The position numbers were made by a program, and so were the translations under genes. This document shows, in pieces, positions 1 through 64,000 of a DNA stretch of 64,000 bases. The notes under the pieces are model-generated. The model ran no database searches, was not told where the DNA came from, and was given only the letters and a program-made list of their open reading frames with translations. Position 1 is the stretch's first letter. Every line of letters begins with the position of its first letter. The stretch lies in NCBI GenBank assembly GCA_001898485.1, contig MKTY01000027.1:62001-126000 (forward strand), written 5' to 3'. Source of the DNA: Sphingobacteriales bacterium 46-32. GTDB lineage: Bacteria; Bacteroidota; Bacteroidia; Chitinophagales; Chitinophagaceae.

Positions 1-519
1 TTCAATCGTACGGAGCATTTCATCGCTGTTGAGTGCAGCATCGGGAGCAAAGTATTGTTTGAGGACAATGTAAAGACCACCCAGACCCATTACGGCCAGA
101 CCGGCTACACCCACACCCATTACAGCACCGCCAGTGAAAGACACGTTAAGTGCCTTGCTAAGGCTGGTACGGGCCGCCTGCGCTGTACGTACATTGGCCT
201 TGGTAGCGGCTTTCATCCCAATGAAGCCGGCCAGGGCGCTCAGTACCGCACCAATTACAAAGGCAACGGCAATAGCCCAGTGAGAGTGGGGGTTTGATTG
301 AGACATTACTGCCAGCAGAATGCCTACAATAACCACGAAATAACCCAGGATCTTCCATTCCGCTTTCAGGAAGGCCATCGCACCTTCAGCAATGTAATTG
401 CTGATCTCTTTCATACGATCATTTCCCGCATCCTGCCGGGAAACCCAATTGAATTTAAGCCAGGTGTAAAGGAGACCAATAAGCCCCATTAAGGGAACGA
501 GATAGATCAATTTGTCCAT
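1..519 (-). CDS. hppA: membrane-bound cation-translocating pyrophosphatase, N-terminal part (runs off the window)
   Basis: The reverse strand from the ATG at 519 is open to the window edge (173 codons). It encodes an N-terminal membrane helix (MDKLIYLVPLMGLIGLLY), a second helix, and the signature of membrane pyrophosphatases, GFIGMKAATKANVRTA followed by a glycine-rich helix (FTGGAVMGVGVAGLAVMG). These integral proteins hydrolyse pyrophosphate and pump H+ or Na+ across the inner membrane. The catalytic loops lie outside the window, so H+ versus Na+ specificity cannot be judged. A canonical promoter sits upstream (556-586). The family is certain; the pumped ion is not. Confidence 0.93.
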   Translation of the reverse strand, partial: MDKLIYLVPLMGLIGLLYTWLKFNWVSRQDAGNDRMKEISNYIAEGAMAFLKAEWKILGYFVVIVGILLAVMSQSNPHSHWAIAVAFVIGAVLSALAGFIGMKAATKANVRTAQAARTSLSKALNVSFTGGAVMGVGVAGLAVMGLGGLYIVLKQYFAPDAALNSDEMLRTIE

Positions 520-555
520 AAAGATTTTCTTCTTAATAAAAAATTAAAAGGACGG

Positions 556-586
556 CAAAGATAGGGGATGAATAGCAATACTGCAA
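556..586 (-). promoter_or_regulatory. Bacteroidota-type promoter of hppA
   Basis: On the reverse strand TATCTTTG (556-563) matches the -7 consensus TAnnTTTG, and a TTG (584-586) lies 20 nt upstream, as expected for the -33 element. The 5' leader would be about 35 nt. Confidence 0.7.
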
Positions 587-610
587 GAACTGTAAAATAG
601 CTGATAATCA

Positions 611-687
611 GTGGACAGTGGACAGTTGACAGTTGACAGTGGACAGTGGACAGTTGACAGTTGACAGTGGACAGTTGACAGTGGACA
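611..687. repeat. 11 tandem copies of the heptamer GTGGACA/GTTGACA
   Basis: Eleven contiguous 7-bp units alternate GTGGACA and GTTGACA without interruption. A sister array (GTGGACA/GTTAACA) lies at 41748-41810. The array is downstream of the cytochrome lipoprotein gene and upstream of hppA. No coding potential is apparent. Confidence 0.95.
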
Positions 688-703
688 GATGTACATTCCT
701 ACA

Positions 704-825
704 CATCAGCACATTTTCTCCTATCATCTTCAAATCTTCAAATTTTCAAATCAGCACATCAGCACATTAACATATCAGCACATCAGCACATTAGCATATC
801 AGCACATTAGCATATCAGCACATTT
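704..825. repeat. degenerate octamer repeats of the ATTAGCAC/ATCAGCAC family
   Basis: Multiple ATCAGCAC and ATTAGCAT units are interspersed with a TCTTCAAAT/TTTTCAAAT run. The same octamer family recurs at 11983-12236 and 38689-38880. With the heptamer array it fills most of the 350-bp gap 520-869; nothing else is seen there apart from the hppA promoter. Confidence 0.85.
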
Positions 826-869
826 CCCTTCAAACCCGTTTTCCGCCTTTTACCTCCACTTAAAACTTA

Positions 870-2564
870 TTACTTATAACTTGCTGTCGGCTTTCCACTA
901 ATTGGGCTTGCCTGACAATTACAATCAATTCCCACTGGTTTGAGGCGTTCCGTTTTTTGAAGTGCCTGCTCGAGCTGCTGAAGCGTTGTATCGGCCTGGC
1001 GGATGGCGCCGGCATTTTTTGTATCACTGAGTGTTATCTGCAGATCTTTTAATGGCAAAGCTTTAATAGCCGCTTCAAATTCCTGTTTTGTTCCGGCTTT
1101 CAACTCCAGCTCCAGTTGCTGGCTCGTACTGGTTGTAAAGCGTTGTATACCGAAATAGGCCGACTCTGCGGATTCGGCCATACCTATTATATAAGCCTGC
1201 GCTTCCTGCGGCAGAGGAATGCTGCCATCTTTTTTAAAAAAAGCCAGCCAGTCGGGATCCGCAGCGGAAGGCCCTGCCTCACCCAGTATATTCAATGAAG
1301 GAATGGCCAGGTATACCGTGGCCTTACTTTTATAACTGCCCTGCAGGCGTACGGTCAACTGACTTTCCTCTACACCTTTCACCATTTTTACCAGCATATC
1401 TATATTATACCAGCCAAAGGTTTCGATGGTAAACTGATAATAGCTGGCATTGATATTTTGCGGCGAGACCAGATCATCTATTGCAGGTAGAGTAGTACCG
1501 CCTCCCCAGGTAGGATCAGGAATACGCTCCACCAGGTTACCATTATCTGCCTGCAGATTTTTTCGGGTAGCTTTTACCTGATCAATAGATTGTGTTAACC
1601 GGTTTATTTCCTGCTGGTATGATGCGCAACTGTCTGCACTGCGTCTCAGTTGTTCCTGACGCGGAAGTGGTAAGGATAACCGGTCACTTTCGGTCTGGAT
1701 ATAACGAATCACAGCAGCATAGTCATTCATTTCCCCCGCACTATCACTAACCGGTAAAAGTTGTTGAATCTCCGGGCCAGATGAAGCGTATTGCGCTTGC
1801 AGATTACATTTATACGCGACAGCAGCGGGGTAATGATCCCGTAGTTGTACCAGTCTATCTTCATCATGCTTGCTGTTGGAAGTATCTTTATAGAAATTTT
1901 CTTCCCGTACAATATCTGCAGCCTGAATTGTATCGGGTTCCCGGAAATGATTATAATAAATATTGGTATTGGCCGATTCAACCGGAAATCGTTTGAGTAA
2001 ATGCGCCAGATCTGGTCCGGTGCCTTCTTTTCCGATACTATGGCAGCTACTGCATTTTTGTTGAAATAAGGCGCGCCCTCTGTCATAGGCGGCTATCTGT
2101 GGATTGGCTGGCAGCGGTTGCGGATCGGTCCAGTTTACTGAACCATCCGTTTCTTCCACTCCTTTATATAATTGCATTTCCTTTTGGAGGTTGGCAGCGG
2201 GCAGGGCGACTTTGATAGGCCTGGTGATACGTACCGAACGGCCGGCTGCTGCATTGATATAGATCATACCGCCACTGGATAGCGCTTCTCCGTTGCTGGA
2301 AGTGACGAGTCCGGCCATAAGCATCTGTTGCAGGGTGAGGGCTTCTCTGATTTCCAGCATTACAGGGCCTGTACCGTCTGCCTGCAGGGCACCCGCCGGT
2401 ATCTGTATAACAGCCCCGCCCGGCGTACGCAAAGTGGTGTCGTTAGCAACATTGACGCTAAATTGTAATGTGGGCAGGAGTGACGTATCGCCGATTAAAG
2501 GGGTATTGGAAGATTTGCAGGAAAATAAAAGGCAGAGTAGTACAGCCGGCAGGAGAAAGCGCAT
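870..2564 (-). CDS. c-type cytochrome lipoprotein with N-terminal beta domain
   Basis: 564 residues. An SPII signal ends at Cys16 (LLFSC), so the protein should be a lipoprotein facing the periplasm or outer surface. Residues about 35-150 form a beta-rich domain (GGAVIQIPAGAL, EIREALTLQQMLMAGLVTS). A single haem motif CSSCH lies at 171-175, and a C-terminal beta domain with the pattern ETFGWYNIDMLVK near residue 395 follows. The gene at 9001-10323 has the same architecture (CTPCH), so the two are paralogues. Electron transfer or haem binding is inferred from CxxCH; the partner is unknown. The first domain resembles those of other Bacteroidota lipoproteins, but I cannot name it. Confidence 0.75.
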   Translation of the reverse strand: MRFLLPAVLLCLLFSCKSSNTPLIGDTSLLPTLQFSVNVANDTTLRTPGGAVIQIPAGALQADGTGPVMLEIREALTLQQMLMAGLVTSSNGEALSSGGMIYINAAAGRSVRITRPIKVALPAANLQKEMQLYKGVEETDGSVNWTDPQPLPANPQIAAYDRGRALFQQKCSSCHSIGKEGTGPDLAHLLKRFPVESANTNIYYNHFREPDTIQAADIVREENFYKDTSNSKHDEDRLVQLRDHYPAAVAYKCNLQAQYASSGPEIQQLLPVSDSAGEMNDYAAVIRYIQTESDRLSLPLPRQEQLRRSADSCASYQQEINRLTQSIDQVKATRKNLQADNGNLVERIPDPTWGGGTTLPAIDDLVSPQNINASYYQFTIETFGWYNIDMLVKMVKGVEESQLTVRLQGSYKSKATVYLAIPSLNILGEAGPSAADPDWLAFFKKDGSIPLPQEAQAYIIGMAESAESAYFGIQRFTTSTSQQLELELKAGTKQEFEAAIKALPLKDLQITLSDTKNAGAIRQADTTLQQLEQALQKTERLKPVGIDCNCQASPISGKPTASYK

Positions 2565-2628
2565 ATGGGTAAAGGTTTAAGGTAAAAGGCTCAATGGTTA
2601 ATATCCCTGAGTAAGAAAGGTAACCCAA

Positions 2629-4140
2629 TCAGCCAACCTGAATTGAGCGAAAGGCACTCCCCAGGTGAGCAATAATATCGCCGGCTATCATGGCTTCCAT
2701 GGAAAGCATATTTGCGGCTATATCGCCTGCAGCTCCATGCAGAAATACACCCAGCAGGGCGGCTTCTACCGGGCTATAGCCCTGCGCCAGCAGTCCGGTG
2801 AGTATACCGGTGAGCACATCACCACTGCCTGCTGTGGCCATACCGGCATTGCCGGAGCTATTGAAAAAGCCTTTGCCATCGGGTGTGGCAATGAATGTAT
2901 GGTGGCCTTTCAGCACAATCACGACCCGCCATTCGGCAGCCATCGCCAGCGCTCGTTCTATGCGTTCAAACTCGTTGGCCGTGCTGCCAAAAAGCCGTTC
3001 AAATTCTTTGGGATGCGGGGTGAGTATAGCTCCTGAAGGCAGTAAACGCAACAGGTCTTTCTGTTGCGACAATATATTAAGTGCATCAGCATCCAGTACC
3101 AGCGGACCACGATACGCATCGAGCAATTCCCGAAGTAAGACTCTTGTTTCGCTGGCCTGCCCCAGTCCGGGTCCGATGCCTACTGTATCAAAACGGGTAA
3201 GATCGGTTTCGAGTTTGGTACAGAATGATGAATTGTAATCGGTCAGCACCATTGCCTCGGGCAGCGTAGACTGTAAAATAGAATAACTGCTTTGAGGAAT
3301 ATGACAGGTAAGCAGGCCGGCTCCGCTGCGCAAAACGGCCTTTCCACTCAATACGGCTGCACCTGTTTTACCATAGCTGCCCGCAATGAGCAGGGCATGT
3401 CCAAAATTGCCTTTATGGCCAAATGCATTGCGGGGACGGTAAATGCTGCGGGCAATATTGATATCCAGGTAATCGAACCGGCTAAAAAGCAATTGCCCAA
3501 AATCGGGATGCAGGCCTATGTCGAGAATATGAACCTGGCCAATGCTATCTGCATTCTCGGCCATCATAAAAGCAAGCTTCATACACTGGAAACTGAGTGT
3601 ATGTGTAGCTTTTACAATCGTTTGGCCTACAGAAGACTGATCGGCAAACAATCCGCTGGGAATATCGATAGAGACAACCATACGGTCAAGTTGATTGATA
3701 TGTGTGACCAGTGCAGCGGTTACGCCTTCCAGGCCACGGCTGAGCCCGGTACCAAATAGTGCATCGATGACCAGTTCATCGGGACCCAGTTGCGGAAAAT
3801 GATTTTCGTCCTGTATAAAACGGATATCGGTTATGCCCTGCTGGTGCAGCCGGGCCAGGTTAATTTGAAAATCGTCTGTGCCTTTATGACCAAATTCGAG
3901 AATATGAACGACTGCTTTAACTCCCTGCATAGCCAGTAAACGGGCAATAGCCAGGCCATCGCCGCCATTATTTCCCTTACCGCAAAAGATATGAACAGAC
4001 CCCTGTGCGAGTGCATTATCCTGCAGCCACTTTACACAGCTTTCTGCCGCACGTTCCATCAGGTCAATAGAGGCGATCGGCTCGTGCTGAATGGTATACT
4101 GATCCCATTCACGGATATAAGCAGCATTCAGAATTTTCAT
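2629..4140 (-). CDS. nnr: bifunctional NAD(P)H-hydrate epimerase / ADP-dependent NAD(P)H-hydrate dehydratase
   Basis: 503 residues, the normal length of the fused YjeF protein. The N-terminal half is the YjeF_N epimerase, with GKGNNGGDGLAIARLL around residues 54-69. The C-terminal half is the ribokinase-like dehydratase, with GPGLGQ, the aspartate-containing LTPHPKEFERL and the nucleotide loop AGSGDVLTGILTG. Together they repair hydrated NADH/NADPH by interconverting the R and S forms and dehydrating the S form with ADP. The start ATG is preceded at 4 nt by a -7-like box (4145-4152), which suggests a leaderless mRNA. Confidence 0.96.
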   Translation of the reverse strand: MKILNAAYIREWDQYTIQHEPIASIDLMERAAESCVKWLQDNALAQGSVHIFCGKGNNGGDGLAIARLLAMQGVKAVVHILEFGHKGTDDFQINLARLHQQGITDIRFIQDENHFPQLGPDELVIDALFGTGLSRGLEGVTAALVTHINQLDRMVVSIDIPSGLFADQSSVGQTIVKATHTLSFQCMKLAFMMAENADSIGQVHILDIGLHPDFGQLLFSRFDYLDINIARSIYRPRNAFGHKGNFGHALLIAGSYGKTGAAVLSGKAVLRSGAGLLTCHIPQSSYSILQSTLPEAMVLTDYNSSFCTKLETDLTRFDTVGIGPGLGQASETRVLLRELLDAYRGPLVLDADALNILSQQKDLLRLLPSGAILTPHPKEFERLFGSTANEFERIERALAMAAEWRVVIVLKGHHTFIATPDGKGFFNSSGNAGMATAGSGDVLTGILTGLLAQGYSPVEAALLGVFLHGAAGDIAANMLSMEAMIAGDIIAHLGSAFRSIQVG

Positions 4141-4144
4141 TGCT

Positions 4145-4152
4145 TAAAGGTA
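4145..4152 (-). promoter_or_regulatory. -7 box of nnr, 4 nt from the ATG
   Basis: The reverse strand reads TACCTTTA, 7 of 8 matches to TAnnTTTG, followed by AGCA and the ATG. Transcription would begin at or next to the start codon. Confidence 0.45.
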
Positions 4153-4195
4153 GGAAATCCAGGGAAGCAATGGTGGACGCTTAAGGGGTAAAGGC

Positions 4196-5443
4196 TTAAC
4201 GTTTACCTGCCGATTCCGGGCTGCCATCATCTTCATCGGCCGTGTCTGTATCCCGATAGTGACCAAACAGGTCATAAGAATTCGTAGCCGATGAATAGAT
4301 ATTCCTGTTGAACTTATTGCCGAGAATCACGATCGTTACCTGCTCATCGGTAAGTCGGGCAAATGCCGCATTAAATCCATGCCAGCGGCCAAAATGATAA
4401 ATCACTCTTTTGCCATTGGGGAAATTGAGCATGCGGAAACCCAGTCCATAGTTGTGAATGGAAGGTCGTTCATTGCTGTATGGACTAAAGGCGGAGTCGA
4501 GCAGGGCTTTACTCACCAGTTGTTCCGTGTAAAGTGCCTGATCCCATTTAAGCAGATCGCGGGGTGTGGAGTAAATATTTTTATCGCCATAAGTGCCTTC
4601 GAAAATATCATTGGCCCATACGGTTCCATTCGGGTTAAATGAGGGATAAACAGCGGTACTGTCGCTCGCTCTGAATACGAAACTGTGGTCCATTTTAAGC
4701 GGGCCAAAAATGGTTTGGCGGATATAGTCCGGATAACTAACACCTGTTATCTTTTCTATAATAAGTGCCAGCATGACGAAATTGGTATTACAGTAGCTGA
4801 ACTTACGGTCGGGGCTGGCAGTGCGTACCGGTTTTTCCGTATAGAGGTAGCGGAGTACATCTTCGTTGGTTACATAAGCATCCGACTTCCAGTTTTTTGG
4901 TGTAATAAAATACAGGTAGTTGGGCAGACCGCTGCGATGGTTGAGCAGCATTTTGACGGTAATGCCGGGATAGGGCAGGCCTGGAAAAAAATGCTGAATA
5001 GAATCTTCCAGCGATAACTTTCCTTCCTGTACCAGGTGCAGGATCGCGACTCCTGTAAAGGTTTTGGTAGTGGAGGCTATATGAAATGAAGTGCTATCGG
5101 TGATGGCAATACGTTTACGGGAGTCGGCAAAGCCCTGGTAATCTTCATATACAATCTCTCCGTTTTTGGCTACCAGCATACCGCCACTAAACCCGCGGCG
5201 GAGCAGCATGGAGTCGAAGTATCCCGAAACAAGCCGGTAATAATGCCGGAAAGCGGCCTTATCAAGTTTGGCAGGAGTATTGGGATAATAATTCAGTGAA
5301 TCTTCTGCTACAGGTTTTTCTGTTTTGGATGCAGCTTCTTTACAGCCATATAACAGCAATCCAAGGGCCAGTATAGTCAACCAATTTTTCAATAGAATTC
5401 TTTTAGCAAAAATAGCGTTCGTTCGTAGTGTACAGATTATCAA
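4196..5443 (-). CDS. serine hydrolase of the beta-lactamase / penicillin-binding protein class C family, lipoprotein
   Basis: 415 residues as drawn. The hydrophobic stretch ending LLLYGC is an SPII signal, but it starts about 18 residues in. A TTG near 5389 could therefore be the true start, giving a normal-length signal. The SxxK motif is STTKTFTG, the YxN motif is YCNTN, and HFGRWHGF sits near the C-terminus in the position of the HxG box. Family members act on peptidoglycan peptides, beta-lactams or small esters; the substrate cannot be deduced. It is divergent from serA with a 52-bp spacer. Confidence 0.85.
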   Translation of the reverse strand: MIICTLRTNAIFAKRILLKNWLTILALGLLLYGCKEAASKTEKPVAEDSLNYYPNTPAKLDKAAFRHYYRLVSGYFDSMLLRRGFSGGMLVAKNGEIVYEDYQGFADSRKRIAITDSTSFHIASTTKTFTGVAILHLVQEGKLSLEDSIQHFFPGLPYPGITVKMLLNHRSGLPNYLYFITPKNWKSDAYVTNEDVLRYLYTEKPVRTASPDRKFSYCNTNFVMLALIIEKITGVSYPDYIRQTIFGPLKMDHSFVFRASDSTAVYPSFNPNGTVWANDIFEGTYGDKNIYSTPRDLLKWDQALYTEQLVSKALLDSAFSPYSNERPSIHNYGLGFRMLNFPNGKRVIYHFGRWHGFNAAFARLTDEQVTIVILGNKFNRNIYSSATNSYDLFGHYRDTDTADEDDGSPESAGKR

Positions 5444-5483
5444 CTTTTCCCCAATTGCTAATTTATCTTAATAACGACGGGGT

Positions 5484-5491
5484 TATATTTG
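5484..5491 (+). promoter_or_regulatory. -7 box of serA, 4 nt from the ATG
   Basis: TATATTTG matches TAnnTTTG exactly. It is followed by CAGT and the ATG at 5496, so the transcript should be leaderless. No convincing -33 TTG is present at the usual distance. Confidence 0.55.
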
Positions 5492-5495
5492 CAGT

Positions 5496-6734
5496 ATGGC
5501 AAGCACCGAAAAAACGAGTTACCCCAAAGAAAAAATACGTGTTCTCTTTCTCGAAAATATCAGCGACCTCGCCGTTAAAAGTTTTCAGCAACAGGGATAT
5601 GTAAAAGTAGAAAAAATCAGCAAAGCTCTTACCGAAGATGAACTGGTAAAAGAGATAAAGGATGTACATATTCTGGGCATCCGTTCCAAAACGCAGATCA
5701 CTGCACGTGTGCTGGAAGCTGCTACGAAGCTGCAGGCCATTGGTTGCTTCTGCATTGGCGTAAACCAGGTAGATCTGAAAGCAGCCACCCGCAAAGGAGT
5801 GGTAGTGTTTAATGCGCCCTATTCCAATACACGTTCCGTTGCCGAACTGGTAATCGGTCTCGCCATTATGCTTATTCGTCGTATACCCGATAAGAATAAA
5901 GCAGCTCATGAAGGTATCTGGATGAAAGATGCCAAAGGAAGCTTTGAACTCCGTGGCAAAACGCTGGGCATTATTGGTTATGGCAATATCGGCTCGCAGG
6001 TAAGTGTGCTGGCTGAAGCGCTTGGCATGAAAGTGATCTTCTATGATGTGGAAACCAAATTGCCTTTGGGTAATGCAGCGGATGGAAAAACACTCAAAGA
6101 AGTACTGGGTAAAGCAGATGTGATCACGCTGCACGTGCCCGAGACTGCGCAAACCAAAAATATCATTAATAAGACCACGCTCAAATATGTGAAGAAAGGC
6201 GCTATCCTCATCAATTATGCCCGTGGCGAAGTAGTGGATCTCGATGCATTGCGCAAAGCAATCGTGGATGGACAAATAGGCGGCGCTGCTATTGATGTTT
6301 TTCCCTGGGAGCCCGAGAAGAATGGCGACCGTTTTCAGTCACCTCTGCAGGATCTGCCCAATGTGATCCTGACCCCGCATATTGGCGGCTCTACCGAAGA
6401 AGCGCAGCAGAATATTGGCCAGGATGTGAGCGTCAAACTGCTTAACTATCTCGAAAAAGGAATCACTTTCGGTTCGCATACCGTACCTGCACTGGCACTG
6501 CCACCGCAGGAAGGATCGCACCGCATCTTGCATATTCACCGCAACGTACCCGGTGTACTGAGTGCTATCAATACGCAACTCTCCAAACATAATATCAATA
6601 TAGTAGGGCAGTACCTCAAAACCAATGATGAAATTGGCTATGTAGTGCTGGACGTAGATAAAAAACTGTCAGCACAGGCGCAGCAGTTACTGCGAGCGGT
6701 AAAAGAAACCATCAAAGTGCGGCTACTTTATTAA
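5496..6734 (+). CDS. serA: D-3-phosphoglycerate dehydrogenase
   Basis: 412 residues, matching the E. coli-type enzyme with one C-terminal ACT domain. It catalyses the first step of serine synthesis, 3-phosphoglycerate to 3-phosphohydroxypyruvate. Visible are the NAD-binding fingerprint GIIGYGNIGSQV, the substrate motif NYARGEVVD with catalytic Arg, the Glu of DVFPWEPE, and the catalytic His in LTPHIGGST. The C-terminal about 75 residues (HRNVPGVLSAINTQL) are the ACT regulatory domain, usually serine-responsive. It is monocistronic as far as visible. Confidence 0.97.
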   Translation: MASTEKTSYPKEKIRVLFLENISDLAVKSFQQQGYVKVEKISKALTEDELVKEIKDVHILGIRSKTQITARVLEAATKLQAIGCFCIGVNQVDLKAATRKGVVVFNAPYSNTRSVAELVIGLAIMLIRRIPDKNKAAHEGIWMKDAKGSFELRGKTLGIIGYGNIGSQVSVLAEALGMKVIFYDVETKLPLGNAADGKTLKEVLGKADVITLHVPETAQTKNIINKTTLKYVKKGAILINYARGEVVDLDALRKAIVDGQIGGAAIDVFPWEPEKNGDRFQSPLQDLPNVILTPHIGGSTEEAQQNIGQDVSVKLLNYLEKGITFGSHTVPALALPPQEGSHRILHIHRNVPGVLSAINTQLSKHNINIVGQYLKTNDEIGYVVLDVDKKLSAQAQQLLRAVKETIKVRLLY

Positions 6735-6809
6735 GGTGTAGTAGTTTGTTGATTATTAATCTATAAGGGCCGATAAAGCTTCTTTTTTTAAAAAAAAGAA
6801 CAATCTGTT

Positions 6810-6817
6810 TACTTTTG
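6810..6817 (+). promoter_or_regulatory. orphan -7 box downstream of serA
   Basis: TACTTTTG matches TAnnTTTG exactly. No plausible forward gene follows, but an intrinsic terminator lies about 95 bp downstream. It could drive a short RNA. Confidence 0.35.
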
Positions 6818-6821
6818 TGAT

Positions 6822-6938
6822 GTAACAGAGCGTTTCGGACGTCTGGGCGACAGCTAGAAATAGTTATTACGTTCCCCTGTTATAACAGAATTAAAGTAAT
6901 TTATTACTGGCCGGTGTATTTATACACTGGCTTTTTTT
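6822..6938 (+). ncRNA. candidate small RNA between an orphan promoter box and an intrinsic terminator
   Basis: The interval starts just after TACTTTTG (6810-6817) and ends with the hairpin plus T7 at 6910-6938, about 115 nt. It contains short self-complementary stretches (TAACAG with CTGTTA, and GACGTC). I recognise no known RNA family. The alternative is that this is simply the 3' trailer of serA mRNA. Confidence 0.25.
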
Positions 6939-7358
6939 ATGCTTTGCATACATTGTAGCAAATTCAAGTTTTGAGTCGCCTCCATTAGTTCTAAGCTTCA
7001 TGGCTACGTAATAGTCAACATCATTTATCTGTTTAATAAAAAGCAGGCCTTTGCACCCTCTGTTTTCATGTCCTTTCTCAACCCGATCATAATTCGCGAT
7101 GATTGTTGGGATCAATTCAAAGTCGGATACTGTTAATCCCTTTTGTCCGCGTTGTTTTTCTAACTGATCATTCCCATGCTGTTTAATGGCATGGCTGATT
7201 CCACTTGACGTTATTAAACGCTTAGCGCCTTTGATGTTAACGCCGGTTTCCATATTGATTTTCTGGGCAACAAAGTTTGGAAAGCAACCAAATTCGAGCG
7301 TTTCATTTTCTACTAATCCCTGATGTGCAGCTGCAAATAATCCGGCAATTTTTGACAC
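6891..7358 (-). CDS. PBECR-like (barnase/EndoU/colicin E5/RelE-type) nuclease domain protein, probably 5'-truncated
   Basis: 155 residues from a GTG start. The frame has a stop about 30 nt upstream, and the text continues sensibly before the GTG (ELFTSKSYQV), so the gene looks like the surviving C-terminal domain of a longer protein. Motifs SGISHAIKQHG (52-62), GLTVSDFELIP (74-84), DYYVAMKLR (115-123) and LEFATMYAKHKK (131-142) fit the phage-associated PBECR nuclease families found at the C-terminus of MuF or polyvalent phage proteins. No immunity gene is recognised beside it. Family assignment is from motif memory, not a search; it may be a pseudogene. Confidence 0.5.
   Translation of the reverse strand: MSKIAGLFAAAHQGLVENETLEFGCFPNFVAQKINMETGVNIKGAKRLITSSGISHAIKQHGNDQLEKQRGQKGLTVSDFELIPTIIANYDRVEKGHENRGCKGLLFIKQINDVDYYVAMKLRTNGGDSKLEFATMYAKHKKSQCINTPASNKLL
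6910..6938 (+). terminator. rho-independent terminator
   Basis: The stem GCCGGTGTA / TACACTGGC (one G-U pair) with loop TTTA is followed by seven Ts (6932-6938) on the forward strand. It overlaps the 3' end of the reverse-strand nuclease-like ORF. It fits termination of serA or of the candidate small RNA. Confidence 0.8.
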
Positions 7359-7639
7359 CTGGTAAGATTTTGACGTGAATAATTCTTACTGCAGGTAAGG
7401 GCTGCCAGTTTTGGGTAGAAATGTTACAATTTTTGCTGGATGCTGCCAGGTTTTGTGTGTTTAATCTCAGTTTTTCGGCATGGTATTGCCATTTAAACTT
7501 TTCCAGCACAATGTTTGAATTCGCTTATTGTGGGGAAACGGTAATCCTTTTACCGGTGAGTCAGGAAATGTTGCCCCCGGTGTTTGTTTCGAAAACCGGA
7601 ATATATTTCTAATATTTTCAAAAAATATTGAAAATTGTG
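7359..7639. other. gap with decayed coding sequence
   Basis: No complete gene is recognised. Reverse-strand codons just upstream of the nuclease-like ORF continue its frame for about ten residues and then hit TAA. The remaining sequence gives only frame-shadow ORFs. Confidence 0.4.
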
Positions 7640-7647
7640 TAAATTTG
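7640..7647 (+). promoter_or_regulatory. -7 box of ndh
   Basis: TAAATTTG matches TAnnTTTG exactly, 20 nt before the ATG at 7668. The upstream DNA is AT-rich with no clear -33 TTTG. Confidence 0.5.
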
Positions 7648-7667
7648 TGTCATCAAATTAATCACCC

Positions 7668-8981
7668 ATGAAAGTTGTAATAGTAGGGGCGGGTTTTGGG
7701 GGACTGAAACTGGCCCGGCGGCTCAATAACAAGGCAGGATTTGAAGTGGTGTTGGTAGATAAGTTTAATTATCATCAGTTTCAACCATTGTTTTACCAGG
7801 TAGCTACAGCGGGACTGGATGCCAGCAATATTTCTTTCCCTTTACGCAAAGTATTTCAACGCAGTAATAATGTACGCATCCGGCTGGCTGAATTAAAAGA
7901 GGTGGTACCGGCAGAAAAGAAGATCATTACGGATGCAGAAGAGATCGGGTATGATGTACTCGTGCTGGCCACCGGTGCAGGCACCAATTTTTTCGGCAAT
8001 AAGGATCTGGAAGCGCATGCTTTTCCCATGAAATCAACAGTTGAAGCGCTGCAACTGCGGTATCGTCTTTTGCAAAACCTTGAAGAGTCGCTTACAATTA
8101 CCGATCAGGATGAATTGCAAAGGCGCATGAATATTGTGATAGTGGGCGGTGGTCCTACAGGTGTGGAAGTAGCCGGTGCCTTATCGGAAATGAAAAAATA
8201 TGTATTACCCAAGGAATATCCGGAGCTTGATTTTTCGCGGATGCAGATATTTCTGCTCGAAGGAGCTGGCAAGACACTCGCTACCATGAGTCAGCAATCA
8301 TCGGCAAAATCACAAAAATATCTCGGGCGCCTGGGTGTAAATGTGATGACGGGAGCGTTGGTAAAGGAATATGATGGCCGGGATATCCGGTTGCAGGATG
8401 GGCGCAGTATTGCCGCACATACGGTGATATGGGCCGCAGGCATACGGGGTAATCTGCCTGCGGGCATTGACCCGGCCCTTGTTGCGCGCGGCAACCGTAT
8501 CCGCACCAACAGGTATTGCCAGGTAGAAGGCTGGGACGATGTGTATGTTATCGGTGACCTGGCTTATATGGAAACACCAGAGTATCCCAATGGTCACCCC
8601 CAGGTGGCGCCAGTGGCTATGCAGCAGGCGGCCCTGGTAGGTGATAACCTGGTAAAACTGGAACGGAAATCGCCTGCGCGCAGCCTGCAGCAGTTTACCT
8701 ATCACGACAAAGGCAGTATGGCTACGGTTGGGCGCAACCTGGCAGTGGTGGATATTCCCAAACCCAAATTGCATTTTGGCGGTTTCTTTGCCTGGACAAT
8801 CTGGATGGGGCTGCACCTGATGATGATACTGGGGGTGAAGAACCGGTTCTTTGTATTTGTAAACTGGCTGTATAACTATTTTACCTACGATCAAAACCTG
8901 CGGTTGATATTCCGCGAGTTTGACCGGGATAATAATAAAGCCAGCAAGAGCGAAGTACAACCCACTTCTGTCGGTGCTTAA
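7668..8981 (+). CDS. ndh: type II NADH dehydrogenase (NDH-2)
   Basis: 437 residues, the usual length. It is a peripheral flavoenzyme that oxidises NADH and reduces membrane quinone without pumping protons. The FAD fingerprint VGAGFGGL lies at residues 5-12 and the NADH fingerprint VGGGPTGVEVAG near 160. YQVATAGL and the conserved VAPVAMQQ of the quinone/FAD region are present. The C-terminal hydrophobic segment (FFAWTIWMGLHLMMIL) anchors it to the membrane. Confidence 0.95.
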   Translation: MKVVIVGAGFGGLKLARRLNNKAGFEVVLVDKFNYHQFQPLFYQVATAGLDASNISFPLRKVFQRSNNVRIRLAELKEVVPAEKKIITDAEEIGYDVLVLATGAGTNFFGNKDLEAHAFPMKSTVEALQLRYRLLQNLEESLTITDQDELQRRMNIVIVGGGPTGVEVAGALSEMKKYVLPKEYPELDFSRMQIFLLEGAGKTLATMSQQSSAKSQKYLGRLGVNVMTGALVKEYDGRDIRLQDGRSIAAHTVIWAAGIRGNLPAGIDPALVARGNRIRTNRYCQVEGWDDVYVIGDLAYMETPEYPNGHPQVAPVAMQQAALVGDNLVKLERKSPARSLQQFTYHDKGSMATVGRNLAVVDIPKPKLHFGGFFAWTIWMGLHLMMILGVKNRFFVFVNWLYNYFTYDQNLRLIFREFDRDNNKASKSEVQPTSVGA

Positions 8982-9000
8982 TCAGCAATTCGTCTCATCT

Positions 9001-10323
9001 TTATTGAAATGTACCGGTAGCTGGAGGTACTATTTTTATATGATCAATTTTTTTCTGTTCAATAGCTTTCTGTATTTGTGGAAGGCTGCCCGGCTGTAAT
9101 GTAATTGTAGTATGACATCTTCCTGTTGTTTTGAATTCGCTCAGGCTGTAAAGGAATGCATTGTTTTCGTCGCTGGAAAGAACCAGTAAAATGACCCGTT
9201 GATCAAGCGGGAGCAGCGGGTCATTTTCAAAAGTGAGTATATCATTGTCTAACTCATCGGTTTGGATGAGCACTTTACTTTCCGGTAGTAGAAAGAATCC
9301 GATAGCATTGCCGATTTCTTTATTTGTAATTTTTATCCTGATATCCTGTTTGGCGAGAAAGGGGATATTTTCTTTTAGAAACAGATCAATATTATACCAT
9401 CCTTCACTGGTTATTTCAAAATCATAAGTGGCATATTCTGTTGTAGGTGAAACTATTATTTCCCGATCCTGCAGAACTGTGTTGTTGTCAGTAGGTGTCA
9501 TAGTAATGCTGGTATCCATACGCCAGTTGGACTGCCGCCACTTATTATTGGCAATTCCTTCTTCTATTCCTGCGGCATTCAGGTAATCAAGCAGGCAGGC
9601 CAGCATTTTATCCGACAGGTCCGGAAAGGAAGTCATGACGGAGCCAAATTTTGCTTTAAGACCAATTAGGTAAGGATTAGTGTTTACTACAGCACTTGCA
9701 TTGCGGATAAAATAAGCGAAACTGTCCGGATTACTCCAGGGCCCGCGTGCGCCTACCTGTGCAAGCGCTGGACCTGTACCATCCTTTAAAAGATTGTGGC
9801 AGGGCGTACATTTGCTGCGAAAAAACATGCGTGCTTCAGGGAGGCAGGCGCTGTCGACAGAAGGATAGGAAAGAGGTCGCGGATTCTGCCAGTCGATGAC
9901 TCCGGCGTCGTTTATTTCACCTTTAAACAACTGCATATTGGCTACAGTCTGCTGGCGGGGTATCTTGATTTCAATAGGCTTAAGAATAGTTGCATCCTGC
10001 GCTTCAAAGTAAATCATTCCATCGCTTGATAATAGCTCATTTCCTGATCTGGTCACAAGTCCGGCTGTCAAAATCTCGCCGGCGGTAATGGCTTCCCGAA
10101 CTCTTATAACAGCAGACCCTTTACCCGAAATGCTACCTGCCTTAATATGAATTTGAGCTGCATGAATGGTTTTTACTACGGTATCTGCCTGTGGATTTAT
10201 TATGAATTCCTGAAGAGGCAGGTTATCGGGCGAAAACATGGAGAAGAAGCGGGTGTCCTGGTTTTTACAGGCACTAAGGCAGGTCAGAACTGCCAGGCAT
10301 ACAAATAAAGAACGCATAAGCAA
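9001..10323 (-). CDS. c-type cytochrome lipoprotein, paralogue of the 870-2564 product
   Basis: 440 residues. An SPII signal ends at Cys19 (LSAC). The same N-terminal beta domain is present (IHIKAGSISGKGS, VREAITAGEILTAGLVT), then CTPCH (172-176) and a helix pattern with MTSFPDLSDKMLACLLDYL, where a Met could be the second haem ligand. The C-terminal beta domain repeats the SEGWYNIDLF signature of the paralogue. Its 3' end is 19 bp from the convergent ndh stop. It is shorter than the paralogue because the post-haem linker is reduced. A respiratory role is inference. Confidence 0.72.
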   Translation of the reverse strand: MLMRSLFVCLAVLTCLSACKNQDTRFFSMFSPDNLPLQEFIINPQADTVVKTIHAAQIHIKAGSISGKGSAVIRVREAITAGEILTAGLVTRSGNELLSSDGMIYFEAQDATILKPIEIKIPRQQTVANMQLFKGEINDAGVIDWQNPRPLSYPSVDSACLPEARMFFRSKCTPCHNLLKDGTGPALAQVGARGPWSNPDSFAYFIRNASAVVNTNPYLIGLKAKFGSVMTSFPDLSDKMLACLLDYLNAAGIEEGIANNKWRQSNWRMDTSITMTPTDNNTVLQDREIIVSPTTEYATYDFEITSEGWYNIDLFLKENIPFLAKQDIRIKITNKEIGNAIGFFLLPESKVLIQTDELDNDILTFENDPLLPLDQRVILLVLSSDENNAFLYSLSEFKTTGRCHTTITLQPGSLPQIQKAIEQKKIDHIKIVPPATGTFQ

Positions 10324-10418
10324 TCCGTTTTAATGGTTTGCCTGCACTAAAACGAGCCAGGAGAATTTAAGTTCTTTATCAGAAAAAATAATTATTTCAA
10401 AAAAAAATGAAAATAAGA

Positions 10419-10952
10419 TCAGGCGAGGCGAGCCAGTATTTTACGCCCGCGCGAACGGAATGCTGCTGACTCCTGGTCCCAACGTTCTTCTATTATACGG
10501 CGCAATTCACCGGCAATGTCGGGATACTGCCTGCTCATGCGCTCGAGTATGGTCAGTGAAAAAGCTTTTACCGCAGCTTTTTCCTGCGGGTCACAGATAT
10601 AATCAAAACAGTAGTTCATGAGTTTGCCCTGCAGGCGAACAGGCACATCTATATCCTGCAGCAATCGCACAGCATTGCGTCTGACAGCCGGGGGCATATC
10701 ATCTTTTTCCATTTGGCGGATGAGGGCCGTAAGATGTGGCCTGATCAGTTGCGGATGTTGCTGCACCGCATAACTTAACGGCCAGGCAGATCGTTGTATC
10801 ACCCGCTCCGTACCGGTCATAAACAGGTTGAATAATTCATTAAACCTTTGCTGCGAGTTTCCCACCCATTGTACAATCTTCATACAATTGGCACGGGAGT
10901 GTTCTTTTTCTATCTGGTCGATCAGTTTCATGCTCATTGAAAATATCTGCAA
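10419..10952 (-). CDS. HEAT-like helical repeat protein of unknown function
   Basis: 177 residues, all helical, with HEAT-like units (HLTALIRQMEKDD, PAVRRNAVRLLQDID, KAAVKAFSLTILERM). No signal peptide or membrane segment. Met7 (MKLIDQIEKEH) is an alternative start. I do not recognise a specific family; such proteins are usually scaffolds. Confidence 0.6.
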   Translation of the reverse strand: MQIFSMSMKLIDQIEKEHSRANCMKIVQWVGNSQQRFNELFNLFMTGTERVIQRSAWPLSYAVQQHPQLIRPHLTALIRQMEKDDMPPAVRRNAVRLLQDIDVPVRLQGKLMNYCFDYICDPQEKAAVKAFSLTILERMSRQYPDIAGELRRIIEERWDQESAAFRSRGRKILARLA

Positions 10953-10998
10953 TAACCGGTATTATTTTAAACAGCATATTACATATTAATAATGACTG

Positions 10999-11892
10999 TT
11001 AGTCATACATCGATTGCTGGTTTGGCTGACGTGCCGGAATGGGCAGGTTTTGTTTAAAAGTCTTATTAATGCCTTCAATAAAATGCGTGGCCAGTAAGGG
11101 CGATTCCAGTTCTATATTTTGATGCACGAAGAAGTAAAGCTTCTGCAATCCGTCTTTTCGCCATTTCTTTATTCTTGTCAGCCAGTCATTGAGACGGGCT
11201 TTATCGCTGGGGTGATTTGCACCTACATACCTTACAAATGCCACAGGACTGGTAAGGCGCATGTGTAGCATATCGCGCCGGCCGGCGGTATCCACAATGA
11301 TATTGGCCATACCCAGTTTCTCCAGCAGATCGCCATAGGCCTTACTCACTTTCTTATCCGAAAACCATTCCTCATTTCTTACTTCCACCGCCAGAGGTAT
11401 CTCTGATGGAAAATTTTCCAGCACATGTTTGAGCCGGTCAAAATCGCGGGGTTTGAAATTGTCGTGCAACTGAAGGAAAGCCATACCCAACTTGTGTTCA
11501 AAATTGCTGACCGCATTACAGAATTCACTAATGGGATCTTCCACGTCAATCAATCGTTTAAAATGACTGATCGTATTGGTGAGTTTGGGAAAGAAACGGA
11601 AATTATCGGGTGTCTTGTTTTTCCAGGTTTCCACCTGTTGCCAGGAGGGCATACCATAAAAGGTTGCATTTAACTCAATACTGTTGAATTGAGTGGAGTA
11701 GTAAGCCAGTTCATCTTTTGTGCCTTTGGGATAAAAGCCTTTGAGATCGGTCTTATTCCATTTTGCACAGCCTACACATACCTCAAATTGCTCTTTATTT
11801 TTACCTGCTTTAAGTACACGTGCTGTATCGGGAGAATCTTTGGGTAATGAAAAATCAACCTTACCGGGATCAGCTACTTTTCCGAATTGCAT
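10999..11892 (-). CDS. DUF72 (YecE-like) TIM-barrel protein
   Basis: 297 residues. The DUF72 fingerprints are in order: VGCAKWNKTDLKGFYP, YSTQFNSIELNATFYGMP, FRFFPKLTNTISH, LAVEVRNEEWF, and the C-terminal YFFVHQN. The fold is TIM-barrel-like and the biochemical role is unknown. Cytosolic. The start is preceded by a small palindrome (TTGTATAACAA). Confidence 0.9.
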   Translation of the reverse strand: MQFGKVADPGKVDFSLPKDSPDTARVLKAGKNKEQFEVCVGCAKWNKTDLKGFYPKGTKDELAYYSTQFNSIELNATFYGMPSWQQVETWKNKTPDNFRFFPKLTNTISHFKRLIDVEDPISEFCNAVSNFEHKLGMAFLQLHDNFKPRDFDRLKHVLENFPSEIPLAVEVRNEEWFSDKKVSKAYGDLLEKLGMANIIVDTAGRRDMLHMRLTSPVAFVRYVGANHPSDKARLNDWLTRIKKWRKDGLQKLYFFVHQNIELESPLLATHFIEGINKTFKQNLPIPARQPNQQSMYD

Positions 11893-12238
11893 AGTATACT
11901 ATTTGTATAACAAATTAGGATAAAAGAAGCGTTTGACCGGAAAAAAATATGGGCTGATTAGATTTGAAGATGGGGAGACAATGTGCTAATATGCTGATGT
12001 GCTAATGGGATTAGAAGATGGCTGGTACCCGGAGAAAGTATATATGCTAAAAATAGGGTCTGAAAATCAGAATTGCACTGTTGTTTGTGGACGGTGCTAA
12101 ATAGTTTCAGCGCCTTATAAGCATATAAGCTTTATTGCGATGTGGGAATGTTTTCCCTCTTTCCGGTCAGAAATCAAATCTTTAGGCAAGTCGGCTATTG
12201 ATTCATCTCGCCATTAGCACATCAGCACATCAGTATAT
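11893..12238. other. 346-bp intergenic region with inverted octamer repeats
   Basis: GTGCTAAT-type units at 11983-12006 face ATTAGCAC-type units at 12213-12236 in inverted orientation across about 205 bp. Nothing else is recognised inside. Confidence 0.6.
11983..12236. repeat. inverted pair of octamer repeat clusters
   Basis: Left cluster: GTGCTAAT, ATGCTGAT, GTGCTAAT. Right cluster: ATTAGCAC, ATCAGCAC, ATCAGTAT. The left cluster is the reverse complement of the right, the same arrangement as at 38689-38880. Confidence 0.85.
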
Positions 12239-13087
12239 TCATTCTGACAGCGCTTCATACTCTTCATTGCTGAGGCTGATACCTGCTGCTGCCATATTTT
12301 CCTTTAAATGTGTAATAGATTTGGTGCCGGGTATAAGCAGGATGTTGGCTGACCGGCGCAATAGCCAGGCCAGTGCAATCTGCGCTGTAGTGGCATTATG
12401 TGCTTTTGCAATAGCGTTGATCTTGTCGCTTAATTTATCCGGACCGGATGCCAGCGGATACCAGGGAATAAAAGCGATGTTGTGCTGTGCAGTATAATCA
12501 AGCACATCTTCCCATTTACGCTGTGCCAGGTTATACAGATTCTGGACAGATACAATGGGAATTATTTTCTGTGCGCGTTCAATTTCTTCGATACCCACTT
12601 CAGATAATCCCACGTGTTTGATCTTTCCGGCCTTTACTGCGGCTGCAACGGGTGCCAGCGTCTCTTCAATAGAAAAACGCGGATCAACACGGTGCAGCTG
12701 CCAGAGCTGGATTTGTTTTTTGCCCAGTCGCTTGAGACTGCCCTCGATGGTCTGTGCAATGTAGGCAGGATCACCATTTACCGGCCATTGATTGGGACCT
12801 GTGCGGGTAAGGCCACCCTTGGTAGCAATTACGAGTTGATCATACTGGTCGCTGAGTGCATCATGTATCAGCACTTCGTTGGTATGCGGACCATATGAAT
12901 CTGCCGTGTCGATGAAATTGACACCGAGCTTTACGGTTTCCTGTAAAACGTTCAGCGCATTGGCGCGGTCTGCTGCTTCTCCCCATACCCCGGCACCAGT
13001 GAGCTGCATTGCTCCATAGCCCAGCCGGTTGATAGTGTATTCGCCAGCCAGATTATAAGTCAGCGAAACGGTATTTGTTGAGCTCAT
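12239..13087 (-). CDS. aldo/keto reductase
   Basis: 282 residues, (beta/alpha)8 NAD(P)H-dependent oxidoreductase. The catalytic set is visible: Asp and Tyr in DTADSYG, Lys in ATKGG and His in WQLHRVD. The C-terminal IPGTKSITHLKEN is the cofactor-binding loop. It lies 29 bp behind the MFP gene of the efflux operon and may be co-transcribed, though a functional tie is not evident. Substrate unknown. Confidence 0.92.
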   Translation of the reverse strand: MSSTNTVSLTYNLAGEYTINRLGYGAMQLTGAGVWGEAADRANALNVLQETVKLGVNFIDTADSYGPHTNEVLIHDALSDQYDQLVIATKGGLTRTGPNQWPVNGDPAYIAQTIEGSLKRLGKKQIQLWQLHRVDPRFSIEETLAPVAAAVKAGKIKHVGLSEVGIEEIERAQKIIPIVSVQNLYNLAQRKWEDVLDYTAQHNIAFIPWYPLASGPDKLSDKINAIAKAHNATTAQIALAWLLRRSANILLIPGTKSITHLKENMAAAGISLSNEEYEALSE

Positions 13088-13116
13088 ATATTCAGATTTT
13101 ATTTATTAAACTACCA

Positions 13117-14238
13117 TTAATGCTCTGGTTGAATCTGCACCGTCTGTCCGTTGCGGATTTCTTCAGAAGCTTTTTTTATCAGTGTGTCCTGTGGCGTCAC
13201 TGCTCCCGTTATTTCGGTACGCTCACCATTGCTGGTGCCGGTGGCAATGGGTACCCATTCTGCTTTGCCATCTTTTACACGGATCACGAATACGCCCAGC
13301 GTTGAATTGAGAATGGCAGTGCCGGGGACATTGACAGTACCTGCACCACTTTGCAAGGGCAGCACGATTTCAGCAACCATGCCAGGCAGTAATTTTTTAT
13401 CATTATTCACTACATCCATTTCCACACGTTGCGAACGCAGTCGATTGTCGAGCGCACCTGCTGCTCTGGCAATGCGGGCAGTAAATGTATCGCCGGGTAG
13501 GGATTGAACGGTAAATCTCACTTCCCCGTTTCTGTCCAGGCTACCGGTATAGGATTCGGGCACACTCACCACCAGCCGCAGTTTCTTTTGCTCTACCAGC
13601 GTGAAGATGGGCTGCTCAGATCCTTTTCCTGTTGGTCCCACATAGGCGCCGGCACTTACGTTCCTCGCAGAAATGATGCCACTGAAGGGAGCCCGTATCT
13701 GCAGATAATTACGGGTATCTGTCACTTCGCGATAGGTAGCACGTGCAGCTTCCAGTTGTGCCAGATCCGATTGCTGGCGCGCATTGGCCAGTTCCAGATC
13801 ATTGGGCGAAATGGTACCCGGCGTTTTGCTGGTTTGCAACAGGCGGTCATAAGTTGCTTTACTGGCTATATATAATGCTTCCTGCGATTTGAGTCGTGAC
13901 GCAGCTGCATTTTGTTGGGCATTTAACTCCGGCGCTTCCAGTGTAGCCAGCAGCTGACCGGCCTGTACTTCACTGCCTACATCTGCATACAACCTGCTCA
14001 CAAAGCTGCTTACCTTGGCATACAAATCTACCTGCTGCCAGGCCTGCACTTCACCCGGTATGCGCACGGTGGCCGAAAGTTTTCCTTCCTGTGGCAGAAT
14101 AGCCGGGATACCAGCAGGAGCAGCTGTAGTCTTTTTTATATTTTTTTCCGTTGCCTCTGATTCATCACAGGCTGTGAGCGCTGCAGCTACTGCTGCCAGC
14201 ATTAGTACATAAAACGTATAAGTTGAGAAACGGTTCAT
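13117..14238 (-). CDS. RND efflux periplasmic adaptor (membrane fusion) lipoprotein
   Basis: 373 residues. An SPII signal (ALTAC near residue 24) predicts a lipid-anchored periplasmic adaptor. The two biotinyl-lipoyl halves (QQVDLYAKVSSFVSRLYADVG and YLQIRAPFSGIISARNV) bracket a helical hairpin of about 80 residues, and a beta-barrel and membrane-proximal domain follow. It would bridge the RND pump (14250-17552) and the TolC-like channel (17587-18975). The 11-bp spacing from the pump gene shows an operon. Confidence 0.93.
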   Translation of the reverse strand: MNRFSTYTFYVLMLAAVAAALTACDESEATEKNIKKTTAAPAGIPAILPQEGKLSATVRIPGEVQAWQQVDLYAKVSSFVSRLYADVGSEVQAGQLLATLEAPELNAQQNAAASRLKSQEALYIASKATYDRLLQTSKTPGTISPNDLELANARQQSDLAQLEAARATYREVTDTRNYLQIRAPFSGIISARNVSAGAYVGPTGKGSEQPIFTLVEQKKLRLVVSVPESYTGSLDRNGEVRFTVQSLPGDTFTARIARAAGALDNRLRSQRVEMDVVNNDKKLLPGMVAEIVLPLQSGAGTVNVPGTAILNSTLGVFVIRVKDGKAEWVPIATGTSNGERTEITGAVTPQDTLIKKASEEIRNGQTVQIQPEH

Positions 14239-14249
14239 TTTTTATCTGC

Positions 14250-17200
14250 TTATAAATGAGTAGATGGTTTAGGTGTGCTGCCGGCATCTGCCAGTCCGGG
14301 AATATAATGGGTGCTTTCTTCATCTTCGGGATCCAGCGACAGGCTCTGTGTAGAAGCTTTACCCTGTCCCCAGGCAAATGCCAGCGGTAGAATAAACAGG
14401 GCGGCAAAAGTGGAGGCAATCAATCCGCCGATTACGGCACGTCCCAGCGGCGATGACTGATCGCCTGCTTCACCCATACCCAGTGCCATCGGTATCATAC
14501 CCACCACCATGGCCAGTGCCGTCATGACGATGGGACGCATCCGCAGGGCAGCTGCTTCACGTGCCGATAATAGGGCATTGCCATTATGCTTACGCAACTG
14601 CTCTGCATTGGTGATGAGCAGTACGGCATTCGAGATGGAAACGCCTACCGACATGATCATGCCCATATAAGATTGCAGGTTGAGGGTAGATCCACAGCAT
14701 ATCAGCAGGGCCAGTGAACCCAGTAATACAGCAGGCACGGTTACGAGTACAATACCGGATACTTTGAATGACTGGAAGTTGGCTGCGAGCATCAGGAAGA
14801 TCACTACTACAGCTATTAGCAATCCGCTTTGCAGACTGCTGAGTGTATCTGTAAGTGTATTACTCAGGCCAATCAGCTCCACATTCAGGCCGCGTGGTAA
14901 TTCTCCCAGGTTTTTAATTGCTTTTTGTACATCGCCGGCCGCCGTGCCCAGATCCTGGTGATTGAGATTGGCCGTGACGGTGAGCATGGGGATAGCCCCG
15001 AGGTTATCGGTTTCGCCATAAGTATAGCCTTCGCTGATGCTGGCCACATCGCTTAGCGATGGACGAATGTTATTACGCAGCAGGGGAATGGCGCCAATTT
15101 CTTCTTTACTGTTCATTTTGTTTTCAGGTATCTGCACCTGCACATTATAACTGTACCCGGCAGCTTCATCGGTCCAGATATTCTTTTCTGTATAACGCGA
15201 TGAAGAAGTGGAGGCCACCAGCGACCGCGATACATCATACATATCCACACCCAGCTGTGCGGCCCTGATCCGGTCTACATTGATATTGATGGCAGGATAG
15301 CGGATCGATTGACCAATCTGCACATCGCGCAGGTAGGCGATTTTCTTAAGCTCATCGACCATCTTTTTGGCGTAAGTTTCGTTGACTGATTTATTACGGC
15401 CCGAAAAACGAACTTCTACCGGTGTGGGCGAACCCTGACTCAGAATCTTATCTGTAAGCTCAATAGGTTCAAACGATAAGCGCATAGATGGATTAATACT
15501 ACCGGCCTTTTCCCTGATCTGATCTTTGAGGTCATCGAGGTCGGTATGATAGCCTTCTTTTAAAGCCACCTGCAATACCGATTCATGTGAGCCTGCCATC
15601 CAAAGATAAATAGGGCTGATAGAAAAGAGCCCCGGATGATTGCCCACATAAGCCGATGTGATAGATACATTTTCTTTACCCACTACTTCTTCAATACCAT
15701 TGAGCAGTTTGAGCGTTTCCAGCTCAGTTTCTTCAATACGTGTGCCATCGGGTACACGCATACGCACCTGAAACTGGCTTCCGTTGACCTGTGGCAACAC
15801 ATCGCGCCCGATGGAGTTGAATAGCCAGGCGGCAAGTCCTGCTGTAACGAGTATATAACCGGTTACAATAATTTTTTTGTAAGGCATCATCCGGTTGATG
15901 AAGCGGAGATAACGTGCCCGCAGGCGTTCAAACCAGCTTACTTTCCCATCGCGGTTGCTATCATCGCGCTGCAGCAGAATTTCTTTCTGGCCCCAGGTAT
16001 TATGTTCATCGCTGAGGCCGGCAGCCTGCAGGGTTTCGGCATCCGTTAATTCGTGTCCGTCTTTTGCCTTATGCTTTTTTACTTTCATGAGCCAGTTGGC
16101 CATGATGGGTACAAAGGTCTGTGCCAGGAAATAAGAAACAATCATGCTGAAGCCTATTGACAGGGCCAGTGGCAGAAACAATGATCCCGGAATACCACCC
16201 ATCGTAAAGGCAGGTGCAAATACCGCGAGGATACAAAAAAGGATCAGCAGTTTGGGGAAAGCAATTTCCTTACAGGCATCCCAAATGGCGAGCGCCTTCG
16301 GTTTGCCCATATCAAGATGCTGGTGAATATTTTCTATGGTCACCGTACTTTCATCGACCAGGATACCTATCGCGAGAGCGAGTCCGCTCAACGTCATAAT
16401 GTTGATGGTCTGCCCAAAAAGACTCAGAAAGAGTATGGCCGAAATGATGGATGCAGGAATGGTAAGGATAACAATGAGTGCTCCCCGCATATCTGCCAGA
16501 AATAATAATACCATCAGGCCGGTAAGTATAGCGCCGATCACCCCTTCACTCATCAGGCTCTTCACCGAATTGATCACATAGGTTGACTGGTCAAATTCAT
16601 AACTCACTTTTACATCTTCGGGCAGGTTGGTTTGAATACGGGGCAGGGCTTTTTTCAGGTTTTGAACCACCTCCCAGGTAGAGGCATCTGCATTTTTGGC
16701 AATACTGAGATAAACAGATCGCCGCCCATTGACCAGCGCATAACCGGCTGTCATATCTGCTCCGTCACTTACCGTTGCAACATCGCGCAGGTAAAGGTTT
16801 TGAACTCCTCCTTTAAAAAGCGGAATATTCTCAAAATCCTTTACCGTTTTGACCGTTGTATTGGTAGGGGTGATATAGTATTTATCTCCAATGCGCACAT
16901 TACCCGAAGGAGCGGTGAGGTTATTGAACCGCAACGCTTCTACCAGCTGATCAGGAGTGAGATTATGCTGGCGCAAAAGAGATGGGTTAGCGTTTACAAC
17001 AACAGTGCGCACATTGCCTCCAAAAGGTGGGGAGGAAACGATACCGGGTATGGAGGTAAACGTAGAACGCACGTATACGTTGGCCAGGTCGAGCAGCTCA
17101 TTATTGGTCCGTTTATCGCTGCTCAGCACCAATTGACCAACGGGAAGGGTAGAAGCGTCGAAGCGGATAATAAACGGAGGATTTGAGCCTGGCGGAAAGG

Positions 17201-17552
17201 CAGCCTGTATCCGGGTAGAGAAGGAGTTGAGTTCCGCGGCTGCCTGGGCCATATTGGTACCGGGATAAAAATTGATTTTCATGAGCGTAAGACCCTGGAT
17301 ATTCTTGGTCTCAATGCTCTTTATACCATTTACAAAAAGGAAGATATTAATGTATTGCTTTGCAAAAAAAGCTTCCATCTGGGCTGGTGTATAACCGCCA
17401 AATGGATGCGATACATATATTACCGGCAGATCAAGTTTGGGGAAAATGTCGATTTTGATGGTATTGACCGCTTTAATCCCAAAAAAGAACAGCCCGGCTA
17501 CGATCACCAGGATGGTTATTGGTTTTCTTAATGCAAATCTGATCAGGTTCAT
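14250..17552 (-). CDS. RND-family efflux pump, inner membrane subunit, with EF-hand-like loop
   Basis: 1100 residues, a full-length AcrB/CzcA-superfamily transporter with two repeats of six TM helices and periplasmic porter domains. The TM4 motif is GILVDESTV (about residue 399), so the second acidic residue is Glu. The TM10 lysine of AcrB is replaced by Ser in SISNAVLLI (about 970), as in some Bacteroidota and Acidobacteria subfamilies. The long cytoplasmic loop between TM6 and TM7 contains DSNRDGKVSWFE (531-542), which fits every ligand position of a canonical EF-hand loop. It exports drugs, lipids or metals through the adaptor and TolC partner; the substrate is not deducible. Confidence 0.94.
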   Translation of the reverse strand: MNLIRFALRKPITILVIVAGLFFFGIKAVNTIKIDIFPKLDLPVIYVSHPFGGYTPAQMEAFFAKQYINIFLFVNGIKSIETKNIQGLTLMKINFYPGTNMAQAAAELNSFSTRIQAAFPPGSNPPFIIRFDASTLPVGQLVLSSDKRTNNELLDLANVYVRSTFTSIPGIVSSPPFGGNVRTVVVNANPSLLRQHNLTPDQLVEALRFNNLTAPSGNVRIGDKYYITPTNTTVKTVKDFENIPLFKGGVQNLYLRDVATVSDGADMTAGYALVNGRRSVYLSIAKNADASTWEVVQNLKKALPRIQTNLPEDVKVSYEFDQSTYVINSVKSLMSEGVIGAILTGLMVLLFLADMRGALIVILTIPASIISAILFLSLFGQTINIMTLSGLALAIGILVDESTVTIENIHQHLDMGKPKALAIWDACKEIAFPKLLILFCILAVFAPAFTMGGIPGSLFLPLALSIGFSMIVSYFLAQTFVPIMANWLMKVKKHKAKDGHELTDAETLQAAGLSDEHNTWGQKEILLQRDDSNRDGKVSWFERLRARYLRFINRMMPYKKIIVTGYILVTAGLAAWLFNSIGRDVLPQVNGSQFQVRMRVPDGTRIEETELETLKLLNGIEEVVGKENVSITSAYVGNHPGLFSISPIYLWMAGSHESVLQVALKEGYHTDLDDLKDQIREKAGSINPSMRLSFEPIELTDKILSQGSPTPVEVRFSGRNKSVNETYAKKMVDELKKIAYLRDVQIGQSIRYPAININVDRIRAAQLGVDMYDVSRSLVASTSSSRYTEKNIWTDEAAGYSYNVQVQIPENKMNSKEEIGAIPLLRNNIRPSLSDVASISEGYTYGETDNLGAIPMLTVTANLNHQDLGTAAGDVQKAIKNLGELPRGLNVELIGLSNTLTDTLSSLQSGLLIAVVVIFLMLAANFQSFKVSGIVLVTVPAVLLGSLALLICCGSTLNLQSYMGMIMSVGVSISNAVLLITNAEQLRKHNGNALLSAREAAALRMRPIVMTALAMVVGMIPMALGMGEAGDQSSPLGRAVIGGLIASTFAALFILPLAFAWGQGKASTQSLSLDPEDEESTHYIPGLADAGSTPKPSTHL

Positions 17553-17586
17553 CGGTTGATTATATAAATAAAAAGATGATTATTGT

Positions 17587-18975
17587 TTAAGGCAGCTCAC
17601 TGGTAAATATGCTGAAATCGCCGGCTGCAGCGGCTTTCAGCAACAAAGCCTGCCATACATTGTTGTACGCAATATCCCGGTCGGTCTCTGCTCTCACCAG
17701 TGCATAAATGGATTGTGACAGGTCAACGAGATCGGTCAATCCATTTTGATATAACACGGAACGCTGGGTATAGGCATCGCCGGCAGCCTTTAACTGGGCA
17801 GGCGCCTGGCGGTAAATGGTTAATGCGTTTTGCCATTTGGTATCAGCTAGTTTGCGCTGCGCGTCCAGTTGCTGTGCAGCCAGATTGTATTCTTCCTGCA
17901 GTCCTTTACTGATCATTTCCTGTGAGCGTACCTGTTGCGACAGGCGATAAGGCTGAGTAATGTTCCAGGTTACACCCAGGCCCAGCAGGTAATTGGTGCG
18001 CGTTGGCTTTATACCAGGCCAGTAGGCTGTGGTAAAATCATGCTGGTTTTGTGCATAGCCACTGCCAAAGCCTGAGCCGCGCGTTTGCAAAATGCCTACA
18101 AGTGAAAAGGTAGGGTAGTAGAGGGTTTTCAGGTATTTTCTTTGTTGCTCACTCACTGTTATCCGGCTTTTGGCCAGTTGCATAAGCGGATGTTGTTCCG
18201 GGGCTGGTGTAGACGTATTGTTCGCGGGAATTCGTGTCAGGAATGTGCTGTCGAGAATAAATTCACCGGAGGTGATGCCCATCAGTTGCGATAGCTGATT
18301 GGCTTGTTGCTGTTCATTATCCTGTGCCCGTGTATAGGCTATAAGCGCATTGGCATAATCGGCATTAGCCAGCGATGAGTCAACACCTGCCACCAGTCCG
18401 TTTAGTGCTTTCGCGACTACGGAACGCCGCACCGTATCGATGCGATCCAGGTTTTTGCGATACGAATAACTCAATTGATGCGCGGCTTGCAGGTTGAGAT
18501 AAGCTGCTGCTACTTTGACTGAATGCTGAAACAACTCCTGCGAAAGATCCTGCTGATCCCGCTGCGCTACAGATTTGGCCACATTGATTTTTTCTTTGGC
18601 TTTGCCAAAGGCAAAAAAATCCCAGTTTACATTGGTGAGATACAGCGCACCGAAAGCGGCATTCCAGTTTTGCTCCGGCAGGGGAAGACCCGAAGAGGCT
18701 ACGCCCAGTCCGCCAAAACCATATAGCGGACCGTTTTGTCCGTTGACGGTGCCAAAATCCTGCTGCAATCCAAAATTGATATTGGGCAGATAGTCGCGCC
18801 GGGCCTGCTCAACAGATGCCTGCGAAGAACGGGCATATTGCTGTCGGGCACGGATGCTGCCATAATTGTGTAAGGCCGTGTCTACAGCTGCTTTGAGTGT
18901 CAGCACCTGCTGTGCCTGCAGGATGCCGGGCAGGATGATGGGCAGCAGGATATATGCGATCAGTTTTTTCCACAT
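17587..18975 (-). CDS. TolC-family outer membrane efflux channel
   Basis: 462 residues from the ATG at 18975, chosen because it gives a clean Sec signal (MWKKLIAYILLPIILPG, cut near AQA). A longer ORF to 19137 adds an improbable leader. Two homologous coiled-coil halves typical of the OEP family are visible (SVEQARRDYLPNINFG, LTDLVDLSQSIYALV). It forms the trimeric exit duct. It is first gene of the efflux operon; the pump starts 34 bp downstream. Confidence 0.92.
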   Translation of the reverse strand: MWKKLIAYILLPIILPGILQAQQVLTLKAAVDTALHNYGSIRARQQYARSSQASVEQARRDYLPNINFGLQQDFGTVNGQNGPLYGFGGLGVASSGLPLPEQNWNAAFGALYLTNVNWDFFAFGKAKEKINVAKSVAQRDQQDLSQELFQHSVKVAAAYLNLQAAHQLSYSYRKNLDRIDTVRRSVVAKALNGLVAGVDSSLANADYANALIAYTRAQDNEQQQANQLSQLMGITSGEFILDSTFLTRIPANNTSTPAPEQHPLMQLAKSRITVSEQQRKYLKTLYYPTFSLVGILQTRGSGFGSGYAQNQHDFTTAYWPGIKPTRTNYLLGLGVTWNITQPYRLSQQVRSQEMISKGLQEEYNLAAQQLDAQRKLADTKWQNALTIYRQAPAQLKAAGDAYTQRSVLYQNGLTDLVDLSQSIYALVRAETDRDIAYNNVWQALLLKAAAAGDFSIFTSELP

Positions 18976-19261
18976 ACAGAGAAATCGAAGGTTTCGGGTT
19001 TTGTAAAAAATGAGGCAGGCAATCAAAAAGGAGAGGTGCTTTTCCAGCTGCAAAGCAAGGCTGCTATTTTGAAGCAATTTTGAAGAAGGGTTGAATGGAA
19101 ATTGAAATTTGCAGGAGTGCCTGCCTGATTTGCGCAAACGTCATTGTTATACGAGTATGTTAGCCGATTATTTCGGATTCTAACTGTCCCGTCTGCGGCC
19201 ATGGACAGAACGCAGCGCGTCCCGACCGGATTTTATTTGCACCGTATGCCGGGATGAAATA

Positions 19262-20602
19262 TCACGAAATAGCAGGCTGGATACTACCGGGTTCTGTTTG
19301 CGGCTGCAGTAAAGCAGGTTTTGGAATTAACTCCTCCATTGGTGTCTGGCAAAACTGAACCGTTACGGTATGCCAGCCATTTTTAAAATTGTATTGAACA
19401 CAGAAATCGCTGACCGTACAGATCTGTTTCACGATCGAAAGCCCGAGTCCAATGCTATCGGCCGACTGATTACTTTTTTTGAATCGCTGAAACAGTTCTT
19501 CGGTCGGAATGACGGGCGGCAGACCAGTATTGCTGATCTGCAGATATTGATGTGTGAGTGTAAGTGTTACCGCACCATCTTTTACATTGTGGCGGATGGC
19601 GTTTAAAAGAAGATTGTTGACCAGAATCTCAGCCAGAGCGGGATGTATTTTGATGAGTACACTGCTGTCGATATGTGTACTGAGCCGCAGATTTTTCAGC
19701 GTCATACGGTCAGCAAACGCAGCAATGGCTTCGCGTGTGACACGACAAAAACGGAGTTCTTCATGCGTTGGAAATTCATGATTGTCGAGCCGGGTGAGCA
19801 GGGTGAGTGACCGGTTGATGCGGCTCAGCTTATCAATGGCATTTTGCATATCGGCAATAAGTTCGGCCTGGCCGCCATTAATATCGGTTTCTGTCAACAA
19901 TTCGATCTTGCTCTGAATCACTGCCAGCGGCGTTTGCAATTCATGCGAAGCATTTTCACTGAATTCTTTTACCGAAGCATAATCGGCCACTGCCTTATCG
20001 GTCATTGTTTGCAAAAACCCATTGAGCTCTTTAAACTCCCGCGTACTCGTGGGCGTCAGTTGCAGTTGCTCGCGCTGCTGCAGGCTGAAACCGCGGATCG
20101 CCTGCATGGCGTGCCGGAAGGGGCGCAGAATAAAACGGGAGAGGATACGACCGGTGATCGCTACCACGGCGATAATCATCAGCATCTTCCAGACCACTGC
20201 ATTCATCATGCCCTTAAGAATATCATCGGTTTTCGTGACGTAGTTGTAGGAAGAGACCTTGTACACCTGTCCGCCGATAGATGCATAGGAGTTGACACGT
20301 ACCAGGCATTCGTTGTGATCTGCTCCTTCTGGCTTATGCCAGGAACGGGTGATTTCCGGATTCTGAGCGGGAATGGGCTGATCTGTTTTGCTTACAACGA
20401 TAGGCAGTCCCTGTGAGGAATGCTCAGGTGTTTCGCCGCGTTGCAGTTGAGCGACAATATAGCTGTTGACGCCTTTGAGGCGTACGATCTCCGCATCATC
20501 AAGCCGCTTCTTAATACTGGTATAGGAAATATACATGCTGATGGGGGTTACCAGCAGTACTACGGCAATAAACCAGATAGATATTTTATTAAGCAGGCTC
20601 AT
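19262..20602 (-). CDS. sensor histidine kinase
   Basis: 446 residues. TM helices at about 8-28 and 135-155 enclose a periplasmic sensor of about 100 residues. HisKA has NASHELQTPLAVIQSK (phospho-His near 218). HATPase_c has the N box VNNLLLNAIRHN and the G box SIGLGLSIVKQI. It lies 9 bp behind its response regulator. The efflux operon begins 286 bp further downstream, so the pair is a candidate regulator of it (inference from position). Confidence 0.93.
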   Translation of the reverse strand: MSLLNKISIWFIAVVLLVTPISMYISYTSIKKRLDDAEIVRLKGVNSYIVAQLQRGETPEHSSQGLPIVVSKTDQPIPAQNPEITRSWHKPEGADHNECLVRVNSYASIGGQVYKVSSYNYVTKTDDILKGMMNAVVWKMLMIIAVVAITGRILSRFILRPFRHAMQAIRGFSLQQREQLQLTPTSTREFKELNGFLQTMTDKAVADYASVKEFSENASHELQTPLAVIQSKIELLTETDINGGQAELIADMQNAIDKLSRINRSLTLLTRLDNHEFPTHEELRFCRVTREAIAAFADRMTLKNLRLSTHIDSSVLIKIHPALAEILVNNLLLNAIRHNVKDGAVTLTLTHQYLQISNTGLPPVIPTEELFQRFKKSNQSADSIGLGLSIVKQICTVSDFCVQYNFKNGWHTVTVQFCQTPMEELIPKPALLQPQTEPGSIQPAIS

Positions 20603-20611
20603 GCGGCGGAA

Positions 20612-21301
20612 TCAGGCTTTTGTTTTAGCAACATTGAATTTATATCCTAATCCGTATACTGTTTCTATATAATCCATGCCATCGGCCGCACTGATTTTTT
20701 TGCGCAGGTTTTTGACATGCTGATATACAAAATCAAAATTAGATAAATTGTCGGTGTGGTCGCCCCAGAGATGATTGGCAATCGACTGGCGGGAGAGTAC
20801 CCTGTTTTTATTCACAAGAAAGTATAACAACAATTCAAATTCCTTACGTGTTACATCCAGTAGCGTTTCATTTACAGATACCTCCAGGGTGTCAGTATTC
20901 AGTGAAATTTCATTGAAGCTCACTTTATTGGAGCCATTTAGTTTTTTTCGCCGGAATACCGCTCGTACCCGCGCATGCAGCTCGGGCAGGTGAAAGGGTT
21001 TGGTGATATAATCATCGGCGCCTTCCTCCAGACCGGTGACTTTATCGTCGAGCGCATTCTTTGCAGAAATGATCAGTACACCGCTGCTGATCTTATCGCG
21101 GCGGATGAGTTTCAGCAGTTCCAGTCCATTATTGTCGGGCAGCATGATGTCGAGCAGGATGCAGTCGTACGAGTTGAGACTCAGTTTCTCAGCCGCCTCC
21201 TCAAAATTGCCGGCCCACTCACAGATATACCGCTCACCTTCCAGGTAATAAAGCATACTCTGGGCAAGTTCCCGGTTATCTTCCACAATAAGGATCTTCA
21301 T
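20612..21301 (-). CDS. OmpR/PhoB-family response regulator
   Basis: 229 residues. The receiver domain has phospho-acceptor Asp51 (CILLDIMLP), Lys101 in YITKPFH and the acidic pair ED (7-8). A winged-helix Trans_reg_C domain covers about 130-225 (RKEFELLLYFLVN, YIETVYGLGYKF). A TACCTTTG box lies 7 nt before the ATG. It is partner of the downstream kinase and DNA-binding. Confidence 0.95.
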   Translation of the reverse strand: MKILIVEDNRELAQSMLYYLEGERYICEWAGNFEEAAEKLSLNSYDCILLDIMLPDNNGLELLKLIRRDKISSGVLIISAKNALDDKVTGLEEGADDYITKPFHLPELHARVRAVFRRKKLNGSNKVSFNEISLNTDTLEVSVNETLLDVTRKEFELLLYFLVNKNRVLSRQSIANHLWGDHTDNLSNFDFVYQHVKNLRKKISAADGMDYIETVYGLGYKFNVAKTKA

Positions 21302-21308
21302 ACTGCCG

Positions 21309-21316
21309 CAAAGGTA
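21309..21316 (-). promoter_or_regulatory. -7 box of the two-component operon
   Basis: The reverse strand reads TACCTTTG, an exact match to TAnnTTTG, 7 nt before the response regulator ATG. Confidence 0.5.
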
Positions 21317-21400
21317 CGGAGGGAATTTTGAGGGAAAGTTGAAGGAAGTTATAGGTATTAAGTGAAAGGTAGAAGGTATATGGTGTAAGGTATAAGATTT

Positions 21401-21702
21401 GTAGGCCCGCCATGCCTGGCGGGCCTACAAGGTGAAAGGTTGGTGGGAGAAGGTGGAAGAAGGCATAATGATTTGTAGGCCCGCCATGCCTGGCGGGCCT
21501 ACAAGGTGAAAGGTTGATGGGAGAAGGTGGAAGAAGGCATAATGATTTGTAGGCCCGCCATGCCTGGCGGGCCTACAAGGTGAAAGGTTGATGGGAGAAG
21601 GTGGAAGAAGGTATAATGATTTGCCGGCCCGCCATGCCCGGCGGGCCTACAAGGTGAAAGGTTGATGGGAGAAGGTGGAAGAAGGCATAATGATTTGCCG
21701 GC
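21401..21702. repeat. 74-bp tandem repeat, four full copies plus a partial, each with a long palindrome
   Basis: Repeat units begin at 21401, 21475, 21549 and 21623, with a fifth truncated start at 21697; the spacing is exactly 74 bp. Each full unit carries a 14-bp inverted repeat around GTAGGCCCGCC with a 4-nt loop, followed by a purine-rich stretch of the AAGGTGAAAGGT type. The fourth copy has changed both palindrome arms in part (TTGCCGGCCCGCC), the first three are nearly identical. The array fills the 417-bp gap between the DUF4199 gene and the response regulator. Confidence 0.95.
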
Positions 21703-21718
21703 CTTAAACCCTCTGCCT

Positions 21719-22228
21719 TTAACCCTCCACCTTTTTTCTCTTAAGAATAAACGCGCTTACCAGGGCCACGATGAGTCCAACAGGTAATACTTCCGAATAG
21801 GTAATGAGGATGGTAAACAGCGGATTTTTGTACATCTCTTTAAAATCGGCCATTTCTTTGGTTTTGGCCGCCAGTTCCGCAGCAGCGGTATTTTTCAACA
21901 CATGCCGGGTGTATACATCCATGAAATCAGGAACGAACTGGTAATAGTAAAAAAGCCAGACAGCCACATAAATGGTCGATGCAATGAAAGCGATCAATGC
22001 ACCGGTAGTAAAGGCTTTGCCGAAACTGATATAACCACCCAGTTGTTTGTTGCGGTAGTTCCGGACACCAAAAAAGATCAGGGAAAAAACAACAACCATC
22101 GCCGCATAGCCCAGCACATCATTGCCTTTAAAATCTGGATTGTTGTACAGCATATTGACCATTACGAATATGTTGATACTCATAATGATACCCAGGATGA
22201 GGCTAAAGATCAGGACAGTTTTTCTCAT
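21719..22228 (-). CDS. DUF4199 membrane protein
   Basis: 169 residues from the ATG at 22228. A longer reading from a TTG at 22255 would start inside the promoter box, so it was rejected. Four hydrophobic helices are visible (about residues 6-26, 37-54, 70-93 and 138-160). GVRNYRNKQLGGYISFGKAF is the DUF4199 signature between TM2 and TM3. Inner membrane; function unknown. The C-terminal KRKK is cytosolic. Confidence 0.85.
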   Translation of the reverse strand: MRKTVLIFSLILGIIMSINIFVMVNMLYNNPDFKGNDVLGYAAMVVVFSLIFFGVRNYRNKQLGGYISFGKAFTTGALIAFIASTIYVAVWLFYYYQFVPDFMDVYTRHVLKNTAAAELAAKTKEMADFKEMYKNPLFTILITYSEVLPVGLIVALVSAFILKRKKVEG

Positions 22229-22252
22229 TTGATTTTCGTTTTGTGGTTGACC

Positions 22253-22260
22253 CAAAACTA
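22253..22260 (-). promoter_or_regulatory. -7 box of the DUF4199 gene
   Basis: The reverse strand reads TAGTTTTG, an exact TAnnTTTG match, about 25 nt before the ATG at 22228. It decides the start of the gene. Confidence 0.5.
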
Positions 22261-22284
22261 AAAGCCGTGTGATATCAACCGCTC

Positions 22285-22332
22285 ATACTTTAGTACCAAA
22301 ATAGGCTTTTGCGGAAAATTATACTTTAGTAC
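22285..22332. promoter_or_regulatory. two direct 12-bp repeats upstream of the DUF4199 promoter, possible operator
   Basis: ATACTTTAGTAC occurs at 22285-22296 and 22321-22332, 36 bp apart. Each copy is close to a palindrome. They lie just upstream of the -7 box and just downstream of a LuxR-type regulator gene, so regulator binding is a plausible but untested reading. Confidence 0.4.
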
Positions 22333-22339
22333 TTGGCTT

Positions 22340-22831
22340 TTATTGTATGATATTCAATCGTTTAGCTTTTTCAATCGCCTGGGTACGGCTTTTTACATCC
22401 ATCTTGAAGTAAAGGTTGGAAACATGGGTCTTGATGGTGCTGAGCGAAAGAAACAGGTTGCCGGCCAGGTCGGCATTGCTGTAACCTTTGGCTAAAAGCT
22501 GCAGTATTTCATACTCACGGCTGCTCAGATTGAGCTTTTCCAGTTCTTTCTGATTTATCGAAAATGCTGCCGGCCCGGGCACATAAATTTCTTTTTTGAC
22601 GATCACTGTTTCGGTGATGGTTTCAATTTTCGGTTTTACGAGCTGTGTAGCCACCCAGATGCCGAGGATGGTAAAAAAGACGGCGATGAGTCCGATATAA
22701 ATCTCGATCGAATTATCGACGATCAGGAATTTCCATTGCAGCCATTTCAGCAAAAAAACCAGCACGGCCAGCAGGCTGCCATACAGCATCAGAGATTTGT
22801 ACTGGGAAAATATGGATTTAAGATAATTCAT
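22340..22831 (-). CDS. membrane-anchored LuxR-type transcription regulator
   Basis: 163 residues from the ATG at 22831; a TTG at 22873 is the only upstream alternative. Two TM helices (about residues 15-33 and 41-61) are followed by a linker and a C-terminal GerE/LuxR helix-turn-helix (LNLSSREYEILQLLAKGYSN, STIKTHVSNLYFKM). There is no receiver domain, so the input is probably at the membrane. Its promoter region lies within about 100 bp of the left dif-like site of the integrated element, so integration may have changed its upstream DNA. Confidence 0.85.
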   Translation of the reverse strand: MNYLKSIFSQYKSLMLYGSLLAVLVFLLKWLQWKFLIVDNSIEIYIGLIAVFFTILGIWVATQLVKPKIETITETVIVKKEIYVPGPAAFSINQKELEKLNLSSREYEILQLLAKGYSNADLAGNLFLSLSTIKTHVSNLYFKMDVKSRTQAIEKAKRLNIIQ

Positions 22832-22932
22832 GTCCGGAGCTTCAAAAATGCGACAATTGCTGAAGTTGACCAATCAGGCCGGCTAAATTAATTCCCAGAG
22901 GACTATTGTACAGCCAAGACCGGGTATTATTT

Positions 22933-22961
22933 TTTTCCTATAATTTATATTACTGTTAAAT
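22933..22961 (+). other. left dif-like attachment site
   Basis: XerC-type arm TTTTCCTATAA, centre TTTATA, XerD-type arm TTACTGTTAAAT. The XerD arm carries one extra base compared with canonical TTATGTTAAAT, so it is probably the element-derived half, while the XerC arm and centre match the right site. Confidence 0.8.
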
Positions 22962-23063
22962 AGGAGCGTGGGGGAGGGGAAGTACAGCGCAATGTTAAAA
23001 ACAAAATCAGGTACTTGCAAAATTGACTTATTCACAGTATGTTAGCAACCTAAACCACCTTTT

Positions 23064-23273
23064 ATGAAAAATTGGCAATTCGCAATAATAGCTATACTGG
23101 CCCTACTCCTTATATCTGGAATCAATAACTACCTATCAAAACCATCACTAGAGGAGATTAAATACAAAGCCCAGCAAGACAGTATAAGAGAAGCCAAAAT
23201 GATAAAAGAGATAATGGAAGAACAACGAAAAGAAAGGGCTGAAAAACTAAAACAGTCACCAATGGTCAATTAA
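23064..23273 (+). CDS. small membrane-anchored protein, only forward gene of the element
   Basis: 69 residues. An N-terminal hydrophobic helix (FAIIAILALLLISGI) is followed by a charged helical tail (KMIKEIMEEQRKERAEKLK), probably a coiled coil. A TTGAC and TATGTTAG pair upstream (about 23026-23051) could be its promoter. It lies next to the left attachment site and opposite to all other element genes, a position used in many prophages for lysogeny or exclusion functions. No family recognised. Confidence 0.6.
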   Translation: MKNWQFAIIAILALLLISGINNYLSKPSLEEIKYKAQQDSIREAKMIKEIMEEQRKERAEKLKQSPMVN

Positions 23274-23403
23274 CCACAAATGGGCATTGCGGGGTTCCGC
23301 CCCCGCACGACGGCCCGGGTATCGCCCCCGGGAGGACGGGTTTTTCATAGGGGGTTCCCGGCAAGCCGTTTTTAACGCCTATTTGTGGCCCTGCGGGCAT
23401 TGC
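23274..23403. other. GC-rich, highly structured noncoding segment of the element
   Basis: CCACAAATGGGC (23274-23285) pairs with GCCTATTTGTGG (23377-23388) with one mismatch. Inside are two smaller hairpins, GCGGGG/CCCCGC and CCCGGG/CCCGGG, and the direct repeat GGGCATTGC occurs at 23282 and 23395. A reverse-strand ORF across it is proline/glycine shadow sequence. Candidate replication origin or packaging signal. Confidence 0.5.
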
Positions 23404-23416
23404 TCTCAAAAATAAT

Positions 23417-23440
23417 AATAGGCCCCGATTGGGGCCTATT
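23417..23440 (-). terminator. intrinsic terminator of the late (structural) operon
   Basis: Perfect 10-bp stem AATAGGCCCC / GGGGCCTATT with loop GATT. On the reverse strand it is followed by ATTATTTTT. It lies about 25 bp after the last late gene. Confidence 0.85.
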
Positions 23441-23464
23441 TCGCTTTCTGCCTCGATCGCAGGA

Positions 23465-23932
23465 CTATATATCACCCACCTTTTCAAGCACTAGAACCTG
23501 AAACGTGTAATCAGTAGTCCATTCCTCACCACCTGCAGGGCCGGCCTGGCTTGGCCTCCAATAATAATTACCCGGGAGAAGGCAGAGATCGGTATAATCC
23601 AGCTTCATACCATCGAGAGATAACCCCCAGGCACCAAAGACAGATATAGCCGGATACTGTCTGTACGGCTCACTTTGACCCTTATTATAGAAAAAACTAT
23701 TACTACCGGCGAATGTGCCATAAAAACCAGATTCAGCACCCTGAACTAATGGACCTTCAGCGGGCAGCATTGCCCCATAAGCCAGCGGTATCACGGGTTT
23801 GTCAGGCCTGAGCAATATCCGCCATCCCTCAATCATATCATACTGCAAAGGGCAGGGAATGAGTTTAAAACGATACTCAGGCAACAGTTTGTAATCAGGC
23901 AACGAATCGCCCATCAATTTTTCAATGTTCAT
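23465..23932 (-). CDS. putative virion or host-recognition protein of the element
   Basis: 155 residues, no signal or TM helix, beta-rich and aromatic (ESGFYGTFAGSNSFFYN, GNYYWRPSQAGPAGGEEW). It is the last gene of the late operon, 5 bp after its neighbour. I recognise no family. The composition fits a surface-exposed beta protein such as a spike, but this is inference. Confidence 0.55.
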   Translation of the reverse strand: MNIEKLMGDSLPDYKLLPEYRFKLIPCPLQYDMIEGWRILLRPDKPVIPLAYGAMLPAEGPLVQGAESGFYGTFAGSNSFFYNKGQSEPYRQYPAISVFGAWGLSLDGMKLDYTDLCLLPGNYYWRPSQAGPAGGEEWTTDYTFQVLVLEKVGDI

Positions 23933-23937
23933 TGTTT

Positions 23938-24495
23938 TTATTTTAAATTGTTACGGATAAAAGAAGGGAGGCCTGTATACTGCGCATTAGACAAATATGA
24001 CTTCATATCAGCAGCCAAACTTTTACCCTTCGAAGTAAAATTCAAAGAAGTAAGACCTCCCCCAAATTCAAACTGCGCATTATACATGTTATATAGATCA
24101 CTCACCTTACGCACATCAGAAGCATTACGACACTGGTAAATGTACCTTATCGCTTCTTCCTCATCTTCGTCAAGCTTCCACTTAACATAAGCCTTTTGGC
24201 CTAAAATATAACGCCACTCAAAATCAAAGAAAGCAGTGCTAATGCCTTGGGCTATATCCTTAAGCTGTTGCAGAGTATTGGAAGCAGCAGATTCGTCAAC
24301 ACCATCTTCTGTCATGATATCTTTTATAACCTGATCATCATAACGGTTCTGATCAATGTATTTTTTATCGCGCTTCACTTTACGAACAACAACAAAAACA
24401 ATAGCAGCTGGCACCAAAAAAACCAGTACCTGAAAAATCTTTGATTCCGACCACATACGCCAGAACCATGATTGATTGTTATTTTTGGAAGCCAT
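23938..24495 (-). CDS. membrane-anchored protein of the element
   Basis: 185 residues. Short basic N-terminus, one TM helix (about 20-39, IFQVLVFLVPAAIVFVVVRK), then a soluble helical domain with an acidic centre (KLDEDEEEAIRYIYQCRN). The start overlaps the upstream gene by 17 bp. Likely virion membrane or assembly protein by position; no recognised family. Confidence 0.6.
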   Translation of the reverse strand: MASKNNNQSWFWRMWSESKIFQVLVFLVPAAIVFVVVRKVKRDKKYIDQNRYDDQVIKDIMTEDGVDESAASNTLQQLKDIAQGISTAFFDFEWRYILGQKAYVKWKLDEDEEEAIRYIYQCRNASDVRKVSDLYNMYNAQFEFGGGLTSLNFTSKGKSLAADMKSYLSNAQYTGLPSFIRNNLK

Positions 24496-24805
24496 ACAAA
24501 TCGGTTTTTGAAGTTTTGATTAATAATTCCCCTTCTATACTGGGTAACGTTTCTGAAGCCGCTATAAGTTCCGACCGCTTAACCTCCTGTACCAATACGC
24601 CCTTATCATTGATAATCGGTATTCCATCACTAGCTGAAACTTTTATACCGGCTGTAGAAACTTCTACGGGTTCAGCATTAGATTCAGGTACAGGAGCCGG
24701 TTCCGGTAATTCATCTTTCTTTTTTCCGAAGATGCTGTAAACAACAAAAGCAACCGGAAATAAAAGCAGTACAATAACTGCTACTATTATTTTACCACTA
24801 CGCAT
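24479..24805 (-). CDS. membrane-anchored protein with Pro/Glu-rich linker
   Basis: 108 residues. N-terminal TM helix (KIIVAVIVLLLFPVAFVVYSIF), basic stop-transfer KKK, a linker rich in P and E (ELPEPAPVPESNAEP), then a small soluble domain. The ATG is preceded by a perfect AGGAGG, unusual for this phylum. The start overlaps the stop of the slipped-frame lysin product (24798) by 8 bp. Function unknown. Confidence 0.6.
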   Translation of the reverse strand: MRSGKIIVAVIVLLLFPVAFVVYSIFGKKKDELPEPAPVPESNAEPVEVSTAGIKVSASDGIPIINDKGVLVQEVKRSELIAASETLPSIEGELLIKTSKTDLYGFQK

Positions 24806-24822
24806 ATTTCCTCCTTTTCTTT

Positions 24823-25359
24823 TTACGAGTTAATAAATACGTCAGTCCGGATATCACGACTGCAATAAGGGCAATAGCAATCCATAATCCCGATTTTTTT
24901 TTTGCCGGTTACTGTAACCGGTTCCAAAATATCAGACATTGATTCGAGCCACTTAGACAATGCAGCTGTATATACAGACTGGTCGCCCCCATAGTAGCTC
25001 TTTTGTTTAAGCCACATAGCAAAATCAGCGGGGGACTTAATTGCAGACCAGTTGATACCATTATAAGCGTAAAGATGCAACACATCTTTTACACTATCTT
25101 CCAAAGAAGCATAGGACGCGTAAGGAGTTGTACCCTCACTGGCAGGTGCAGCAGTACCTGGCCCCTGTATGTATGGAGACTTACGTACGCTGGGCATTTT
25201 CATACCAAAAGCGTTTTTGTTTTTCTGATACACATTGCTTGAAAAATTTGCACTTTCATGCATAGCCTGTGCGGCTAGCAGCTTTTGCGCATAGAAAGGT
25301 ATTTTAGCACTGGCTGCAGTACTTAATACCCGGATTGCGTCATCCTTTATTAGAGCCAT
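24823..25359 (-). CDS. peptidoglycan hydrolase (glucosaminidase/lysozyme-like) of the element
   Basis: 178 residues in the zero frame. The start ATG at 25359 (MALIKDD) was preferred to 25410, whose extra residues overlap the previous gene. The domain (about 1-135) has AQAMHESANFSS, with the likely catalytic Glu, then NKNAFGMKMP, SYASLEDSVKDVL and the YYGG turn, as in GH73-type glucosaminidases. It would open the cell wall on entry or exit. After VTVTG the gene runs through ten As (24894-24903). The zero frame ends in a Cys-rich tail, while skipping one A gives a TM helix and basic tail ending at 24798 (186 residues). Confidence 0.8.
   Translation of the reverse strand: MALIKDDAIRVLSTAASAKIPFYAQKLLAAQAMHESANFSSNVYQKNKNAFGMKMPSVRKSPYIQGPGTAAPASEGTTPYASYASLEDSVKDVLHLYAYNGINWSAIKSPADFAMWLKQKSYYGGDQSVYTAALSKWLESMSDILEPVTVTGKKKIGIMDCYCPYCSRDIRTDVFINS
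24894..24903 (-). other. A10 slippage tract near the 3' end of the lysin gene
   Basis: Ten As on the coding strand. With nine, the frame continues SGLWIAIALIAVVISGL, a TM helix, then LLTRKKKRRKYA and a TAG that overlaps the ATG of the next gene by 8 bp. With ten, the tail is CYCPYC-like and stops at 24823. Either transcriptional slippage makes two products or the homopolymer length is a sequencing error. Confidence 0.7.
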
Positions 25360-25501
25360 TTTTGTTTTGTTTGTGCAACCTCCACTGAAACCAGCCGGTA
25401 GTAATTGCAATACCCAGCTGTATCAATAATTCAAGGTGCGTGTTTGTGAATTGAATTTGACAAAGAGAAATGCCGGTCATGCCGGCCATCAGGTTTTTCA
25501 T
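25340..25501 (-). CDS. 53-residue membrane protein of the element
   Basis: Small ORF with one TM helix (LELLIQLGIAITTGWF) and basic C-terminus (RLHKQNKNGSNKG). Its ATG overlaps the stop of the previous gene (ATGA), and its end overlaps the lysin start by 20 bp, which supports a translated, coupled gene. A holin-like role is possible from position only. Confidence 0.55.
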   Translation of the reverse strand: MKNLMAGMTGISLCQIQFTNTHLELLIQLGIAITTGWFQWRLHKQNKNGSNKG

Positions 25502-25659
25502 TGTATATTGCTTTCTTCGTTTTTTACCTGATCTTTCTTAGTTACGTAACCTTCTATCTTATCAGCTGCATATCCAATGATATCGACCACGATAAGAATA
25601 AGGCCTGCGTACTTTACAACAGCGCGGAGCGCAGTAACAAACTTTAAAACTCCTTTCAT
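25498..25659 (-). CDS. 53-residue membrane protein of the element
   Basis: Small ORF beginning MKGVLKFVTALRAVVKY, with a TM helix (AGLILIVVDIIGYAA) and a charged tail (KKDQVKNEES). It is ATGA-coupled to the next gene and 9 bp from the previous. No family recognised. Confidence 0.55.
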   Translation of the reverse strand: MKGVLKFVTALRAVVKYAGLILIVVDIIGYAADKIEGYVTKKDQVKNEESNIQ

Positions 25660-25668
25660 TGTTTACTT

Positions 25669-25782
25669 TTAATGGTTAGGTAATAAGTCCTTAAAAAAGT
25701 TTTTTGCCTTCGTAGTAAGGACAATGTAGGTAACAACAACGGCGGCAACTGCGCCGCCGATGAAGAATAGGAACGATTTCAC
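25669..25782 (-). CDS. 37-residue membrane protein of the element (GTG start)
   Basis: Tiny ORF (MKSFLFFIGGAVAAVVV...). Most of it is one TM helix, with a short basic/amphipathic end (KAKNFFKDLLPNH). The GTG start overlaps the TGA of the previous gene. Size and shape resemble minor virion membrane peptides, but no homologue is known to me. Confidence 0.45.
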   Translation of the reverse strand: MKSFLFFIGGAVAAVVVTYIVLTTKAKNFFKDLLPNH

Positions 25783-25931
25783 TGTTTACTTTTTTTATTA
25801 TAATCAGGAGAGCCGCCGCCAGCGGGTACGGATGGATTTTTAGGATTGGATTTTACCACCGGATCAGAACCTATACCGCGCATTGTTAGCATTGTGGCCA
25901 ACATGGCTACACTTAAAACCAAAACTAGCAT
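25779..25931 (-). CDS. 50-residue membrane protein of the element
   Basis: MLVLVLSVAMLATMLTM forms an N-terminal TM or signal helix, followed by a Pro/Gly-rich tail (NPSVPAGGGSPDYNKKSKQ). It is coupled to the next gene through GTGA. No family recognised. Confidence 0.5.
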   Translation of the reverse strand: MLVLVLSVAMLATMLTMRGIGSDPVVKSNPKNPSVPAGGGSPDYNKKSKQ

Positions 25932-25988
25932 GACACTTTACTGTTAGGAGAAGGCCGGCAGGCCGGCCCTCACTGATTAATAATTTTG

Positions 25989-26459
25989 TTAACGGTTTTT
26001 ACGCCGGAAATAAGGGCCAACGTAGCCACCGGAACCACCATTGGGAGACATGACTATACCCAGATCATTGATATACACACGCTTTTTTTCGTGATGGTAC
26101 AGGGCATTGTACAACTGCACGCCATGGGGGCCGGTGACTTTCACCGTCCAGTTTTCCCACGTCTGGCCGCTACGAGACGTTGTCCGCTTAGTCTTCTTAT
26201 TCGGCCCGGCGATGAATGCACGCATCCCATGCGTTTTATCGAATTTCCACCCACGTACATGCGGCCTTTCCTGATCACCATTCGAGTAGCCGAATTTGCA
26301 CCCGGAATGCTTCTTTTGCTGGCGCTGCTGTGGGCGATAATTTCCACCACGATTAAAGCCGCGATTGTAACCACCGCCGCCATTATTCCAACCATTGCTT
26401 CGGTAAGGGCTGAACCCGTAACGATTTCCATAACCGTTGTATTGATTGTTGTAAGACAT
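25989..26459 (-). CDS. Gly/Asn/Arg/Tyr-rich element protein, possible nucleic-acid binding or minor virion protein
   Basis: 156 residues. The first about 50 are low-complexity and strongly basic (GFNRGGNYRPQQRQQKK). The remainder is an ordered domain (VRGWKFDKTHGMRAFIAGP, ENWTVKVTGPHGVQLYNALY). The stop and start of this gene and the next upstream are 2 bp apart. RGG-like content suggests genome binding, but this is inference. Confidence 0.55.
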   Translation of the reverse strand: MSYNNQYNGYGNRYGFSPYRSNGWNNGGGGYNRGFNRGGNYRPQQRQQKKHSGCKFGYSNGDQERPHVRGWKFDKTHGMRAFIAGPNKKTKRTTSRSGQTWENWTVKVTGPHGVQLYNALYHHEKKRVYINDLGIVMSPNGGSGGYVGPYFRRKNR

Positions 26460-26461
26460 GG

Positions 26462-26842
26462 TTAGTACCTCCGTTTGCCGCCTTTTTTAGCTTTCCTTAC
26501 ACCCCAGACGATAAGAGTAATAAGGAGAAGGGAACCGATCGCAATGCCTGTGACCTTTACCCATTTCTTTTGCCAAAATGACTGTTTTGCACCAGCAGGG
26601 GTAGGACTACCAGCAGCATTTAAATTTTGTTGCTGCTGAGGTGTAGGCGTAACGCCGTCAATAGGCACACCGCGCTTATCAGTACCATATTTCTTTGCGA
26701 AATCAGCATCGTTGAGTTCTTTCAAATCAATATCATACTGGGTAGGGGCGGGGCCAGTAATACCACCGGTAACCGAACGGAACAAATTCCCGATCAATGT
26801 ACCCCCGGCCTTTTTCTTAAAAATCTTGCTGAGTAAACTCAT
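26462..26842 (-). CDS. C-terminally membrane-anchored element protein
   Basis: 126 residues. Basic N-terminus (LLSKIFKKKAGG), flexible Pro/Gln-rich middle, one TM helix (VTGIAIGSLLLITLIVWGV) and a strongly basic tail (RKAKKGGKRRY). Position directly after the putative capsid gene suggests a capsid-membrane linking protein. No recognised family. Confidence 0.58.
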   Translation of the reverse strand: MSLLSKIFKKKAGGTLIGNLFRSVTGGITGPAPTQYDIDLKELNDADFAKKYGTDKRGVPIDGVTPTPQQQQNLNAAGSPTPAGAKQSFWQKKWVKVTGIAIGSLLLITLIVWGVRKAKKGGKRRY

Positions 26843-26877
26843 TTGTTTGTTTAGTTTTAAAAGGTTTGGAAAATTGT

Positions 26878-27624
26878 TTACAGGGAAACAGGCGTAAATA
26901 CATAGCCATTAGCATCAGCGGAAAGCGTCACTTTAGCACTGGTGGCATCAGCAACGTTGATGCTGTAATACTTGATAAAACCAAGCTTGGCAACACCGTT
27001 AAGATAACCAACCTCTTCATTGCCTTCCAGGCACCACTGTTCAACCTCTTTTTGTTCGAGTGTCAAATTTTTGCCGTTCGGATAGAACAGTTCCAGCTTT
27101 GAGAAACTGGCAACGGGAAGGTGAAGAATACCGTTTGACTGCAAACCGACACTTTGAGCAACCCCGGCCTGAAAACGGATGACGTTGGTCTTTACAGCAA
27201 CACGAGAAGCAAGCGGTAAATCCATTGCGTAAACATCCAACGCATCATTAGCAACCATACCGGTAACATCGACAACAATCGTAGTATCAGCATCAATTGC
27301 CAATGCACCCTCATAACCCAGTTCTACACCGAACTCGACATCATGGTCTACACCATTGGCAGAAACCTGTATAAACTGCTCGGCAGTACTATACAGTTCA
27401 GCCAAAGTGCCCATGGGAATTTTTGGTATCAGGGTTGTTTGCTGACCGTTTTTTGTTTGCAGGTCAACATTTACAATAACACCATTCATACGCGCAATAA
27501 GCGTTGGCCAGTCCGCAGCCTGAGCATTGGGTGTTTTAAAATGAAACTTCAACAGCCCCACCTGCTGCTGTATCTTCTGATTAGGCGCACTGCCAGCGCC
27601 TACGATCGAAATAACTTTAGACAT
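26878..27624 (-). CDS. putative major capsid protein of the element
   Basis: 248 residues, soluble, predicted almost all beta from its alternating pattern (FHFKTP, GVIVNVDLQTKN, IDADTTIVVDVTG, FSKLELFYPNGKNLTL). It is the largest soluble late protein and first gene after the early/late terminator. Size and beta content fit the small double jelly-roll capsid proteins of tailless membrane phages (PM2 P2, FLiP-type). I see no sequence signature that proves it, so the call rests on size, order and secondary-structure pattern. Confidence 0.5.
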   Translation of the reverse strand: MSKVISIVGAGSAPNQKIQQQVGLLKFHFKTPNAQAADWPTLIARMNGVIVNVDLQTKNGQQTTLIPKIPMGTLAELYSTAEQFIQVSANGVDHDVEFGVELGYEGALAIDADTTIVVDVTGMVANDALDVYAMDLPLASRVAVKTNVIRFQAGVAQSVGLQSNGILHLPVASFSKLELFYPNGKNLTLEQKEVEQWCLEGNEEVGYLNGVAKLGFIKYYSINVADATSAKVTLSADANGYVFTPVSL

Positions 27625-27643
27625 AACTTTTTAAGATTTGATG

Positions 27644-27680
27644 AAAAAAAATAACCCTGCAATATTTCATTACAGGGTTA
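27644..27680 (-). terminator. intrinsic terminator between early and late operons of the element
   Basis: The stem TAACCCTGCAAT / ATTACAGGGTTA (one mismatch, loop of 5) at 27652-27680 is followed on the reverse strand by eight Ts (27644-27651). It lies 20 bp upstream of the putative capsid gene, so late transcription must read through or start inside it. Confidence 0.85.
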
Positions 27681-27689
27681 GCAAGCTTA

Positions 27690-27739
27690 CAGGTTTTTAC
27701 AGGTTTCTACAGGTTTTTACAGGTTTTTACAGGTTTTGA
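27690..27739. repeat. five tandem 10-bp repeats ACAGGTTTTT
   Basis: Five units with a period of exactly 10 bp, one helical turn; the second reads ACAGGTTTCT and the last ends in G. They sit between the stop of the 59-residue gene and the early terminator. Iteron-like: candidate binding array for Rep or for the small HTH-like protein. Confidence 0.9.
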
Positions 27740-27743
27740 AACT

Positions 27744-27923
27744 TCAGGAGAGTGGATAATAACCATACAATTGCTTGAAATGCTCATAGCGCAAAGGAGA
27801 TTTTTTTGCTATGCCTAACGTATCCTTATCTGTCTGCCTGTACTTAATGGCCGTCTTTTCACTGCAACAAAAGGTAGCCATATACTCCTTTATTGAAACC
27901 TTAGGATTATTTTTTATAGTCAT
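27744..27923 (-). CDS. 59-residue HTH-like protein of the element
   Basis: Small ORF MTIKNNPKVSIKEYM... with a helix-turn-helix-like stretch (YMATFCCSEKTAIKYRQTD) and a C-terminal RYEHFKQLYGYYP. Its start overlaps the previous gene by 17 bp and it ends just before the 10-bp repeats. Likely a DNA-binding regulator or excision factor by size and shape; family not identified. Confidence 0.55.
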   Translation of the reverse strand: MTIKNNPKVSIKEYMATFCCSEKTAIKYRQTDKDTLGIAKKSPLRYEHFKQLYGYYPLS

Positions 27924-28137
27924 CGGAAATATTGTCTTTATTGATACAGTGAATGATAAGCAGTTTTAAATTTTGCGCACTCATGATACTAACCATAAGG
28001 GTCTGGCGCATATATGGGTTGTTTTCCTCCAACCAATCTTCCACGATGTCGGCTGAAACAACACCTAATAAAGAGGCATAAAACTCAACAACAAGCCGCT
28101 TGCGGCGATCCAATAACTGATTATAGTGACGTGACAT
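27907..28137 (-). CDS. 76-residue hypothetical protein of the element
   Basis: Helical, soluble (RRKRLVVEFYASLLGVV, SAQNLKLLIIHCINKD). Its start overlaps the end of the Rep gene by 17 bp, a coupled early gene. No family recognised; replication accessory role is only positional inference. Confidence 0.55.
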   Translation of the reverse strand: MSRHYNQLLDRRKRLVVEFYASLLGVVSADIVEDWLEENNPYMRQTLMVSIMSAQNLKLLIIHCINKDNISDDYKK

Positions 28138-29194
28138 TTTGTAAAGTATTTTGGGGGTTAGTTATCATTTTTTCAGCAAACCATTTCTGCAAGTCTTTAC
28201 GATCTATAAATTCCTGCAACAAATCAGTAACAGGCGGATCATCTTTGTTGTGGCTTCGCCACTCCTGATTAAGCTCATATAGCTTTTTGATAAAAACCTT
28301 GTCCATTCGATTGGACGACTGTTTTTCACTGATACGCACAAAAACAGATTGCACATCTTCTTTCACATTAAAGAGCTGCAATTGCTTCATACGTTCTTTT
28401 CTCACCTGACCGTCATTGATAACAAAGACAGCATACCGGTTGAGCAATGACACAAACAAGCGTCTTAAAAACGATTCTTCCAAAACTTGGAGATTGGTAA
28501 AATCAATCGCTTCGCCATTGTCGCAATCGACAACGCCAAACTTTGACGGATGTAGTACAAACTCCATTCGCCATATATCAGCAGCATCTGGATGAAGTCC
28601 ATTTAATTCCCATTTTTGCCTGATCCAGGGCTTATCTGTCTTGTCCCGGAGTTCTTTTGATTTGTTGTAGATATAAAACTGTACGGGGCTATTCTTTGAT
28701 CCAAAACGCATGTAATGTATCGGCATCGACTTACTGGCAAATCCCTCGATAGCGATACTACAGGACATACGCTTTAAAATCTTCTTTTCCAAAACGCCCT
28801 TAAAAAACTTTGGAACAGATAGTTTGCGGAAGAAACCATAAAAATCCGCCGCAACATCAAAACGCGACACATTGACAAATTGAAACTTGAAATCATGCAG
28901 CAGGTACCAAACCAATCTATTCAGATCGGAATGATACAGGTACTTATTCAGAATCTTGATATGTGCGCTATCCTGAGGCAGTATACCGGAGAGAGGGGAG
29001 AAGGAAAGAGTGGCACATGCCTCCCACTCACCGGTAAGGTTGCTGAGCAATTCCCTATGTTCCTTAAAGACGTTTGATCGGATATCCTTTTTGAGGATGC
29101 CGAAGGCGCCAGAAGGTGAAAAATCAGCCTGTAAAAAGTGCTCAACACGTATTTTGACGTGAAGCTGTAACCAATCTATTGATATACAATTCAT
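28121..29194 (-). CDS. replication initiation protein (Rep_trans / replication initiation factor type)
   Basis: 357 residues. Motifs in order are DWLQLHVKI (N-terminus), VSRFDVAADFYGF near 110, YMRFGSKNSPVQFYIYNKSK (about 160-180) and WRMEFVL near 210. This is the series found in rolling-circle initiators of the PF02486-like group, used by plasmids and filamentous or other small ssDNA phages. It would nick the double-strand origin and start single-strand displacement. A hairpin lies 46 bp upstream (29231-29270). Family confidence is good; the nicking tyrosine was not assigned. Confidence 0.8.
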   Translation of the reverse strand: MNCISIDWLQLHVKIRVEHFLQADFSPSGAFGILKKDIRSNVFKEHRELLSNLTGEWEACATLSFSPLSGILPQDSAHIKILNKYLYHSDLNRLVWYLLHDFKFQFVNVSRFDVAADFYGFFRKLSVPKFFKGVLEKKILKRMSCSIAIEGFASKSMPIHYMRFGSKNSPVQFYIYNKSKELRDKTDKPWIRQKWELNGLHPDAADIWRMEFVLHPSKFGVVDCDNGEAIDFTNLQVLEESFLRRLFVSLLNRYAVFVINDGQVRKERMKQLQLFNVKEDVQSVFVRISEKQSSNRMDKVFIKKLYELNQEWRSHNKDDPPVTDLLQEFIDRKDLQKWFAEKMITNPQNTLQNVTSL

Positions 29195-29230
29195 ATCAAG
29201 AAAAAAAACATTGTGTAACTGTAACTTTCA

Positions 29231-29269
29231 TGTCAAAACAACTGCCGTGATACTATACGGCAGTTTGAC
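29231..29269. other. 9-bp perfect hairpin upstream of rep, candidate origin or terminator
   Basis: AACTGCCGT (29240-29248) and ACGGCAGTT (29257-29265) with loop GATACTAT; outer TGTCA and TGACA extend the stem past an AAAC bulge. It lies in the 216-bp gap between an early gene and rep; the rest of the gap shows no gene. A T-rich run on the reverse strand is weak, so origin is as likely as terminator. Confidence 0.5.
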
Positions 29270-29410
29270 ATTCAAAGAATGAAAAAGACCCGGGACGCTT
29301 AAGCAACTTTGCGTAAACCATAACCCAACGGATTTTGCCAGCATTAGCCATTTTTAGTAATGCACGATGACTACGCATTGCCCCGTGATATTTATATCTA
29401 TATCGCATAA

Positions 29411-29608
29411 CTACCTGTTTTTATATTCAGGATAAATGAAGTTCGAAACAGCTTCCACCACATAATGGATAATAGTTTCGTTCTGCTTGGCATTTCGCAG
29501 AAATTCATCAAGGGCCTGCTTTGTGCTAAGTGTATACGTTTTTGTCTTGTGCCGGAAATACACAGTCACCCGGTAATAGGATTGCTGTTTTGAATAGTCG
29601 CGAGCCAT
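29411..29608 (-). CDS. 65-residue hypothetical early protein of the element
   Basis: Basic beta-alpha protein (YYRVTVYFRHKTKTYTLST, LDEFLRNAKQNETIIHYVV). No signal or TM. In the early block between the right end and rep. No family recognised. Confidence 0.55.
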   Translation of the reverse strand: MARDYSKQQSYYRVTVYFRHKTKTYTLSTKQALDEFLRNAKQNETIIHYVVEAVSNFIYPEYKNR

Positions 29609-29680
29609 AGTTATTTGGTTTAAATGAAAAAAAAGAAATAAGAGAAAAAAGAAAAAATAAAATTGTCGTAAAGAACAATA

Positions 29681-29884
29681 TCAAAAAGATCCTTTGAAAA
29701 TGGTGACCAACTTAGGACGGTTTCGTTGAGGCATATCCTGACGATTTCCCCATCCGTAACGTTGCCAATCAGGCCTTACAAAAACTGAACGATCCACTGA
29801 GACTGTATTAGCAGGACACCCCATTGTAAAAGGTGCATAACCTTGTACCGACTTAAATCGGTTCAGAATAAAATCCTTTTGCAT
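29681..29884 (-). CDS. 67-residue hypothetical early protein of the element
   Basis: Basic, aromatic-rich short protein (VRPDWQRYGWGNRQDMPQRN). No TM. Ends about 70 bp before the next early gene, separated by a pyrimidine tract on the coding strand. No family recognised; moderate confidence that it is translated. Confidence 0.45.
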   Translation of the reverse strand: MQKDFILNRFKSVQGYAPFTMGCPANTVSVDRSVFVRPDWQRYGWGNRQDMPQRNRPKLVTIFKGSF

Positions 29885-29893
29885 AATTGATGT

Positions 29894-29985
29894 TTAAAAA
29901 ATGATTGAAAAGAAAAGCCACCACAGCAAAGCCGTGATGGCGATAACAACAGGGTATACAAAAGCAGGATAAAAATTTCTCTTTA
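29894..29985 (-). other. out-of-frame membrane-helix coding segment after the first early gene
   Basis: Directly after the stop of the 70-residue gene, another frame reads RNFYPAFVYPVVIAITALL and continues WWLFFSIIF to a stop at 29894, a clear TM helix. There is no ATG, GTG or TTG close upstream in that frame. It could be a gene with a rare start (ATT/ATC) or a frameshift extension. Confidence 0.3.
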
Positions 29986-30195
29986 CCTGAATACTTCCAG
30001 ATCGAAGGATTGAATTTTCTCTATCGCTTTGATCAGCTGTTTGTAATCCCGAATATTTCGATCCGTCAGTTTTTTGGGAAACCGGTACACATCCCGGTAA
30101 GTTTCCACAAATGTTGTCTTGGTGATAGCCGCAACCTTGAGCCTGTCCAAATTGGCGCGAAGCGCTTTGATCCTGTGTTTTTGAAACTTTGCCAT
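29983..30195 (-). CDS. 70-residue basic protein, first early gene of the element
   Basis: Helical and lysine-rich (FQKHRIKALRANLDRLKVAA, YKQLIKAIEKIQSFD). The start lies 45 bp inside the right attachment site. A second ATG four bases upstream (30199) opens another frame with unlikely composition. No family recognised; might be a regulator. Confidence 0.55.
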   Translation of the reverse strand: MAKFQKHRIKALRANLDRLKVAAITKTTFVETYRDVYRFPKKLTDRNIRDYKQLIKAIEKIQSFDLEVFR

Positions 30196-30239
30196 TCATT
30201 TTGGGGTTGATTTATAACGGTTTATAAACCCTTCCCGAT

Positions 30240-30267
30240 ATTTCCTATAATTTATATTATGTTAAAT
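30240..30267 (+). other. right dif-like attachment site (canonical chromosomal XerD half)
   Basis: XerC-type arm ATTTCCTATAA, centre TTTATA, XerD arm TTATGTTAAAT. The XerD arm equals that of E. coli dif and the centre differs from E. coli TGTATA by one base. It is in the same orientation as the left site. Confidence 0.85.
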
Positions 30268-30327
30268 AGTATTCTGGTGTAAAATCAAGCTGTTGTTCAA
30301 AGCGGTAACTATCTAAGCTGTCCTGGC

Positions 30328-31143
30328 TCAGAACCTCCACTGCAATGTCGCTACAACAGGAAAATGATCCGAAGCATAAGTCTCAGTAATCACCCGATGC
30401 TCTCGCACTGAAAAATGCTCCGGTAACCGGTAGGCAATAAAATCAATAGCCCGGGCATCGCTGTCCGGAAAAGTCGGCTTGCATTGCTGGCATGTCCGTA
30501 CAAATTTTTCATCAAGCAGATTGATCACAGGACTGCCTTCGGTGGCATTAAAATCGCCGGCAATCAGAAACGGCGTGGTTATCTCACTGGCAAGGCGGTT
30601 GATTTCGCCAATCTGCAATAGCCTGCTGGCCGGGTCATTTTCAGCATCGAGATGCGTGCAGCCAATGCGCAGCACTTTATCTCCCGGAAGTGTGACGGTA
30701 GCAGTGGCAAGCACCCGCGGCTCCCCTCCCGCTTTTGCATCGGTGGGTAAACGATGCACCTGGGTATTGACCAGCGTGTATTTTGACAAAATAGCTACTC
30801 CATACTGTCCGCCGTCATAATCGATTGCCCGTGCAAAAAAGAAAGAGGGATAACCTGCTTTCATCGCCAACAGTGCTGCCTGATTTATTTTCCCGGAGCG
30901 ACGGGTATTGACATCTATTTCCTGCAAAACAACGATGTCGGGATTTTCTTTTTTTATTACTGCAGCAATGGCATCTGCATCAATCACTCCTGGCCGCGAT
31001 GGCGGATTGCAATGATGCACATTGTAGCTCATCAGCTTTAAGGAGTTATTATCTTTTCTTACTCCCGAAACAGACCTGGATGCACAAGAGACTATAGACA
31101 ACAGCAATATCAGTACGCTGATTCGAGAAATATGTTTAAGCAT
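30328..31143 (-). CDS. endonuclease/exonuclease/phosphatase (EEP) family lipoprotein
   Basis: 271 residues. SPII signal (LLSIVSC, Cys20). EEP motifs: LMSYNVHHC, VVLQEID, GCTHLDAEND, AGDFNATEGSP and SDHFPVVA, the standard metal- and phosphate-binding set with Asn, Glu, Asp-Asn and Asp-His. Secreted members are usually nucleases, sphingomyelinases or inositol phosphatases; substrate not deducible. It is 24 bp downstream of the GH123-like gene, an operon of exported hydrolases. Confidence 0.9.
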   Translation of the reverse strand: MLKHISRISVLILLLSIVSCASRSVSGVRKDNNSLKLMSYNVHHCNPPSRPGVIDADAIAAVIKKENPDIVVLQEIDVNTRRSGKINQAALLAMKAGYPSFFFARAIDYDGGQYGVAILSKYTLVNTQVHRLPTDAKAGGEPRVLATATVTLPGDKVLRIGCTHLDAENDPASRLLQIGEINRLASEITTPFLIAGDFNATEGSPVINLLDEKFVRTCQQCKPTFPDSDARAIDFIAYRLPEHFSVREHRVITETYASDHFPVVATLQWRF

Positions 31144-31166
31144 GAGATTTCTTTTACTTCGGTTAT

Positions 31167-32873
31167 TTATTGATTAAGGAGATATTTTGCTTCTGCAACA
31201 GTTTCTTGAGCACTGATAGTTGCCAGTTTGTTTAGTTCAAATTTTTTTAGTGCTGCTTCCAGTTCATTTAGTTTCGCGGTCTGTTTTGTTATTTTATATT
31301 CATCTCTCAGCAACTGTATTTTCTCGTAGTCCTGTATGCCTTCAATCATTTTTTCGAAACGGATCGAACTCAGCGGACCCGGATAAACCTGGTAAGTATC
31401 ACCTGCCGGCCAGGCAGTGAAACGGCTATCGCGGAGCGGATCTTTTGTCCAGCTATTGAAAGCCCAGCGCAGATAGCCATCCATTTCCGTAGCAGCGGTA
31501 TACCAGCCCATCCATACATGCTCATCTGGCGGAGAAAAAGAAAAACCATTTGGATAAGGTTCGGTGCAGCAGGTGTACCAGGTACTGATTTTCCCTTCTC
31601 TTTTTCTTTTAGCAAGTATATGTTCCGGAAAGAGCCAGCGCGAAGCGATGCAATAATCGTAAATATCATTTTCAATTTCGGGATGATAGTTGCCGGCGAG
31701 TGTAATCTTCCACGCTGGATCAATCTTTTTCAATAGGGCAATGACAGACTGCATGGCTTCCATGGGTCTTTCATCCATAGCAATGGTAGTTATATCGAAC
31801 CATTTCTTTTGTTTCAGATGCCTGGTAAAATCGGTTAACATGATGCTCCAGAATTGATCGTAGGCCGGCGTGCCAACGGCTTCTGCAAACACGGCTTCTT
31901 TTTGCAGGGCTTCATCATAATAGGTGAAAGCAATTTTCCAGGGTATCATACTGTAGCAGTTGATCCGGCCTTTGATACCACAGCTCATCACAAACGATAC
32001 ATATTTATCAAACAAACTGTAGTCATATGCCCATGTGCCATTTTTCTTTTTCGTCCATTTTATCAGGCTGGGATAATCGTCGTATGTCTGATGCCCCCAG
32101 GGTTCGTTGACAATGCTTGCGGTGATGTTTTTCTGACCAGCTTCTGCCAGCATGGTGTAGTATTTTCTCATTAAATTAAAATGAGCATTACTCCAAAGCT
32201 TCACCTGGTGCACTCTTGCTATTGCCGCAGGATGCTGCCAAAGGTCCAATTGATATTTCCAGTCACGGGCTGGTGGCAGTGTTTTATTAATGACAGTAAG
32301 CGAAATGCCAAGCGTATATTTTTTTTCCGCTTCAATAGTAAGAGTGCCGGCATATTCCCCCGGGATGCTGCCAGCAGGCACTTTAATACTCAGCCATACC
32401 GGCTGTACTGTTTCCGCAGCTACCGTTGCCGATTGCATAGTCGTATTTATTCTGTCTGCTACAAGTGAGGAATCGAAATCACGGGAGTTGCGGTATCCAC
32501 AGCCGTCTTTGAATTCATCTGTCATTACATATTCAATGAATCCTGTAGTAACTGCTGTACGTGGTATGATGTTGCCGTGTTGATCTTTCAGTTGGGCGGT
32601 AATAATTTTAAGATTCTTTATTTTTTCTTTTCCCCAGATTAATAATTGAGTATGCACCTTTTCTCCTTTCCATGCTGAGATGGTCCATCTGCTGCGCTGA
32701 TTAATCTGCGGCACTACGTCCTGGGCATATCTTACACTGCCGGAAGCAAAACTTATATGTATGCCGGCAGGTATCTCTTTCCACGATTGCGCTGTTGTAC
32801 TCAGACTGATGGCTGTAGTCGCGAAAAAGAACATAACCGCTGCCACAACGTTTAACGACTTTGTTTTTATCAT
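31167..32873 (-). CDS. GH123/DUF4091-family glycoside hydrolase
   Basis: 568 residues. Sec signal to about residue 29 (SLSTTAQS). A beta-sandwich N-terminal domain of about 190 residues is followed by a TIM-barrel carrying the DUF4091 region (WYTCCTEPYPNGFSF, GYLRWAFNSWTKDPL, IRFEKMIEGIQDYE). TTIAMDERP near residue 365 supplies acidic residues at the active-site position. Characterised GH123 enzymes are beta-N-acetylgalactosaminidases using substrate-assisted catalysis; the exact substrate here is not proven. A -7 box lies 5 nt before the ATG. Confidence 0.85.
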   Translation of the reverse strand: MIKTKSLNVVAAVMFFFATTAISLSTTAQSWKEIPAGIHISFASGSVRYAQDVVPQINQRSRWTISAWKGEKVHTQLLIWGKEKIKNLKIITAQLKDQHGNIIPRTAVTTGFIEYVMTDEFKDGCGYRNSRDFDSSLVADRINTTMQSATVAAETVQPVWLSIKVPAGSIPGEYAGTLTIEAEKKYTLGISLTVINKTLPPARDWKYQLDLWQHPAAIARVHQVKLWSNAHFNLMRKYYTMLAEAGQKNITASIVNEPWGHQTYDDYPSLIKWTKKKNGTWAYDYSLFDKYVSFVMSCGIKGRINCYSMIPWKIAFTYYDEALQKEAVFAEAVGTPAYDQFWSIMLTDFTRHLKQKKWFDITTIAMDERPMEAMQSVIALLKKIDPAWKITLAGNYHPEIENDIYDYCIASRWLFPEHILAKRKREGKISTWYTCCTEPYPNGFSFSPPDEHVWMGWYTAATEMDGYLRWAFNSWTKDPLRDSRFTAWPAGDTYQVYPGPLSSIRFEKMIEGIQDYEKIQLLRDEYKITKQTAKLNELEAALKKFELNKLATISAQETVAEAKYLLNQ

Positions 32874-32878
32874 ATCAA

Positions 32879-32886
32879 CAAATCTA
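32879..32886 (-). promoter_or_regulatory. -7 box of the GH123-like gene, 5 nt from the ATG
   Basis: The reverse strand reads TAGATTTG, an exact TAnnTTTG match, followed by TTGAT and the ATG. Confidence 0.5.
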
Positions 32887-32963
32887 ACTCTAACTCTTTT
32901 GATGTCGTTAATCTGACATAATTATGAGCAAACGTTTGATCTGCTCCTGATAACTGCAATAAA

Positions 32964-32991
32964 AAACGGCCTCCCATCCGGAAGGCCGTTT
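32964..32991 (-). terminator. intrinsic terminator of the TPR protein gene
   Basis: Stem AAACGGCCT / AGGCCGTTT with a 10-nt loop. On the reverse strand it ends in a run of six Ts. It lies 22 bp after the stop of the 33013-34362 gene. Confidence 0.85.
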
Positions 32992-33012
32992 ACAATTTTT
33001 TACTATTCTGTC

Positions 33013-34362
33013 TTATCGTCCGATGCTGCCATAGATATCATTCCATTTTTTAGCTTCTGCTTCGAATTTGGCGATCTCGGCAGGTTTGGCATTTTTGGAA
33101 CGGGCAGCTTTGAAGGTGTAGATATCACCCAGGTAGCCGGCAATTTTTTTGTATTGTTGTTTTTCCTGTGCATTCAGCTCACTGCCTTTTTTGGCATAAA
33201 GAGCTGCAGCTTTTTCATAAGGCTCGGTAGCCTTATAATAGGTGGCTTCATATTCTTTTTCGAGCTGATCGCGTTTGGCGATGTCTTCTTTTGAAGCCGG
33301 TGTGCCGGGTTTGTTACGTTTGCGCATATCGGCTACATGGTCTTCGCGTTTTTTATCGGCCAGGATTGACATGTTAATATAATGGTCGCCCATTACCACA
33401 AATGGCAGCGGATCATCGGGGCGTGTTTGCTGCAGCGATGTCAGCGCCTTCAGCATTTTTTCTTCCAGTTTGGCAGGATCGGCAGGTTTTTTAACATCGT
33501 CCTTTTCTGAATGGAGTGCTTCAAAAGCCAGTTCCACCAGGTTCATATTGGCTTTGTAGTTGTTGGGATCCGATACCAGCAGCTCATCAATAGCGGCCAG
33601 TTTTTTATCAAAATCTGTTTCCAGACCCACGGCAAAATCTACTTTGTCGTACGTAAAGAATTCGCTTTTGGGATAGTATTTCAGACCAAGTGCTTTATAC
33701 TTCTCAAAAGAATCCATGTCTTTGTTGGTGAAGTAATAAGTAACGAGGAAACGGTATACGTTTTCGTAGCTGTCGCCAGTTACATTGGCATCGGCCAGGC
33801 GCTTATAATACTTAACGGCCTCTGCTTTCTGGTCGCTGTTATCGGCCGTAAACGCAGCAAGGATCAATACATTGGTGTCAACGGGTGAGTTGAGCAACTG
33901 ATTTTTTATAAGAAGATCTGAATACTCGGAAACTTTTTTGAATTTGCTGTACGACTCTGCATATTTTTTCGACTGGTAATAGTCATATCCTTCGTTAAAA
34001 AGTTTTTCATACAGTCCAATGGCGGCATTGCGGTAGATGGGGTCTTTGATCAGTTCGGCGCTGGCATCCATCTCCTGGTATTTTTTCAGCGATGCTTCAG
34101 CTTCCTGTTCAAACGCATCTGATTTACCGGTGGCCTTGTTGGTGCTGTCGGCAGCCAGGTAGGCATAGATGGTTGCTTTCAGCATATATGCTTCAGGCTT
34201 GGAAGCAAACTTGGCATTCGACATTTTTTTGTCTACGTCCTCTTTGGCCTCCTGCAGATTTTTTGGTGTGACGATCAGCAGTTTGTTTTTGATCGATTCA
34301 TATTGGGCCTGGGCCAGTAGCACCAGACTCAGCATCGTTGATAAAAGAGCGATCTTTTTCAT
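33013..34362 (-). CDS. exported tetratricopeptide repeat protein
   Basis: 449 residues. Sec signal (MKKIALLSTMLSLVLLAQA). Helical repeats of TPR type run through most of it (EGYDYYQSKKYAESYSKFKK, YYKRLADANV, PYEKAAALYAKKGS). Probably periplasmic, scaffold-like. It lies 39 bp downstream of gyrA but has its own terminator. No specific family named. Confidence 0.75.
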   Translation of the reverse strand: MKKIALLSTMLSLVLLAQAQYESIKNKLLIVTPKNLQEAKEDVDKKMSNAKFASKPEAYMLKATIYAYLAADSTNKATGKSDAFEQEAEASLKKYQEMDASAELIKDPIYRNAAIGLYEKLFNEGYDYYQSKKYAESYSKFKKVSEYSDLLIKNQLLNSPVDTNVLILAAFTADNSDQKAEAVKYYKRLADANVTGDSYENVYRFLVTYYFTNKDMDSFEKYKALGLKYYPKSEFFTYDKVDFAVGLETDFDKKLAAIDELLVSDPNNYKANMNLVELAFEALHSEKDDVKKPADPAKLEEKMLKALTSLQQTRPDDPLPFVVMGDHYINMSILADKKREDHVADMRKRNKPGTPASKEDIAKRDQLEKEYEATYYKATEPYEKAAALYAKKGSELNAQEKQQYKKIAGYLGDIYTFKAARSKNAKPAEIAKFEAEAKKWNDIYGSIGR

Positions 34363-34401
34363 CAGTGTGTATTGACTTGAGTATTAATAAATAAGAACAA
34401 T

Positions 34402-37002
34402 TTATTGCTCAGTGTTTTCGGGATTTTCGGTTATCTGTCCATTGTCAGACGCAGCGCTGCCGTTATCGGTTGCCTCAGGTGCAGGGGTATCTGTATCTGC
34501 GGTCTCTGTCTCAGGTTGCTCCTGGTCGTCCAGTTTTGTGATGGCAGCTATCTCATCCCCTTCATCGAGGCGGATCAGTTTCACGCCCTGTGTGGCGCGA
34601 CCCTGTTCGCTGATATCGGCTACTTTCATCCGGATAGTCACGCCGCTTTTGCAGGTGATCATCAAATCCTGCGTGGGTTGTACATCGAGCATACCGACCA
34701 GGCTGCCGGTCTTATCCGTCACATTGATCGTTTTTACACCTTTCCCGCCGCGATTGGTAAAACGGTATTCATCCATTGCGGTACGTTTACCAAATCCTTT
34801 TTCGCTTACCACCAGTACAGTTTTAGATGCATCTGTCAGAGGATTTACACAAATCATACCAACAACCTCATCCTGCACATCGTCTACCTCAATACCCGCT
34901 ACTCCAATGGCGCCACGGCCTGTGGGGCGAACATTCTTTTCGGAAAAGCGTATGGCCCGGCCAGACTTCACGGCCATCATAATCTCCGAGTCGCCATCTG
35001 TAATACGGGCTTCCAGCAGTTCATCGCCTTCCACCACGGTAATGGCATTCACACCGGTTTGACGCGGACGGCTGAAATCTTCCAGCGCTGTTTTCTTAAT
35101 AATTCCTTTTTTGGTACAAAGAACAATATTGTGCGCTTTTACATACTCTTCATCTTTCAGATCTTTTACATCCAGTATTGCGCGCACTTTGTCGTCTGGT
35201 GGCAGTTGTATCAGGTTCTGAATGGCGCGGCCTTTGCCTGTTTTTTCGCCTTCAGGAATCTCATATACATTGAGCCAGTAACAACGCCCTTTTTCGGTAA
35301 AGAAAAGCAGCGTATGGTGAGTAGAGGCTACAAAAAGATGTTCAATATAGTCTTCTTCCCTTGTTTTACCACCAAGAACTCCCCTGCCCCCGCGACGTTG
35401 GGCGCGGAATTCTTCTGCCGGTGTACGCTTGATATAACCGAGGTGTGAGATGGTGATCACCACATCTTCTTCCTTGATCAGGTCTTTGATCCGTACTTCG
35501 TTGTCGAGGTAAGTGATTTCGGTTTTGCGAACATCACCGAATTTTTCTTTTATTTCAAGCAACTCGGTTTTGATGATGTCAAAACGCATGGCTTCATTGC
35601 CCAGCAATTCCTGCAGGTGAGCAATCAGTTTCATCAGCTCATCAAACTCTTCCTTGATCTTTTCGCGTTCCATACCGGTGAGGCGCTGGAGACGGAGTTC
35701 AAGTATGGCCTTGGCCTGTATTTCATCAAGTCCCCACCCTGCGTTGATCAGGTTGTCTTTTGCAATATCGGGTGTTGCCGAACTGCGGATCAGCGCGATT
35801 ACTTCATCGAGGTGATCGAGTGCAATCAGGTAGCCCTGCAGTATATGGGCGCGTTTCTGTGCTTCACGCAGTTCATATTGAGTGCGGCGTACCACTACTT
35901 CGTGGCGGAACTCCACAAACTCACTAATGATGTCTTTGAGGTTGAGTGTGCGCGGACGTCCTTTGGCAATAGCCACATTGTTGATACCATAGGAGGTCTG
36001 CAGTTCTGTGAGTTTAAACAGCTGGTTGATGATGAGGTTGGCAATAGCATCGCGTTTCAGGTCGATTACAATGCGTGTACCTTCCTTTTCATTTGATTCA
36101 TTGTTGACATGGGCAATACCGTCAATGATCTTTTCATTGACCAGTTCGCCAATGCGGTTGGTGAGTGCATCTCGGTTTACCTGGTAAGGAACTTCGGTGA
36201 TAACGATTTGCTCGCGTCCGCTGGGTTTGGTATCCACGTGTAGTTTGCCGCGTACCACTACCCTGCCGCGGCCAAAATGCATGGCTGCTTTCACCCCTTC
36301 CATACCGTAGATGATACCACCGGTAGGGAAGTCAGGAGCTTTTACATGCTGTATCAACTCATCGATGGTAATCTCACGGTTATCGATGTAGGCGATACAA
36401 CCGTCAATAGCCTCCGAAAGGTTGTGCGGCATCATGTTGGTTGCCATACCTACGGCAATACCACTCGATCCATTGACCAGCAACTGAGGGATACGGGTAG
36501 GTAAAATGGTTGGTTCTTTTTCCGAGTCATCGAAGTTGAGCTGGAAATCGACCGTGTCTTTATCCAGGTCATCAAGCATGTATTCGGTCAGTCTTTCGAG
36601 GCGCGCTTCGGTATAACGCATGGCCGCAGGGCCATCTCCATCCTGGTTACCAAAGTTACCCTGATGATCGACCAGGGTATAACGCATATTCCATTCCTGG
36701 GCCATACGCACCATGGCATCGTATACAGAGCTATCACCATGAGGGTGATATTTACCCAGTACCTCACCAACGATACGGGCAGACTTTTTAAAAGGCTTAT
36801 TGTAATGAAGGCCCAGCTCATTCATGGCATAAAGAATACGCCGGTGCACAGGCTTGAGACCATCGCGCACATCTGGCAGGGCACGGCCTACTATAACCGA
36901 CATCGAATAGTCGATATAGGCCGTTTTCATTTGTTCTTCAATGTTGACCGGAATGATCCGGTTGCTGTCATTCGTTTCCTGTGGTTCAAACTTCTCTTCC
37001 AT
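34402..37002 (-). CDS. gyrA: DNA gyrase subunit A
   Basis: 866 residues. The N-terminal breakage-reunion domain has catalytic Tyr130 ([10 protein letters not shown]). The quinolone region is [12 protein letters not shown], with Ser91 and Asp95 at the E. coli 83 and 87 positions, the usual sensitive-type residues. The C-terminal beta-pinwheel includes the GyrA box QRRGGRG (about 535), which marks gyrase rather than topoisomerase IV. A Thr/Asp/Glu-rich tail follows. It introduces negative supercoils with GyrB (not in the window). Confidence 0.98.
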
Positions 37003-37080
37003 ATTCGCTTTTTCGGCTACAGTTTTTAGGCAGTGACTTTGGTTGTTGCGGCCTAAAAATCAGGCCATTCCAAAGGTTCG

Positions 37081-37088
37081 CAAATCTA
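37081..37088 (-). promoter_or_regulatory. -7 box of gyrA
   Basis: The reverse strand reads TAGATTTG, an exact TAnnTTTG match, giving a leader of about 75 nt. The 249-bp gap between gyrA and the next gene otherwise holds a GGCCTAAAAATCAGGCC hairpin in the leader. Confidence 0.45.
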
Positions 37089-37251
37089 CCTTTTTTAGGC
37101 CTCAAAACCTGATCCGGGCGCCTGTTTTTTACCCTAGTTTTCCACCTTTTGTGGATAGTATAAAGCTTGTTAAAATGAAGGGATTATAACAAGCCTTTTG
37201 CACTTGACGGCACAGATTTTACGTTGTTATGTGTACCAATAGAGTAATCCC

Positions 37252-38679
37252 ATGAGTACGTATCTTCTGCTCCGCAACAACAAGGAAAGCGGTCCGCACA
37301 CGCTGCAGGCCCTGCTTACCATGGGCCTCCGGCCATATGACCTCGTCTGGGTGGAAGGGCGAAGTGCCGCCTGGCGTTACCCTTCCGAAGTAGAGGAACT
37401 AAAACCTTATGCCCAGGCCGTAGAGGAACAGCCATTCGACCGCTTTTATAAAAAATCACTGGTCGGTGTCCACACTTCGTCATCACTGGTCGGTGTTCAC
37501 ACCGACCAGCAGGTTGATCAAAACGAAAACAACGAAAAATCGAAACGGCTGGTCGATGTTTATACCGACCCGCATCAAAAATATATGCCGCCTCCGGCCA
37601 GCAAGGCTGCAGACCCGGCTGTCCGAAAGTCTGTTTTTGTGACCATGCCGGGTAAAGCGGCGACTACCTCCCGCCCCGCCCCCCAACCCGTCACGCCCCC
37701 TCCCGTGATGCAGGTACGTGAAGCAGAACCAGTAGAGGCAGAGATCAAATACAGCCAATCTCTCGACGATATCAAGGATATGTATGTGCAGACACTGCAG
37801 GACCGCAAGAAAAAGCTGGTCCGCCGCTCGCAATGGCGCAGTTACCTTCGTACAGCTGCTGTTATTGCCAGCCTGATTGGTGTGGGCGTTCTGGTAGGAT
37901 TTATGGTCCGCCCCCGTGCAGCACAGTCGCCGGTACTTTCAGAAAACAGGAATCCTGCAGGTAAAGCTGCTGTTGCTGAGCCTGGCTCGTCGTCACCGGT
38001 AAAACAGGAGGTGGTGGCAGATGATGTGCAGTTGCAGAATGACCCCATGCCTGCTCCGGAAAAGTTCAAAGATGCCCCTCTTGTGAATGTAAGCACCGAA
38101 TCGAGGTTGCTGACACGTGACCAGACGGCAGCCAGTTTTTCGTTGCAGCATAAAACACCCGAATACAAAAAAAATAATACATCCTCCGGCATACAACCGG
38201 CAGCTCCCGAAGCGGCAACCTATCCGGTATCTAAAACAGCAGAATATCAGTCCGCCACCCAGGATCCGCATACAGGACAAAGAGGTAAGGCAGTACGCAC
38301 TGGCGATACACCGGTTACAGAACAGCCTGCAGCCAATCCGGGTACCATCACCCGCAACCCATCAACCACCGATGCACTTGCCAGTCAGGTGACGGTACGC
38401 AGCAACGATTATAAACGGGTAGCCTTTGGTGGTATTCGTGATCTGAGGCTTACTGTGACCAATAACAGCAATTTTGAACTCGACCAGGTATTGGTAGAAT
38501 TACAATACATCAAACCCAGTGAAGAACCCTTACGCACAGAGCAAATTAAGTTTGGTGCCATAGCCGCCAATGAATCTTCCACCATACGCATACCCGATAC
38601 AAACCGGGGCATTAAAGTGACCTATCGTATTATCAGGATCAATAGCAAACAGGCGCAGGACGCGCTGGCAGGAAGATGA
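37252..38679 (+). CDS. GYF_2-like domain protein with one TM helix and C-terminal beta domain
   Basis: 475 residues. The N-terminal 50 residues look like a GYF_2/DUF4339-type domain (YLLLRNNKESGPHTLQALL, VWVEGRSAAWRYPSE). A low-complexity linker carries three copies of a palindrome-coded peptide (LVGVHTS, LVGVHTDQ, LVDVYTDP). A single TM helix follows (about 203-221, TAAVIASLIGVGVLVGFMV), then a Pro/Ser/Gln-rich stretch and a C-terminal beta domain of about 100 residues (IRDLRLTVTNNSNFELDQVLV). Membrane-spanning; function unknown. Confidence 0.72.
   Translation: MSTYLLLRNNKESGPHTLQALLTMGLRPYDLVWVEGRSAAWRYPSEVEELKPYAQAVEEQPFDRFYKKSLVGVHTSSSLVGVHTDQQVDQNENNEKSKRLVDVYTDPHQKYMPPPASKAADPAVRKSVFVTMPGKAATTSRPAPQPVTPPPVMQVREAEPVEAEIKYSQSLDDIKDMYVQTLQDRKKKLVRRSQWRSYLRTAAVIASLIGVGVLVGFMVRPRAAQSPVLSENRNPAGKAAVAEPGSSSPVKQEVVADDVQLQNDPMPAPEKFKDAPLVNVSTESRLLTRDQTAASFSLQHKTPEYKKNNTSSGIQPAAPEAATYPVSKTAEYQSATQDPHTGQRGKAVRTGDTPVTEQPAANPGTITRNPSTTDALASQVTVRSNDYKRVAFGGIRDLRLTVTNNSNFELDQVLVELQYIKPSEEPLRTEQIKFGAIAANESSTIRIPDTNRGIKVTYRIIRINSKQAQDALAGR
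37459..37570 (+). repeat. three copies of a palindromic element inside a coding sequence
   Basis: The core copy at 37486-37509 is a perfect 11-bp inverted repeat (CTGGTCGGTGT) with a 2-nt loop. Diverged copies lie at 37459-37474 and 37549-37570. All stay in frame and code for L-V-x-V-x-T peptides in the linker. Confidence 0.85.
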
Positions 38680-38688
38680 AAAGTGAAT

Positions 38689-38712
38689 GTGCTGATGTGC
38701 TAATGTGCTAAT
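38689..38712. repeat. octamer repeats GTGCTRAT, left member of an inverted pair
   Basis: GTGCTGAT, GTGCTAAT, GTGCTAAT in tandem directly after the stop of the upstream gene; inverted partner at 38846-38880. Confidence 0.85.
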
Positions 38713-38773
38713 GAGTTGAATAGTGACCTTTACAATTTTATGCAATAATCATTAGATACCGACTATAAAAAGG

Positions 38774-38798
38774 AACTGCCGGTGTAGCCGGCAGTTTT
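38774..38798 (+). terminator. intrinsic terminator of the 37252-38679 gene
   Basis: Perfect 9-bp stem AACTGCCGG / CCGGCAGTT, loop TGTAG, followed by T-rich sequence. Confidence 0.85.
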
Positions 38799-38845
38799 CA
38801 ATTCATTCATTTATTGAAAAATCTGTTTACAAAACAGTCCCTTAC

Positions 38846-38880
38846 ATTAGCACATTAGCACATTAGCACATCAGCACATT
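38846..38880. repeat. octamer repeats ATTAGCAC, right member of an inverted pair
   Basis: Three ATTAGCAC units and one ATCAGCAC in perfect 8-bp register, ending just before the convergent beta-barrel gene. Confidence 0.9.
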
Positions 38881-38886
38881 TTCCTC

Positions 38887-39456
38887 TCATTTTCCCAACT
38901 TAAGAAACAGTCCCACCTGTATTGTGCTGTTTTTGAAGTCGGGGTCAACGTTGCCGCTGTCGAAGTCGCCTACTTTAGAGAGGCCAACAAGATAACGGCC
39001 TCCGATGCCCAGCTTGCCAAAGCTATAGCCAAGGCCGGCGCCGGCAGAAAGATCGAGGCTTTTTGCAAAATCTCCTACTGTCTGATTTTTTACATCTTCA
39101 CTGATCTTGAATCCAACCTGCGGACCGGCTTCGAGGTAGAAGCCGCCTCCGGGATTAAATTTCACCATTACAGGAACCGAAATGTAGGTAAGCTTTACAT
39201 CTACTTTATTTCCCTGGTCCTCCAGTGTGGCGCCGCCGGTAGAGACCAGCACTTCTGGCTGAATAGAGACTCCGCCAAGCGAAAAGTTCAAATAGCCACC
39301 GGCATGGAAGCCAACGAGGGCTGTTTTCTTAACATCATTAAAATCGCCTCCGGTAAAATTGGTCACGTTAACGCCGCCTTTGACCCCGCCGGAAATATTT
39401 TGCGCACACACGGCAGATACGGTCAGCATGGAGATTGCGGTAATGAATAGTTTCAT
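38887..39456 (-). CDS. outer membrane beta-barrel protein (PorT/OMP_b-brl-like)
   Basis: 189 residues. Sec signal (MKLFITAISMLTVSAVCAQ), then alternating hydrophobic strands ending in a C-terminal aromatic/hydrophobic strand (STIQVGLFLKLGK). Segments GVKGGVNVTNF, GFHAGGYLNFSLGG, SIQPEVLVST and FYLEAGPQVGF are typical of small Bacteroidota eight-strand barrels. Function not deducible. Divergent from the saccharopine dehydrogenase gene. Confidence 0.88.
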   Translation of the reverse strand: MKLFITAISMLTVSAVCAQNISGGVKGGVNVTNFTGGDFNDVKKTALVGFHAGGYLNFSLGGVSIQPEVLVSTGGATLEDQGNKVDVKLTYISVPVMVKFNPGGGFYLEAGPQVGFKISEDVKNQTVGDFAKSLDLSAGAGLGYSFGKLGIGGRYLVGLSKVGDFDSGNVDPDFKNSTIQVGLFLKLGK

Positions 39457-39499
39457 AAAAATGGTTTTTGGTAATTTTAGTTTTCGGGTAATGTTTAAA

Positions 39500-39507
39500 C
39501 AAATTTA
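39500..39507 (-). promoter_or_regulatory. -7 box of the beta-barrel gene
   Basis: The reverse strand reads TAAATTTG, an exact match to TAnnTTTG, 43 nt before the ATG. Confidence 0.45.
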
Positions 39508-39532
39508 GTACCATCTGTTTGATCTGAATCAG

Positions 39533-39540
39533 GATATTTG
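39533..39540 (+). promoter_or_regulatory. -7 box of the saccharopine dehydrogenase gene, 4 nt from the ATG
   Basis: GATATTTG, 7 of 8 matches to TAnnTTTG, followed by TTTT and the ATG. Confidence 0.4.
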
Positions 39541-39544
39541 TTTT

Positions 39545-40972
39545 ATGAAAAGAATATTGCTGTTTGGAGCCGGCAAATCGGCCACGGTTTTGATAGATTA
39601 TCTTTTATCGCATGCAGCCGAGGGTGAATGGCAGTTGATGCTGGCAGATGCCAATCTGCAACTGGCCCGTTCCAAAGTAGGGCATTCTCCGTATGGCCGG
39701 GCCGTATCATTAGACATAACACAGGCCGCCGCACGTACTAACTATATTTTACAGGCCGATCTGGTAATTTCAATGCTGCCTCCCACCCTGCATCAGCTGG
39801 TTGCGAAGGATTGTGTGCGTTTTGAAAAACATCTGCTCACTGCATCCTATATCGATCAGGGCATGCGCGGTCTACAGGATGCAATTGGGGAAAAAAATCT
39901 TCTTTTCCTCTGCGAAATGGGGCTCGATCCGGGCATTGATCACATGAGTGCCATGCAACTGATTGATGAGATCCGGTCAAATGGCGGACATATCACCACT
40001 TTCCGTTCACATTGTGGCGGCCTTGTGGCTCCGGAAAGCGATGATAATCCCTGGCATTATAAAATCAGCTGGAATCCCCGCAATATAATCATGGCCGGTA
40101 AAGCCGGTGCACATTATCGCGAAGGCGGTAAGGAAATAAGAATGACACATGAGGAATTGTTCACCCCCGACAGGCAGGTAAATATTCCCGGTCTGGAAAA
40201 ACTCAGCTGGTATCCCAACCGCGACTCACTGAGTTATGAGCCACTCTATGGACTTCAGCACACTCCTACTTTTGTTCGCACTACACTGCGTCATCCGGAT
40301 TTTATGCGTGGCTGGAAACATATTATTGAACTTGGCTTTACCGATGAGACACCCGTTTATGAGACTAAGGGAAAAACGCTGGGACAGTTATTTCGTGAGC
40401 ACCTGCAGCAGCCAGCTGTTCATCAAAAGCTGCGTCAAATCATGGACGAACATTTGCAACCAGCCCATCCTGTTTTGCAGGCACTGGGTGTGCCTCCTTC
40501 TCTCAGAGAGGAAGGAGCTGTTTTACCACCCTCCGATATGAATGCAGATATGGCCATGCATATGCAACAGGCAGGTTTGTTTTGGCAGCAACTGCTTTAC
40601 CTGGGCATTACCGATGAAGATACGCTGGTAGATAAAGGTATGTTCAGCGCAGCTGATCTTTTACAGTTTGCTGCAGAGCGCAAACTGGCCCTTGCCCCCA
40701 CCGATAAGGATATGATTGTGATGCTGCATGAGCTGGAAGTAGAAAAAGAAGGGAAAATGCAGTATCACGCCAGTTCACTGGTCGTGAAAGGTGATAATAA
40801 CCTGCATACAGCTATGGCTAAGACAGTCGGATTACCATTAGGTATCGCAGCCCGTCTTATTCTCAATGGTACCATTACCCGTCGCGGGTTGTGTATACCA
40901 ACCACAGCCGATATTTATGAGCCGGTGTTGAGAGAACTGGAGAAAAATGGAATCGCGTTTAAGAAGGTATAA
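39545..40972 (+). CDS. saccharopine dehydrogenase/reductase family protein
   Basis: 475 residues. N-terminal Rossmann motif ILLFGAGKSATVLIDYLL, then ISMLPPTLHQLVA, LLTASYID, and CEMGLDPGIDHMSAM, the signature of the glutamate-forming saccharopine dehydrogenases (LYS9/LKR-SDH C-terminal domain). The C-terminal part covers the substrate domain (FRSHCGGLVAPESDDNPWHYK). It cleaves saccharopine to aminoadipate semialdehyde and glutamate in lysine breakdown. No LKR partner is in the window. Confidence 0.93.
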   Translation: MKRILLFGAGKSATVLIDYLLSHAAEGEWQLMLADANLQLARSKVGHSPYGRAVSLDITQAAARTNYILQADLVISMLPPTLHQLVAKDCVRFEKHLLTASYIDQGMRGLQDAIGEKNLLFLCEMGLDPGIDHMSAMQLIDEIRSNGGHITTFRSHCGGLVAPESDDNPWHYKISWNPRNIIMAGKAGAHYREGGKEIRMTHEELFTPDRQVNIPGLEKLSWYPNRDSLSYEPLYGLQHTPTFVRTTLRHPDFMRGWKHIIELGFTDETPVYETKGKTLGQLFREHLQQPAVHQKLRQIMDEHLQPAHPVLQALGVPPSLREEGAVLPPSDMNADMAMHMQQAGLFWQQLLYLGITDEDTLVDKGMFSAADLLQFAAERKLALAPTDKDMIVMLHELEVEKEGKMQYHASSLVVKGDNNLHTAMAKTVGLPLGIAARLILNGTITRRGLCIPTTADIYEPVLRELEKNGIAFKKV

Positions 40973-40974
40973 GA

Positions 40975-41045
40975 GAAAAGGTATAGGGTAAAGGGTATAA
41001 GGTGTAAGCCAATCGACCTTCCGCCTTACACCTTCTACCTTTATC
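40975..41045. terminator. purine/pyrimidine inverted repeat in a convergent gap, probable bidirectional terminator
   Basis: AAGGTATAGGGTAAAGGGT-type purine repeats are answered by CTTACACCTTCTACCTTTA on the other side of a short loop, between convergent genes. Same repeat family at 62365-62435. The hairpin is imperfect. Confidence 0.5.
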
Positions 41046-41736
41046 CTTTTCCCGCTGTCAGCATTTTCAGCAGCAGCGTCATACCTTCCGTGGCTGGTTT
41101 TTCAATCTTAACAAGGTTATCGATATGGCCGGTGGCCGGTATACGTTTATCAATAATGTATTTTGGAATGTCTGGCGATGCATAATCCAGCAATCCGGCT
41201 GCCGGATATACCACAAGCGAAGTACCTACAACAAGGAAGATATCTGCCTGCAATACTTCTCTTACGGCATATTCCATCATAGGCACGGCTTCACCAAACC
41301 ATACTATTGCCGGCCTTAGCTGATACCCATCGGGCGCCAGCTGTCCCAGTTTCATATCTTCCCGTATTTCGTAGGTATTATCGGTATCGGCTTCGCTGCG
41401 CATACGAAAGATTTCGCCATGCAAATGAAATATCCGGCGCGATCCGGCGCGCTCATGCAGATCATCTATGTTTTGAGTAATAATGGTCACATCGTAGTGT
41501 GATTCCAGTGCTGCCAGTGCCAGATGGGCGGCATTGGGCTGGGCAGCCTGCACATCGCGGCGGCGGTAATTATAAAAGTCCAGTACAAGTTTCGGATCAC
41601 GATGCCAGGCTTCGGGTGTAGCTACTTCAGTAACCTGGTACCCCTCCCACAATCCATCACTGTCACGGAATGTACGCAGCCCGCTCTCGGCACTGATGCC
41701 AGCTCCTGTCAGCACTACCAGTTTTTTCTTCGCCAT
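41041..41736 (-). CDS. Sir2-family NAD-dependent deacylase lacking zinc cysteines
   Basis: 231 residues from the ATG at 41736. The upstream ATG at 41742 lies inside the promoter box, so it is rejected. Sirtuin motifs: LTGAGISAESGLRTFRD, TQNIDDLHERAG and catalytic His in FHLHGE. YNYRR carries the Tyr and Arg used by class III enzymes for acidic acyl groups (desuccinylase type). The protein has no cysteine at all, so the usual structural zinc site is absent. Confidence 0.92.
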   Translation of the reverse strand: MAKKKLVVLTGAGISAESGLRTFRDSDGLWEGYQVTEVATPEAWHRDPKLVLDFYNYRRRDVQAAQPNAAHLALAALESHYDVTIITQNIDDLHERAGSRRIFHLHGEIFRMRSEADTDNTYEIREDMKLGQLAPDGYQLRPAIVWFGEAVPMMEYAVREVLQADIFLVVGTSLVVYPAAGLLDYASPDIPKYIIDKRIPATGHIDNLVKIEKPATEGMTLLLKMLTAGKG

Positions 41737-41739
41737 AAG

Positions 41740-41747
41740 CAAAGATA
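41740..41747 (-). promoter_or_regulatory. -7 box of the sirtuin gene, 3 nt from the ATG
   Basis: The reverse strand reads TATCTTTG, an exact TAnnTTTG match, followed by CTT and the ATG at 41736. The heptamer array 41748-41810 occupies the place of the -33 element. Confidence 0.55.
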
Positions 41748-41810
41748 GTGGACAGTTAACAGTGGACAGTTAACAGTGGACAGTTAACAGTGGACAGTGA
41801 ATAGTGGATA
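41748..41810. repeat. nine tandem heptamers GTGGACA/GTTAACA
   Basis: Perfect 7-bp register with alternating GTGGACA and GTTAACA for seven units, then GTGAATA and GTGGATA. Directly upstream of the sirtuin promoter box. Confidence 0.93.
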
Positions 41811-41848
41811 GTGTGAGTCTGTACATCCCTAACCCAGGTTGCCCGGTT

Positions 41849-42742
41849 TTAGAGATGGGTGTTTCCTTTGGCGGACACTTTATGTTTATGACGACGTATT
41901 GCCATATATATGAGCGCTGCTATCAGCCACAATGGCCAGATGGAGATGAGCGCCAGCAAGAGATCGCGCATAAAACTCCACCCTGTACGAATAGCTTGCA
42001 GCAATGCATTTTCGCTTTCGGGTTCAGCAGCAGCCGGAGCATCGCCCAGCTTTTGGATCAGGCTTAGTTCGATGGTGCTGTAGGCTGCGGCATGTTGTAA
42101 AAACTGTATGCGCCCTGCTCCGCGTTCAATCTGCTCCTGTACCTGGTTTATTTCGGTTTCCATTTTAAGGATATCATCCAGTTTATTTGACTGGCCAAGC
42201 AATTGTTTATAGCGCTCCCGCATCTGTTCTTTTGTCTGCAGACGGGCCCTTGTATCTACCAGCTCTTCCGATACATCCTGTGAAGTAATATGTCGCTCCA
42301 GTGTTTTTTCCGTGTGTATACTTACTGCTTCAAGTGCCGCGTCAAACTGATCGACGGGTATACGGATGCTAAGCTGCAACTGTCGCTCAAAATCGTTTTC
42401 AGTCAGTTCTTCACTTGCAATATAGCCTCCCATGCCACGTATCCTGTCGCGCATAACACTGTAGTATTGCTTCAGTTCTTTTATTTCCAGTTTTAGGCGG
42501 GCTGTGCGGATAATATGACGGTCCCAATCCGGATTGGAAGTAGTCGCAGTAGCTGTGGTAGCGGTACGTATTTTTTGTTTTTCAGCCTGTTGATCTGGCC
42601 CGGGCTGATCGGCTGGTGGCATTTCGGGTATAGGTGTATTAGCCTGATCGGTGGCTACAGTCACATCTCTTTTTTCCTGCATGTTGTTGCAGGCAACAAG
42701 AATCAGCCCGGCCAGCAGGGCAGGCAGCAATATTTTTTTCAT
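41849..42742 (-). CDS. DUF4349 lipoprotein with C-terminal membrane helix
   Basis: 297 residues. SPII signal (LILVAC, Cys18), a Pro/Gln/Thr-rich linker, the DUF4349 domain (RTARLKLEIKELKQYYSVM, GGYIASEEL, LSIRIPVDQFDAAL), a long coiled coil (about 160-220), and a C-terminal TM helix (LLALISIWPLWLIAALIYMA) with a basic tail. Envelope protein of unknown role. Confidence 0.9.
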   Translation of the reverse strand: MKKILLPALLAGLILVACNNMQEKRDVTVATDQANTPIPEMPPADQPGPDQQAEKQKIRTATTATATTSNPDWDRHIIRTARLKLEIKELKQYYSVMRDRIRGMGGYIASEELTENDFERQLQLSIRIPVDQFDAALEAVSIHTEKTLERHITSQDVSEELVDTRARLQTKEQMRERYKQLLGQSNKLDDILKMETEINQVQEQIERGAGRIQFLQHAAAYSTIELSLIQKLGDAPAAAEPESENALLQAIRTGWSFMRDLLLALISIWPLWLIAALIYMAIRRHKHKVSAKGNTHL

Positions 42743-42930
42743 GTAAATGAAGCGGTTTAAGTTGGAGGTTATGAGTGTAAAAGGTATAAATAGTTTAAAA
42801 GGGCAAGAATTAAGCTTACCTAAAACGTATTACTTAATACTTATCGCTCTTTAAAAGACAGACGCCGGCGTGATTCTGTTATTTATTCCAGATAGCATTA
42901 AAAGGTAACCCGGTTGCGGTGTTAAAAACA

Positions 42931-42962
42931 GAAGGGATGTAGTTTACGTGCTACATCCCTTC
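42931..42962 (-). terminator. intrinsic terminator of the EVE-domain gene
   Basis: Perfect 12-bp stem GAAGGGATGTAG / CTACATCCCTTC with 8-nt loop, followed on the reverse strand by TGTTTTTAA. Confidence 0.85.
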
Positions 42963-42989
42963 GGCTGATAGTATTGAAAGACATGAATT

Positions 42990-43400
42990 TTACTTTTCTC
43001 CCGCCATCCCCATTACAATTTCCCATTCTTCATCTGTAACCGGTTGTACGGAAAGGCGGCCCAGGCGTACGAGCGCCATATTGGCCAGTTTTTTTTCAGC
43101 TTTGATCTGCGCCAGTGTTACCGGTTTTTTGAGCGTTTTGTGAGGTGCAAAATCAACGGCTACCCAGGTGTCTTCGGCCGATGTGGGATCCTGGTAGGCT
43201 TCCTTTACAACTTTGGCAATACCAACAATCTCGGTACCCTCATTGCTGTGATAGAAAAAAGCGAGATCCCCTTTTTTCATTGCTTTAAGGTTATTACGCG
43301 CGGCATAGTTACGTACGCCATCCCAGAAAGTTTGTTTATCCTTTTTCAGATTTTCCCACGAATACTTAAACGGTTCTGATTTGATAAGCCAGTAAGCCAT
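42990..43400 (-). CDS. EVE domain protein
   Basis: 136 residues from the ATG at 43400 (MAYWLIKSEP), the conserved start of the family; the 25 residues upstream are unlikely. Motifs: YWLIKSEP, WDGVRNYAARNNLKAM, GDLAFFYHSN, VAVDFAPHKTLKKP and VRLGRLSVQPV. EVE domains are PUA-like and bind modified bases in DNA or RNA. Cytosolic stand-alone form. Confidence 0.94.
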   Translation of the reverse strand: MAYWLIKSEPFKYSWENLKKDKQTFWDGVRNYAARNNLKAMKKGDLAFFYHSNEGTEIVGIAKVVKEAYQDPTSAEDTWVAVDFAPHKTLKKPVTLAQIKAEKKLANMALVRLGRLSVQPVTDEEWEIVMGMAGEK

Positions 43401-43566
43401 AGCAGCGTCATTATTTGATTCAAAAGTAAACAAGAAGCAGCAAAAAAAATATGCCGCCGGGCAATCTGCGCGCAAATTATCTGCCGTATATGGATATGTT
43501 GATGCATGCAGTTGACACCGGCCCTTCTATATACATTTAATAACAGTTGTAAAACAGCAAAACAAA

Positions 43567-44133
43567 ATGAAAAAGTTCAGATCAATGCTGGCACTGCTTG
43601 CAGTAGTAGCTGGCTTTACTACAGCCTCTGCTCAATCCATGAATAATGAAAAAACCGTGGAGGTGGGTGGTGCGCCGATGTATCCTTCCAAAAATATCGT
43701 TCAGAATGCAGTGAATTCAAAAGATCATACAACGCTGGTAGCTGCCGTAAAAGCTGCCGGACTGGTGGAGACACTGCAGGGACCGGGGCCCTTTACCGTA
43801 TTTGCCCCTACCAATGCAGCATTTGAAAAATTACCTGCCGGTACAGTAGAGTCCCTGGTAAAACCCGAAAACAAGGCAATGCTAACAGGCATTCTCACCT
43901 ATCATGTAGTACCCGGCAAAATTGACTCAAAAGAACTGGCGGCCTGGATTAAAAAGGGTAATGGAAAAACAGAGCTGACTACAGTAGCCGGCGGCAAATT
44001 ATGGGCAATGATGGAAGGAAAAAATATAGTGATCAAAGACGAAAAGGGTAACAAGTCACTGGTCACTATCAAAGACGTATATCAAAGTAATGGAGTGATC
44101 CATGTGGTGGATACGGTGCTGATGCCGCGCTGA
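43567..44133 (+). CDS. secreted fasciclin (FAS1) domain protein
   Basis: 188 residues. Sec signal (MKKFRSMLALLAVVAGF, cut near SAQ). One FAS1 domain: TLVAAVKAAGLVETLQGPGP, the H1 box FTVFAPTNAAFEKLP, YHVVPGK, and the C-terminal NGVIHVVDTVLMP. An adhesion-type or carbohydrate/protein-binding domain, exported; no lipobox or T9SS tail. Confidence 0.95.
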   Translation: MKKFRSMLALLAVVAGFTTASAQSMNNEKTVEVGGAPMYPSKNIVQNAVNSKDHTTLVAAVKAAGLVETLQGPGPFTVFAPTNAAFEKLPAGTVESLVKPENKAMLTGILTYHVVPGKIDSKELAAWIKKGNGKTELTTVAGGKLWAMMEGKNIVIKDEKGNKSLVTIKDVYQSNGVIHVVDTVLMPR

Positions 44134-44159
44134 CCTATGCAGACATTTACTGTGGTTCT

Positions 44160-44195
44160 ATTCCTGCATAGAGTAATTTCTGTGCAGGAATTTTT
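44160..44195 (+). terminator. intrinsic terminator of the fasciclin gene
   Basis: Stem ATTCCTGCA / TGCAGGAAT with 14-nt loop followed by TTTTTATTT. Confidence 0.8.
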
Positions 44196-44197
44196 AT

Positions 44198-44917
44198 TTA
44201 CCAGCCATTGGCCAGCACATCGGCAATATGAAGCGGCTGCAGCGAGTATCCTTTATGCTCAATATAACCTTTCAGATGCATGAGGCAGGAGTGGTCGGTA
44301 GAAATAAGATACCGGGCGCCGGTAGCCAGTGCATTTTCAACTTTCTGCTCACCCATGCCAATAGAAATTGAATCAAACTTTACAGCAAAAGTACCCCCGA
44401 AGCCGCAGCAGGTTTCCACGTCTTCCATTTCCTGCAGTTCCAGGCCACTTACATTTGCCAGCAACTGGCGGGGTTCTTTCTTAATCTTACATTCTCTCAG
44501 CCCGGCGCAGCTGTCATGATAGGTGGCTTTACCTTCGAGGCGCGCATTAAACTGATCTACACCCAGCACATTTACCAGAAATTCAGAAAACTCATACAGG
44601 CGGTTGCCCATATCTGTTACCTCATGATGCAGCGATGAGTTTTCGAAGAGTTTGGAATAGTAGTTACGGACAAAGCCCACGCAACTGGCACTCGGGGCCA
44701 CAATAAGATCCGTGCCCCTGAAGTCCTTGAGAAATTTGCTACAGACGGTTTTCGACTCATCCCAGAAGCCAGCATTGAAGGCGGGCTGACCGCAACAGGT
44801 CTGATTGGTATTATATGAAACGGTACAGCCTGCTTTTTCCAGCACTTTAATCATATTAAAGGCTGTATCAGGAAACAGCTGATCTACAAAACAGGGTATA
44901 AAAAGCTGGACATTCAT
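44198..44917 (-). CDS. lutA: LutA/YkgE-type Fe-S oxidoreductase (CCG domain)
   Basis: 239 residues. Two cysteine-rich CCG domains: QTCCGQPAFNAG (with upstream IPCFVDQLFP) and VETCCGFGGTFAVKF (with DSCAGLREC). This is the LutA subunit of the L-lactate oxidation complex LutABC. LutB and LutC are not adjacent in the window. The next upstream gene is ribH at 24 bp, unrelated in function. Confidence 0.9.
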   Translation of the reverse strand: MNVQLFIPCFVDQLFPDTAFNMIKVLEKAGCTVSYNTNQTCCGQPAFNAGFWDESKTVCSKFLKDFRGTDLIVAPSASCVGFVRNYYSKLFENSSLHHEVTDMGNRLYEFSEFLVNVLGVDQFNARLEGKATYHDSCAGLRECKIKKEPRQLLANVSGLELQEMEDVETCCGFGGTFAVKFDSISIGMGEQKVENALATGARYLISTDHSCLMHLKGYIEHKGYSLQPLHIADVLANGW

Positions 44918-44940
44918 GATTCAAAAACTTAGGGTGATGA

Positions 44941-45441
44941 CTAACGGGCCAACTGCTGGTTGAGGGCAATCATTTTAAGAGCTGTGACACCTGCCTCTTC
45001 TCCTTTATGGCCATGTTTGCCGCCAATACGCTCCTGCGCCTGCTCATCTGTGTTTACAGTGAGTACCCCAAATATAGTGGGAACAGGTAAAGAATGATTC
45101 AACAATACCACGCCATCTGTCACGGCATTGCATACATACTCAAAATGGGGTGTATCGCCGCGTACCACGCAGCCTAGCGCTATAAAGGCGGCGGGTTTGC
45201 GGGTATCGGCGCTCAGCTCCCAGCAACGCCGGATGGCAAAGGGAATCTCCACCGCTCCGGGTACCGTCAGCTGTATGATCTGTTTGATGCCGGCACTCTG
45301 CAGTGCCCGGATGCAGCCACGTTCCAGCTCATCCACAATCGCTGCGTTCCATTCGGTTTTTACCAAAACAATGCAGGCATCCTCTGCGTGGAGAATGCCT
45401 GTATCTGTTGTAAGTAATTTACTGTTGCTGATATCAGCCAT
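44941..45441 (-). CDS. ribH: 6,7-dimethyl-8-ribityllumazine synthase
   Basis: 166 residues. Motifs: VKTEWNAAIVDEL, TVPGAVEIPFAI, ALGCVVRGDTPHFEYV with the catalytic His99, and VPTIFGVLTVNT. Penultimate step of riboflavin synthesis: condenses the pyrimidine with dihydroxybutanone phosphate. It lies 2 bp after the TPR-anchor gene, so likely cotranscribed. Confidence 0.97.
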   Translation of the reverse strand: MADISNSKLLTTDTGILHAEDACIVLVKTEWNAAIVDELERGCIRALQSAGIKQIIQLTVPGAVEIPFAIRRCWELSADTRKPAAFIALGCVVRGDTPHFEYVCNAVTDGVVLLNHSLPVPTIFGVLTVNTDEQAQERIGGKHGHKGEEAGVTALKMIALNQQLAR

Positions 45442-45443
45442 AA

Positions 45444-46133
45444 TTAGTTTGCATTATATTCTCCCAGTTGGGCCAGGTACTGGTCTACCTGTGTACCCTG
45501 AGGAGTAGCCGGGAATTTTTCTTTCAGCTCTTTAAACAGGGCAATGGCCTGTTTGGGGTCTTTCAGCACACGGTCGGCAAGGTAAGCAGCCAGAAACAAC
45601 GCTTCAGCAGCAGCAGTTTTATCTGCTTCGAAGTGATGGGCCGATTTTTTATAATAATCCAGTGCTTCTTTGGCATTTCCCTGATCAGCATAGGCATCGC
45701 CCAGCAGCTTATAAGCACGCTGTTGGATTTGTTTGGCATCCGAGCTGAATTTTTTCAGGTATTTAATAGCATTGGCATTATCATCAAGTTTGATATAGCA
45801 GGCGCCAGCATAGAAAGCGGCCAGGTTAGCGGCATCAGTACCGCTGTAGCGGCTCATAACGGCCAGGAAACCGATATTTTGTCCATCTCCATTCAATGCC
45901 AGACGGGTAGAATCAAGACGGAAATATTCTTCCGCTTTCGACATTACGTCAGCTGCTTTTTCTTCTTTAGGCTTTACAAAATATTGTTTATAGATAAAAA
46001 AGCCGGCTACCACTACGAGTAAGGCAGTGCCAATACCCAGAATGGGTTTGCTGTTGCGTGACCAAAAATCTTTAGCCTTTGCAAGCGCTACTTCGCTCTG
46101 TCCTGCTTCGGGCGTATGTTTCTTTTCTGACAT
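45444..46133 (-). CDS. single-pass membrane protein with TPR domain (YfgM-like)
   Basis: 229 residues. N-terminal cytosolic 30 residues, one TM helix (PILGIGTALLVVVAGFFIY), then extracytoplasmic TPRs (NLAAFYAGACYIKLDDNANA, AYKLLGDAYADQGNAKEALD). The layout resembles E. coli YfgM, an ancillary SecYEG protein; orthology is not shown. Confidence 0.85.
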   Translation of the reverse strand: MSEKKHTPEAGQSEVALAKAKDFWSRNSKPILGIGTALLVVVAGFFIYKQYFVKPKEEKAADVMSKAEEYFRLDSTRLALNGDGQNIGFLAVMSRYSGTDAANLAAFYAGACYIKLDDNANAIKYLKKFSSDAKQIQQRAYKLLGDAYADQGNAKEALDYYKKSAHHFEADKTAAAEALFLAAYLADRVLKDPKQAIALFKELKEKFPATPQGTQVDQYLAQLGEYNAN

Positions 46134-46189
46134 TTTGTATAATAATTAATAAAAATGGTTATTATGGTAAAAGCGGTGTGTGGTGCAGA

Positions 46190-47185
46190 TTAATCAACAA
46201 TGAAAGGATAGTTGGCATCCACATAGATGTCTTTCAGCACCTCATCATCATTGGGCCAGGGGCTTTCCTCGGCAAATGTTACTGAGTTGGCCACAATGGT
46301 TGCCACACGGGCATCGATGACGCTCAGCTCTTCTTCGGTAGCAAATTTGTTTTCGAGAATAGTAGTACGCACAACTGTAATCGGATCTTTTTGACGGTAT
46401 TCGTCTACCTCTTCTTTGGTCCGGTATTTCTGGGGATCGCTGATGGAGTGCCCTTTATAACGGTAAGTTTTGATCTCAAGCAAAGTAGGACCGCCGGCTT
46501 CACGCGCACGTTTTACCGCACGGGCCACGCCTTCGTGTACAGCCTCGGGGCTCATGCCATCAATCACATCTGCAGGCATTTCGTAGCCATCAGCCAGTTT
46601 ATAAATATCGGTTACATTGGAAGTACGCTCCACAGAAGTACCCATTGCGTAGTTGTTGTTTTCGCAAATGAATACAACCGGCAGTTTCCAGAGCATGGCC
46701 AGGTTGAATGACTCATGCAGGATACCCTGGCGGGCAGCGCCGTCGCCAAAAAAGCAAAGCACCACATTATCTGAACCGCGGTATTTTTCTGCAAAAGCAA
46801 GTCCTGTACCGGTGCCGATTTGTGCACCTACGATACCATGACCGCCATAAAAGTTCTCTTTTTTGCCAAAGAAGTGCATACTGCCGCCCTTGCCTTTGGC
46901 ACAACCTGTGGCTTTGCCGTACAGCTCAGCCATACAGCTGTCTACCGATACGCCCTTGGCAATAGCCAGGCCGTGATCGCGATAGGCAGTAATGAACATG
47001 TCTTCGGGACGGGTGGCCGTCATACATCCGGCTGCAATGGCTTCCTGCCCTATGTAGGCATGGAAAAAGCCCCGGATCTTTCCCTCCATTTTATACTTTT
47101 CTTCGGCCGTAAGTTCAAACTGGCGTATCAGCTCCATCAGCTCATACCAGTACAGATAAGTCTCTTTGGAAAATTTGGCAGCCAC
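46190..47185 (-). CDS. pdhA: pyruvate dehydrogenase E1 component, alpha subunit
   Basis: 331 residues, GTG start (MAAKF). The ThDP/Mg motif is GDGAARQGILHESFNLAMLW followed by VVFICENN. The substrate region contains GGKGGSMHF-like AKGKGGSMHFF. The regulatory loop YRYKGHSISDPQKYRTKEEV is also typical. The E1 beta and E2/E3 genes are not in the window. A TATTTTTG box at 47205-47212 gives a leader of about 19 nt. Confidence 0.95.
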   Translation of the reverse strand: MAAKFSKETYLYWYELMELIRQFELTAEEKYKMEGKIRGFFHAYIGQEAIAAGCMTATRPEDMFITAYRDHGLAIAKGVSVDSCMAELYGKATGCAKGKGGSMHFFGKKENFYGGHGIVGAQIGTGTGLAFAEKYRGSDNVVLCFFGDGAARQGILHESFNLAMLWKLPVVFICENNNYAMGTSVERTSNVTDIYKLADGYEMPADVIDGMSPEAVHEGVARAVKRAREAGGPTLLEIKTYRYKGHSISDPQKYRTKEEVDEYRQKDPITVVRTTILENKFATEEELSVIDARVATIVANSVTFAEESPWPNDDEVLKDIYVDANYPFIVD

Positions 47186-47204
47186 AGGCTAAAAATTTGA
47201 GTTG

Positions 47205-47212
47205 CAAAAATA
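47205..47212 (-). promoter_or_regulatory. -7 box of pdhA
   Basis: The reverse strand reads TATTTTTG, an exact TAnnTTTG match, 19 nt before the GTG start. Confidence 0.45.
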
Positions 47213-47296
47213 AGGGAATTCGGGATATTTTAAGAATGCGTTGCTCCCGGTCTTTTTTGAGCAAATTCGGTGAAAAAGAACAAGATGTAAATGTTC

Positions 47297-47304
47297 TATT
47301 TTTG
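47297..47304 (+). promoter_or_regulatory. -7 box of the radical SAM gene, 4 nt from the chosen ATG
   Basis: TATTTTTG, an exact TAnnTTTG match, followed by TGGC and the ATG at 47309. It lies downstream of the alternative ATG at 47291, which rules that start out if the box is used. Confidence 0.55.
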
Positions 47305-47308
47305 TGGC

Positions 47309-48400
47309 ATGGCCAATCGGATCACCCGGAGGCGCCTGCGTAAAGCCTGGCAAAGGCTGCGAAGGCTTCCCGGCGGAATAAATTTCCTGAAATATAGCTG
47401 GAACAAGGCTTACGGGCTGCTCCTGCGCAGCATTAGGAGCACCCGCGTGCCCCACCCCTCCACCATTATGCTGGAAATAACCAACCAGTGTAACCTCGCC
47501 TGTATCACCTGCCCCCGCGAATATGCCTATGGCCACCAGATGGATAAAGGCTTTATGAACCTGGAGAAAATGAAAAAGGTGATTGACGAAGCTTTTCCCT
47601 ACGTTGACTCCATTGGACTTACAGGACTGGGCGAAACCTTTATGTACAAGAAACTGCCGGTAATAGTCGACTATATCCGGGCCAAAAACCAGGGTATCAT
47701 TATCAGTGTTTCTACCAATGCCCACCTTCCCGCCAGCGTACCTATGGTAACAGAGCTGGCCGATAAGCTTGATACCATCCAGGTTTCTATTGATGGCATT
47801 GGCAAAACCTATGAGCAGGTACGCCTCAAGAGCGACTATCCTTTCTTTTACGACAATATGCGGCAGATTGTGGATGTATGCCGGGGTAAGCGGGCCAGTG
47901 TCATGTTCAACTTTGTGGCAATCCGGGAAAATTATCAGCAGATGGCCGAAGTGGTACAACTGGCCGGACAATTGGGTGTGGCTTATGTAAACATTACTCC
48001 TTTTAATGTGGCGTCTGTGACGATCTACGATAAATCCTATTATGATTTTTTTCAAACTCCGGCTTTTAAAGAAGAGTTGAAACGGGCCAAACAAACCGCC
48101 CGCAATTTTCCGGATATGGAATTGACAACCTGGGATATTGAAGCACCCCGCGGATTCCGTAAATGCGACCTGGTATGGTCACATTTTTATGTGTCATGGG
48201 ATGGGTATGCGACCCCCTGTTGTGCCAAACCCTTTCCGAAAGAACTCAACTTCGGCAGTGTGTTTGACGATGGATTGATGAAATGTCTCAATAACCGCGA
48301 TTACCGGCAGTTCCGGAAAATGTGGTATAAAAACGAACCACCTGAGTTTTGTAAAAACTGTCATGTTATTGACCTCGATCCGGTCATCGTGGAAGCCTGA
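47309..48400 (+). CDS. radical SAM protein with SPASM-like C-terminus
   Basis: 363 residues. A basic N-terminal tail is followed by the cluster motif CNLACITC (LEITNQCNLACITCPRE). GLTGLGETFMYK and VQVSID-type core strands support a radical SAM barrel. The C-terminal part has CDLVWSHFYVSWDGYATPCC and a final CKNC, enough cysteines for at least one auxiliary cluster. SPASM enzymes modify peptides, proteins or carbohydrates; no precursor peptide gene is seen nearby. Confidence 0.9.
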   Translation: MANRITRRRLRKAWQRLRRLPGGINFLKYSWNKAYGLLLRSIRSTRVPHPSTIMLEITNQCNLACITCPREYAYGHQMDKGFMNLEKMKKVIDEAFPYVDSIGLTGLGETFMYKKLPVIVDYIRAKNQGIIISVSTNAHLPASVPMVTELADKLDTIQVSIDGIGKTYEQVRLKSDYPFFYDNMRQIVDVCRGKRASVMFNFVAIRENYQQMAEVVQLAGQLGVAYVNITPFNVASVTIYDKSYYDFFQTPAFKEELKRAKQTARNFPDMELTTWDIEAPRGFRKCDLVWSHFYVSWDGYATPCCAKPFPKELNFGSVFDDGLMKCLNNRDYRQFRKMWYKNEPPEFCKNCHVIDLDPVIVEA

Positions 48401-48413
48401 CCGGTTTTCTGTG

Positions 48414-48421
48414 TAATATTG
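48414..48421 (+). promoter_or_regulatory. possible -7 box of recF, 4 nt from the ATG
   Basis: TAATATTG, 7 of 8 matches to TAnnTTTG, followed by AATC and the ATG at 48426. Confidence 0.35.
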
Positions 48422-48425
48422 AATC

Positions 48426-49508
48426 ATGTTATCGCTTACGGGTATCACCCTTTTTCAGTTTAAAAATTATACCAACCGGGTCTTTAGTCTGGACCACCGG
48501 GTGATAGGTATTTGCGGTAATAATGGTGTTGGCAAAACCAACCTCCTCGATGCTATTTATTATCTCTGTTTTACCAAAAGCTATTTTACCCGCCTTGACA
48601 GTCAGCTGGTAAAACAGGGTTTTGCCGGCTTCAGAATCGAAGGCGATTTCATGGTAAATGGAAAAAAGGAAAAAGCAGTTTGTATTTACCGCGAAAACGG
48701 GAAAAAAGAGTTTCAGATAAATGGGCAGGCCTATGATAAGTTTTCGCAGCATATAGGCCGCTACCCCTGTGTGATTATTGCTCCCGATGATGCCCAACTG
48801 ATCACCGGTGGCAGCGAAGAGCGCCGTCGTTTTCTGGATGCGCTGCTAAGCCAGCTGGATGCTACCTATCTGCAGCAACTGATCACCTACAACAAAGTAT
48901 TACAGCAACGCAATTCACTGCTCAAATCAATGGCAGAAACAGGCCGGCGGGATGCCGCATTGCTGGATGTGCTGGACGTGCAACTCATTGCTCCGGCCAA
49001 TTATGTGGCAGATAAGCGGAGAGACTTCCTGGTTAGCTTTCTGCCGGCGGTAAAACACCTGTACCAGGAGATAGCGCGGCAACCCGAAGAAGTCAGCCTG
49101 ATTTATGAAAGCGAATTATTGCAGCAATCTTTTCAGGAACTGTTAACCGCCAGCCGCCAGCGCGATATGATGGCGCAGCGTACAACAGCAGGCCCGCACC
49201 GCGACGATATTTCACTGCAGTACAACGATCAGTCATTTAAGTCAGTTGCTTCGCAGGGGCAGCGTAAAAGCCTGTTGTTTGCGCTTAAACTGGCCGAGAT
49301 GGAGGTGCTGCAGCGCGAGAAGGGATTTGCCCCGCTCCTGCTGCTCGATGATGTTTTTGAAAAACTCGATGAAGACCGCATCCGCAACCTGCTCGAGCGG
49401 GTCTGCAATCGCTACGACGGACAGGTGATCATTACCGATACCCACGAAGAACGGCTGCGTACACACTTTGAAGCACTCAAATTGCCTTACGGATTGATCA
49501 GAGTATAA
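48426..49508 (+). CDS. recF: DNA replication and repair protein RecF
   Basis: 360 residues, family-typical. Walker A GNNGVGKTNL (31-40), the signature SQGQRKSLLFALKLAE and Walker B LLLLDDVFEKLDEDR, then TDTH. An SMC-like ATPase that loads RecA at gaps with RecO and RecR. Not next to dnaA/dnaN/gyrB here, which is common in this phylum. Confidence 0.97.
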   Translation: MLSLTGITLFQFKNYTNRVFSLDHRVIGICGNNGVGKTNLLDAIYYLCFTKSYFTRLDSQLVKQGFAGFRIEGDFMVNGKKEKAVCIYRENGKKEFQINGQAYDKFSQHIGRYPCVIIAPDDAQLITGGSEERRRFLDALLSQLDATYLQQLITYNKVLQQRNSLLKSMAETGRRDAALLDVLDVQLIAPANYVADKRRDFLVSFLPAVKHLYQEIARQPEEVSLIYESELLQQSFQELLTASRQRDMMAQRTTAGPHRDDISLQYNDQSFKSVASQGQRKSLLFALKLAEMEVLQREKGFAPLLLLDDVFEKLDEDRIRNLLERVCNRYDGQVIITDTHEERLRTHFEALKLPYGLIRV

Positions 49509-49534
49509 CGCTGTTTCGCCGCATAGCCGATCAC

Positions 49535-50890
49535 TTATTGTAACAGCAGCCGGATATTCTCCTTTTGCATACCATATTTTATTTGAAACAGATACTGACC
49601 GGCAGGCAGATGCCGAAGGTCCAACGATGTACGCGATACCTGCAATTTTTGCACGCTGACAGCAATACCACTCATATTGTAAATAGTAAGCATTGCAGGG
49701 TCTGTTGTTTGTTTTTCGATGGTTACCATACCCTGTGCGGGGTTGGGAAACAGGCTAAATACGGTGTTGTCTGCCGGCACATTGACCTTTACAATACGGC
49801 TATAGCTAAATCTGCCATCCAGATCTGTCTGCCTGATCCGGTAATAGTTAATTCCGTGAGCGGGCGTACTGTGTGTATATTGGTATTGGCCGCCACTGGT
49901 CTCATTACCGCCTGCAGGCAGATGGTGAAGCGATTGCCAGCTTTGGTTATCGATGCTGTGCTCTATGGTAAACTCCCTGTTGCCGGGCTCAGTGAGTGTA
50001 GTCCAGTAAATGTTAACCTGCCTGTTGTTAACCACAGCGTTGATCTGCTGCCAGGTCACTGGCAGGGTTGAACTCTGCACCGTAAATACCGGATTGGAGC
50101 CGGAGAAAAAACTTCCTCCCACGGAGATATCGTAAGTCGTGGTTTCATTGGTCGACCAGTTGCTAAGGTCGCTTATTGCCGCTATGAGCTGGGCTTTTGT
50201 ACCCGTCTGAATACCTGTATATACATTATTATCGCCATGCATGCCGCCATTGCCGGTTAGCCATGCCAGCGAACGGGCATTTATACCGTTGGTAAGCTGT
50301 GCCGGCAGGTATGACACCTGTATATTGGTACCAACGGTTTGGGGAGATACCAGCCAACCGTTTGCGGTACCGAATGTTGTAGCAGCCCAGTTGGCCCAAC
50401 CGAAGACAAACTGTGTGGGTTGAGAATAGCTGGTACCCTGATAAATAAACCAGTTTTCGCCACCTGCGGGTGCCGGACAATTGGTTGCCAAAACTGCATT
50501 TGCGTTAAACTCCTGTTTCCAGCCACGGATGGTAAGCGTACCCGGTAAACCGGTCACAGTAGTGCCGGCATTGCTTGAGGCCATCTGAATTCTAAAAACA
50601 GTGCCTGCCAGAATATCGGAAGTGGTCAGCCATTCAATTGATCCTTCCACATTATTGGCCAGTGTATTGGATACAAAAGCCCCCGCTTCATATCCATAAT
50701 CGGAAATAAAAATGCGTGTGTTGGAAAGTATCGGCACAAGCGTCACAATAGACATTTCCTGTGGAGAAGCATCATAATTGTAACCAATGATGGCAATGTC
50801 GCCAGCGGCCAGTGTTGTTTGTGCCTGCATAGAAGCGGAGGACAGAAACAGGAACAAAAAGCAGGAAGTGGTTTTTCGGAGAATTCTCAT
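49535..50890 (-). CDS. secreted T9SS cargo protein with C-terminal sorting domain
   Basis: 451 residues from the ATG at 50890, which gives a normal signal (TTSCFLFLFLSSASMQAQ). The N-terminal about 250 residues contain Gly/Thr-rich beta segments (GDIAIIGYNYDASPQEMS, GLPGTLTIRGWKQE). A fibronectin-like stretch follows (VNIYWTTLTEPGNREFTIEH). The C-terminal 75 residues are the type A sorting signal (SLFPNPAQGMVTIEK, LDLRHLPAGQYLFQI). Exported through the outer membrane by the type IX system; function unknown. Confidence 0.9.
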   Translation of the reverse strand: MRILRKTTSCFLFLFLSSASMQAQTTLAAGDIAIIGYNYDASPQEMSIVTLVPILSNTRIFISDYGYEAGAFVSNTLANNVEGSIEWLTTSDILAGTVFRIQMASSNAGTTVTGLPGTLTIRGWKQEFNANAVLATNCPAPAGGENWFIYQGTSYSQPTQFVFGWANWAATTFGTANGWLVSPQTVGTNIQVSYLPAQLTNGINARSLAWLTGNGGMHGDNNVYTGIQTGTKAQLIAAISDLSNWSTNETTTYDISVGGSFFSGSNPVFTVQSSTLPVTWQQINAVVNNRQVNIYWTTLTEPGNREFTIEHSIDNQSWQSLHHLPAGGNETSGGQYQYTHSTPAHGINYYRIRQTDLDGRFSYSRIVKVNVPADNTVFSLFPNPAQGMVTIEKQTTDPAMLTIYNMSGIAVSVQKLQVSRTSLDLRHLPAGQYLFQIKYGMQKENIRLLLQ

Positions 50891-51011
50891 AGCGTTGTAT
50901 ATCGATTGGATCAAAGGTCTGTTGCTCCTGGATCCAAATCGTTGCACTATGATCACCGGTTATTTTTATTTAGTAAACGCCGGTATGTATTTAGGCTGGT
51001 GTTGATTGATA

Positions 51012-51749
51012 TCAGCTGTTGCTCCGGGTGAGCAGCCGAATCATCTCTGGCTTTTTGCGCTGCGAGACCGGCAATACGGTGCCATCTGTCAGCAGTACAG
51101 AGCCGCCATCGCGGTTAAGGTATTTGCGAAGATGCCGGGTATTGATCAGATGCGACTTGTGGATTCGCTCAAAGAGCTGTGAGCCCAGCTGAGTTTCCAG
51201 CTCTTTTAATGTTTTCGCTACATATAACTGCTCACCGGACTGCAGGTAAATGCGGCTGTAATTGTTGTCGGCTTCGCACCTGATAATTTCATCTCTGGTA
51301 TAAAGATGATAGCCTTCGGCACTGGAAAAGCAGATTTTCTCGTACGTATTTTTCACAAATTCCAACAGCGGCTTCCAGGATTCTTTGTTGTCTGAAGGAA
51401 TATTGCATACTTTATCCAGGGCAAGCGTTACTTCAGTATTATCTACGGGCTTTAAGAGGTAGGCCTGTGCATTGACCCGAAAGGCCTTGAGGGCATATTC
51501 ACTATAAGCCGTTATAAAGATGACCCGAAACTGTTTCCAGCGGGCCTGTTCAATCACGTCAAATCCGCTTCCATCACCCAGCTGTATATCGAGCAATAAT
51601 AAATCCGGATGAAGGTCATCGATTAACCTAACGGCTTGTGCCACACTGGTGGCTTCAGCGATTACCTGCAGCCGGTCGCTGTGTAATCGTAAGGCCTCGC
51701 GTATTGCACTCCGCGATTGGTCTTCGTCATCAATGATAAGTGCGCGCAT
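51012..51749 (-). CDS. LytTR-family response regulator
   Basis: 245 residues. Receiver domain with phospho-acceptor Asp54 (DLLLLDIQLGDGSG) and the acidic DDED at 7-10. A LytTR DNA-binding domain fills about 145-240 (IIRCEADNNYSRIYL, LFERIHKSHLINTRHLRKY). Its start overlaps the end of the kinase gene by 20 bp, so translation is coupled. Confidence 0.95.
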   Translation of the reverse strand: MRALIIDDEDQSRSAIREALRLHSDRLQVIAEATSVAQAVRLIDDLHPDLLLLDIQLGDGSGFDVIEQARWKQFRVIFITAYSEYALKAFRVNAQAYLLKPVDNTEVTLALDKVCNIPSDNKESWKPLLEFVKNTYEKICFSSAEGYHLYTRDEIIRCEADNNYSRIYLQSGEQLYVAKTLKELETQLGSQLFERIHKSHLINTRHLRKYLNRDGGSVLLTDGTVLPVSQRKKPEMIRLLTRSNS

Positions 51750-54672
51750 GTGACAGGTTTTTGAATAGTACCGGAAAACGGATCATTGCTATTGTCCCGG
51801 CTACTTTTCCATGTTGATCCGGGTACTCAGTCACCGACAACTGACTGTTTGCATGTAATAGCTGAAGTCTCTGTCTGGTGATATTGATTCCTTTAGAACT
51901 ATGCAACTTATATCTGTTTAATCCGGCAGATTTTTGCAAACCTACTCCATTATCCTTAATCCGGCAGACAAGCATATCGTCTTCCAGCTCAAAATCAATC
52001 CAGATCATACCTCCGTTTGTTAAAGGGGCTACTCCATGCAACACTGCATTTTCAACAAATGGCTGAATAAGCATTGGCGGAAACCATATTTTCTGTGGCG
52101 CCACAATCCCCGGACTGGTTATTTTATAATCGAATTTTCCGGGACGTTGCAGTACTGCCAGTTCAAGATACAGGTTGAGCATGGTGATTTCATCCTGCAG
52201 GGAAATCAATGGAAGTGCATTTTTATCCAGAATCATACGCATAAGGCCAGCAAACCGGCTAATATAATTATGCCCTCCTTCCATGTCGCCAGACGCATAA
52301 TAGCCTTTTATCGCATTCATGGCATTAAACACAAAATGGGGGTTCATCTGTAATGCGGCGGCCTTTTGTTCCAACTCTGCTTTTTCCTTATTCAATTGTA
52401 AAGCAGTCTGCTCAAGTAAATGTTTTTTGCGGATACTGCGGATACGCAACAACGTAATACCTGTAGCGATTACTATTGCAAATAAAATACAGGCAATTAT
52501 AAACACCTGGCTTTTCCAGAAAGGTTGGCGGATATGAAATGAAAAAGTCTGAATTTTTCCTGTAGCTGTATAGGGATTGCCAGCCACTACCCTGAATGTG
52601 TACTGCCCGGGCGCCAGATTGGAATACTGAATCCGCCGGGCAGAAGAATAACTCCAACTGGTATCGGCTCCTTCCAGCATATAGGCGTATTCCGTATTAT
52701 TTTGCAATGAAAAGGATAAAGCTGTAAAGTCGATCCGTAAGTTGTTTTCCGATGAGGCCAGTTGAAGAAAGGCGAAAGGCTTCCGGATATTCCCATTTAC
52801 AAAAACCTGTTCGATAATGATATCCGGTGGTGCAGAATGCTGTATACTGTCTTCCCTGAAATAAGATACTCCTCTGTTTGTGGCCAGCCAGACGGTATCT
52901 GATTGCACCAGTATGTCATTGACCACATCTGAGGGTAGTCCGTCTCTGGCAGAATAATTTTTGATCCGGCACTGGGGTCTGTTACCTGTCCATTGATAGC
53001 AAATACGGCTGATACCCCGATCTGTAGCGACCCATATTGTAGAATCTGAATCGGTAAATAAACTATTACAGTTATTGCTTGATAAGCCCTGGTTAATATC
53101 GATCGTAAAACATGCTCCATTTTTTACTATGCCTACTCCCCTGCCTGCTGTTGAGAAAAGGAGCGCTCCGGTTGTTGTGGCGACGATTTTTGTAACCTTA
53201 CTCTTTAAAACGGGGTGATGAACCGGATAAGCGGTTGCAACTCCAGTACCTGTATAGTAGAATAAACCTTCATCGCTACCGAGCCAGAGTGTGTCGCTGT
53301 TTACCAACAGACTATATACCCGTTTATTGTAGACATAAGGGGCCCCCGATAGTTTTTCCGCATTTAGCTTGTCCCTTGTTAATATTTCAGAAATTGCAAT
53401 TGCATTTACACTAAACGACAACCCTACATAAGCGGTATCTCCTTTTGTAGCAATCGCTTTTACAGAACCCGGGTACAGAATGCTTTTTCCGGACGTGACC
53501 TCAATAAGCCGGGAGCCCGCCAGGGCAAACAGTTCTCCACGCAGTGATTCGAATCCATAGGTCTTGTTTAAACCTGCCGGCAAAAGTGAATGACGCCAGT
53601 GGGCCCGACCATTCTTCCATTCCATAAATTCGCCATTGATAAAACCGGCATAGATATGTCCGTTGCTTTGTCCCAGGGTATAAGCTTCTATCGTTTGAAA
53701 ATCCGTTTGTGGCAAAAAACTATGCACATAATTGGGACGATGTATCCATAATCCCTGGTTTTGTGACGCCATCCAGAAATTTTTATACCGATCTGCGTAG
53801 AGGTAACAGGAGAATGGGACGCTGGCATCAAATAATCGGATAAATTGATTGTTGTCTGGATTAAAGGTAAATACCGTCTTGCTGGTTGCCAGTAAAATCA
53901 ATCCGCTGGCAGCCTGGTAATGGACGGCGCTGATCGGTTCTCCATCGGGCGAAGAAAAACGGCTGAACTGTTTTTGGCCGATATTATATTTCAGTAAATA
54001 ATTATCGTTGTGGTAAAAGAGATTACCGGAGCAGAGGATCGTTTTGGATACAGGTAAGGACGGCTCACCGTCCGGAAAATGAGTTAAGTGCTTACCGGCA
54101 GGATCATAGATTCCTTTGGTGCTTATAAGAAGAAATGTATTGTTGTGCCGAACGATGTCTGCAAATGAGGCATCCGCCACCTGCAGTAATTCGCGGGCCG
54201 GTAAGCGGATTTTCAATTGGTCTTTTACAAAAAGATAAGCCGTTTGTCTGCTCACATACCAGATACTGTCGCCCTGTTGCGCCCATCCCATACTCATACT
54301 ACCGGCCGCTATACTATTCAGTGCCGGCAGATCGCCGGCATTTAATATCCGTCCATGATCGTAGATACTCAGGCGTCCATTGTAGGTGAGAAACCAGAGA
54401 CGGCCCTGTTGATCTTCTCTGATTTGAAAAACTTCATTGTCACTCAGGCCATCGGCCGTGGTATAAAAAATAAATTCATATCCATCGTAGCGGGCTACTC
54501 CCGCATCTGTGCCTATCCAGATATACCCGAGGCGATCCTGTTGAATGCAATATATCACACTGGTTTTCAGTCCGGGTACACGAACGAAATAGGACTCACT
54601 GAGAGGTTGGCTATGGGGGTGGCCCAACCACAAAAAGAATCCGGCCAAAAGGAGCAGGCAGCGATGGTTCAT
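51730..54672 (-). CDS. propeller-type sensor histidine kinase (Reg_prop, Y_Y_Y, LytS-like kinase)
   Basis: 980 residues from the ATG at 54672; the TTG one codon upstream is less likely. Sec signal (LLLLAGFFLWLGHPHS). A seven-bladed-type Reg_prop sensor (YIWIGTDAGVARYDGYEF, LWLGSDEGLFYYTG, TIWVATDRGISRI) is followed by a Y_Y_Y domain (YAYMLEGADTSWSYSS), a TM helix (VFIIACILFAIVIATGITLL) and a His_kinase domain with LQMNPHFVFNAMNAIKGYY (phospho-His). Senses extracytoplasmic ligand, perhaps sugars, and signals to the coupled LytTR regulator. Confidence 0.95.
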   Translation of the reverse strand: MNHRCLLLLAGFFLWLGHPHSQPLSESYFVRVPGLKTSVIYCIQQDRLGYIWIGTDAGVARYDGYEFIFYTTADGLSDNEVFQIREDQQGRLWFLTYNGRLSIYDHGRILNAGDLPALNSIAAGSMSMGWAQQGDSIWYVSRQTAYLFVKDQLKIRLPARELLQVADASFADIVRHNNTFLLISTKGIYDPAGKHLTHFPDGEPSLPVSKTILCSGNLFYHNDNYLLKYNIGQKQFSRFSSPDGEPISAVHYQAASGLILLATSKTVFTFNPDNNQFIRLFDASVPFSCYLYADRYKNFWMASQNQGLWIHRPNYVHSFLPQTDFQTIEAYTLGQSNGHIYAGFINGEFMEWKNGRAHWRHSLLPAGLNKTYGFESLRGELFALAGSRLIEVTSGKSILYPGSVKAIATKGDTAYVGLSFSVNAIAISEILTRDKLNAEKLSGAPYVYNKRVYSLLVNSDTLWLGSDEGLFYYTGTGVATAYPVHHPVLKSKVTKIVATTTGALLFSTAGRGVGIVKNGACFTIDINQGLSSNNCNSLFTDSDSTIWVATDRGISRICYQWTGNRPQCRIKNYSARDGLPSDVVNDILVQSDTVWLATNRGVSYFREDSIQHSAPPDIIIEQVFVNGNIRKPFAFLQLASSENNLRIDFTALSFSLQNNTEYAYMLEGADTSWSYSSARRIQYSNLAPGQYTFRVVAGNPYTATGKIQTFSFHIRQPFWKSQVFIIACILFAIVIATGITLLRIRSIRKKHLLEQTALQLNKEKAELEQKAAALQMNPHFVFNAMNAIKGYYASGDMEGGHNYISRFAGLMRMILDKNALPLISLQDEITMLNLYLELAVLQRPGKFDYKITSPGIVAPQKIWFPPMLIQPFVENAVLHGVAPLTNGGMIWIDFELEDDMLVCRIKDNGVGLQKSAGLNRYKLHSSKGINITRQRLQLLHANSQLSVTEYPDQHGKVAGTIAMIRFPVLFKNLSHARTYH

Positions 54673-54676
54673 CAAT

Positions 54677-54684
54677 TAAAAATA
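54677..54684 (-). promoter_or_regulatory. -7 box of the propeller kinase gene, 4 nt from the ATG
   Basis: The reverse strand reads TATTTTTA, 7 of 8 matches to TAnnTTTG, followed by ATTG and the ATG at 54672. Confidence 0.4.
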
Positions 54685-54874
54685 AGGGAAGTCGGTTAAT
54701 GTGTCTCCGGAATGGGGGCAACCGCTTTTTGCTGTAAAGTAGTTTCATGCGGCAAACAGATCATGCAGCGGCGGGTCCTGTACCGATTGCCCAACGATCA
54801 TGGCAAAGGAAATGCAATTCTTCTGATGCGAGTCTTTACCTGACATATTCTCTTCCGGCCAACCCGTTTTTATC

Positions 54875-54882
54875 TACATTTG
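54875..54882 (+). promoter_or_regulatory. -7 box of the DUF721 gene, 4 nt from the ATG
   Basis: TACATTTG, an exact TAnnTTTG match, followed by TGGC and the ATG at 54887. The same TTTGTGGCATGG string occurs at the radical SAM start. Confidence 0.55.
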
Positions 54883-54886
54883 TGGC

Positions 54887-55168
54887 ATGGGTGAATATTC
54901 AATCGGTGATGCTATCCGCCAGTTTCTCGAAAAGAGCCGTATCAAAGGTGATATACAGGCTATGCAGATCGAGGAAGTATGGGAGCAGATTATGGGGCGC
55001 ACAGTAGCCCGTTATACCGATAAGCTGCAACTTTTTGGCGGCAAACTGGTCGTATCTACCCGCGTTGCTCCCCTCCGGCAGGAACTCATTTACCAGCGTG
55101 AAAAAATTATGCAGCGGGTAAATGAGGCCATGGGACAAAATCTGGTCAAAGAAGTAGTGATTCAATAA
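54887..55168 (+). CDS. DUF721/DciA-like protein
   Basis: 93 residues: SIGDAIRQFLEKSRIKG, VWEQIMGRTVARYTDKLQL, GKLVVSTRVAPLRQELIYQ. This is the DUF721 fold, which in many bacteria is DciA, the loader or partner of the replicative helicase DnaB. Small single-domain form as in other Bacteroidota. The 3' end overlaps the convergent CBS gene by 7 bp. Confidence 0.88.
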   Translation: MGEYSIGDAIRQFLEKSRIKGDIQAMQIEEVWEQIMGRTVARYTDKLQLFGGKLVVSTRVAPLRQELIYQREKIMQRVNEAMGQNLVKEVVIQ

Positions 55169-55608
55169 GGATTACTTAACGCTCTTCCTCTTTCTACATT
55201 TTCATCAAATATATCCTGACGCTGTCTCACAGCTTCTTCCAGAATATCCTGTGCAGATATGATGCCGGCAAAACTATGCTCCCGGAATACAGGAATATAA
55301 CGCACATGATGCGACTTCATCAGTTTCATACAATCTTCTACCGACTGCGCAGTTTCTGCAATAGGCAATTGCGTATTCATTACAGACCGTACAGTGACAG
55401 CATGAAAATCTTTATTATGAAATATGACCCGGGTGGCAATGTCATGATCTGTTATTAATCCGAGAAACTGATCATCTTCATCCATCACAATAAGATAGTC
55501 TGCCTGCAGACAGGCCATACGGCATAAGGCATCACTCACCGTTGATTGCGGAGATATCCTGTTGAAATGCGGCTGCTTTTGTTCCAGAATGACGGTAATG
55601 TTTTCCAT
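55162..55608 (-). CDS. tandem CBS-domain protein
   Basis: 148 residues, two CBS motifs (SDALCRMACLQADYLIVMDE with GLITDHDIATRV, and VEDCMKLMKSHHVRYIPVFR with GIISAQDILEEAV). Cytosolic, no fused enzymatic domain. CBS pairs bind adenine nucleotides and act as sensors. Partner unknown. Confidence 0.92.
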   Translation of the reverse strand: MENITVILEQKQPHFNRISPQSTVSDALCRMACLQADYLIVMDEDDQFLGLITDHDIATRVIFHNKDFHAVTVRSVMNTQLPIAETAQSVEDCMKLMKSHHVRYIPVFREHSFAGIISAQDILEEAVRQRQDIFDENVERGRALSNPY

Positions 55609-55732
55609 AACCAGGATTTAATGGTTAAAAAATACAGTCAGGCGGAGCGAAATAGTGGGGGAAACGTCTGTTAAGTTACATTAATTCTGGAAACAACGCT
55701 TCAAGCGAAAAGAATTTTATAGGGGCGTGACT

Positions 55733-56782
55733 TTAATGTATACGCACACGCGGATCAACCAGCCCATACAGGATATCTGCGAGCAGATTGATCAGAATAA
55801 AAAAACAGGCAGCTACAAGTACGGCACCCATTACCACCGGATAGTCTAGCTTTTCCAGTGCATCTACAGTAACGAGTCCAATACCCTGCCAGCCAAAAAT
55901 ATATTCTACAAAAAATGCACCAGCCAGCAACTCTGCAAACCAGCCTGTTACGGCTGTAATGACGGGATTAAGGGCGTTGCGCAGCGCATGTTTCCATACC
56001 ACGGCGCGCTGGCTCAGCCCTTTGGCACGGGCTGTGCGGATAAAATCCTGGTTCAGCACATCCAGCATGGCACTGCGGGTGAGCTGGGTAATGATCGCCA
56101 GTGGCCTGATGCCCAGCGTAATGGCGGGTAGTATGAGATTTTGTAATGTATAACGACGCTCGCCGGTATAGTCATCTACATCGTACCAGCTTCCCGAAAT
56201 ATGCAAACCGGTCCAGTTGCTCCACACAAATCCAAACAGATAGGCAATGATGATGCCCATAAAAAATGAAGGGGCTGAAATACCGAGAATACTGGAGAAA
56301 ATGGCAGACTGATCCATCCAGGAACCTTTGCGCACCGCTGCAAGCACTCCAAGTGGAATACCGATGACTATAGCCAGCAGCATTGCCGAAAAAGCCAGCA
56401 TAATGGTACCAGGCAGGGCTTGCATCAGCACAGTGCTAACCTCCTGTTTGCTTTGGTAGGACTTACGTAAATAGGGAATTTTTAATCCCAGTTTTGTATC
56501 ACCGCCAATAAAAAATCCTCTCAGTCCTTTATCACTGATCTCTTTTTTAGTATGGATACAAACCGGCGATACATCATTGAGATAAAGCAGAAACTGTTTC
56601 CATTTGGGCTGATCGAGGTACAGTTCTTTGCGGATATTCTGTTCGGTGCGGGCATCTCCCCCCTGCCCCATTACCAGACGCGCAGGATCACCAAATCCCT
56701 GAAAAAGAAAAAAGACAAGGACTACCACGCCCACCAGCACCAGCAGGCCATAAGCAAGTTTTTTTGCAATGAAGCGTAGCAT
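55733..56782 (-). CDS. ABC transporter permease, DppB/OppB family
   Basis: 349 residues, six TM segments. The DppB-type N-terminus is present (AYGLLVLVGVVVLVFFLF with GDPARLVMG), as is the EAA-type loop TARAKGLSQRAVVWKHALRN. Inner membrane component for import of peptides, nickel or similar. The partner permease, ATPases and binding protein are not adjacent. 7 bp after the BT_3928-like gene. Confidence 0.94.
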   Translation of the reverse strand: MLRFIAKKLAYGLLVLVGVVVLVFFLFQGFGDPARLVMGQGGDARTEQNIRKELYLDQPKWKQFLLYLNDVSPVCIHTKKEISDKGLRGFFIGGDTKLGLKIPYLRKSYQSKQEVSTVLMQALPGTIMLAFSAMLLAIVIGIPLGVLAAVRKGSWMDQSAIFSSILGISAPSFFMGIIIAYLFGFVWSNWTGLHISGSWYDVDDYTGERRYTLQNLILPAITLGIRPLAIITQLTRSAMLDVLNQDFIRTARAKGLSQRAVVWKHALRNALNPVITAVTGWFAELLAGAFFVEYIFGWQGIGLVTVDALEKLDYPVVMGAVLVAACFFILINLLADILYGLVDPRVRIH

Positions 56783-56788
56783 AGTTTA

Positions 56789-57937
56789 TTAACGGTCCTG
56801 TGTAGCCGGTGTGTTAAGAGCCGGCATATTTTCTACCTGTTTTAGGATACGATCCAACCGGCGATACCCCTGTTTGTCGACGATGGTGCCCGATTCAAGC
56901 AGAAACAGGCAGGGATTGGTACGGGCCGCGGTATGAATCAGGATTGCATCAGCGGTCAGTACGGGTAAAGCAGCAAAAGTAGTTCCGGCAAACTCGTTAT
57001 TAATAGCCTCTCTGTTGCTGGTAACTACATATACGGGTATATTCTTTTTAGTTGCCTGATTCACGATCTGTCCGAAGGTGGAGGACCATTTTTTGAAGGG
57101 AACGGTTTCAAAATTTTCGCAGAATAATACGAGGGCTGCAGAAGAGATCAATACCTCCTGCGTGGCATCGGCATCGCCGGCAGCACTGAGGCGGAAACCT
57201 TTGATGGGTGGTATCGCATTTCCGGCGCGGATCAGTTTATCCTTACGGCTTTTGAATGTATAGGCATCCAGGTCGGCAGGCAATTCTGCCGGAGAAAATT
57301 CATATTCCTTTCCTTCCTTTTCATAAATAAAACGGATGGCAAAGCTGTCGGGAACAGCTCCCGGCGGAGGCTGCATTTTCTCCGGAATATTATTGCCTTT
57401 TTTGAAAGGCAGGCAGTCTACCGGCGGCAGGTAAGTAAGTGCATACCACTGCAGTCCGAAACTAAACAGCGTTACCAGCAGCATAAGCCCGGTGTTGAGG
57501 CGCCGGCCAAAAAGTGGTTTAATATGTCGTTGCTGCCAACAAAGGAAAGTAATCAGTACAGTCAGTATCACATCTTTCATAAACGATGTAAAGGATGTGA
57601 TGGGCAGGCAGTCGCCAAAGCAGCCGCAGTTGGCGGGTTTTCCTGTAATGTAGGTGTAGCCTGTAAGGAAAGTAAAGAAGACGATCAGCAATAGCAGTAG
57701 CCAGGTAAATAAGCGGATACGCCATCCCAGCAGCAATGCAAATCCTGCAATGATCTCAAAGGCATTCATGAGTATGGAACTCAATAGCGTATAATCATGC
57801 AGACCAGACCATCCCCAGATCTCAAAAAATTCCTGCATTTTATAGCTGAGGCCCAGCGGATCATTGGCTTTGACCAGTCCGGAAAAAATAAAGAGCAGTC
57901 CAACAACGATCCGTGCTATCTGGGTAAGTACTTTCAT
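56789..57937 (-). CDS. BT_3928-family protein (DoxX/MauE-like membrane domain plus thioredoxin-like domain)
   Basis: 382 residues. Four-TM DoxX/MauE-like domain (LFIFSGLVKANDPLGLSYKM, ANCGCFGDCLPI with Cys residues in the loop), then a further TM and a C-terminal domain of about 190 residues that looks thioredoxin-like (VLISSAALVLFCENFETV). Probably links membrane thiol redox to an extracytoplasmic domain. Confidence 0.88.
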   Translation of the reverse strand: MKVLTQIARIVVGLLFIFSGLVKANDPLGLSYKMQEFFEIWGWSGLHDYTLLSSILMNAFEIIAGFALLLGWRIRLFTWLLLLLIVFFTFLTGYTYITGKPANCGCFGDCLPITSFTSFMKDVILTVLITFLCWQQRHIKPLFGRRLNTGLMLLVTLFSFGLQWYALTYLPPVDCLPFKKGNNIPEKMQPPPGAVPDSFAIRFIYEKEGKEYEFSPAELPADLDAYTFKSRKDKLIRAGNAIPPIKGFRLSAAGDADATQEVLISSAALVLFCENFETVPFKKWSSTFGQIVNQATKKNIPVYVVTSNREAINNEFAGTTFAALPVLTADAILIHTAARTNPCLFLLESGTIVDKQGYRRLDRILKQVENMPALNTPATQDR

Positions 57938-57965
57938 GTGTAGCTGCTTATAGGAGGGTTAACAG

Positions 57966-58517
57966 TTAATGTTTTTTTTCGCTGATGAGGATAAGCGCAA
58001 ATACTGCATAGTTGATGATATCGTGATAATTGGCATCAATGCCTTCGCTGATCAGTGTTTTGCCTTCATTGGCCAGTATCTGGCGGATGCGTTGCAGTTT
58101 CATCAGTATCAGGTCTACAAAACTTTCCTGGCTCATGCTGCGCCAGGCTTCGCCATAATCATGGTTTTTATTTTCCATAAGGGTCTTGCTGGCCTGAATA
58201 TGATGGGTATACAAACGGGCAACCGTGTCTATATCCAGTTCTTCAGGCGAGCCGGCTTTCAGCTCCAGTTGAATGAGACCAATGACGGCATAGTTGACAA
58301 TGCCCTTGAATTCTGCTGCAATATCATCGGCAATCCGTTGCATTCCTTTTTCCTGGATGGTACGTATACGCTGTGCCTTTATAAAAAGCTGATCCACTAT
58401 GGAGATCGTACGTAATACGCGCCAGGCAGTGCCATAATCACGCGCTTTTTTCAGGAAAATATCCCGGCTGGAGTTAATCACCTCATCGTATTGCCGCTCT
58501 GTAGTAGTAGCTTCCAT
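57966..58517 (-). CDS. DUF1599 protein
   Basis: 183 residues, two similar halves (KKARDYGTAWRVLRTISIVDQ and NKNHDYGEAWRSMSQESFVD, each followed by LIxxKxxRIRxI), the DUF1599 signature. Cytosolic. The duplicated D-Y-G-x-A-W motif suggests a MazG/HD-like fold, but no activity is known to me. Confidence 0.92.
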   Translation of the reverse strand: MEATTTERQYDEVINSSRDIFLKKARDYGTAWRVLRTISIVDQLFIKAQRIRTIQEKGMQRIADDIAAEFKGIVNYAVIGLIQLELKAGSPEELDIDTVARLYTHHIQASKTLMENKNHDYGEAWRSMSQESFVDLILMKLQRIRQILANEGKTLISEGIDANYHDIINYAVFALILISEKKH

Positions 58518-58637
58518 TCAAACAGGTTGTTTTTGTATTGATCAGGCTATGCTGCAGCAGGTTTATACATCGGCTCAATAATGCTGCTAAGCGGTTTCTG
58601 CCTACCTTTAGCTTCAAAAATAAAGAAACAAAGGGGA

Positions 58638-59468
58638 ATGTACCTGTTGAATTGCAGAGGCCGCTTACTGAATGTGGATAAGCCCATGATTATGGGTATT
58701 ATTAATACCACACCTGATTCTTTTTTTGCACCCAGTCGCCGGCAAATGCAGGACGAGCTGCTGAGTTGTGCGGATGAAATGCTGAAGGCTGGTGTGGCTA
58801 TACTCGACATGGGTGGACAAAGCACCAGGCCGGGCAGCCGGGCAGTGGAAGCGACGGAAGAAATGGATCGGGTGGTGCCCGCGATAGAAGCGGTTCACCG
58901 GCATTTTCCGGACGCAATAATATCTGTAGATACCTATTATGCGCGGGTGGCAGAAATGGCTGTGCAGGCAGGTGCATCTATTGTCAACGACATAAGTGCA
59001 GGCCGGCTGGATGAGGATCTGTTATCAACGGTAGCCCGTTTACGTGTTCCCTACATACTGATGCATATGGCCGGCACACCACAACATATGCAGGATGCAC
59101 CTCATTATACCAATGTGGTACAGGAGGTGATGGATTTCTTTATTGCTGAACTGGCACGGTTACAGCAACTGGGTATCACCGATGTGATTCTTGATCCGGG
59201 TTTTGGATTTGGTAAAACCATTGCACATAATTTTCAGTTGCTGCGACAGCTTGAGTTGTTTCAACTGCTGCATCGCCCTCTCCTGCTTGGTGTTTCACGA
59301 AAGTCAACGATTTATAAAACGCTTGGAACTACGGCCGCCCAGGCGTTGAATGGCACTACAGTATTGCATACGGTAGGACTTCAGAAAGGCGCTCAACTAC
59401 TGCGTGTGCATGATGTAAAGGAAGCGCGGGAAGCTGTTTTACTCTTGCAGGCCATGGAAAATGCCTGA
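58638..59468 (+). CDS. folP: dihydropteroate synthase
   Basis: 276 residues from the ATG at 58638, chosen over 58581 because it starts 17 residues before the conserved IMGIINTTPDSFF. Other motifs: DMGGQSTRPGS, SVDTYYARVAEMAV, NDISAGR, LDPGFGFGKT and GVSRKST, forming the pterin and pABA sites. Folate synthesis. Strong terminator downstream. Confidence 0.97.
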   Translation: MYLLNCRGRLLNVDKPMIMGIINTTPDSFFAPSRRQMQDELLSCADEMLKAGVAILDMGGQSTRPGSRAVEATEEMDRVVPAIEAVHRHFPDAIISVDTYYARVAEMAVQAGASIVNDISAGRLDEDLLSTVARLRVPYILMHMAGTPQHMQDAPHYTNVVQEVMDFFIAELARLQQLGITDVILDPGFGFGKTIAHNFQLLRQLELFQLLHRPLLLGVSRKSTIYKTLGTTAAQALNGTTVLHTVGLQKGAQLLRVHDVKEAREAVLLLQAMENA

Positions 59469-59489
59469 TACAATTCAGGTATAAAAAAA

Positions 59490-59514
59490 TCCCGCCGAAG
59501 CGGGAATTTTTTTT
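59490..59514 (+). terminator. intrinsic terminator of folP
   Basis: Stem TCCCGC / GCGGGA with CGAA loop, followed by eight Ts. Confidence 0.9.
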
Positions 59515-59779
59515 GGCCGTGAATACAGTATAATCAGGCCCTGATGGTGTTTTTCAGTGCATTTCAAAGGAAATGGATCAGTATTAAATAAGCAAGTACG
59601 GTAGTCTTGATTGAGGGCATTCAGAGGGGAGAGATAAAGACGCGGACCTTGGACTAAAAACGGGACCAGTATATGCAAGTCCTTATAAAGGAACCGTCCC
59701 CCGGAAGGAGGACGGTGTAAAGGTGCGACTTTATTTTCACATAGCCATAAAAAGGCTATTGAGTCATATCAATTTCCTT
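59515..59779. other. intergenic region between folP and the FKBP gene
   Basis: A hairpin ACCGTCC / GGACGGT is visible at about 59693-59716 and a weaker one (ATAGCC / GGCTAT) near 59745-59760. A short reverse ORF crosses the folP terminator and is not credible. No gene seen. Confidence 0.5.
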
Positions 59780-60763
59780 TTATTGAATGGGCATGGGGCG
59801 TTCCGCCGTGGCTGCCATAGTATCTGCTACATTCAGGATTTCTACATCAAATTTCATGGCCTCAAAGGGTTGAAATTTAGGATGTGATTTACCATATGCC
59901 CTGAAGCCAGGTACATACAAAGTGCCTTTGCCTCCCTGTTTGAAAACCTCAAGACCTTCTTCCATACCAGGAATAAGGGCACCTACTCCGAGCTGACGGG
60001 TAAAGGTACCGGCATCAAATGTGCTGTCTTTGCGAATGAGGTCACCCTTATACTTTACAGTCACAAATTTTTCCGGAGCTGCCTGGGCGCCGGTACCCTG
60101 CTCTTTTATCACTACAAATGTGCCTTTGCCTACCATTTGCGCGTTGATGTTTTTGGAAGCCAGGTAATCCTGCATGGCTTTAACGCCTTTTGCAACTTCT
60201 CCTTCTTTTTCATATTCGGCATATTGCTGTTGCATCTGCTCCTCGACCTGTTTTTTGTACTTGGCCAGTTCTTCTTTCTGACGTTGCTCCTGGCGGGGTT
60301 TATCTTTTTCTGTTTCAAGGGCCTGGTCGACGCGCAGCAGACTGTCATTGCGGAACACCTCCAGTACGGTGAAAGAAGTAATCAGCCGATCACCTTTTTT
60401 AAAGGTGGGAGGCAGCTGTATACCACGTTTGAGGAGCGTATCTACCATCATTACGGTAACGGCACTATCCCCTTTTTTCAGCATACCGAAGATCTCAGCG
60501 GGATTATAAGGCGCTTGCTGCCCTGCAGTATAGCGAACATAGGCAGGCATCTCACCGTAGCTGCTTTGTACAACAGAATCGTTATAGCGGGTAACAAAAT
60601 TAAATTTCAGCCAGTCACCTTCCCGTAAGGCAGAATCCTTATTGCTTCCAGGATAGATCTTGTACATCAGGCCGCTCTTTGTCTTTTTGTAAGACACACT
60701 GTTGCATGACACCGCCAGGGCGCATACCATAATTGCCAACACGGGTTGAAAAACTGTTTTCAT
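59780..60763 (-). CDS. FKBP-type peptidyl-prolyl isomerase lipoprotein, two FKBP domains
   Basis: 327 residues. SPII signal (ALAVSC, Cys20). First FKBP-like domain about 30-145 (LREGDWLKFNFVTRYND), a charged coiled coil (about 150-205, KEELAKYKKQVEEQMQQQY), second FKBP domain about 225-320 (VTVKYKGDLIRKDSTFDAG, ALIPGMEEGLEVFKQGGKG). Assists folding in the periplasm or at the outer membrane. 9 bp from the DHH gene. Confidence 0.9.
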   Translation of the reverse strand: MKTVFQPVLAIMVCALAVSCNSVSYKKTKSGLMYKIYPGSNKDSALREGDWLKFNFVTRYNDSVVQSSYGEMPAYVRYTAGQQAPYNPAEIFGMLKKGDSAVTVMMVDTLLKRGIQLPPTFKKGDRLITSFTVLEVFRNDSLLRVDQALETEKDKPRQEQRQKEELAKYKKQVEEQMQQQYAEYEKEGEVAKGVKAMQDYLASKNINAQMVGKGTFVVIKEQGTGAQAAPEKFVTVKYKGDLIRKDSTFDAGTFTRQLGVGALIPGMEEGLEVFKQGGKGTLYVPGFRAYGKSHPKFQPFEAMKFDVEILNVADTMAATAERPMPIQ

Positions 60764-60772
60764 TTGTTTTGT

Positions 60773-61780
60773 TTATTGTAATAAAGATTTATTTTCTTTT
60801 ACCGCCAGTTTAAATTTCTGTACGGTTTGTTCCAGGCTGTCGCTGCTTCTGCCGCCGGATGCGTGAAAATGGCCGCCCCCTTCAAAGTATTTACGGGCAA
60901 ATGCATTGCAGTCAAAATCGCCCTTGCTGCGGAAGCTCCATTTCCGTTCTTCGTCGCGGTCTATCACCAGCCCCACCAGTTTTATGCCCTGTATAGATTG
61001 GGGAAAGTTGACGAGGCCGTCTGTGTCGCCTGTTTTGATATGAAATTTCAGCAGATCTGATTTCGGAATAGCGATAAGCGCTGTATTGTATTCATAGAAT
61101 ACTTCCATCCGGTTGAGCAGCACATGCCCTGTAAACCGGATTTTATTTTCGAGAAAATTGTCGAAAAGGTTTTCGTGTACTTTGGAATGATTCAGTCCGC
61201 GCTGCTTCAGATCGGCTACCAGGGCATGTACACTGGCTTGTGCAGAAGAAAAGCGGAAAGAACCGGTATCTGCCACCACGCCTGCATACAGGCATTCACT
61301 GATCTCCATATTGATCTGACCGGCATTGCCGGAGCCTACAATGAAATCGTAAATCATTTCGCAGGTAGAGCTTTTGCCGGTATCGCTGATACCATAGTCA
61401 AAGGAAGGCTCATCGGGTTCGCGGTGGTGATCGATCAGGATTTTGACACACTGCGCAGACCGTAATTTTTCTGCCAGGTGTTTGGTGCGGGTGAAAATAT
61501 TGAAATCGAGGCAAAACAGCCATTCAGCCGCATCGAGTGCAGCTTCGGCTCTGCCGCGGGCAGCTTCAAAATCGATCACCTCATTGCAACCCGGCATCCA
61601 GTCGAGCCATTTGGCCCAGTTGGTAGGCGATATCACCGTCACCTGGTGACCCAGGAGCCGTAAAAAATGCGTCAGGCCCAGACTGGAGCCCATGGCATCG
61701 GCATCCGGTTTTTGGTGCATGGTCACAACTACCTTATGCGGCTGATTGAGTAGTGGGAAAAAATCCTGTATCGGTTTCAT
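60773..61780 (-). CDS. DHH/DHHA1 phosphoesterase, NrnA-like (bifunctional oligoribonuclease / pAp phosphatase)
   Basis: 335 residues. DHH motifs: MHQKPDADAMGSSLGL, LDFNIFTRT, ILIDHHREPD and GVVADTGSFRFS, binding two Mn2+. DHHA1 C-terminus with GGGHFHASGGR. Degrades nano-RNAs and adenosine 3',5'-bisphosphate. Likely first gene of the operon with the FKBP gene. Confidence 0.93.
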   Translation of the reverse strand: MKPIQDFFPLLNQPHKVVVTMHQKPDADAMGSSLGLTHFLRLLGHQVTVISPTNWAKWLDWMPGCNEVIDFEAARGRAEAALDAAEWLFCLDFNIFTRTKHLAEKLRSAQCVKILIDHHREPDEPSFDYGISDTGKSSTCEMIYDFIVGSGNAGQINMEISECLYAGVVADTGSFRFSSAQASVHALVADLKQRGLNHSKVHENLFDNFLENKIRFTGHVLLNRMEVFYEYNTALIAIPKSDLLKFHIKTGDTDGLVNFPQSIQGIKLVGLVIDRDEERKWSFRSKGDFDCNAFARKYFEGGGHFHASGGRSSDSLEQTVQKFKLAVKENKSLLQ

Positions 61781-61917
61781 AAAGGATTGCGAAGATAAGG
61801 GTAATCCCGGCTCTGCCGGTTACGATTTGACTTCCCGGAAAGACTTTTCTGGACGGTACGGCGGCGCTTAAAGCCCGGATTTTTGGCGTATTCCTGGGGC
61901 AAGCGCCCGGAAATTCC

Positions 61918-61925
61918 TACCTTTG
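61918..61925 (+). promoter_or_regulatory. -7 box of ndk
   Basis: TACCTTTG, an exact TAnnTTTG match, 22 nt before the ATG at 61948. Confidence 0.5.
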
Positions 61926-61947
61926 CGCCCCAAAAGCAATCATCATC

Positions 61948-62364
61948 ATGAGCAATCGCACATTTACCATGATCAAGCCGGATGCTTTTCGTAAAGGCCA
62001 TTCCGGTGCTATCATCGACCGTTTTATTAAAGAGGGATACAGGATCGTGGCGCTGAAATTGACAAAATTATCGCCCGAGAAAGCCGGAGAGTTTTATGCC
62101 GTTCATAAAGAAAGGCCTTTCTACGGCGAGCTGGTGGAGTTTATGAGCAGTGGTCCCATCTTCGCAGCTATCCTGGAAAAAGAGAATGCCGTGGCATCTT
62201 TCCGCGAGTTGATTGGCGCTACCAATCCCGCCCAGGCTGCTGAAGGTACTATCCGTAAATTATATGCTTCTTCTGTAGGTGAAAATGCCGTACATGGCAG
62301 CGACAGCGATGAGAATGCGGCTATTGAAGGCGCGTTTTTCTTTTCCGGACTGGAGCAATTCTGA
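61948..62364 (+). CDS. ndk: nucleoside diphosphate kinase
   Basis: 138 residues. Active-site His116 in [22 protein letters not shown] and [16 protein letters not shown] are also typical. Transfers gamma-phosphate between NTPs and NDPs by a phospho-His intermediate. Confidence 0.98.
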
Positions 62365-62435
62365 TGAAAGGTAGAAGGTGAAAGGTAGAAGGTCTAAACA
62401 AACCTTTTGCCTTCTACCTTTCACCTCTTACCTTT
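62365..62435. repeat. purine/pyrimidine inverted repeat after ndk
   Basis: GAAAGGTAGAAGGTGAAAGG units face CCTTCTACCTTTCACCTCTT units across a short spacer; likely bidirectional terminator. The right half was copied with the 169-bp duplication to about 62571-62605. Confidence 0.7.
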
Positions 62436-62551
62436 TTAAATATTTTTGCCCGTTACATTAGCTATCGGAGTCACCTTATAGCCCGCCTTTCTCAGCAAAC
62501 TAATCACGCCCTCTTTTCCGGGTAAATGGCCTGCGTTGCCAGCTATCATTA
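62436..62551 (-). pseudogene. duplicated 3' fragment of a TraB/GumN gene
   Basis: The 37 codons AGNAGHLPGKEGVIS ... VTGKNI repeat the C-terminus of the gene at 62605-63507 with few changes. The fragment and flanking pyrimidine repeat are offset by exactly 169 bp from the intact copy. The similarity ends near 62551. Probably the remains of a deleted tandem paralogue or a local duplication. Confidence 0.85.
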
Positions 62552-62604
62552 AGGTAGAATATATAAATAAACCTTTTGCCTTCTACCTTTCACCTCTTAC
62601 CTTT

Positions 62605-63507
62605 TTAAATACTTTTGCCCGTTACATTAGTTACCGGAGTCACCTTATAGCCCGCCTTTCTCAGCAAACTAATCACGCCCTCTTTTCCGGGTAAATGTCC
62701 TGCGCCGACAGCTATCAGTAAAGAACGGCCCGGTAGTATGCCTTTTAATTTTTCTACCCAGTTTTTATTACGATCATTCAGTAAGACGTCGGTATAATTT
62801 GAAATAGCCGGATCACTTTGGGTGATCATCTTTTCCAGTTTATCCAGGTCCTGATCGCGGTATGCCTGCATCATTTGCGATAGTTCCGCATCATCACTTT
62901 CCTTTTTGCCCGCATCATCGACATAGCGCAAAAGCTGCTCGGCCTGCAGCTTATATGGAATCTTATCCAGCACTCCGGCCTGGTATCCCATTGTTTCCAG
63001 TCCTTTTATATTTTTGTTATGCCGGCGTGCTTCTTCCATAATCACCTGCTCCATCATGGCGGTAGCATCGCAGGCCATATTGTTCTGCTCCAGGAGCGAG
63101 GCAGCCAGGATTGGTTTATAGGTTTCCAGCATGGAAAAGGGCAGCATTGTACTGTGCGACTCAAAAAAACTTTTAACCCGGCCGTATTCATCTTCGCTAA
63201 GCAGATCGCGCAGCGTGGTATCGCCACGCATCTTCATTTTGCTGACTACTCCCAGCATCTCAAACATATTGTCGAGATCTACTTCAAAATAGACCTCATC
63301 TGCATTGCGGATAGCTTCTTTAAGGTTGTTGCTGAGTACGGCATCATCTTTACAAAGCATATGTATGGTGCCAAAGAGAAAAGACGGTTTATCGAGCCCG
63401 TTACCACTGATCTTCCATAACAACGTGCGGGTACTATCGCCCTGCGCGTGTCCAATGCCGGTAATGCTTAAAAGGCTCATCAGTAAAACTACACCAAATC
63501 GGTTCAT
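62605..63507 (-). CDS. TraB/GumN family protein
   Basis: 300 residues. Sec signal (VVLLMSLLSITGIGHAQG). TIKI/TraB motifs: FLFGTIHMLCKDD, VYFEVDL, GLETMGYQ and the second GxxH in AVGAGHLPGKEGVI. The two GxxH and Glu residues are thought to form a metalloprotease-type site. Periplasmic or surface. Substrate unknown. Confidence 0.9.
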   Translation of the reverse strand: MNRFGVVLLMSLLSITGIGHAQGDSTRTLLWKISGNGLDKPSFLFGTIHMLCKDDAVLSNNLKEAIRNADEVYFEVDLDNMFEMLGVVSKMKMRGDTTLRDLLSEDEYGRVKSFFESHSTMLPFSMLETYKPILAASLLEQNNMACDATAMMEQVIMEEARRHNKNIKGLETMGYQAGVLDKIPYKLQAEQLLRYVDDAGKKESDDAELSQMMQAYRDQDLDKLEKMITQSDPAISNYTDVLLNDRNKNWVEKLKGILPGRSLLIAVGAGHLPGKEGVISLLRKAGYKVTPVTNVTGKSI

Positions 63508-63552
63508 CGGTTTCTTTTTTGGAAAATTAGTATTTCTTCAGGTAACACGGTG

Positions 63553-64000
63553 TTAATCTGCCACAACGGCTTCCATACCATATATCTGGTCTTTAAAGCG
63601 GAGAGATGGTGAAGGTATCAATGGACCAATATCCAGCTGATGCCATTTTTCATCTACCGCACGGATGGTGGCATCATCTGCTACGATGATATTGGGCCAG
63701 TCGCGCTGAAAATTGTCGAGCTCACGGGTTTTGCGTGTACCGTCAAGTCCGGCGCAGGGCACCCTGCCCGGCTCCTCTCCTGTAACGATTGCATCACGTT
63801 TGGGATCGAGATTGTTACAGAAGCGCCAGAGTGCTGTAGCCAGGTCATGCGGGTTGACGGTATGTTCTACATACAGAATAATTTTGATACCGTTCAACTG
63901 CGGGGTGCCTGTGAGCTGCCGGTGCAATTCCCTGATATGCCCCTGACGTTGTTTTTTTACAGATACGATTATACAGGCAATATCATCTTTTAGAAGGGAA
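63553..64000 (-). CDS. UbiD-family decarboxylase, C-terminal part (5' end beyond the window)
   Basis: The frame is open from the stop at 63553 to the window edge (about 148 codons), longer than the apparent TTG-start ORF. IIVSVKKQRQGHIRELHRQL, ALWRFCNNLDPKRDAIV and WPNIIVADDATIR match the C-terminal domain of UbiD/MqnP-type prenyl-FMN decarboxylases. Members act on ubiquinone or menaquinone precursors; a menaquinone role fits this phylum but is inferred. Confidence 0.8.
   Translation of the reverse strand, partial: SLLKDDIACIIVSVKKQRQGHIRELHRQLTGTPQLNGIKIILYVEHTVNPHDLATALWRFCNNLDPKRDAIVTGEEPGRVPCAGLDGTRKTRELDNFQRDWPNIIVADDATIRAVDEKWHQLDIGPLIPSPSLRFKDQIYGMEAVVAD

Follow-up and report, generated by a model that had tools for sequence, protein, structure and literature searches.

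An in-frame palindrome, probably a REP-type repeat, in the linker of a GYF-like protein from a Chitinophagaceae bacterium

From our analysis of a 64,000-nucleotide stretch of DNA (hereafter the window), we propose that a segment in the linker of a 475-residue protein is a REP-type palindromic repeat, consisting of a half-unit and a full palindrome, which was inserted in frame at a tolerant position and was probably mobilized by a RAYT protein. We consider this explanation likely. The RAYT encoded beside one sister copy of the palindrome, or a relative, would cut and join the hairpin as single-stranded DNA, and its action would place the unit in the linker. The unit may then have persisted because the linker evolves fast and the 24-bp form with a 2-nt loop contains no stop codon in the forward frames. 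The case connects an in-frame palindrome from a protein of Bacteroidota with a dispersed repeat family and a candidate enzyme of the same genome, is accompanied by presence and absence states in a congener, and would show how REP-type repeats can lengthen a linker by a short peptide.

Palindromic units in the linker of the host protein

The protein is encoded on the forward strand at positions 37252-38679 of the window. Homologues are present in 69 of 147 Chitinophagaceae genomes; therefore, this ORF is a real gene. The original prediction had described a GYF-like protein of 475 residues. The length stands, but the putative GYF assignment is weak, as PF14237 (GYF_2) matches residues 6-50 with an E value of 0.0031 and 17.7 bits, below the curated cut-off of 25.8. 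This region is followed by a long variable linker and a C-terminal part, and residues ~203-222 appear hydrophobic by eye.

Three palindromic units lie at 37455-37572, the number that had been predicted, but only one of them is complete and perfect. A composite unit (37455-37509, forward strand) comprises a half-unit, a spacer and a full palindrome. The left half-unit, CTGGTCGGTGTCCACAC (37459-37475, forward strand), codes for LVGVHT, and the full palindrome, CTGGTCGGTGTTCACACCGACCAG (37486-37509, forward strand), is perfect over 24 bp, with 11-bp arms and a 2-nt loop, and codes for LVGVHTDQ. A third copy (37549-37572, forward strand), which codes for LVDVYTDP, is decayed and imperfect, with 20 of its 24 bases the same as in the full palindrome, and suggests the trace of an older event close by. 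The half, full and third copies are all in the reading frame of the ORF, and the translation around them, ...KKSLVGVHTSSSLVGVHTDQ...KRLVDVYTDP..., bears out the LVGVHT-type peptides that had been read in the linker. The peptide encoded by the palindromic insert, LVGVHTSSSLVGVHTDQ, most likely has no function of its own.

A chance origin of these palindromes was ruled out by two comparisons. The core GGTCGGTGTNNACACCGACC, allowing up to three mismatches, matched twice in the window against 0.01 expected matches, and none of 100 shuffles reached two. Moreover, 5000 codon shuffles of the linker never produced a perfect palindrome whose arms were ≥11 bp and whose loop was ≤2 nt.

The orthologue in the congener G001 is identical at 199 of the first 204 bases, after which the linker diverges. 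Its linker has neither the half nor the full copy, and a stretch aligned to the third copy has 16 of 24 bases in common with it. The two sequences provide no clean empty site; the surrounding linker has diverged, with a net length difference of 30 nt. The orthologue set consists of 30 loci listed, the window's included, from the 69 matching genomes (L041 and L045 are partial sequences), and the LVGVHT-type peptide is absent from the 28 more distant loci among these listed matches. Orthologues without the half and full copies, as the original prediction had envisaged, thus exist, and the repeats are neither fixed in all orthologues nor absent from every other locus.

Perfect palindromes of other sequence occur in the same linker elsewhere. 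With a strict definition (perfect arms of at least 10 bp and a loop of at most 4 nt), 3 of the 30 orthologue linkers carry one, namely those of the window, L026 of G040 and L033 of G119, a post hoc count in which the window is the discovery case. In 500 codon-shuffled linker sets, the mean number of palindrome-bearing linkers was 0.056 and the maximum was 1. For comparison, 13 of 2057 pieces of 450 nt from long ORFs contained a strict palindrome, and the three linker genes are possibly among these 13. The palindromes of the two other linkers (L218 14460-14481 in G040 and L215 6685-6705 in G119) are unrelated to that of the window; the three have different sequences, come from three genera and start 37-66 nt into the linker. 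In the congener, the linker holds a decayed palindrome. Sampling 391 kb of G119 and 222 kb of G040 gave no second copy of the palindromes of L033 and L026, respectively, which argues against a REP identity there. A looser definition added a fourth linker, L031, whose imperfect palindrome overlaps a conserved VFVS stretch and fails the strict definition. We doubt that palindromes have repeatedly landed or arisen in the linker just behind the GYF domain. If they had, the GYF-like gene would document in nature how palindromes enter a protein, whether by insertion or through hairpin-driven copying. Separately, the L022 linker contains a repeat-like peptide, FAKASAD, whose DNA pattern occurs twice in the loci examined.

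Dispersed copies and their layout

The expectation that the same palindrome would recur in the genome was confirmed, as seven further palindromes were found at five other places, giving eight with that of the window. Two lie on contig C24. The copy C24a (C24:239947-239988) is a sister with one stem base pair changed, and C24b (C24:240100-240127), from the whole-genome search, contains a 24-mer (C24:240102-240125) in which 23 of 24 bases are the same as in the full palindrome of the window, the difference being a loop base. Contigs C7 and C19, both first indicated by side matches of a DNA search, carry two palindromes each (C7a, C7b, C19a and C19b), and contig C17 carries one, with 13-bp arms and one mismatch. 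The lengths, 24 bp in the window and 21-42 bp elsewhere, are those of short palindromes, as in REPs. At the C24 locus, the congener lacks exactly the 113 bp that carry a half and a full unit, and the flanks abut; this difference may be a gain here or a loss in the congener, and the match in G002 does not span the site.

These counts come from ~805 kb of the 5.49-Mb genome that was scanned for palindromes, and from the whole genome by narrow patterns only. Twenty stretches taken from contig starts (341 kb) contained one copy, which suggests a low copy number, and the other 20 stretches (400 kb) were in part picked to contain known copies. A whole-genome pattern with two mismatches recovers three of the eight palindromes because loop and stem vary, and patterns requiring GTGTNNACAC miss the members on C7, C19 and C17.

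By ORF layout, all seven other palindromes are intergenic (judged on stop-to-stop ORFs; at some copies, short ORFs that overlap or run antisense were counted as spurious), and that of the window is the sole coding copy found. C24a lies 6 nt, C24b 10 nt and the C17 copy 8 nt from a neighbouring stop codon, the right half of C19a lies 5 nt from one, and C7a overlaps one; C7b and C19b do not adjoin a stop codon. In the congener G001, a copy on C194 is 12 nt from a stop codon. The family is thus dispersed, mostly extragenic and often near gene 3′ ends, and the six sites by stop codons fit REPs as described in the excerpted text of PMC3733652. The original prediction of a protein-invading repeat family found no support, with one coding copy among the eight found in the scanned ~805 kb and by the narrow whole-genome patterns. 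A Rickettsia-like family of this kind would account for the in-frame position in a linker, and the 24-bp, 2-nt-loop forms are free of stops in all three forward frames, but the intergenic position of the seven other palindromes speaks against it, as does a TGA in one frame of each of the four odd-length 23-bp forms that were translated. We therefore regard it as very improbable.

The copies share a layout. In an alignment (A2) of the composite unit of the window with C24a, C19a and C7a, a half-unit is followed by a spacer ending in ATC and a full palindrome, with 23 invariant columns. Loci in G001 have the mirror layout, a full palindrome and then right halves. Both species have a palindrome behind pckA, but its stem is GGTCGGTG in the window's genome and GGTTTGTG in G001; it stands single in the former, and in G001 (L116 1214-1290) the full palindrome is followed by three tandem right halves of ~17 nt. 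As a side observation, the two C19 copies (L130 ~10900-10950 and 13270-13316) have similar stretches of ~40 bp before them, which would suit the movement of a copy along with some of its flanking sequence.

These comparisons bear on the possibility of a local origin, in which slippage or template switching at a hairpin, with no mobile element involved, would have duplicated the decayed palindrome of the ancestral linker (the third copy) on the spot and made it perfect. Such an origin would suit the decayed counterpart of the third copy in the congener, the half-units next to full palindromes, which resemble slippage products, and the two other orthologues whose unrelated linker palindromes were not refound. 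Nevertheless, the full copy agrees at 23 of 24 bases with an intergenic copy of a different contig and at only 20 of 24 with the third copy beside it, and three further loci have the same half-plus-full layout, ATC lead included. Therefore, we hold a local origin to be rather unlikely and favor the insertion of a REP-type repeat.

In an alignment of nine sequences (A1), 7 of 13 stem pairs have changed on both sides, and none of 500 shuffles had as many; pairing in itself is not evidence here because the sequences were selected as palindromes. Judging from this alignment, the family evolves as a stem, with compensated changes. Compensation in the stem, the copies elsewhere that adjoin stop codons and the folding of the palindrome segment, which is more stable than that of shuffles (z -3.2), would also suit a hairpin that is retained because it acts as a signal in RNA or DNA (a terminator, an mRNA stability element or a protein-binding site) and is coding only incidentally. 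We consider this improbable. The palindrome of the window is internal to an ORF, no T-run accompanies it, and terminator prediction called no site there; an Rfam search with the palindrome segment gave no match; and the half and full copies are missing in the orthologues examined. Its identity as a terminator or a known RNA family was left unsupported by these searches.

RAYT genes and other hairpins

RAYT/TnpA_REP proteins are small HUH single-strand nucleases. The copy on C17, which turned up in a stretch picked independently of it, is separated by 61 nt from the start of a downstream RAYT ORF (200 aa, L197 982-1584). The genome thus has a palindrome next to one of its own RAYT genes, the arrangement that characterizes a REPtron, though on one flank only. 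The candidate RAYT scores 68.8 bits against NF047646, below the cut-off of 80, contains the motifs THLH, WQ and YIHQNP, and weakly resembles a TnpA_REP of known structure (4er8, E 0.02). Two other Chitinophagaceae genera (G124 and G382) have related RAYTs flanked by palindromes with the same core. In G124, a RAYT ORF (L117, 93.5 bits) stands between inverted GGTCGGTG-N4-CACCGACC palindromes, and in G382, inverted palindromes of this type lie on both sides of a RAYT ORF (L090, 48.3 bits) whose frame is interrupted by a stop. Additionally, pieces of RAYTs lie beside GGTCGGTG-N4-CACCGACC palindromes at L086 and L095.

Our palindrome survey of 394 genomes yielded 24 palindromes, spread over 10 of them and including three from the window's genome. 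Five of the 21 others have a RAYT ORF or a piece of one beside them, and 16 have no RAYT ORF in the flanks examined. Other palindromes surround the RAYTs of L168, L169 and L170, including a GGTC-containing one at L168. PF01797 matched in 25 of a chosen set of 28 genomes (13 that belong to the genus or bear a palindrome, and 15 others), with and without the palindrome, so its presence alone is non-discriminating; Y1 transposases are present in palindrome-free genomes too. In the window's genome, PF01797 matched one gene, on C13, with a broken frame and other hairpins around it. The model misses the C17 RAYT and the L117 type, and these counts are not a census of RAYTs. The best reading of the family, from sequence comparison, is that of Chitinophagaceae palindromes that would accompany RAYT/TnpA_REP proteins. 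The palindrome and the C17 RAYT form a concrete pair that can be tested in vitro.

Several other hairpins were seen along the way. A 74-bp tandem array at 21399-21650 of the window has the 32-bp hairpin TTGTAGGCCCGCCATGCCTGGCGGGCCTACAA in three identical copies, plus a diverged fourth unit; sisters lie on C19 (L130 8173) and C24 (L139 12569). These hairpins, which start with GTAG, may be a second repeat family, of GTAG type. Hairpin repeats of the types ATGCTTCGTTTGCAACGAAGCAT and TATGCTTAGC...GCTAAGCATA recur on small contigs (L188 on C13, L181 on C5, L178, L192, L195 and L196), and some of them adjoin the frame-broken RAYT-like gene on C13.

An exact-pattern scan of a species collection returned 37 stretches, many from Actinobacteria, which we take to be unrelated hairpins. 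Six records were from Bacteroidota: Pedobacter, Daejeonella, Gynurincola, KLAP121 and two Chitinophagaceae MAGs. The Gynurincola match is terminator-like, with a T-run. In KLAP121, a Bacteroidota MAG, the same 20-bp core occurs twice, 1.3 kb apart (L072 3792 and 5136), each time with ~60 bp of similar right flank that seems able to form a second hairpin. As regards a phage origin, an 18-base pattern matched one viral contig.

Comparison with known systems

According to excerpts of PMC3733652, REPs are palindromes of 20-40 bp that lie mostly behind genes. In several species, some are found inside genes and in frame, where dimers or groups encode 20-30 aa, and linkers are suggested there as neutral sites for such intragenic REPs. 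CGTC repeats occur in Bacteroidetes among other phyla in the same excerpts. The palindrome of the window is similar to these intragenic GTAG/CGTC REPs in its size and its in-frame position in a linker, whereas its family differs in the apparently low copy number and the half-plus-full layout. Moreover, a GT[AG]G or CGTC tag, by which the GTAG/CGTC superfamily is recognized, was seen at the palindrome foot of none of the copies inspected by eye, and we do not assign the family to that superfamily.

The likeness to Rickettsia palindromic elements noted in the original prediction is justified in part. RPE-4, RPE-6 and the longer RPE-1, compared here by their published descriptions in part, are likewise palindromes in frame in proteins, and the excerpts of PMC3733652 assign RPE-4 and RPE-6 to the CGTC REPs. 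In contrast, every other copy found in the window's genome is intergenic, and that genome also encodes a RAYT partner, an arrangement that fits a REP/RAYT system.

The excerpted part of PMC6006769 reports that TnpA_REP proteins cut and rejoin REP hairpins, and describes a RAYT subclass 2.6 (Bertels group 5) from Bacteroidetes with the motifs NH[LIV]H, WQ and YIH[QN]NP and with atypical palindromes that lack GT[AG]G. As far as that part describes the subclass, the C17 RAYT shares WQ, YIH[QN]NP and the Bacteroidetes host, and the palindromes here, which occur next to the RAYT gene as well as at other genomic sites, also lack GT[AG]G. It differs in having THLH in place of NH[LIV]H and a palindrome on one flank only; the protein was compared with the subclass by motifs.

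A search of the open-licence literature found no published coding case from Bacteroidota, which is weak evidence. As the excerpts of these two papers already describe REPs within genes and RAYTs of Bacteroidetes whose palindromes are atypical, we regard the in-frame palindrome of the window as a new example of an established type.
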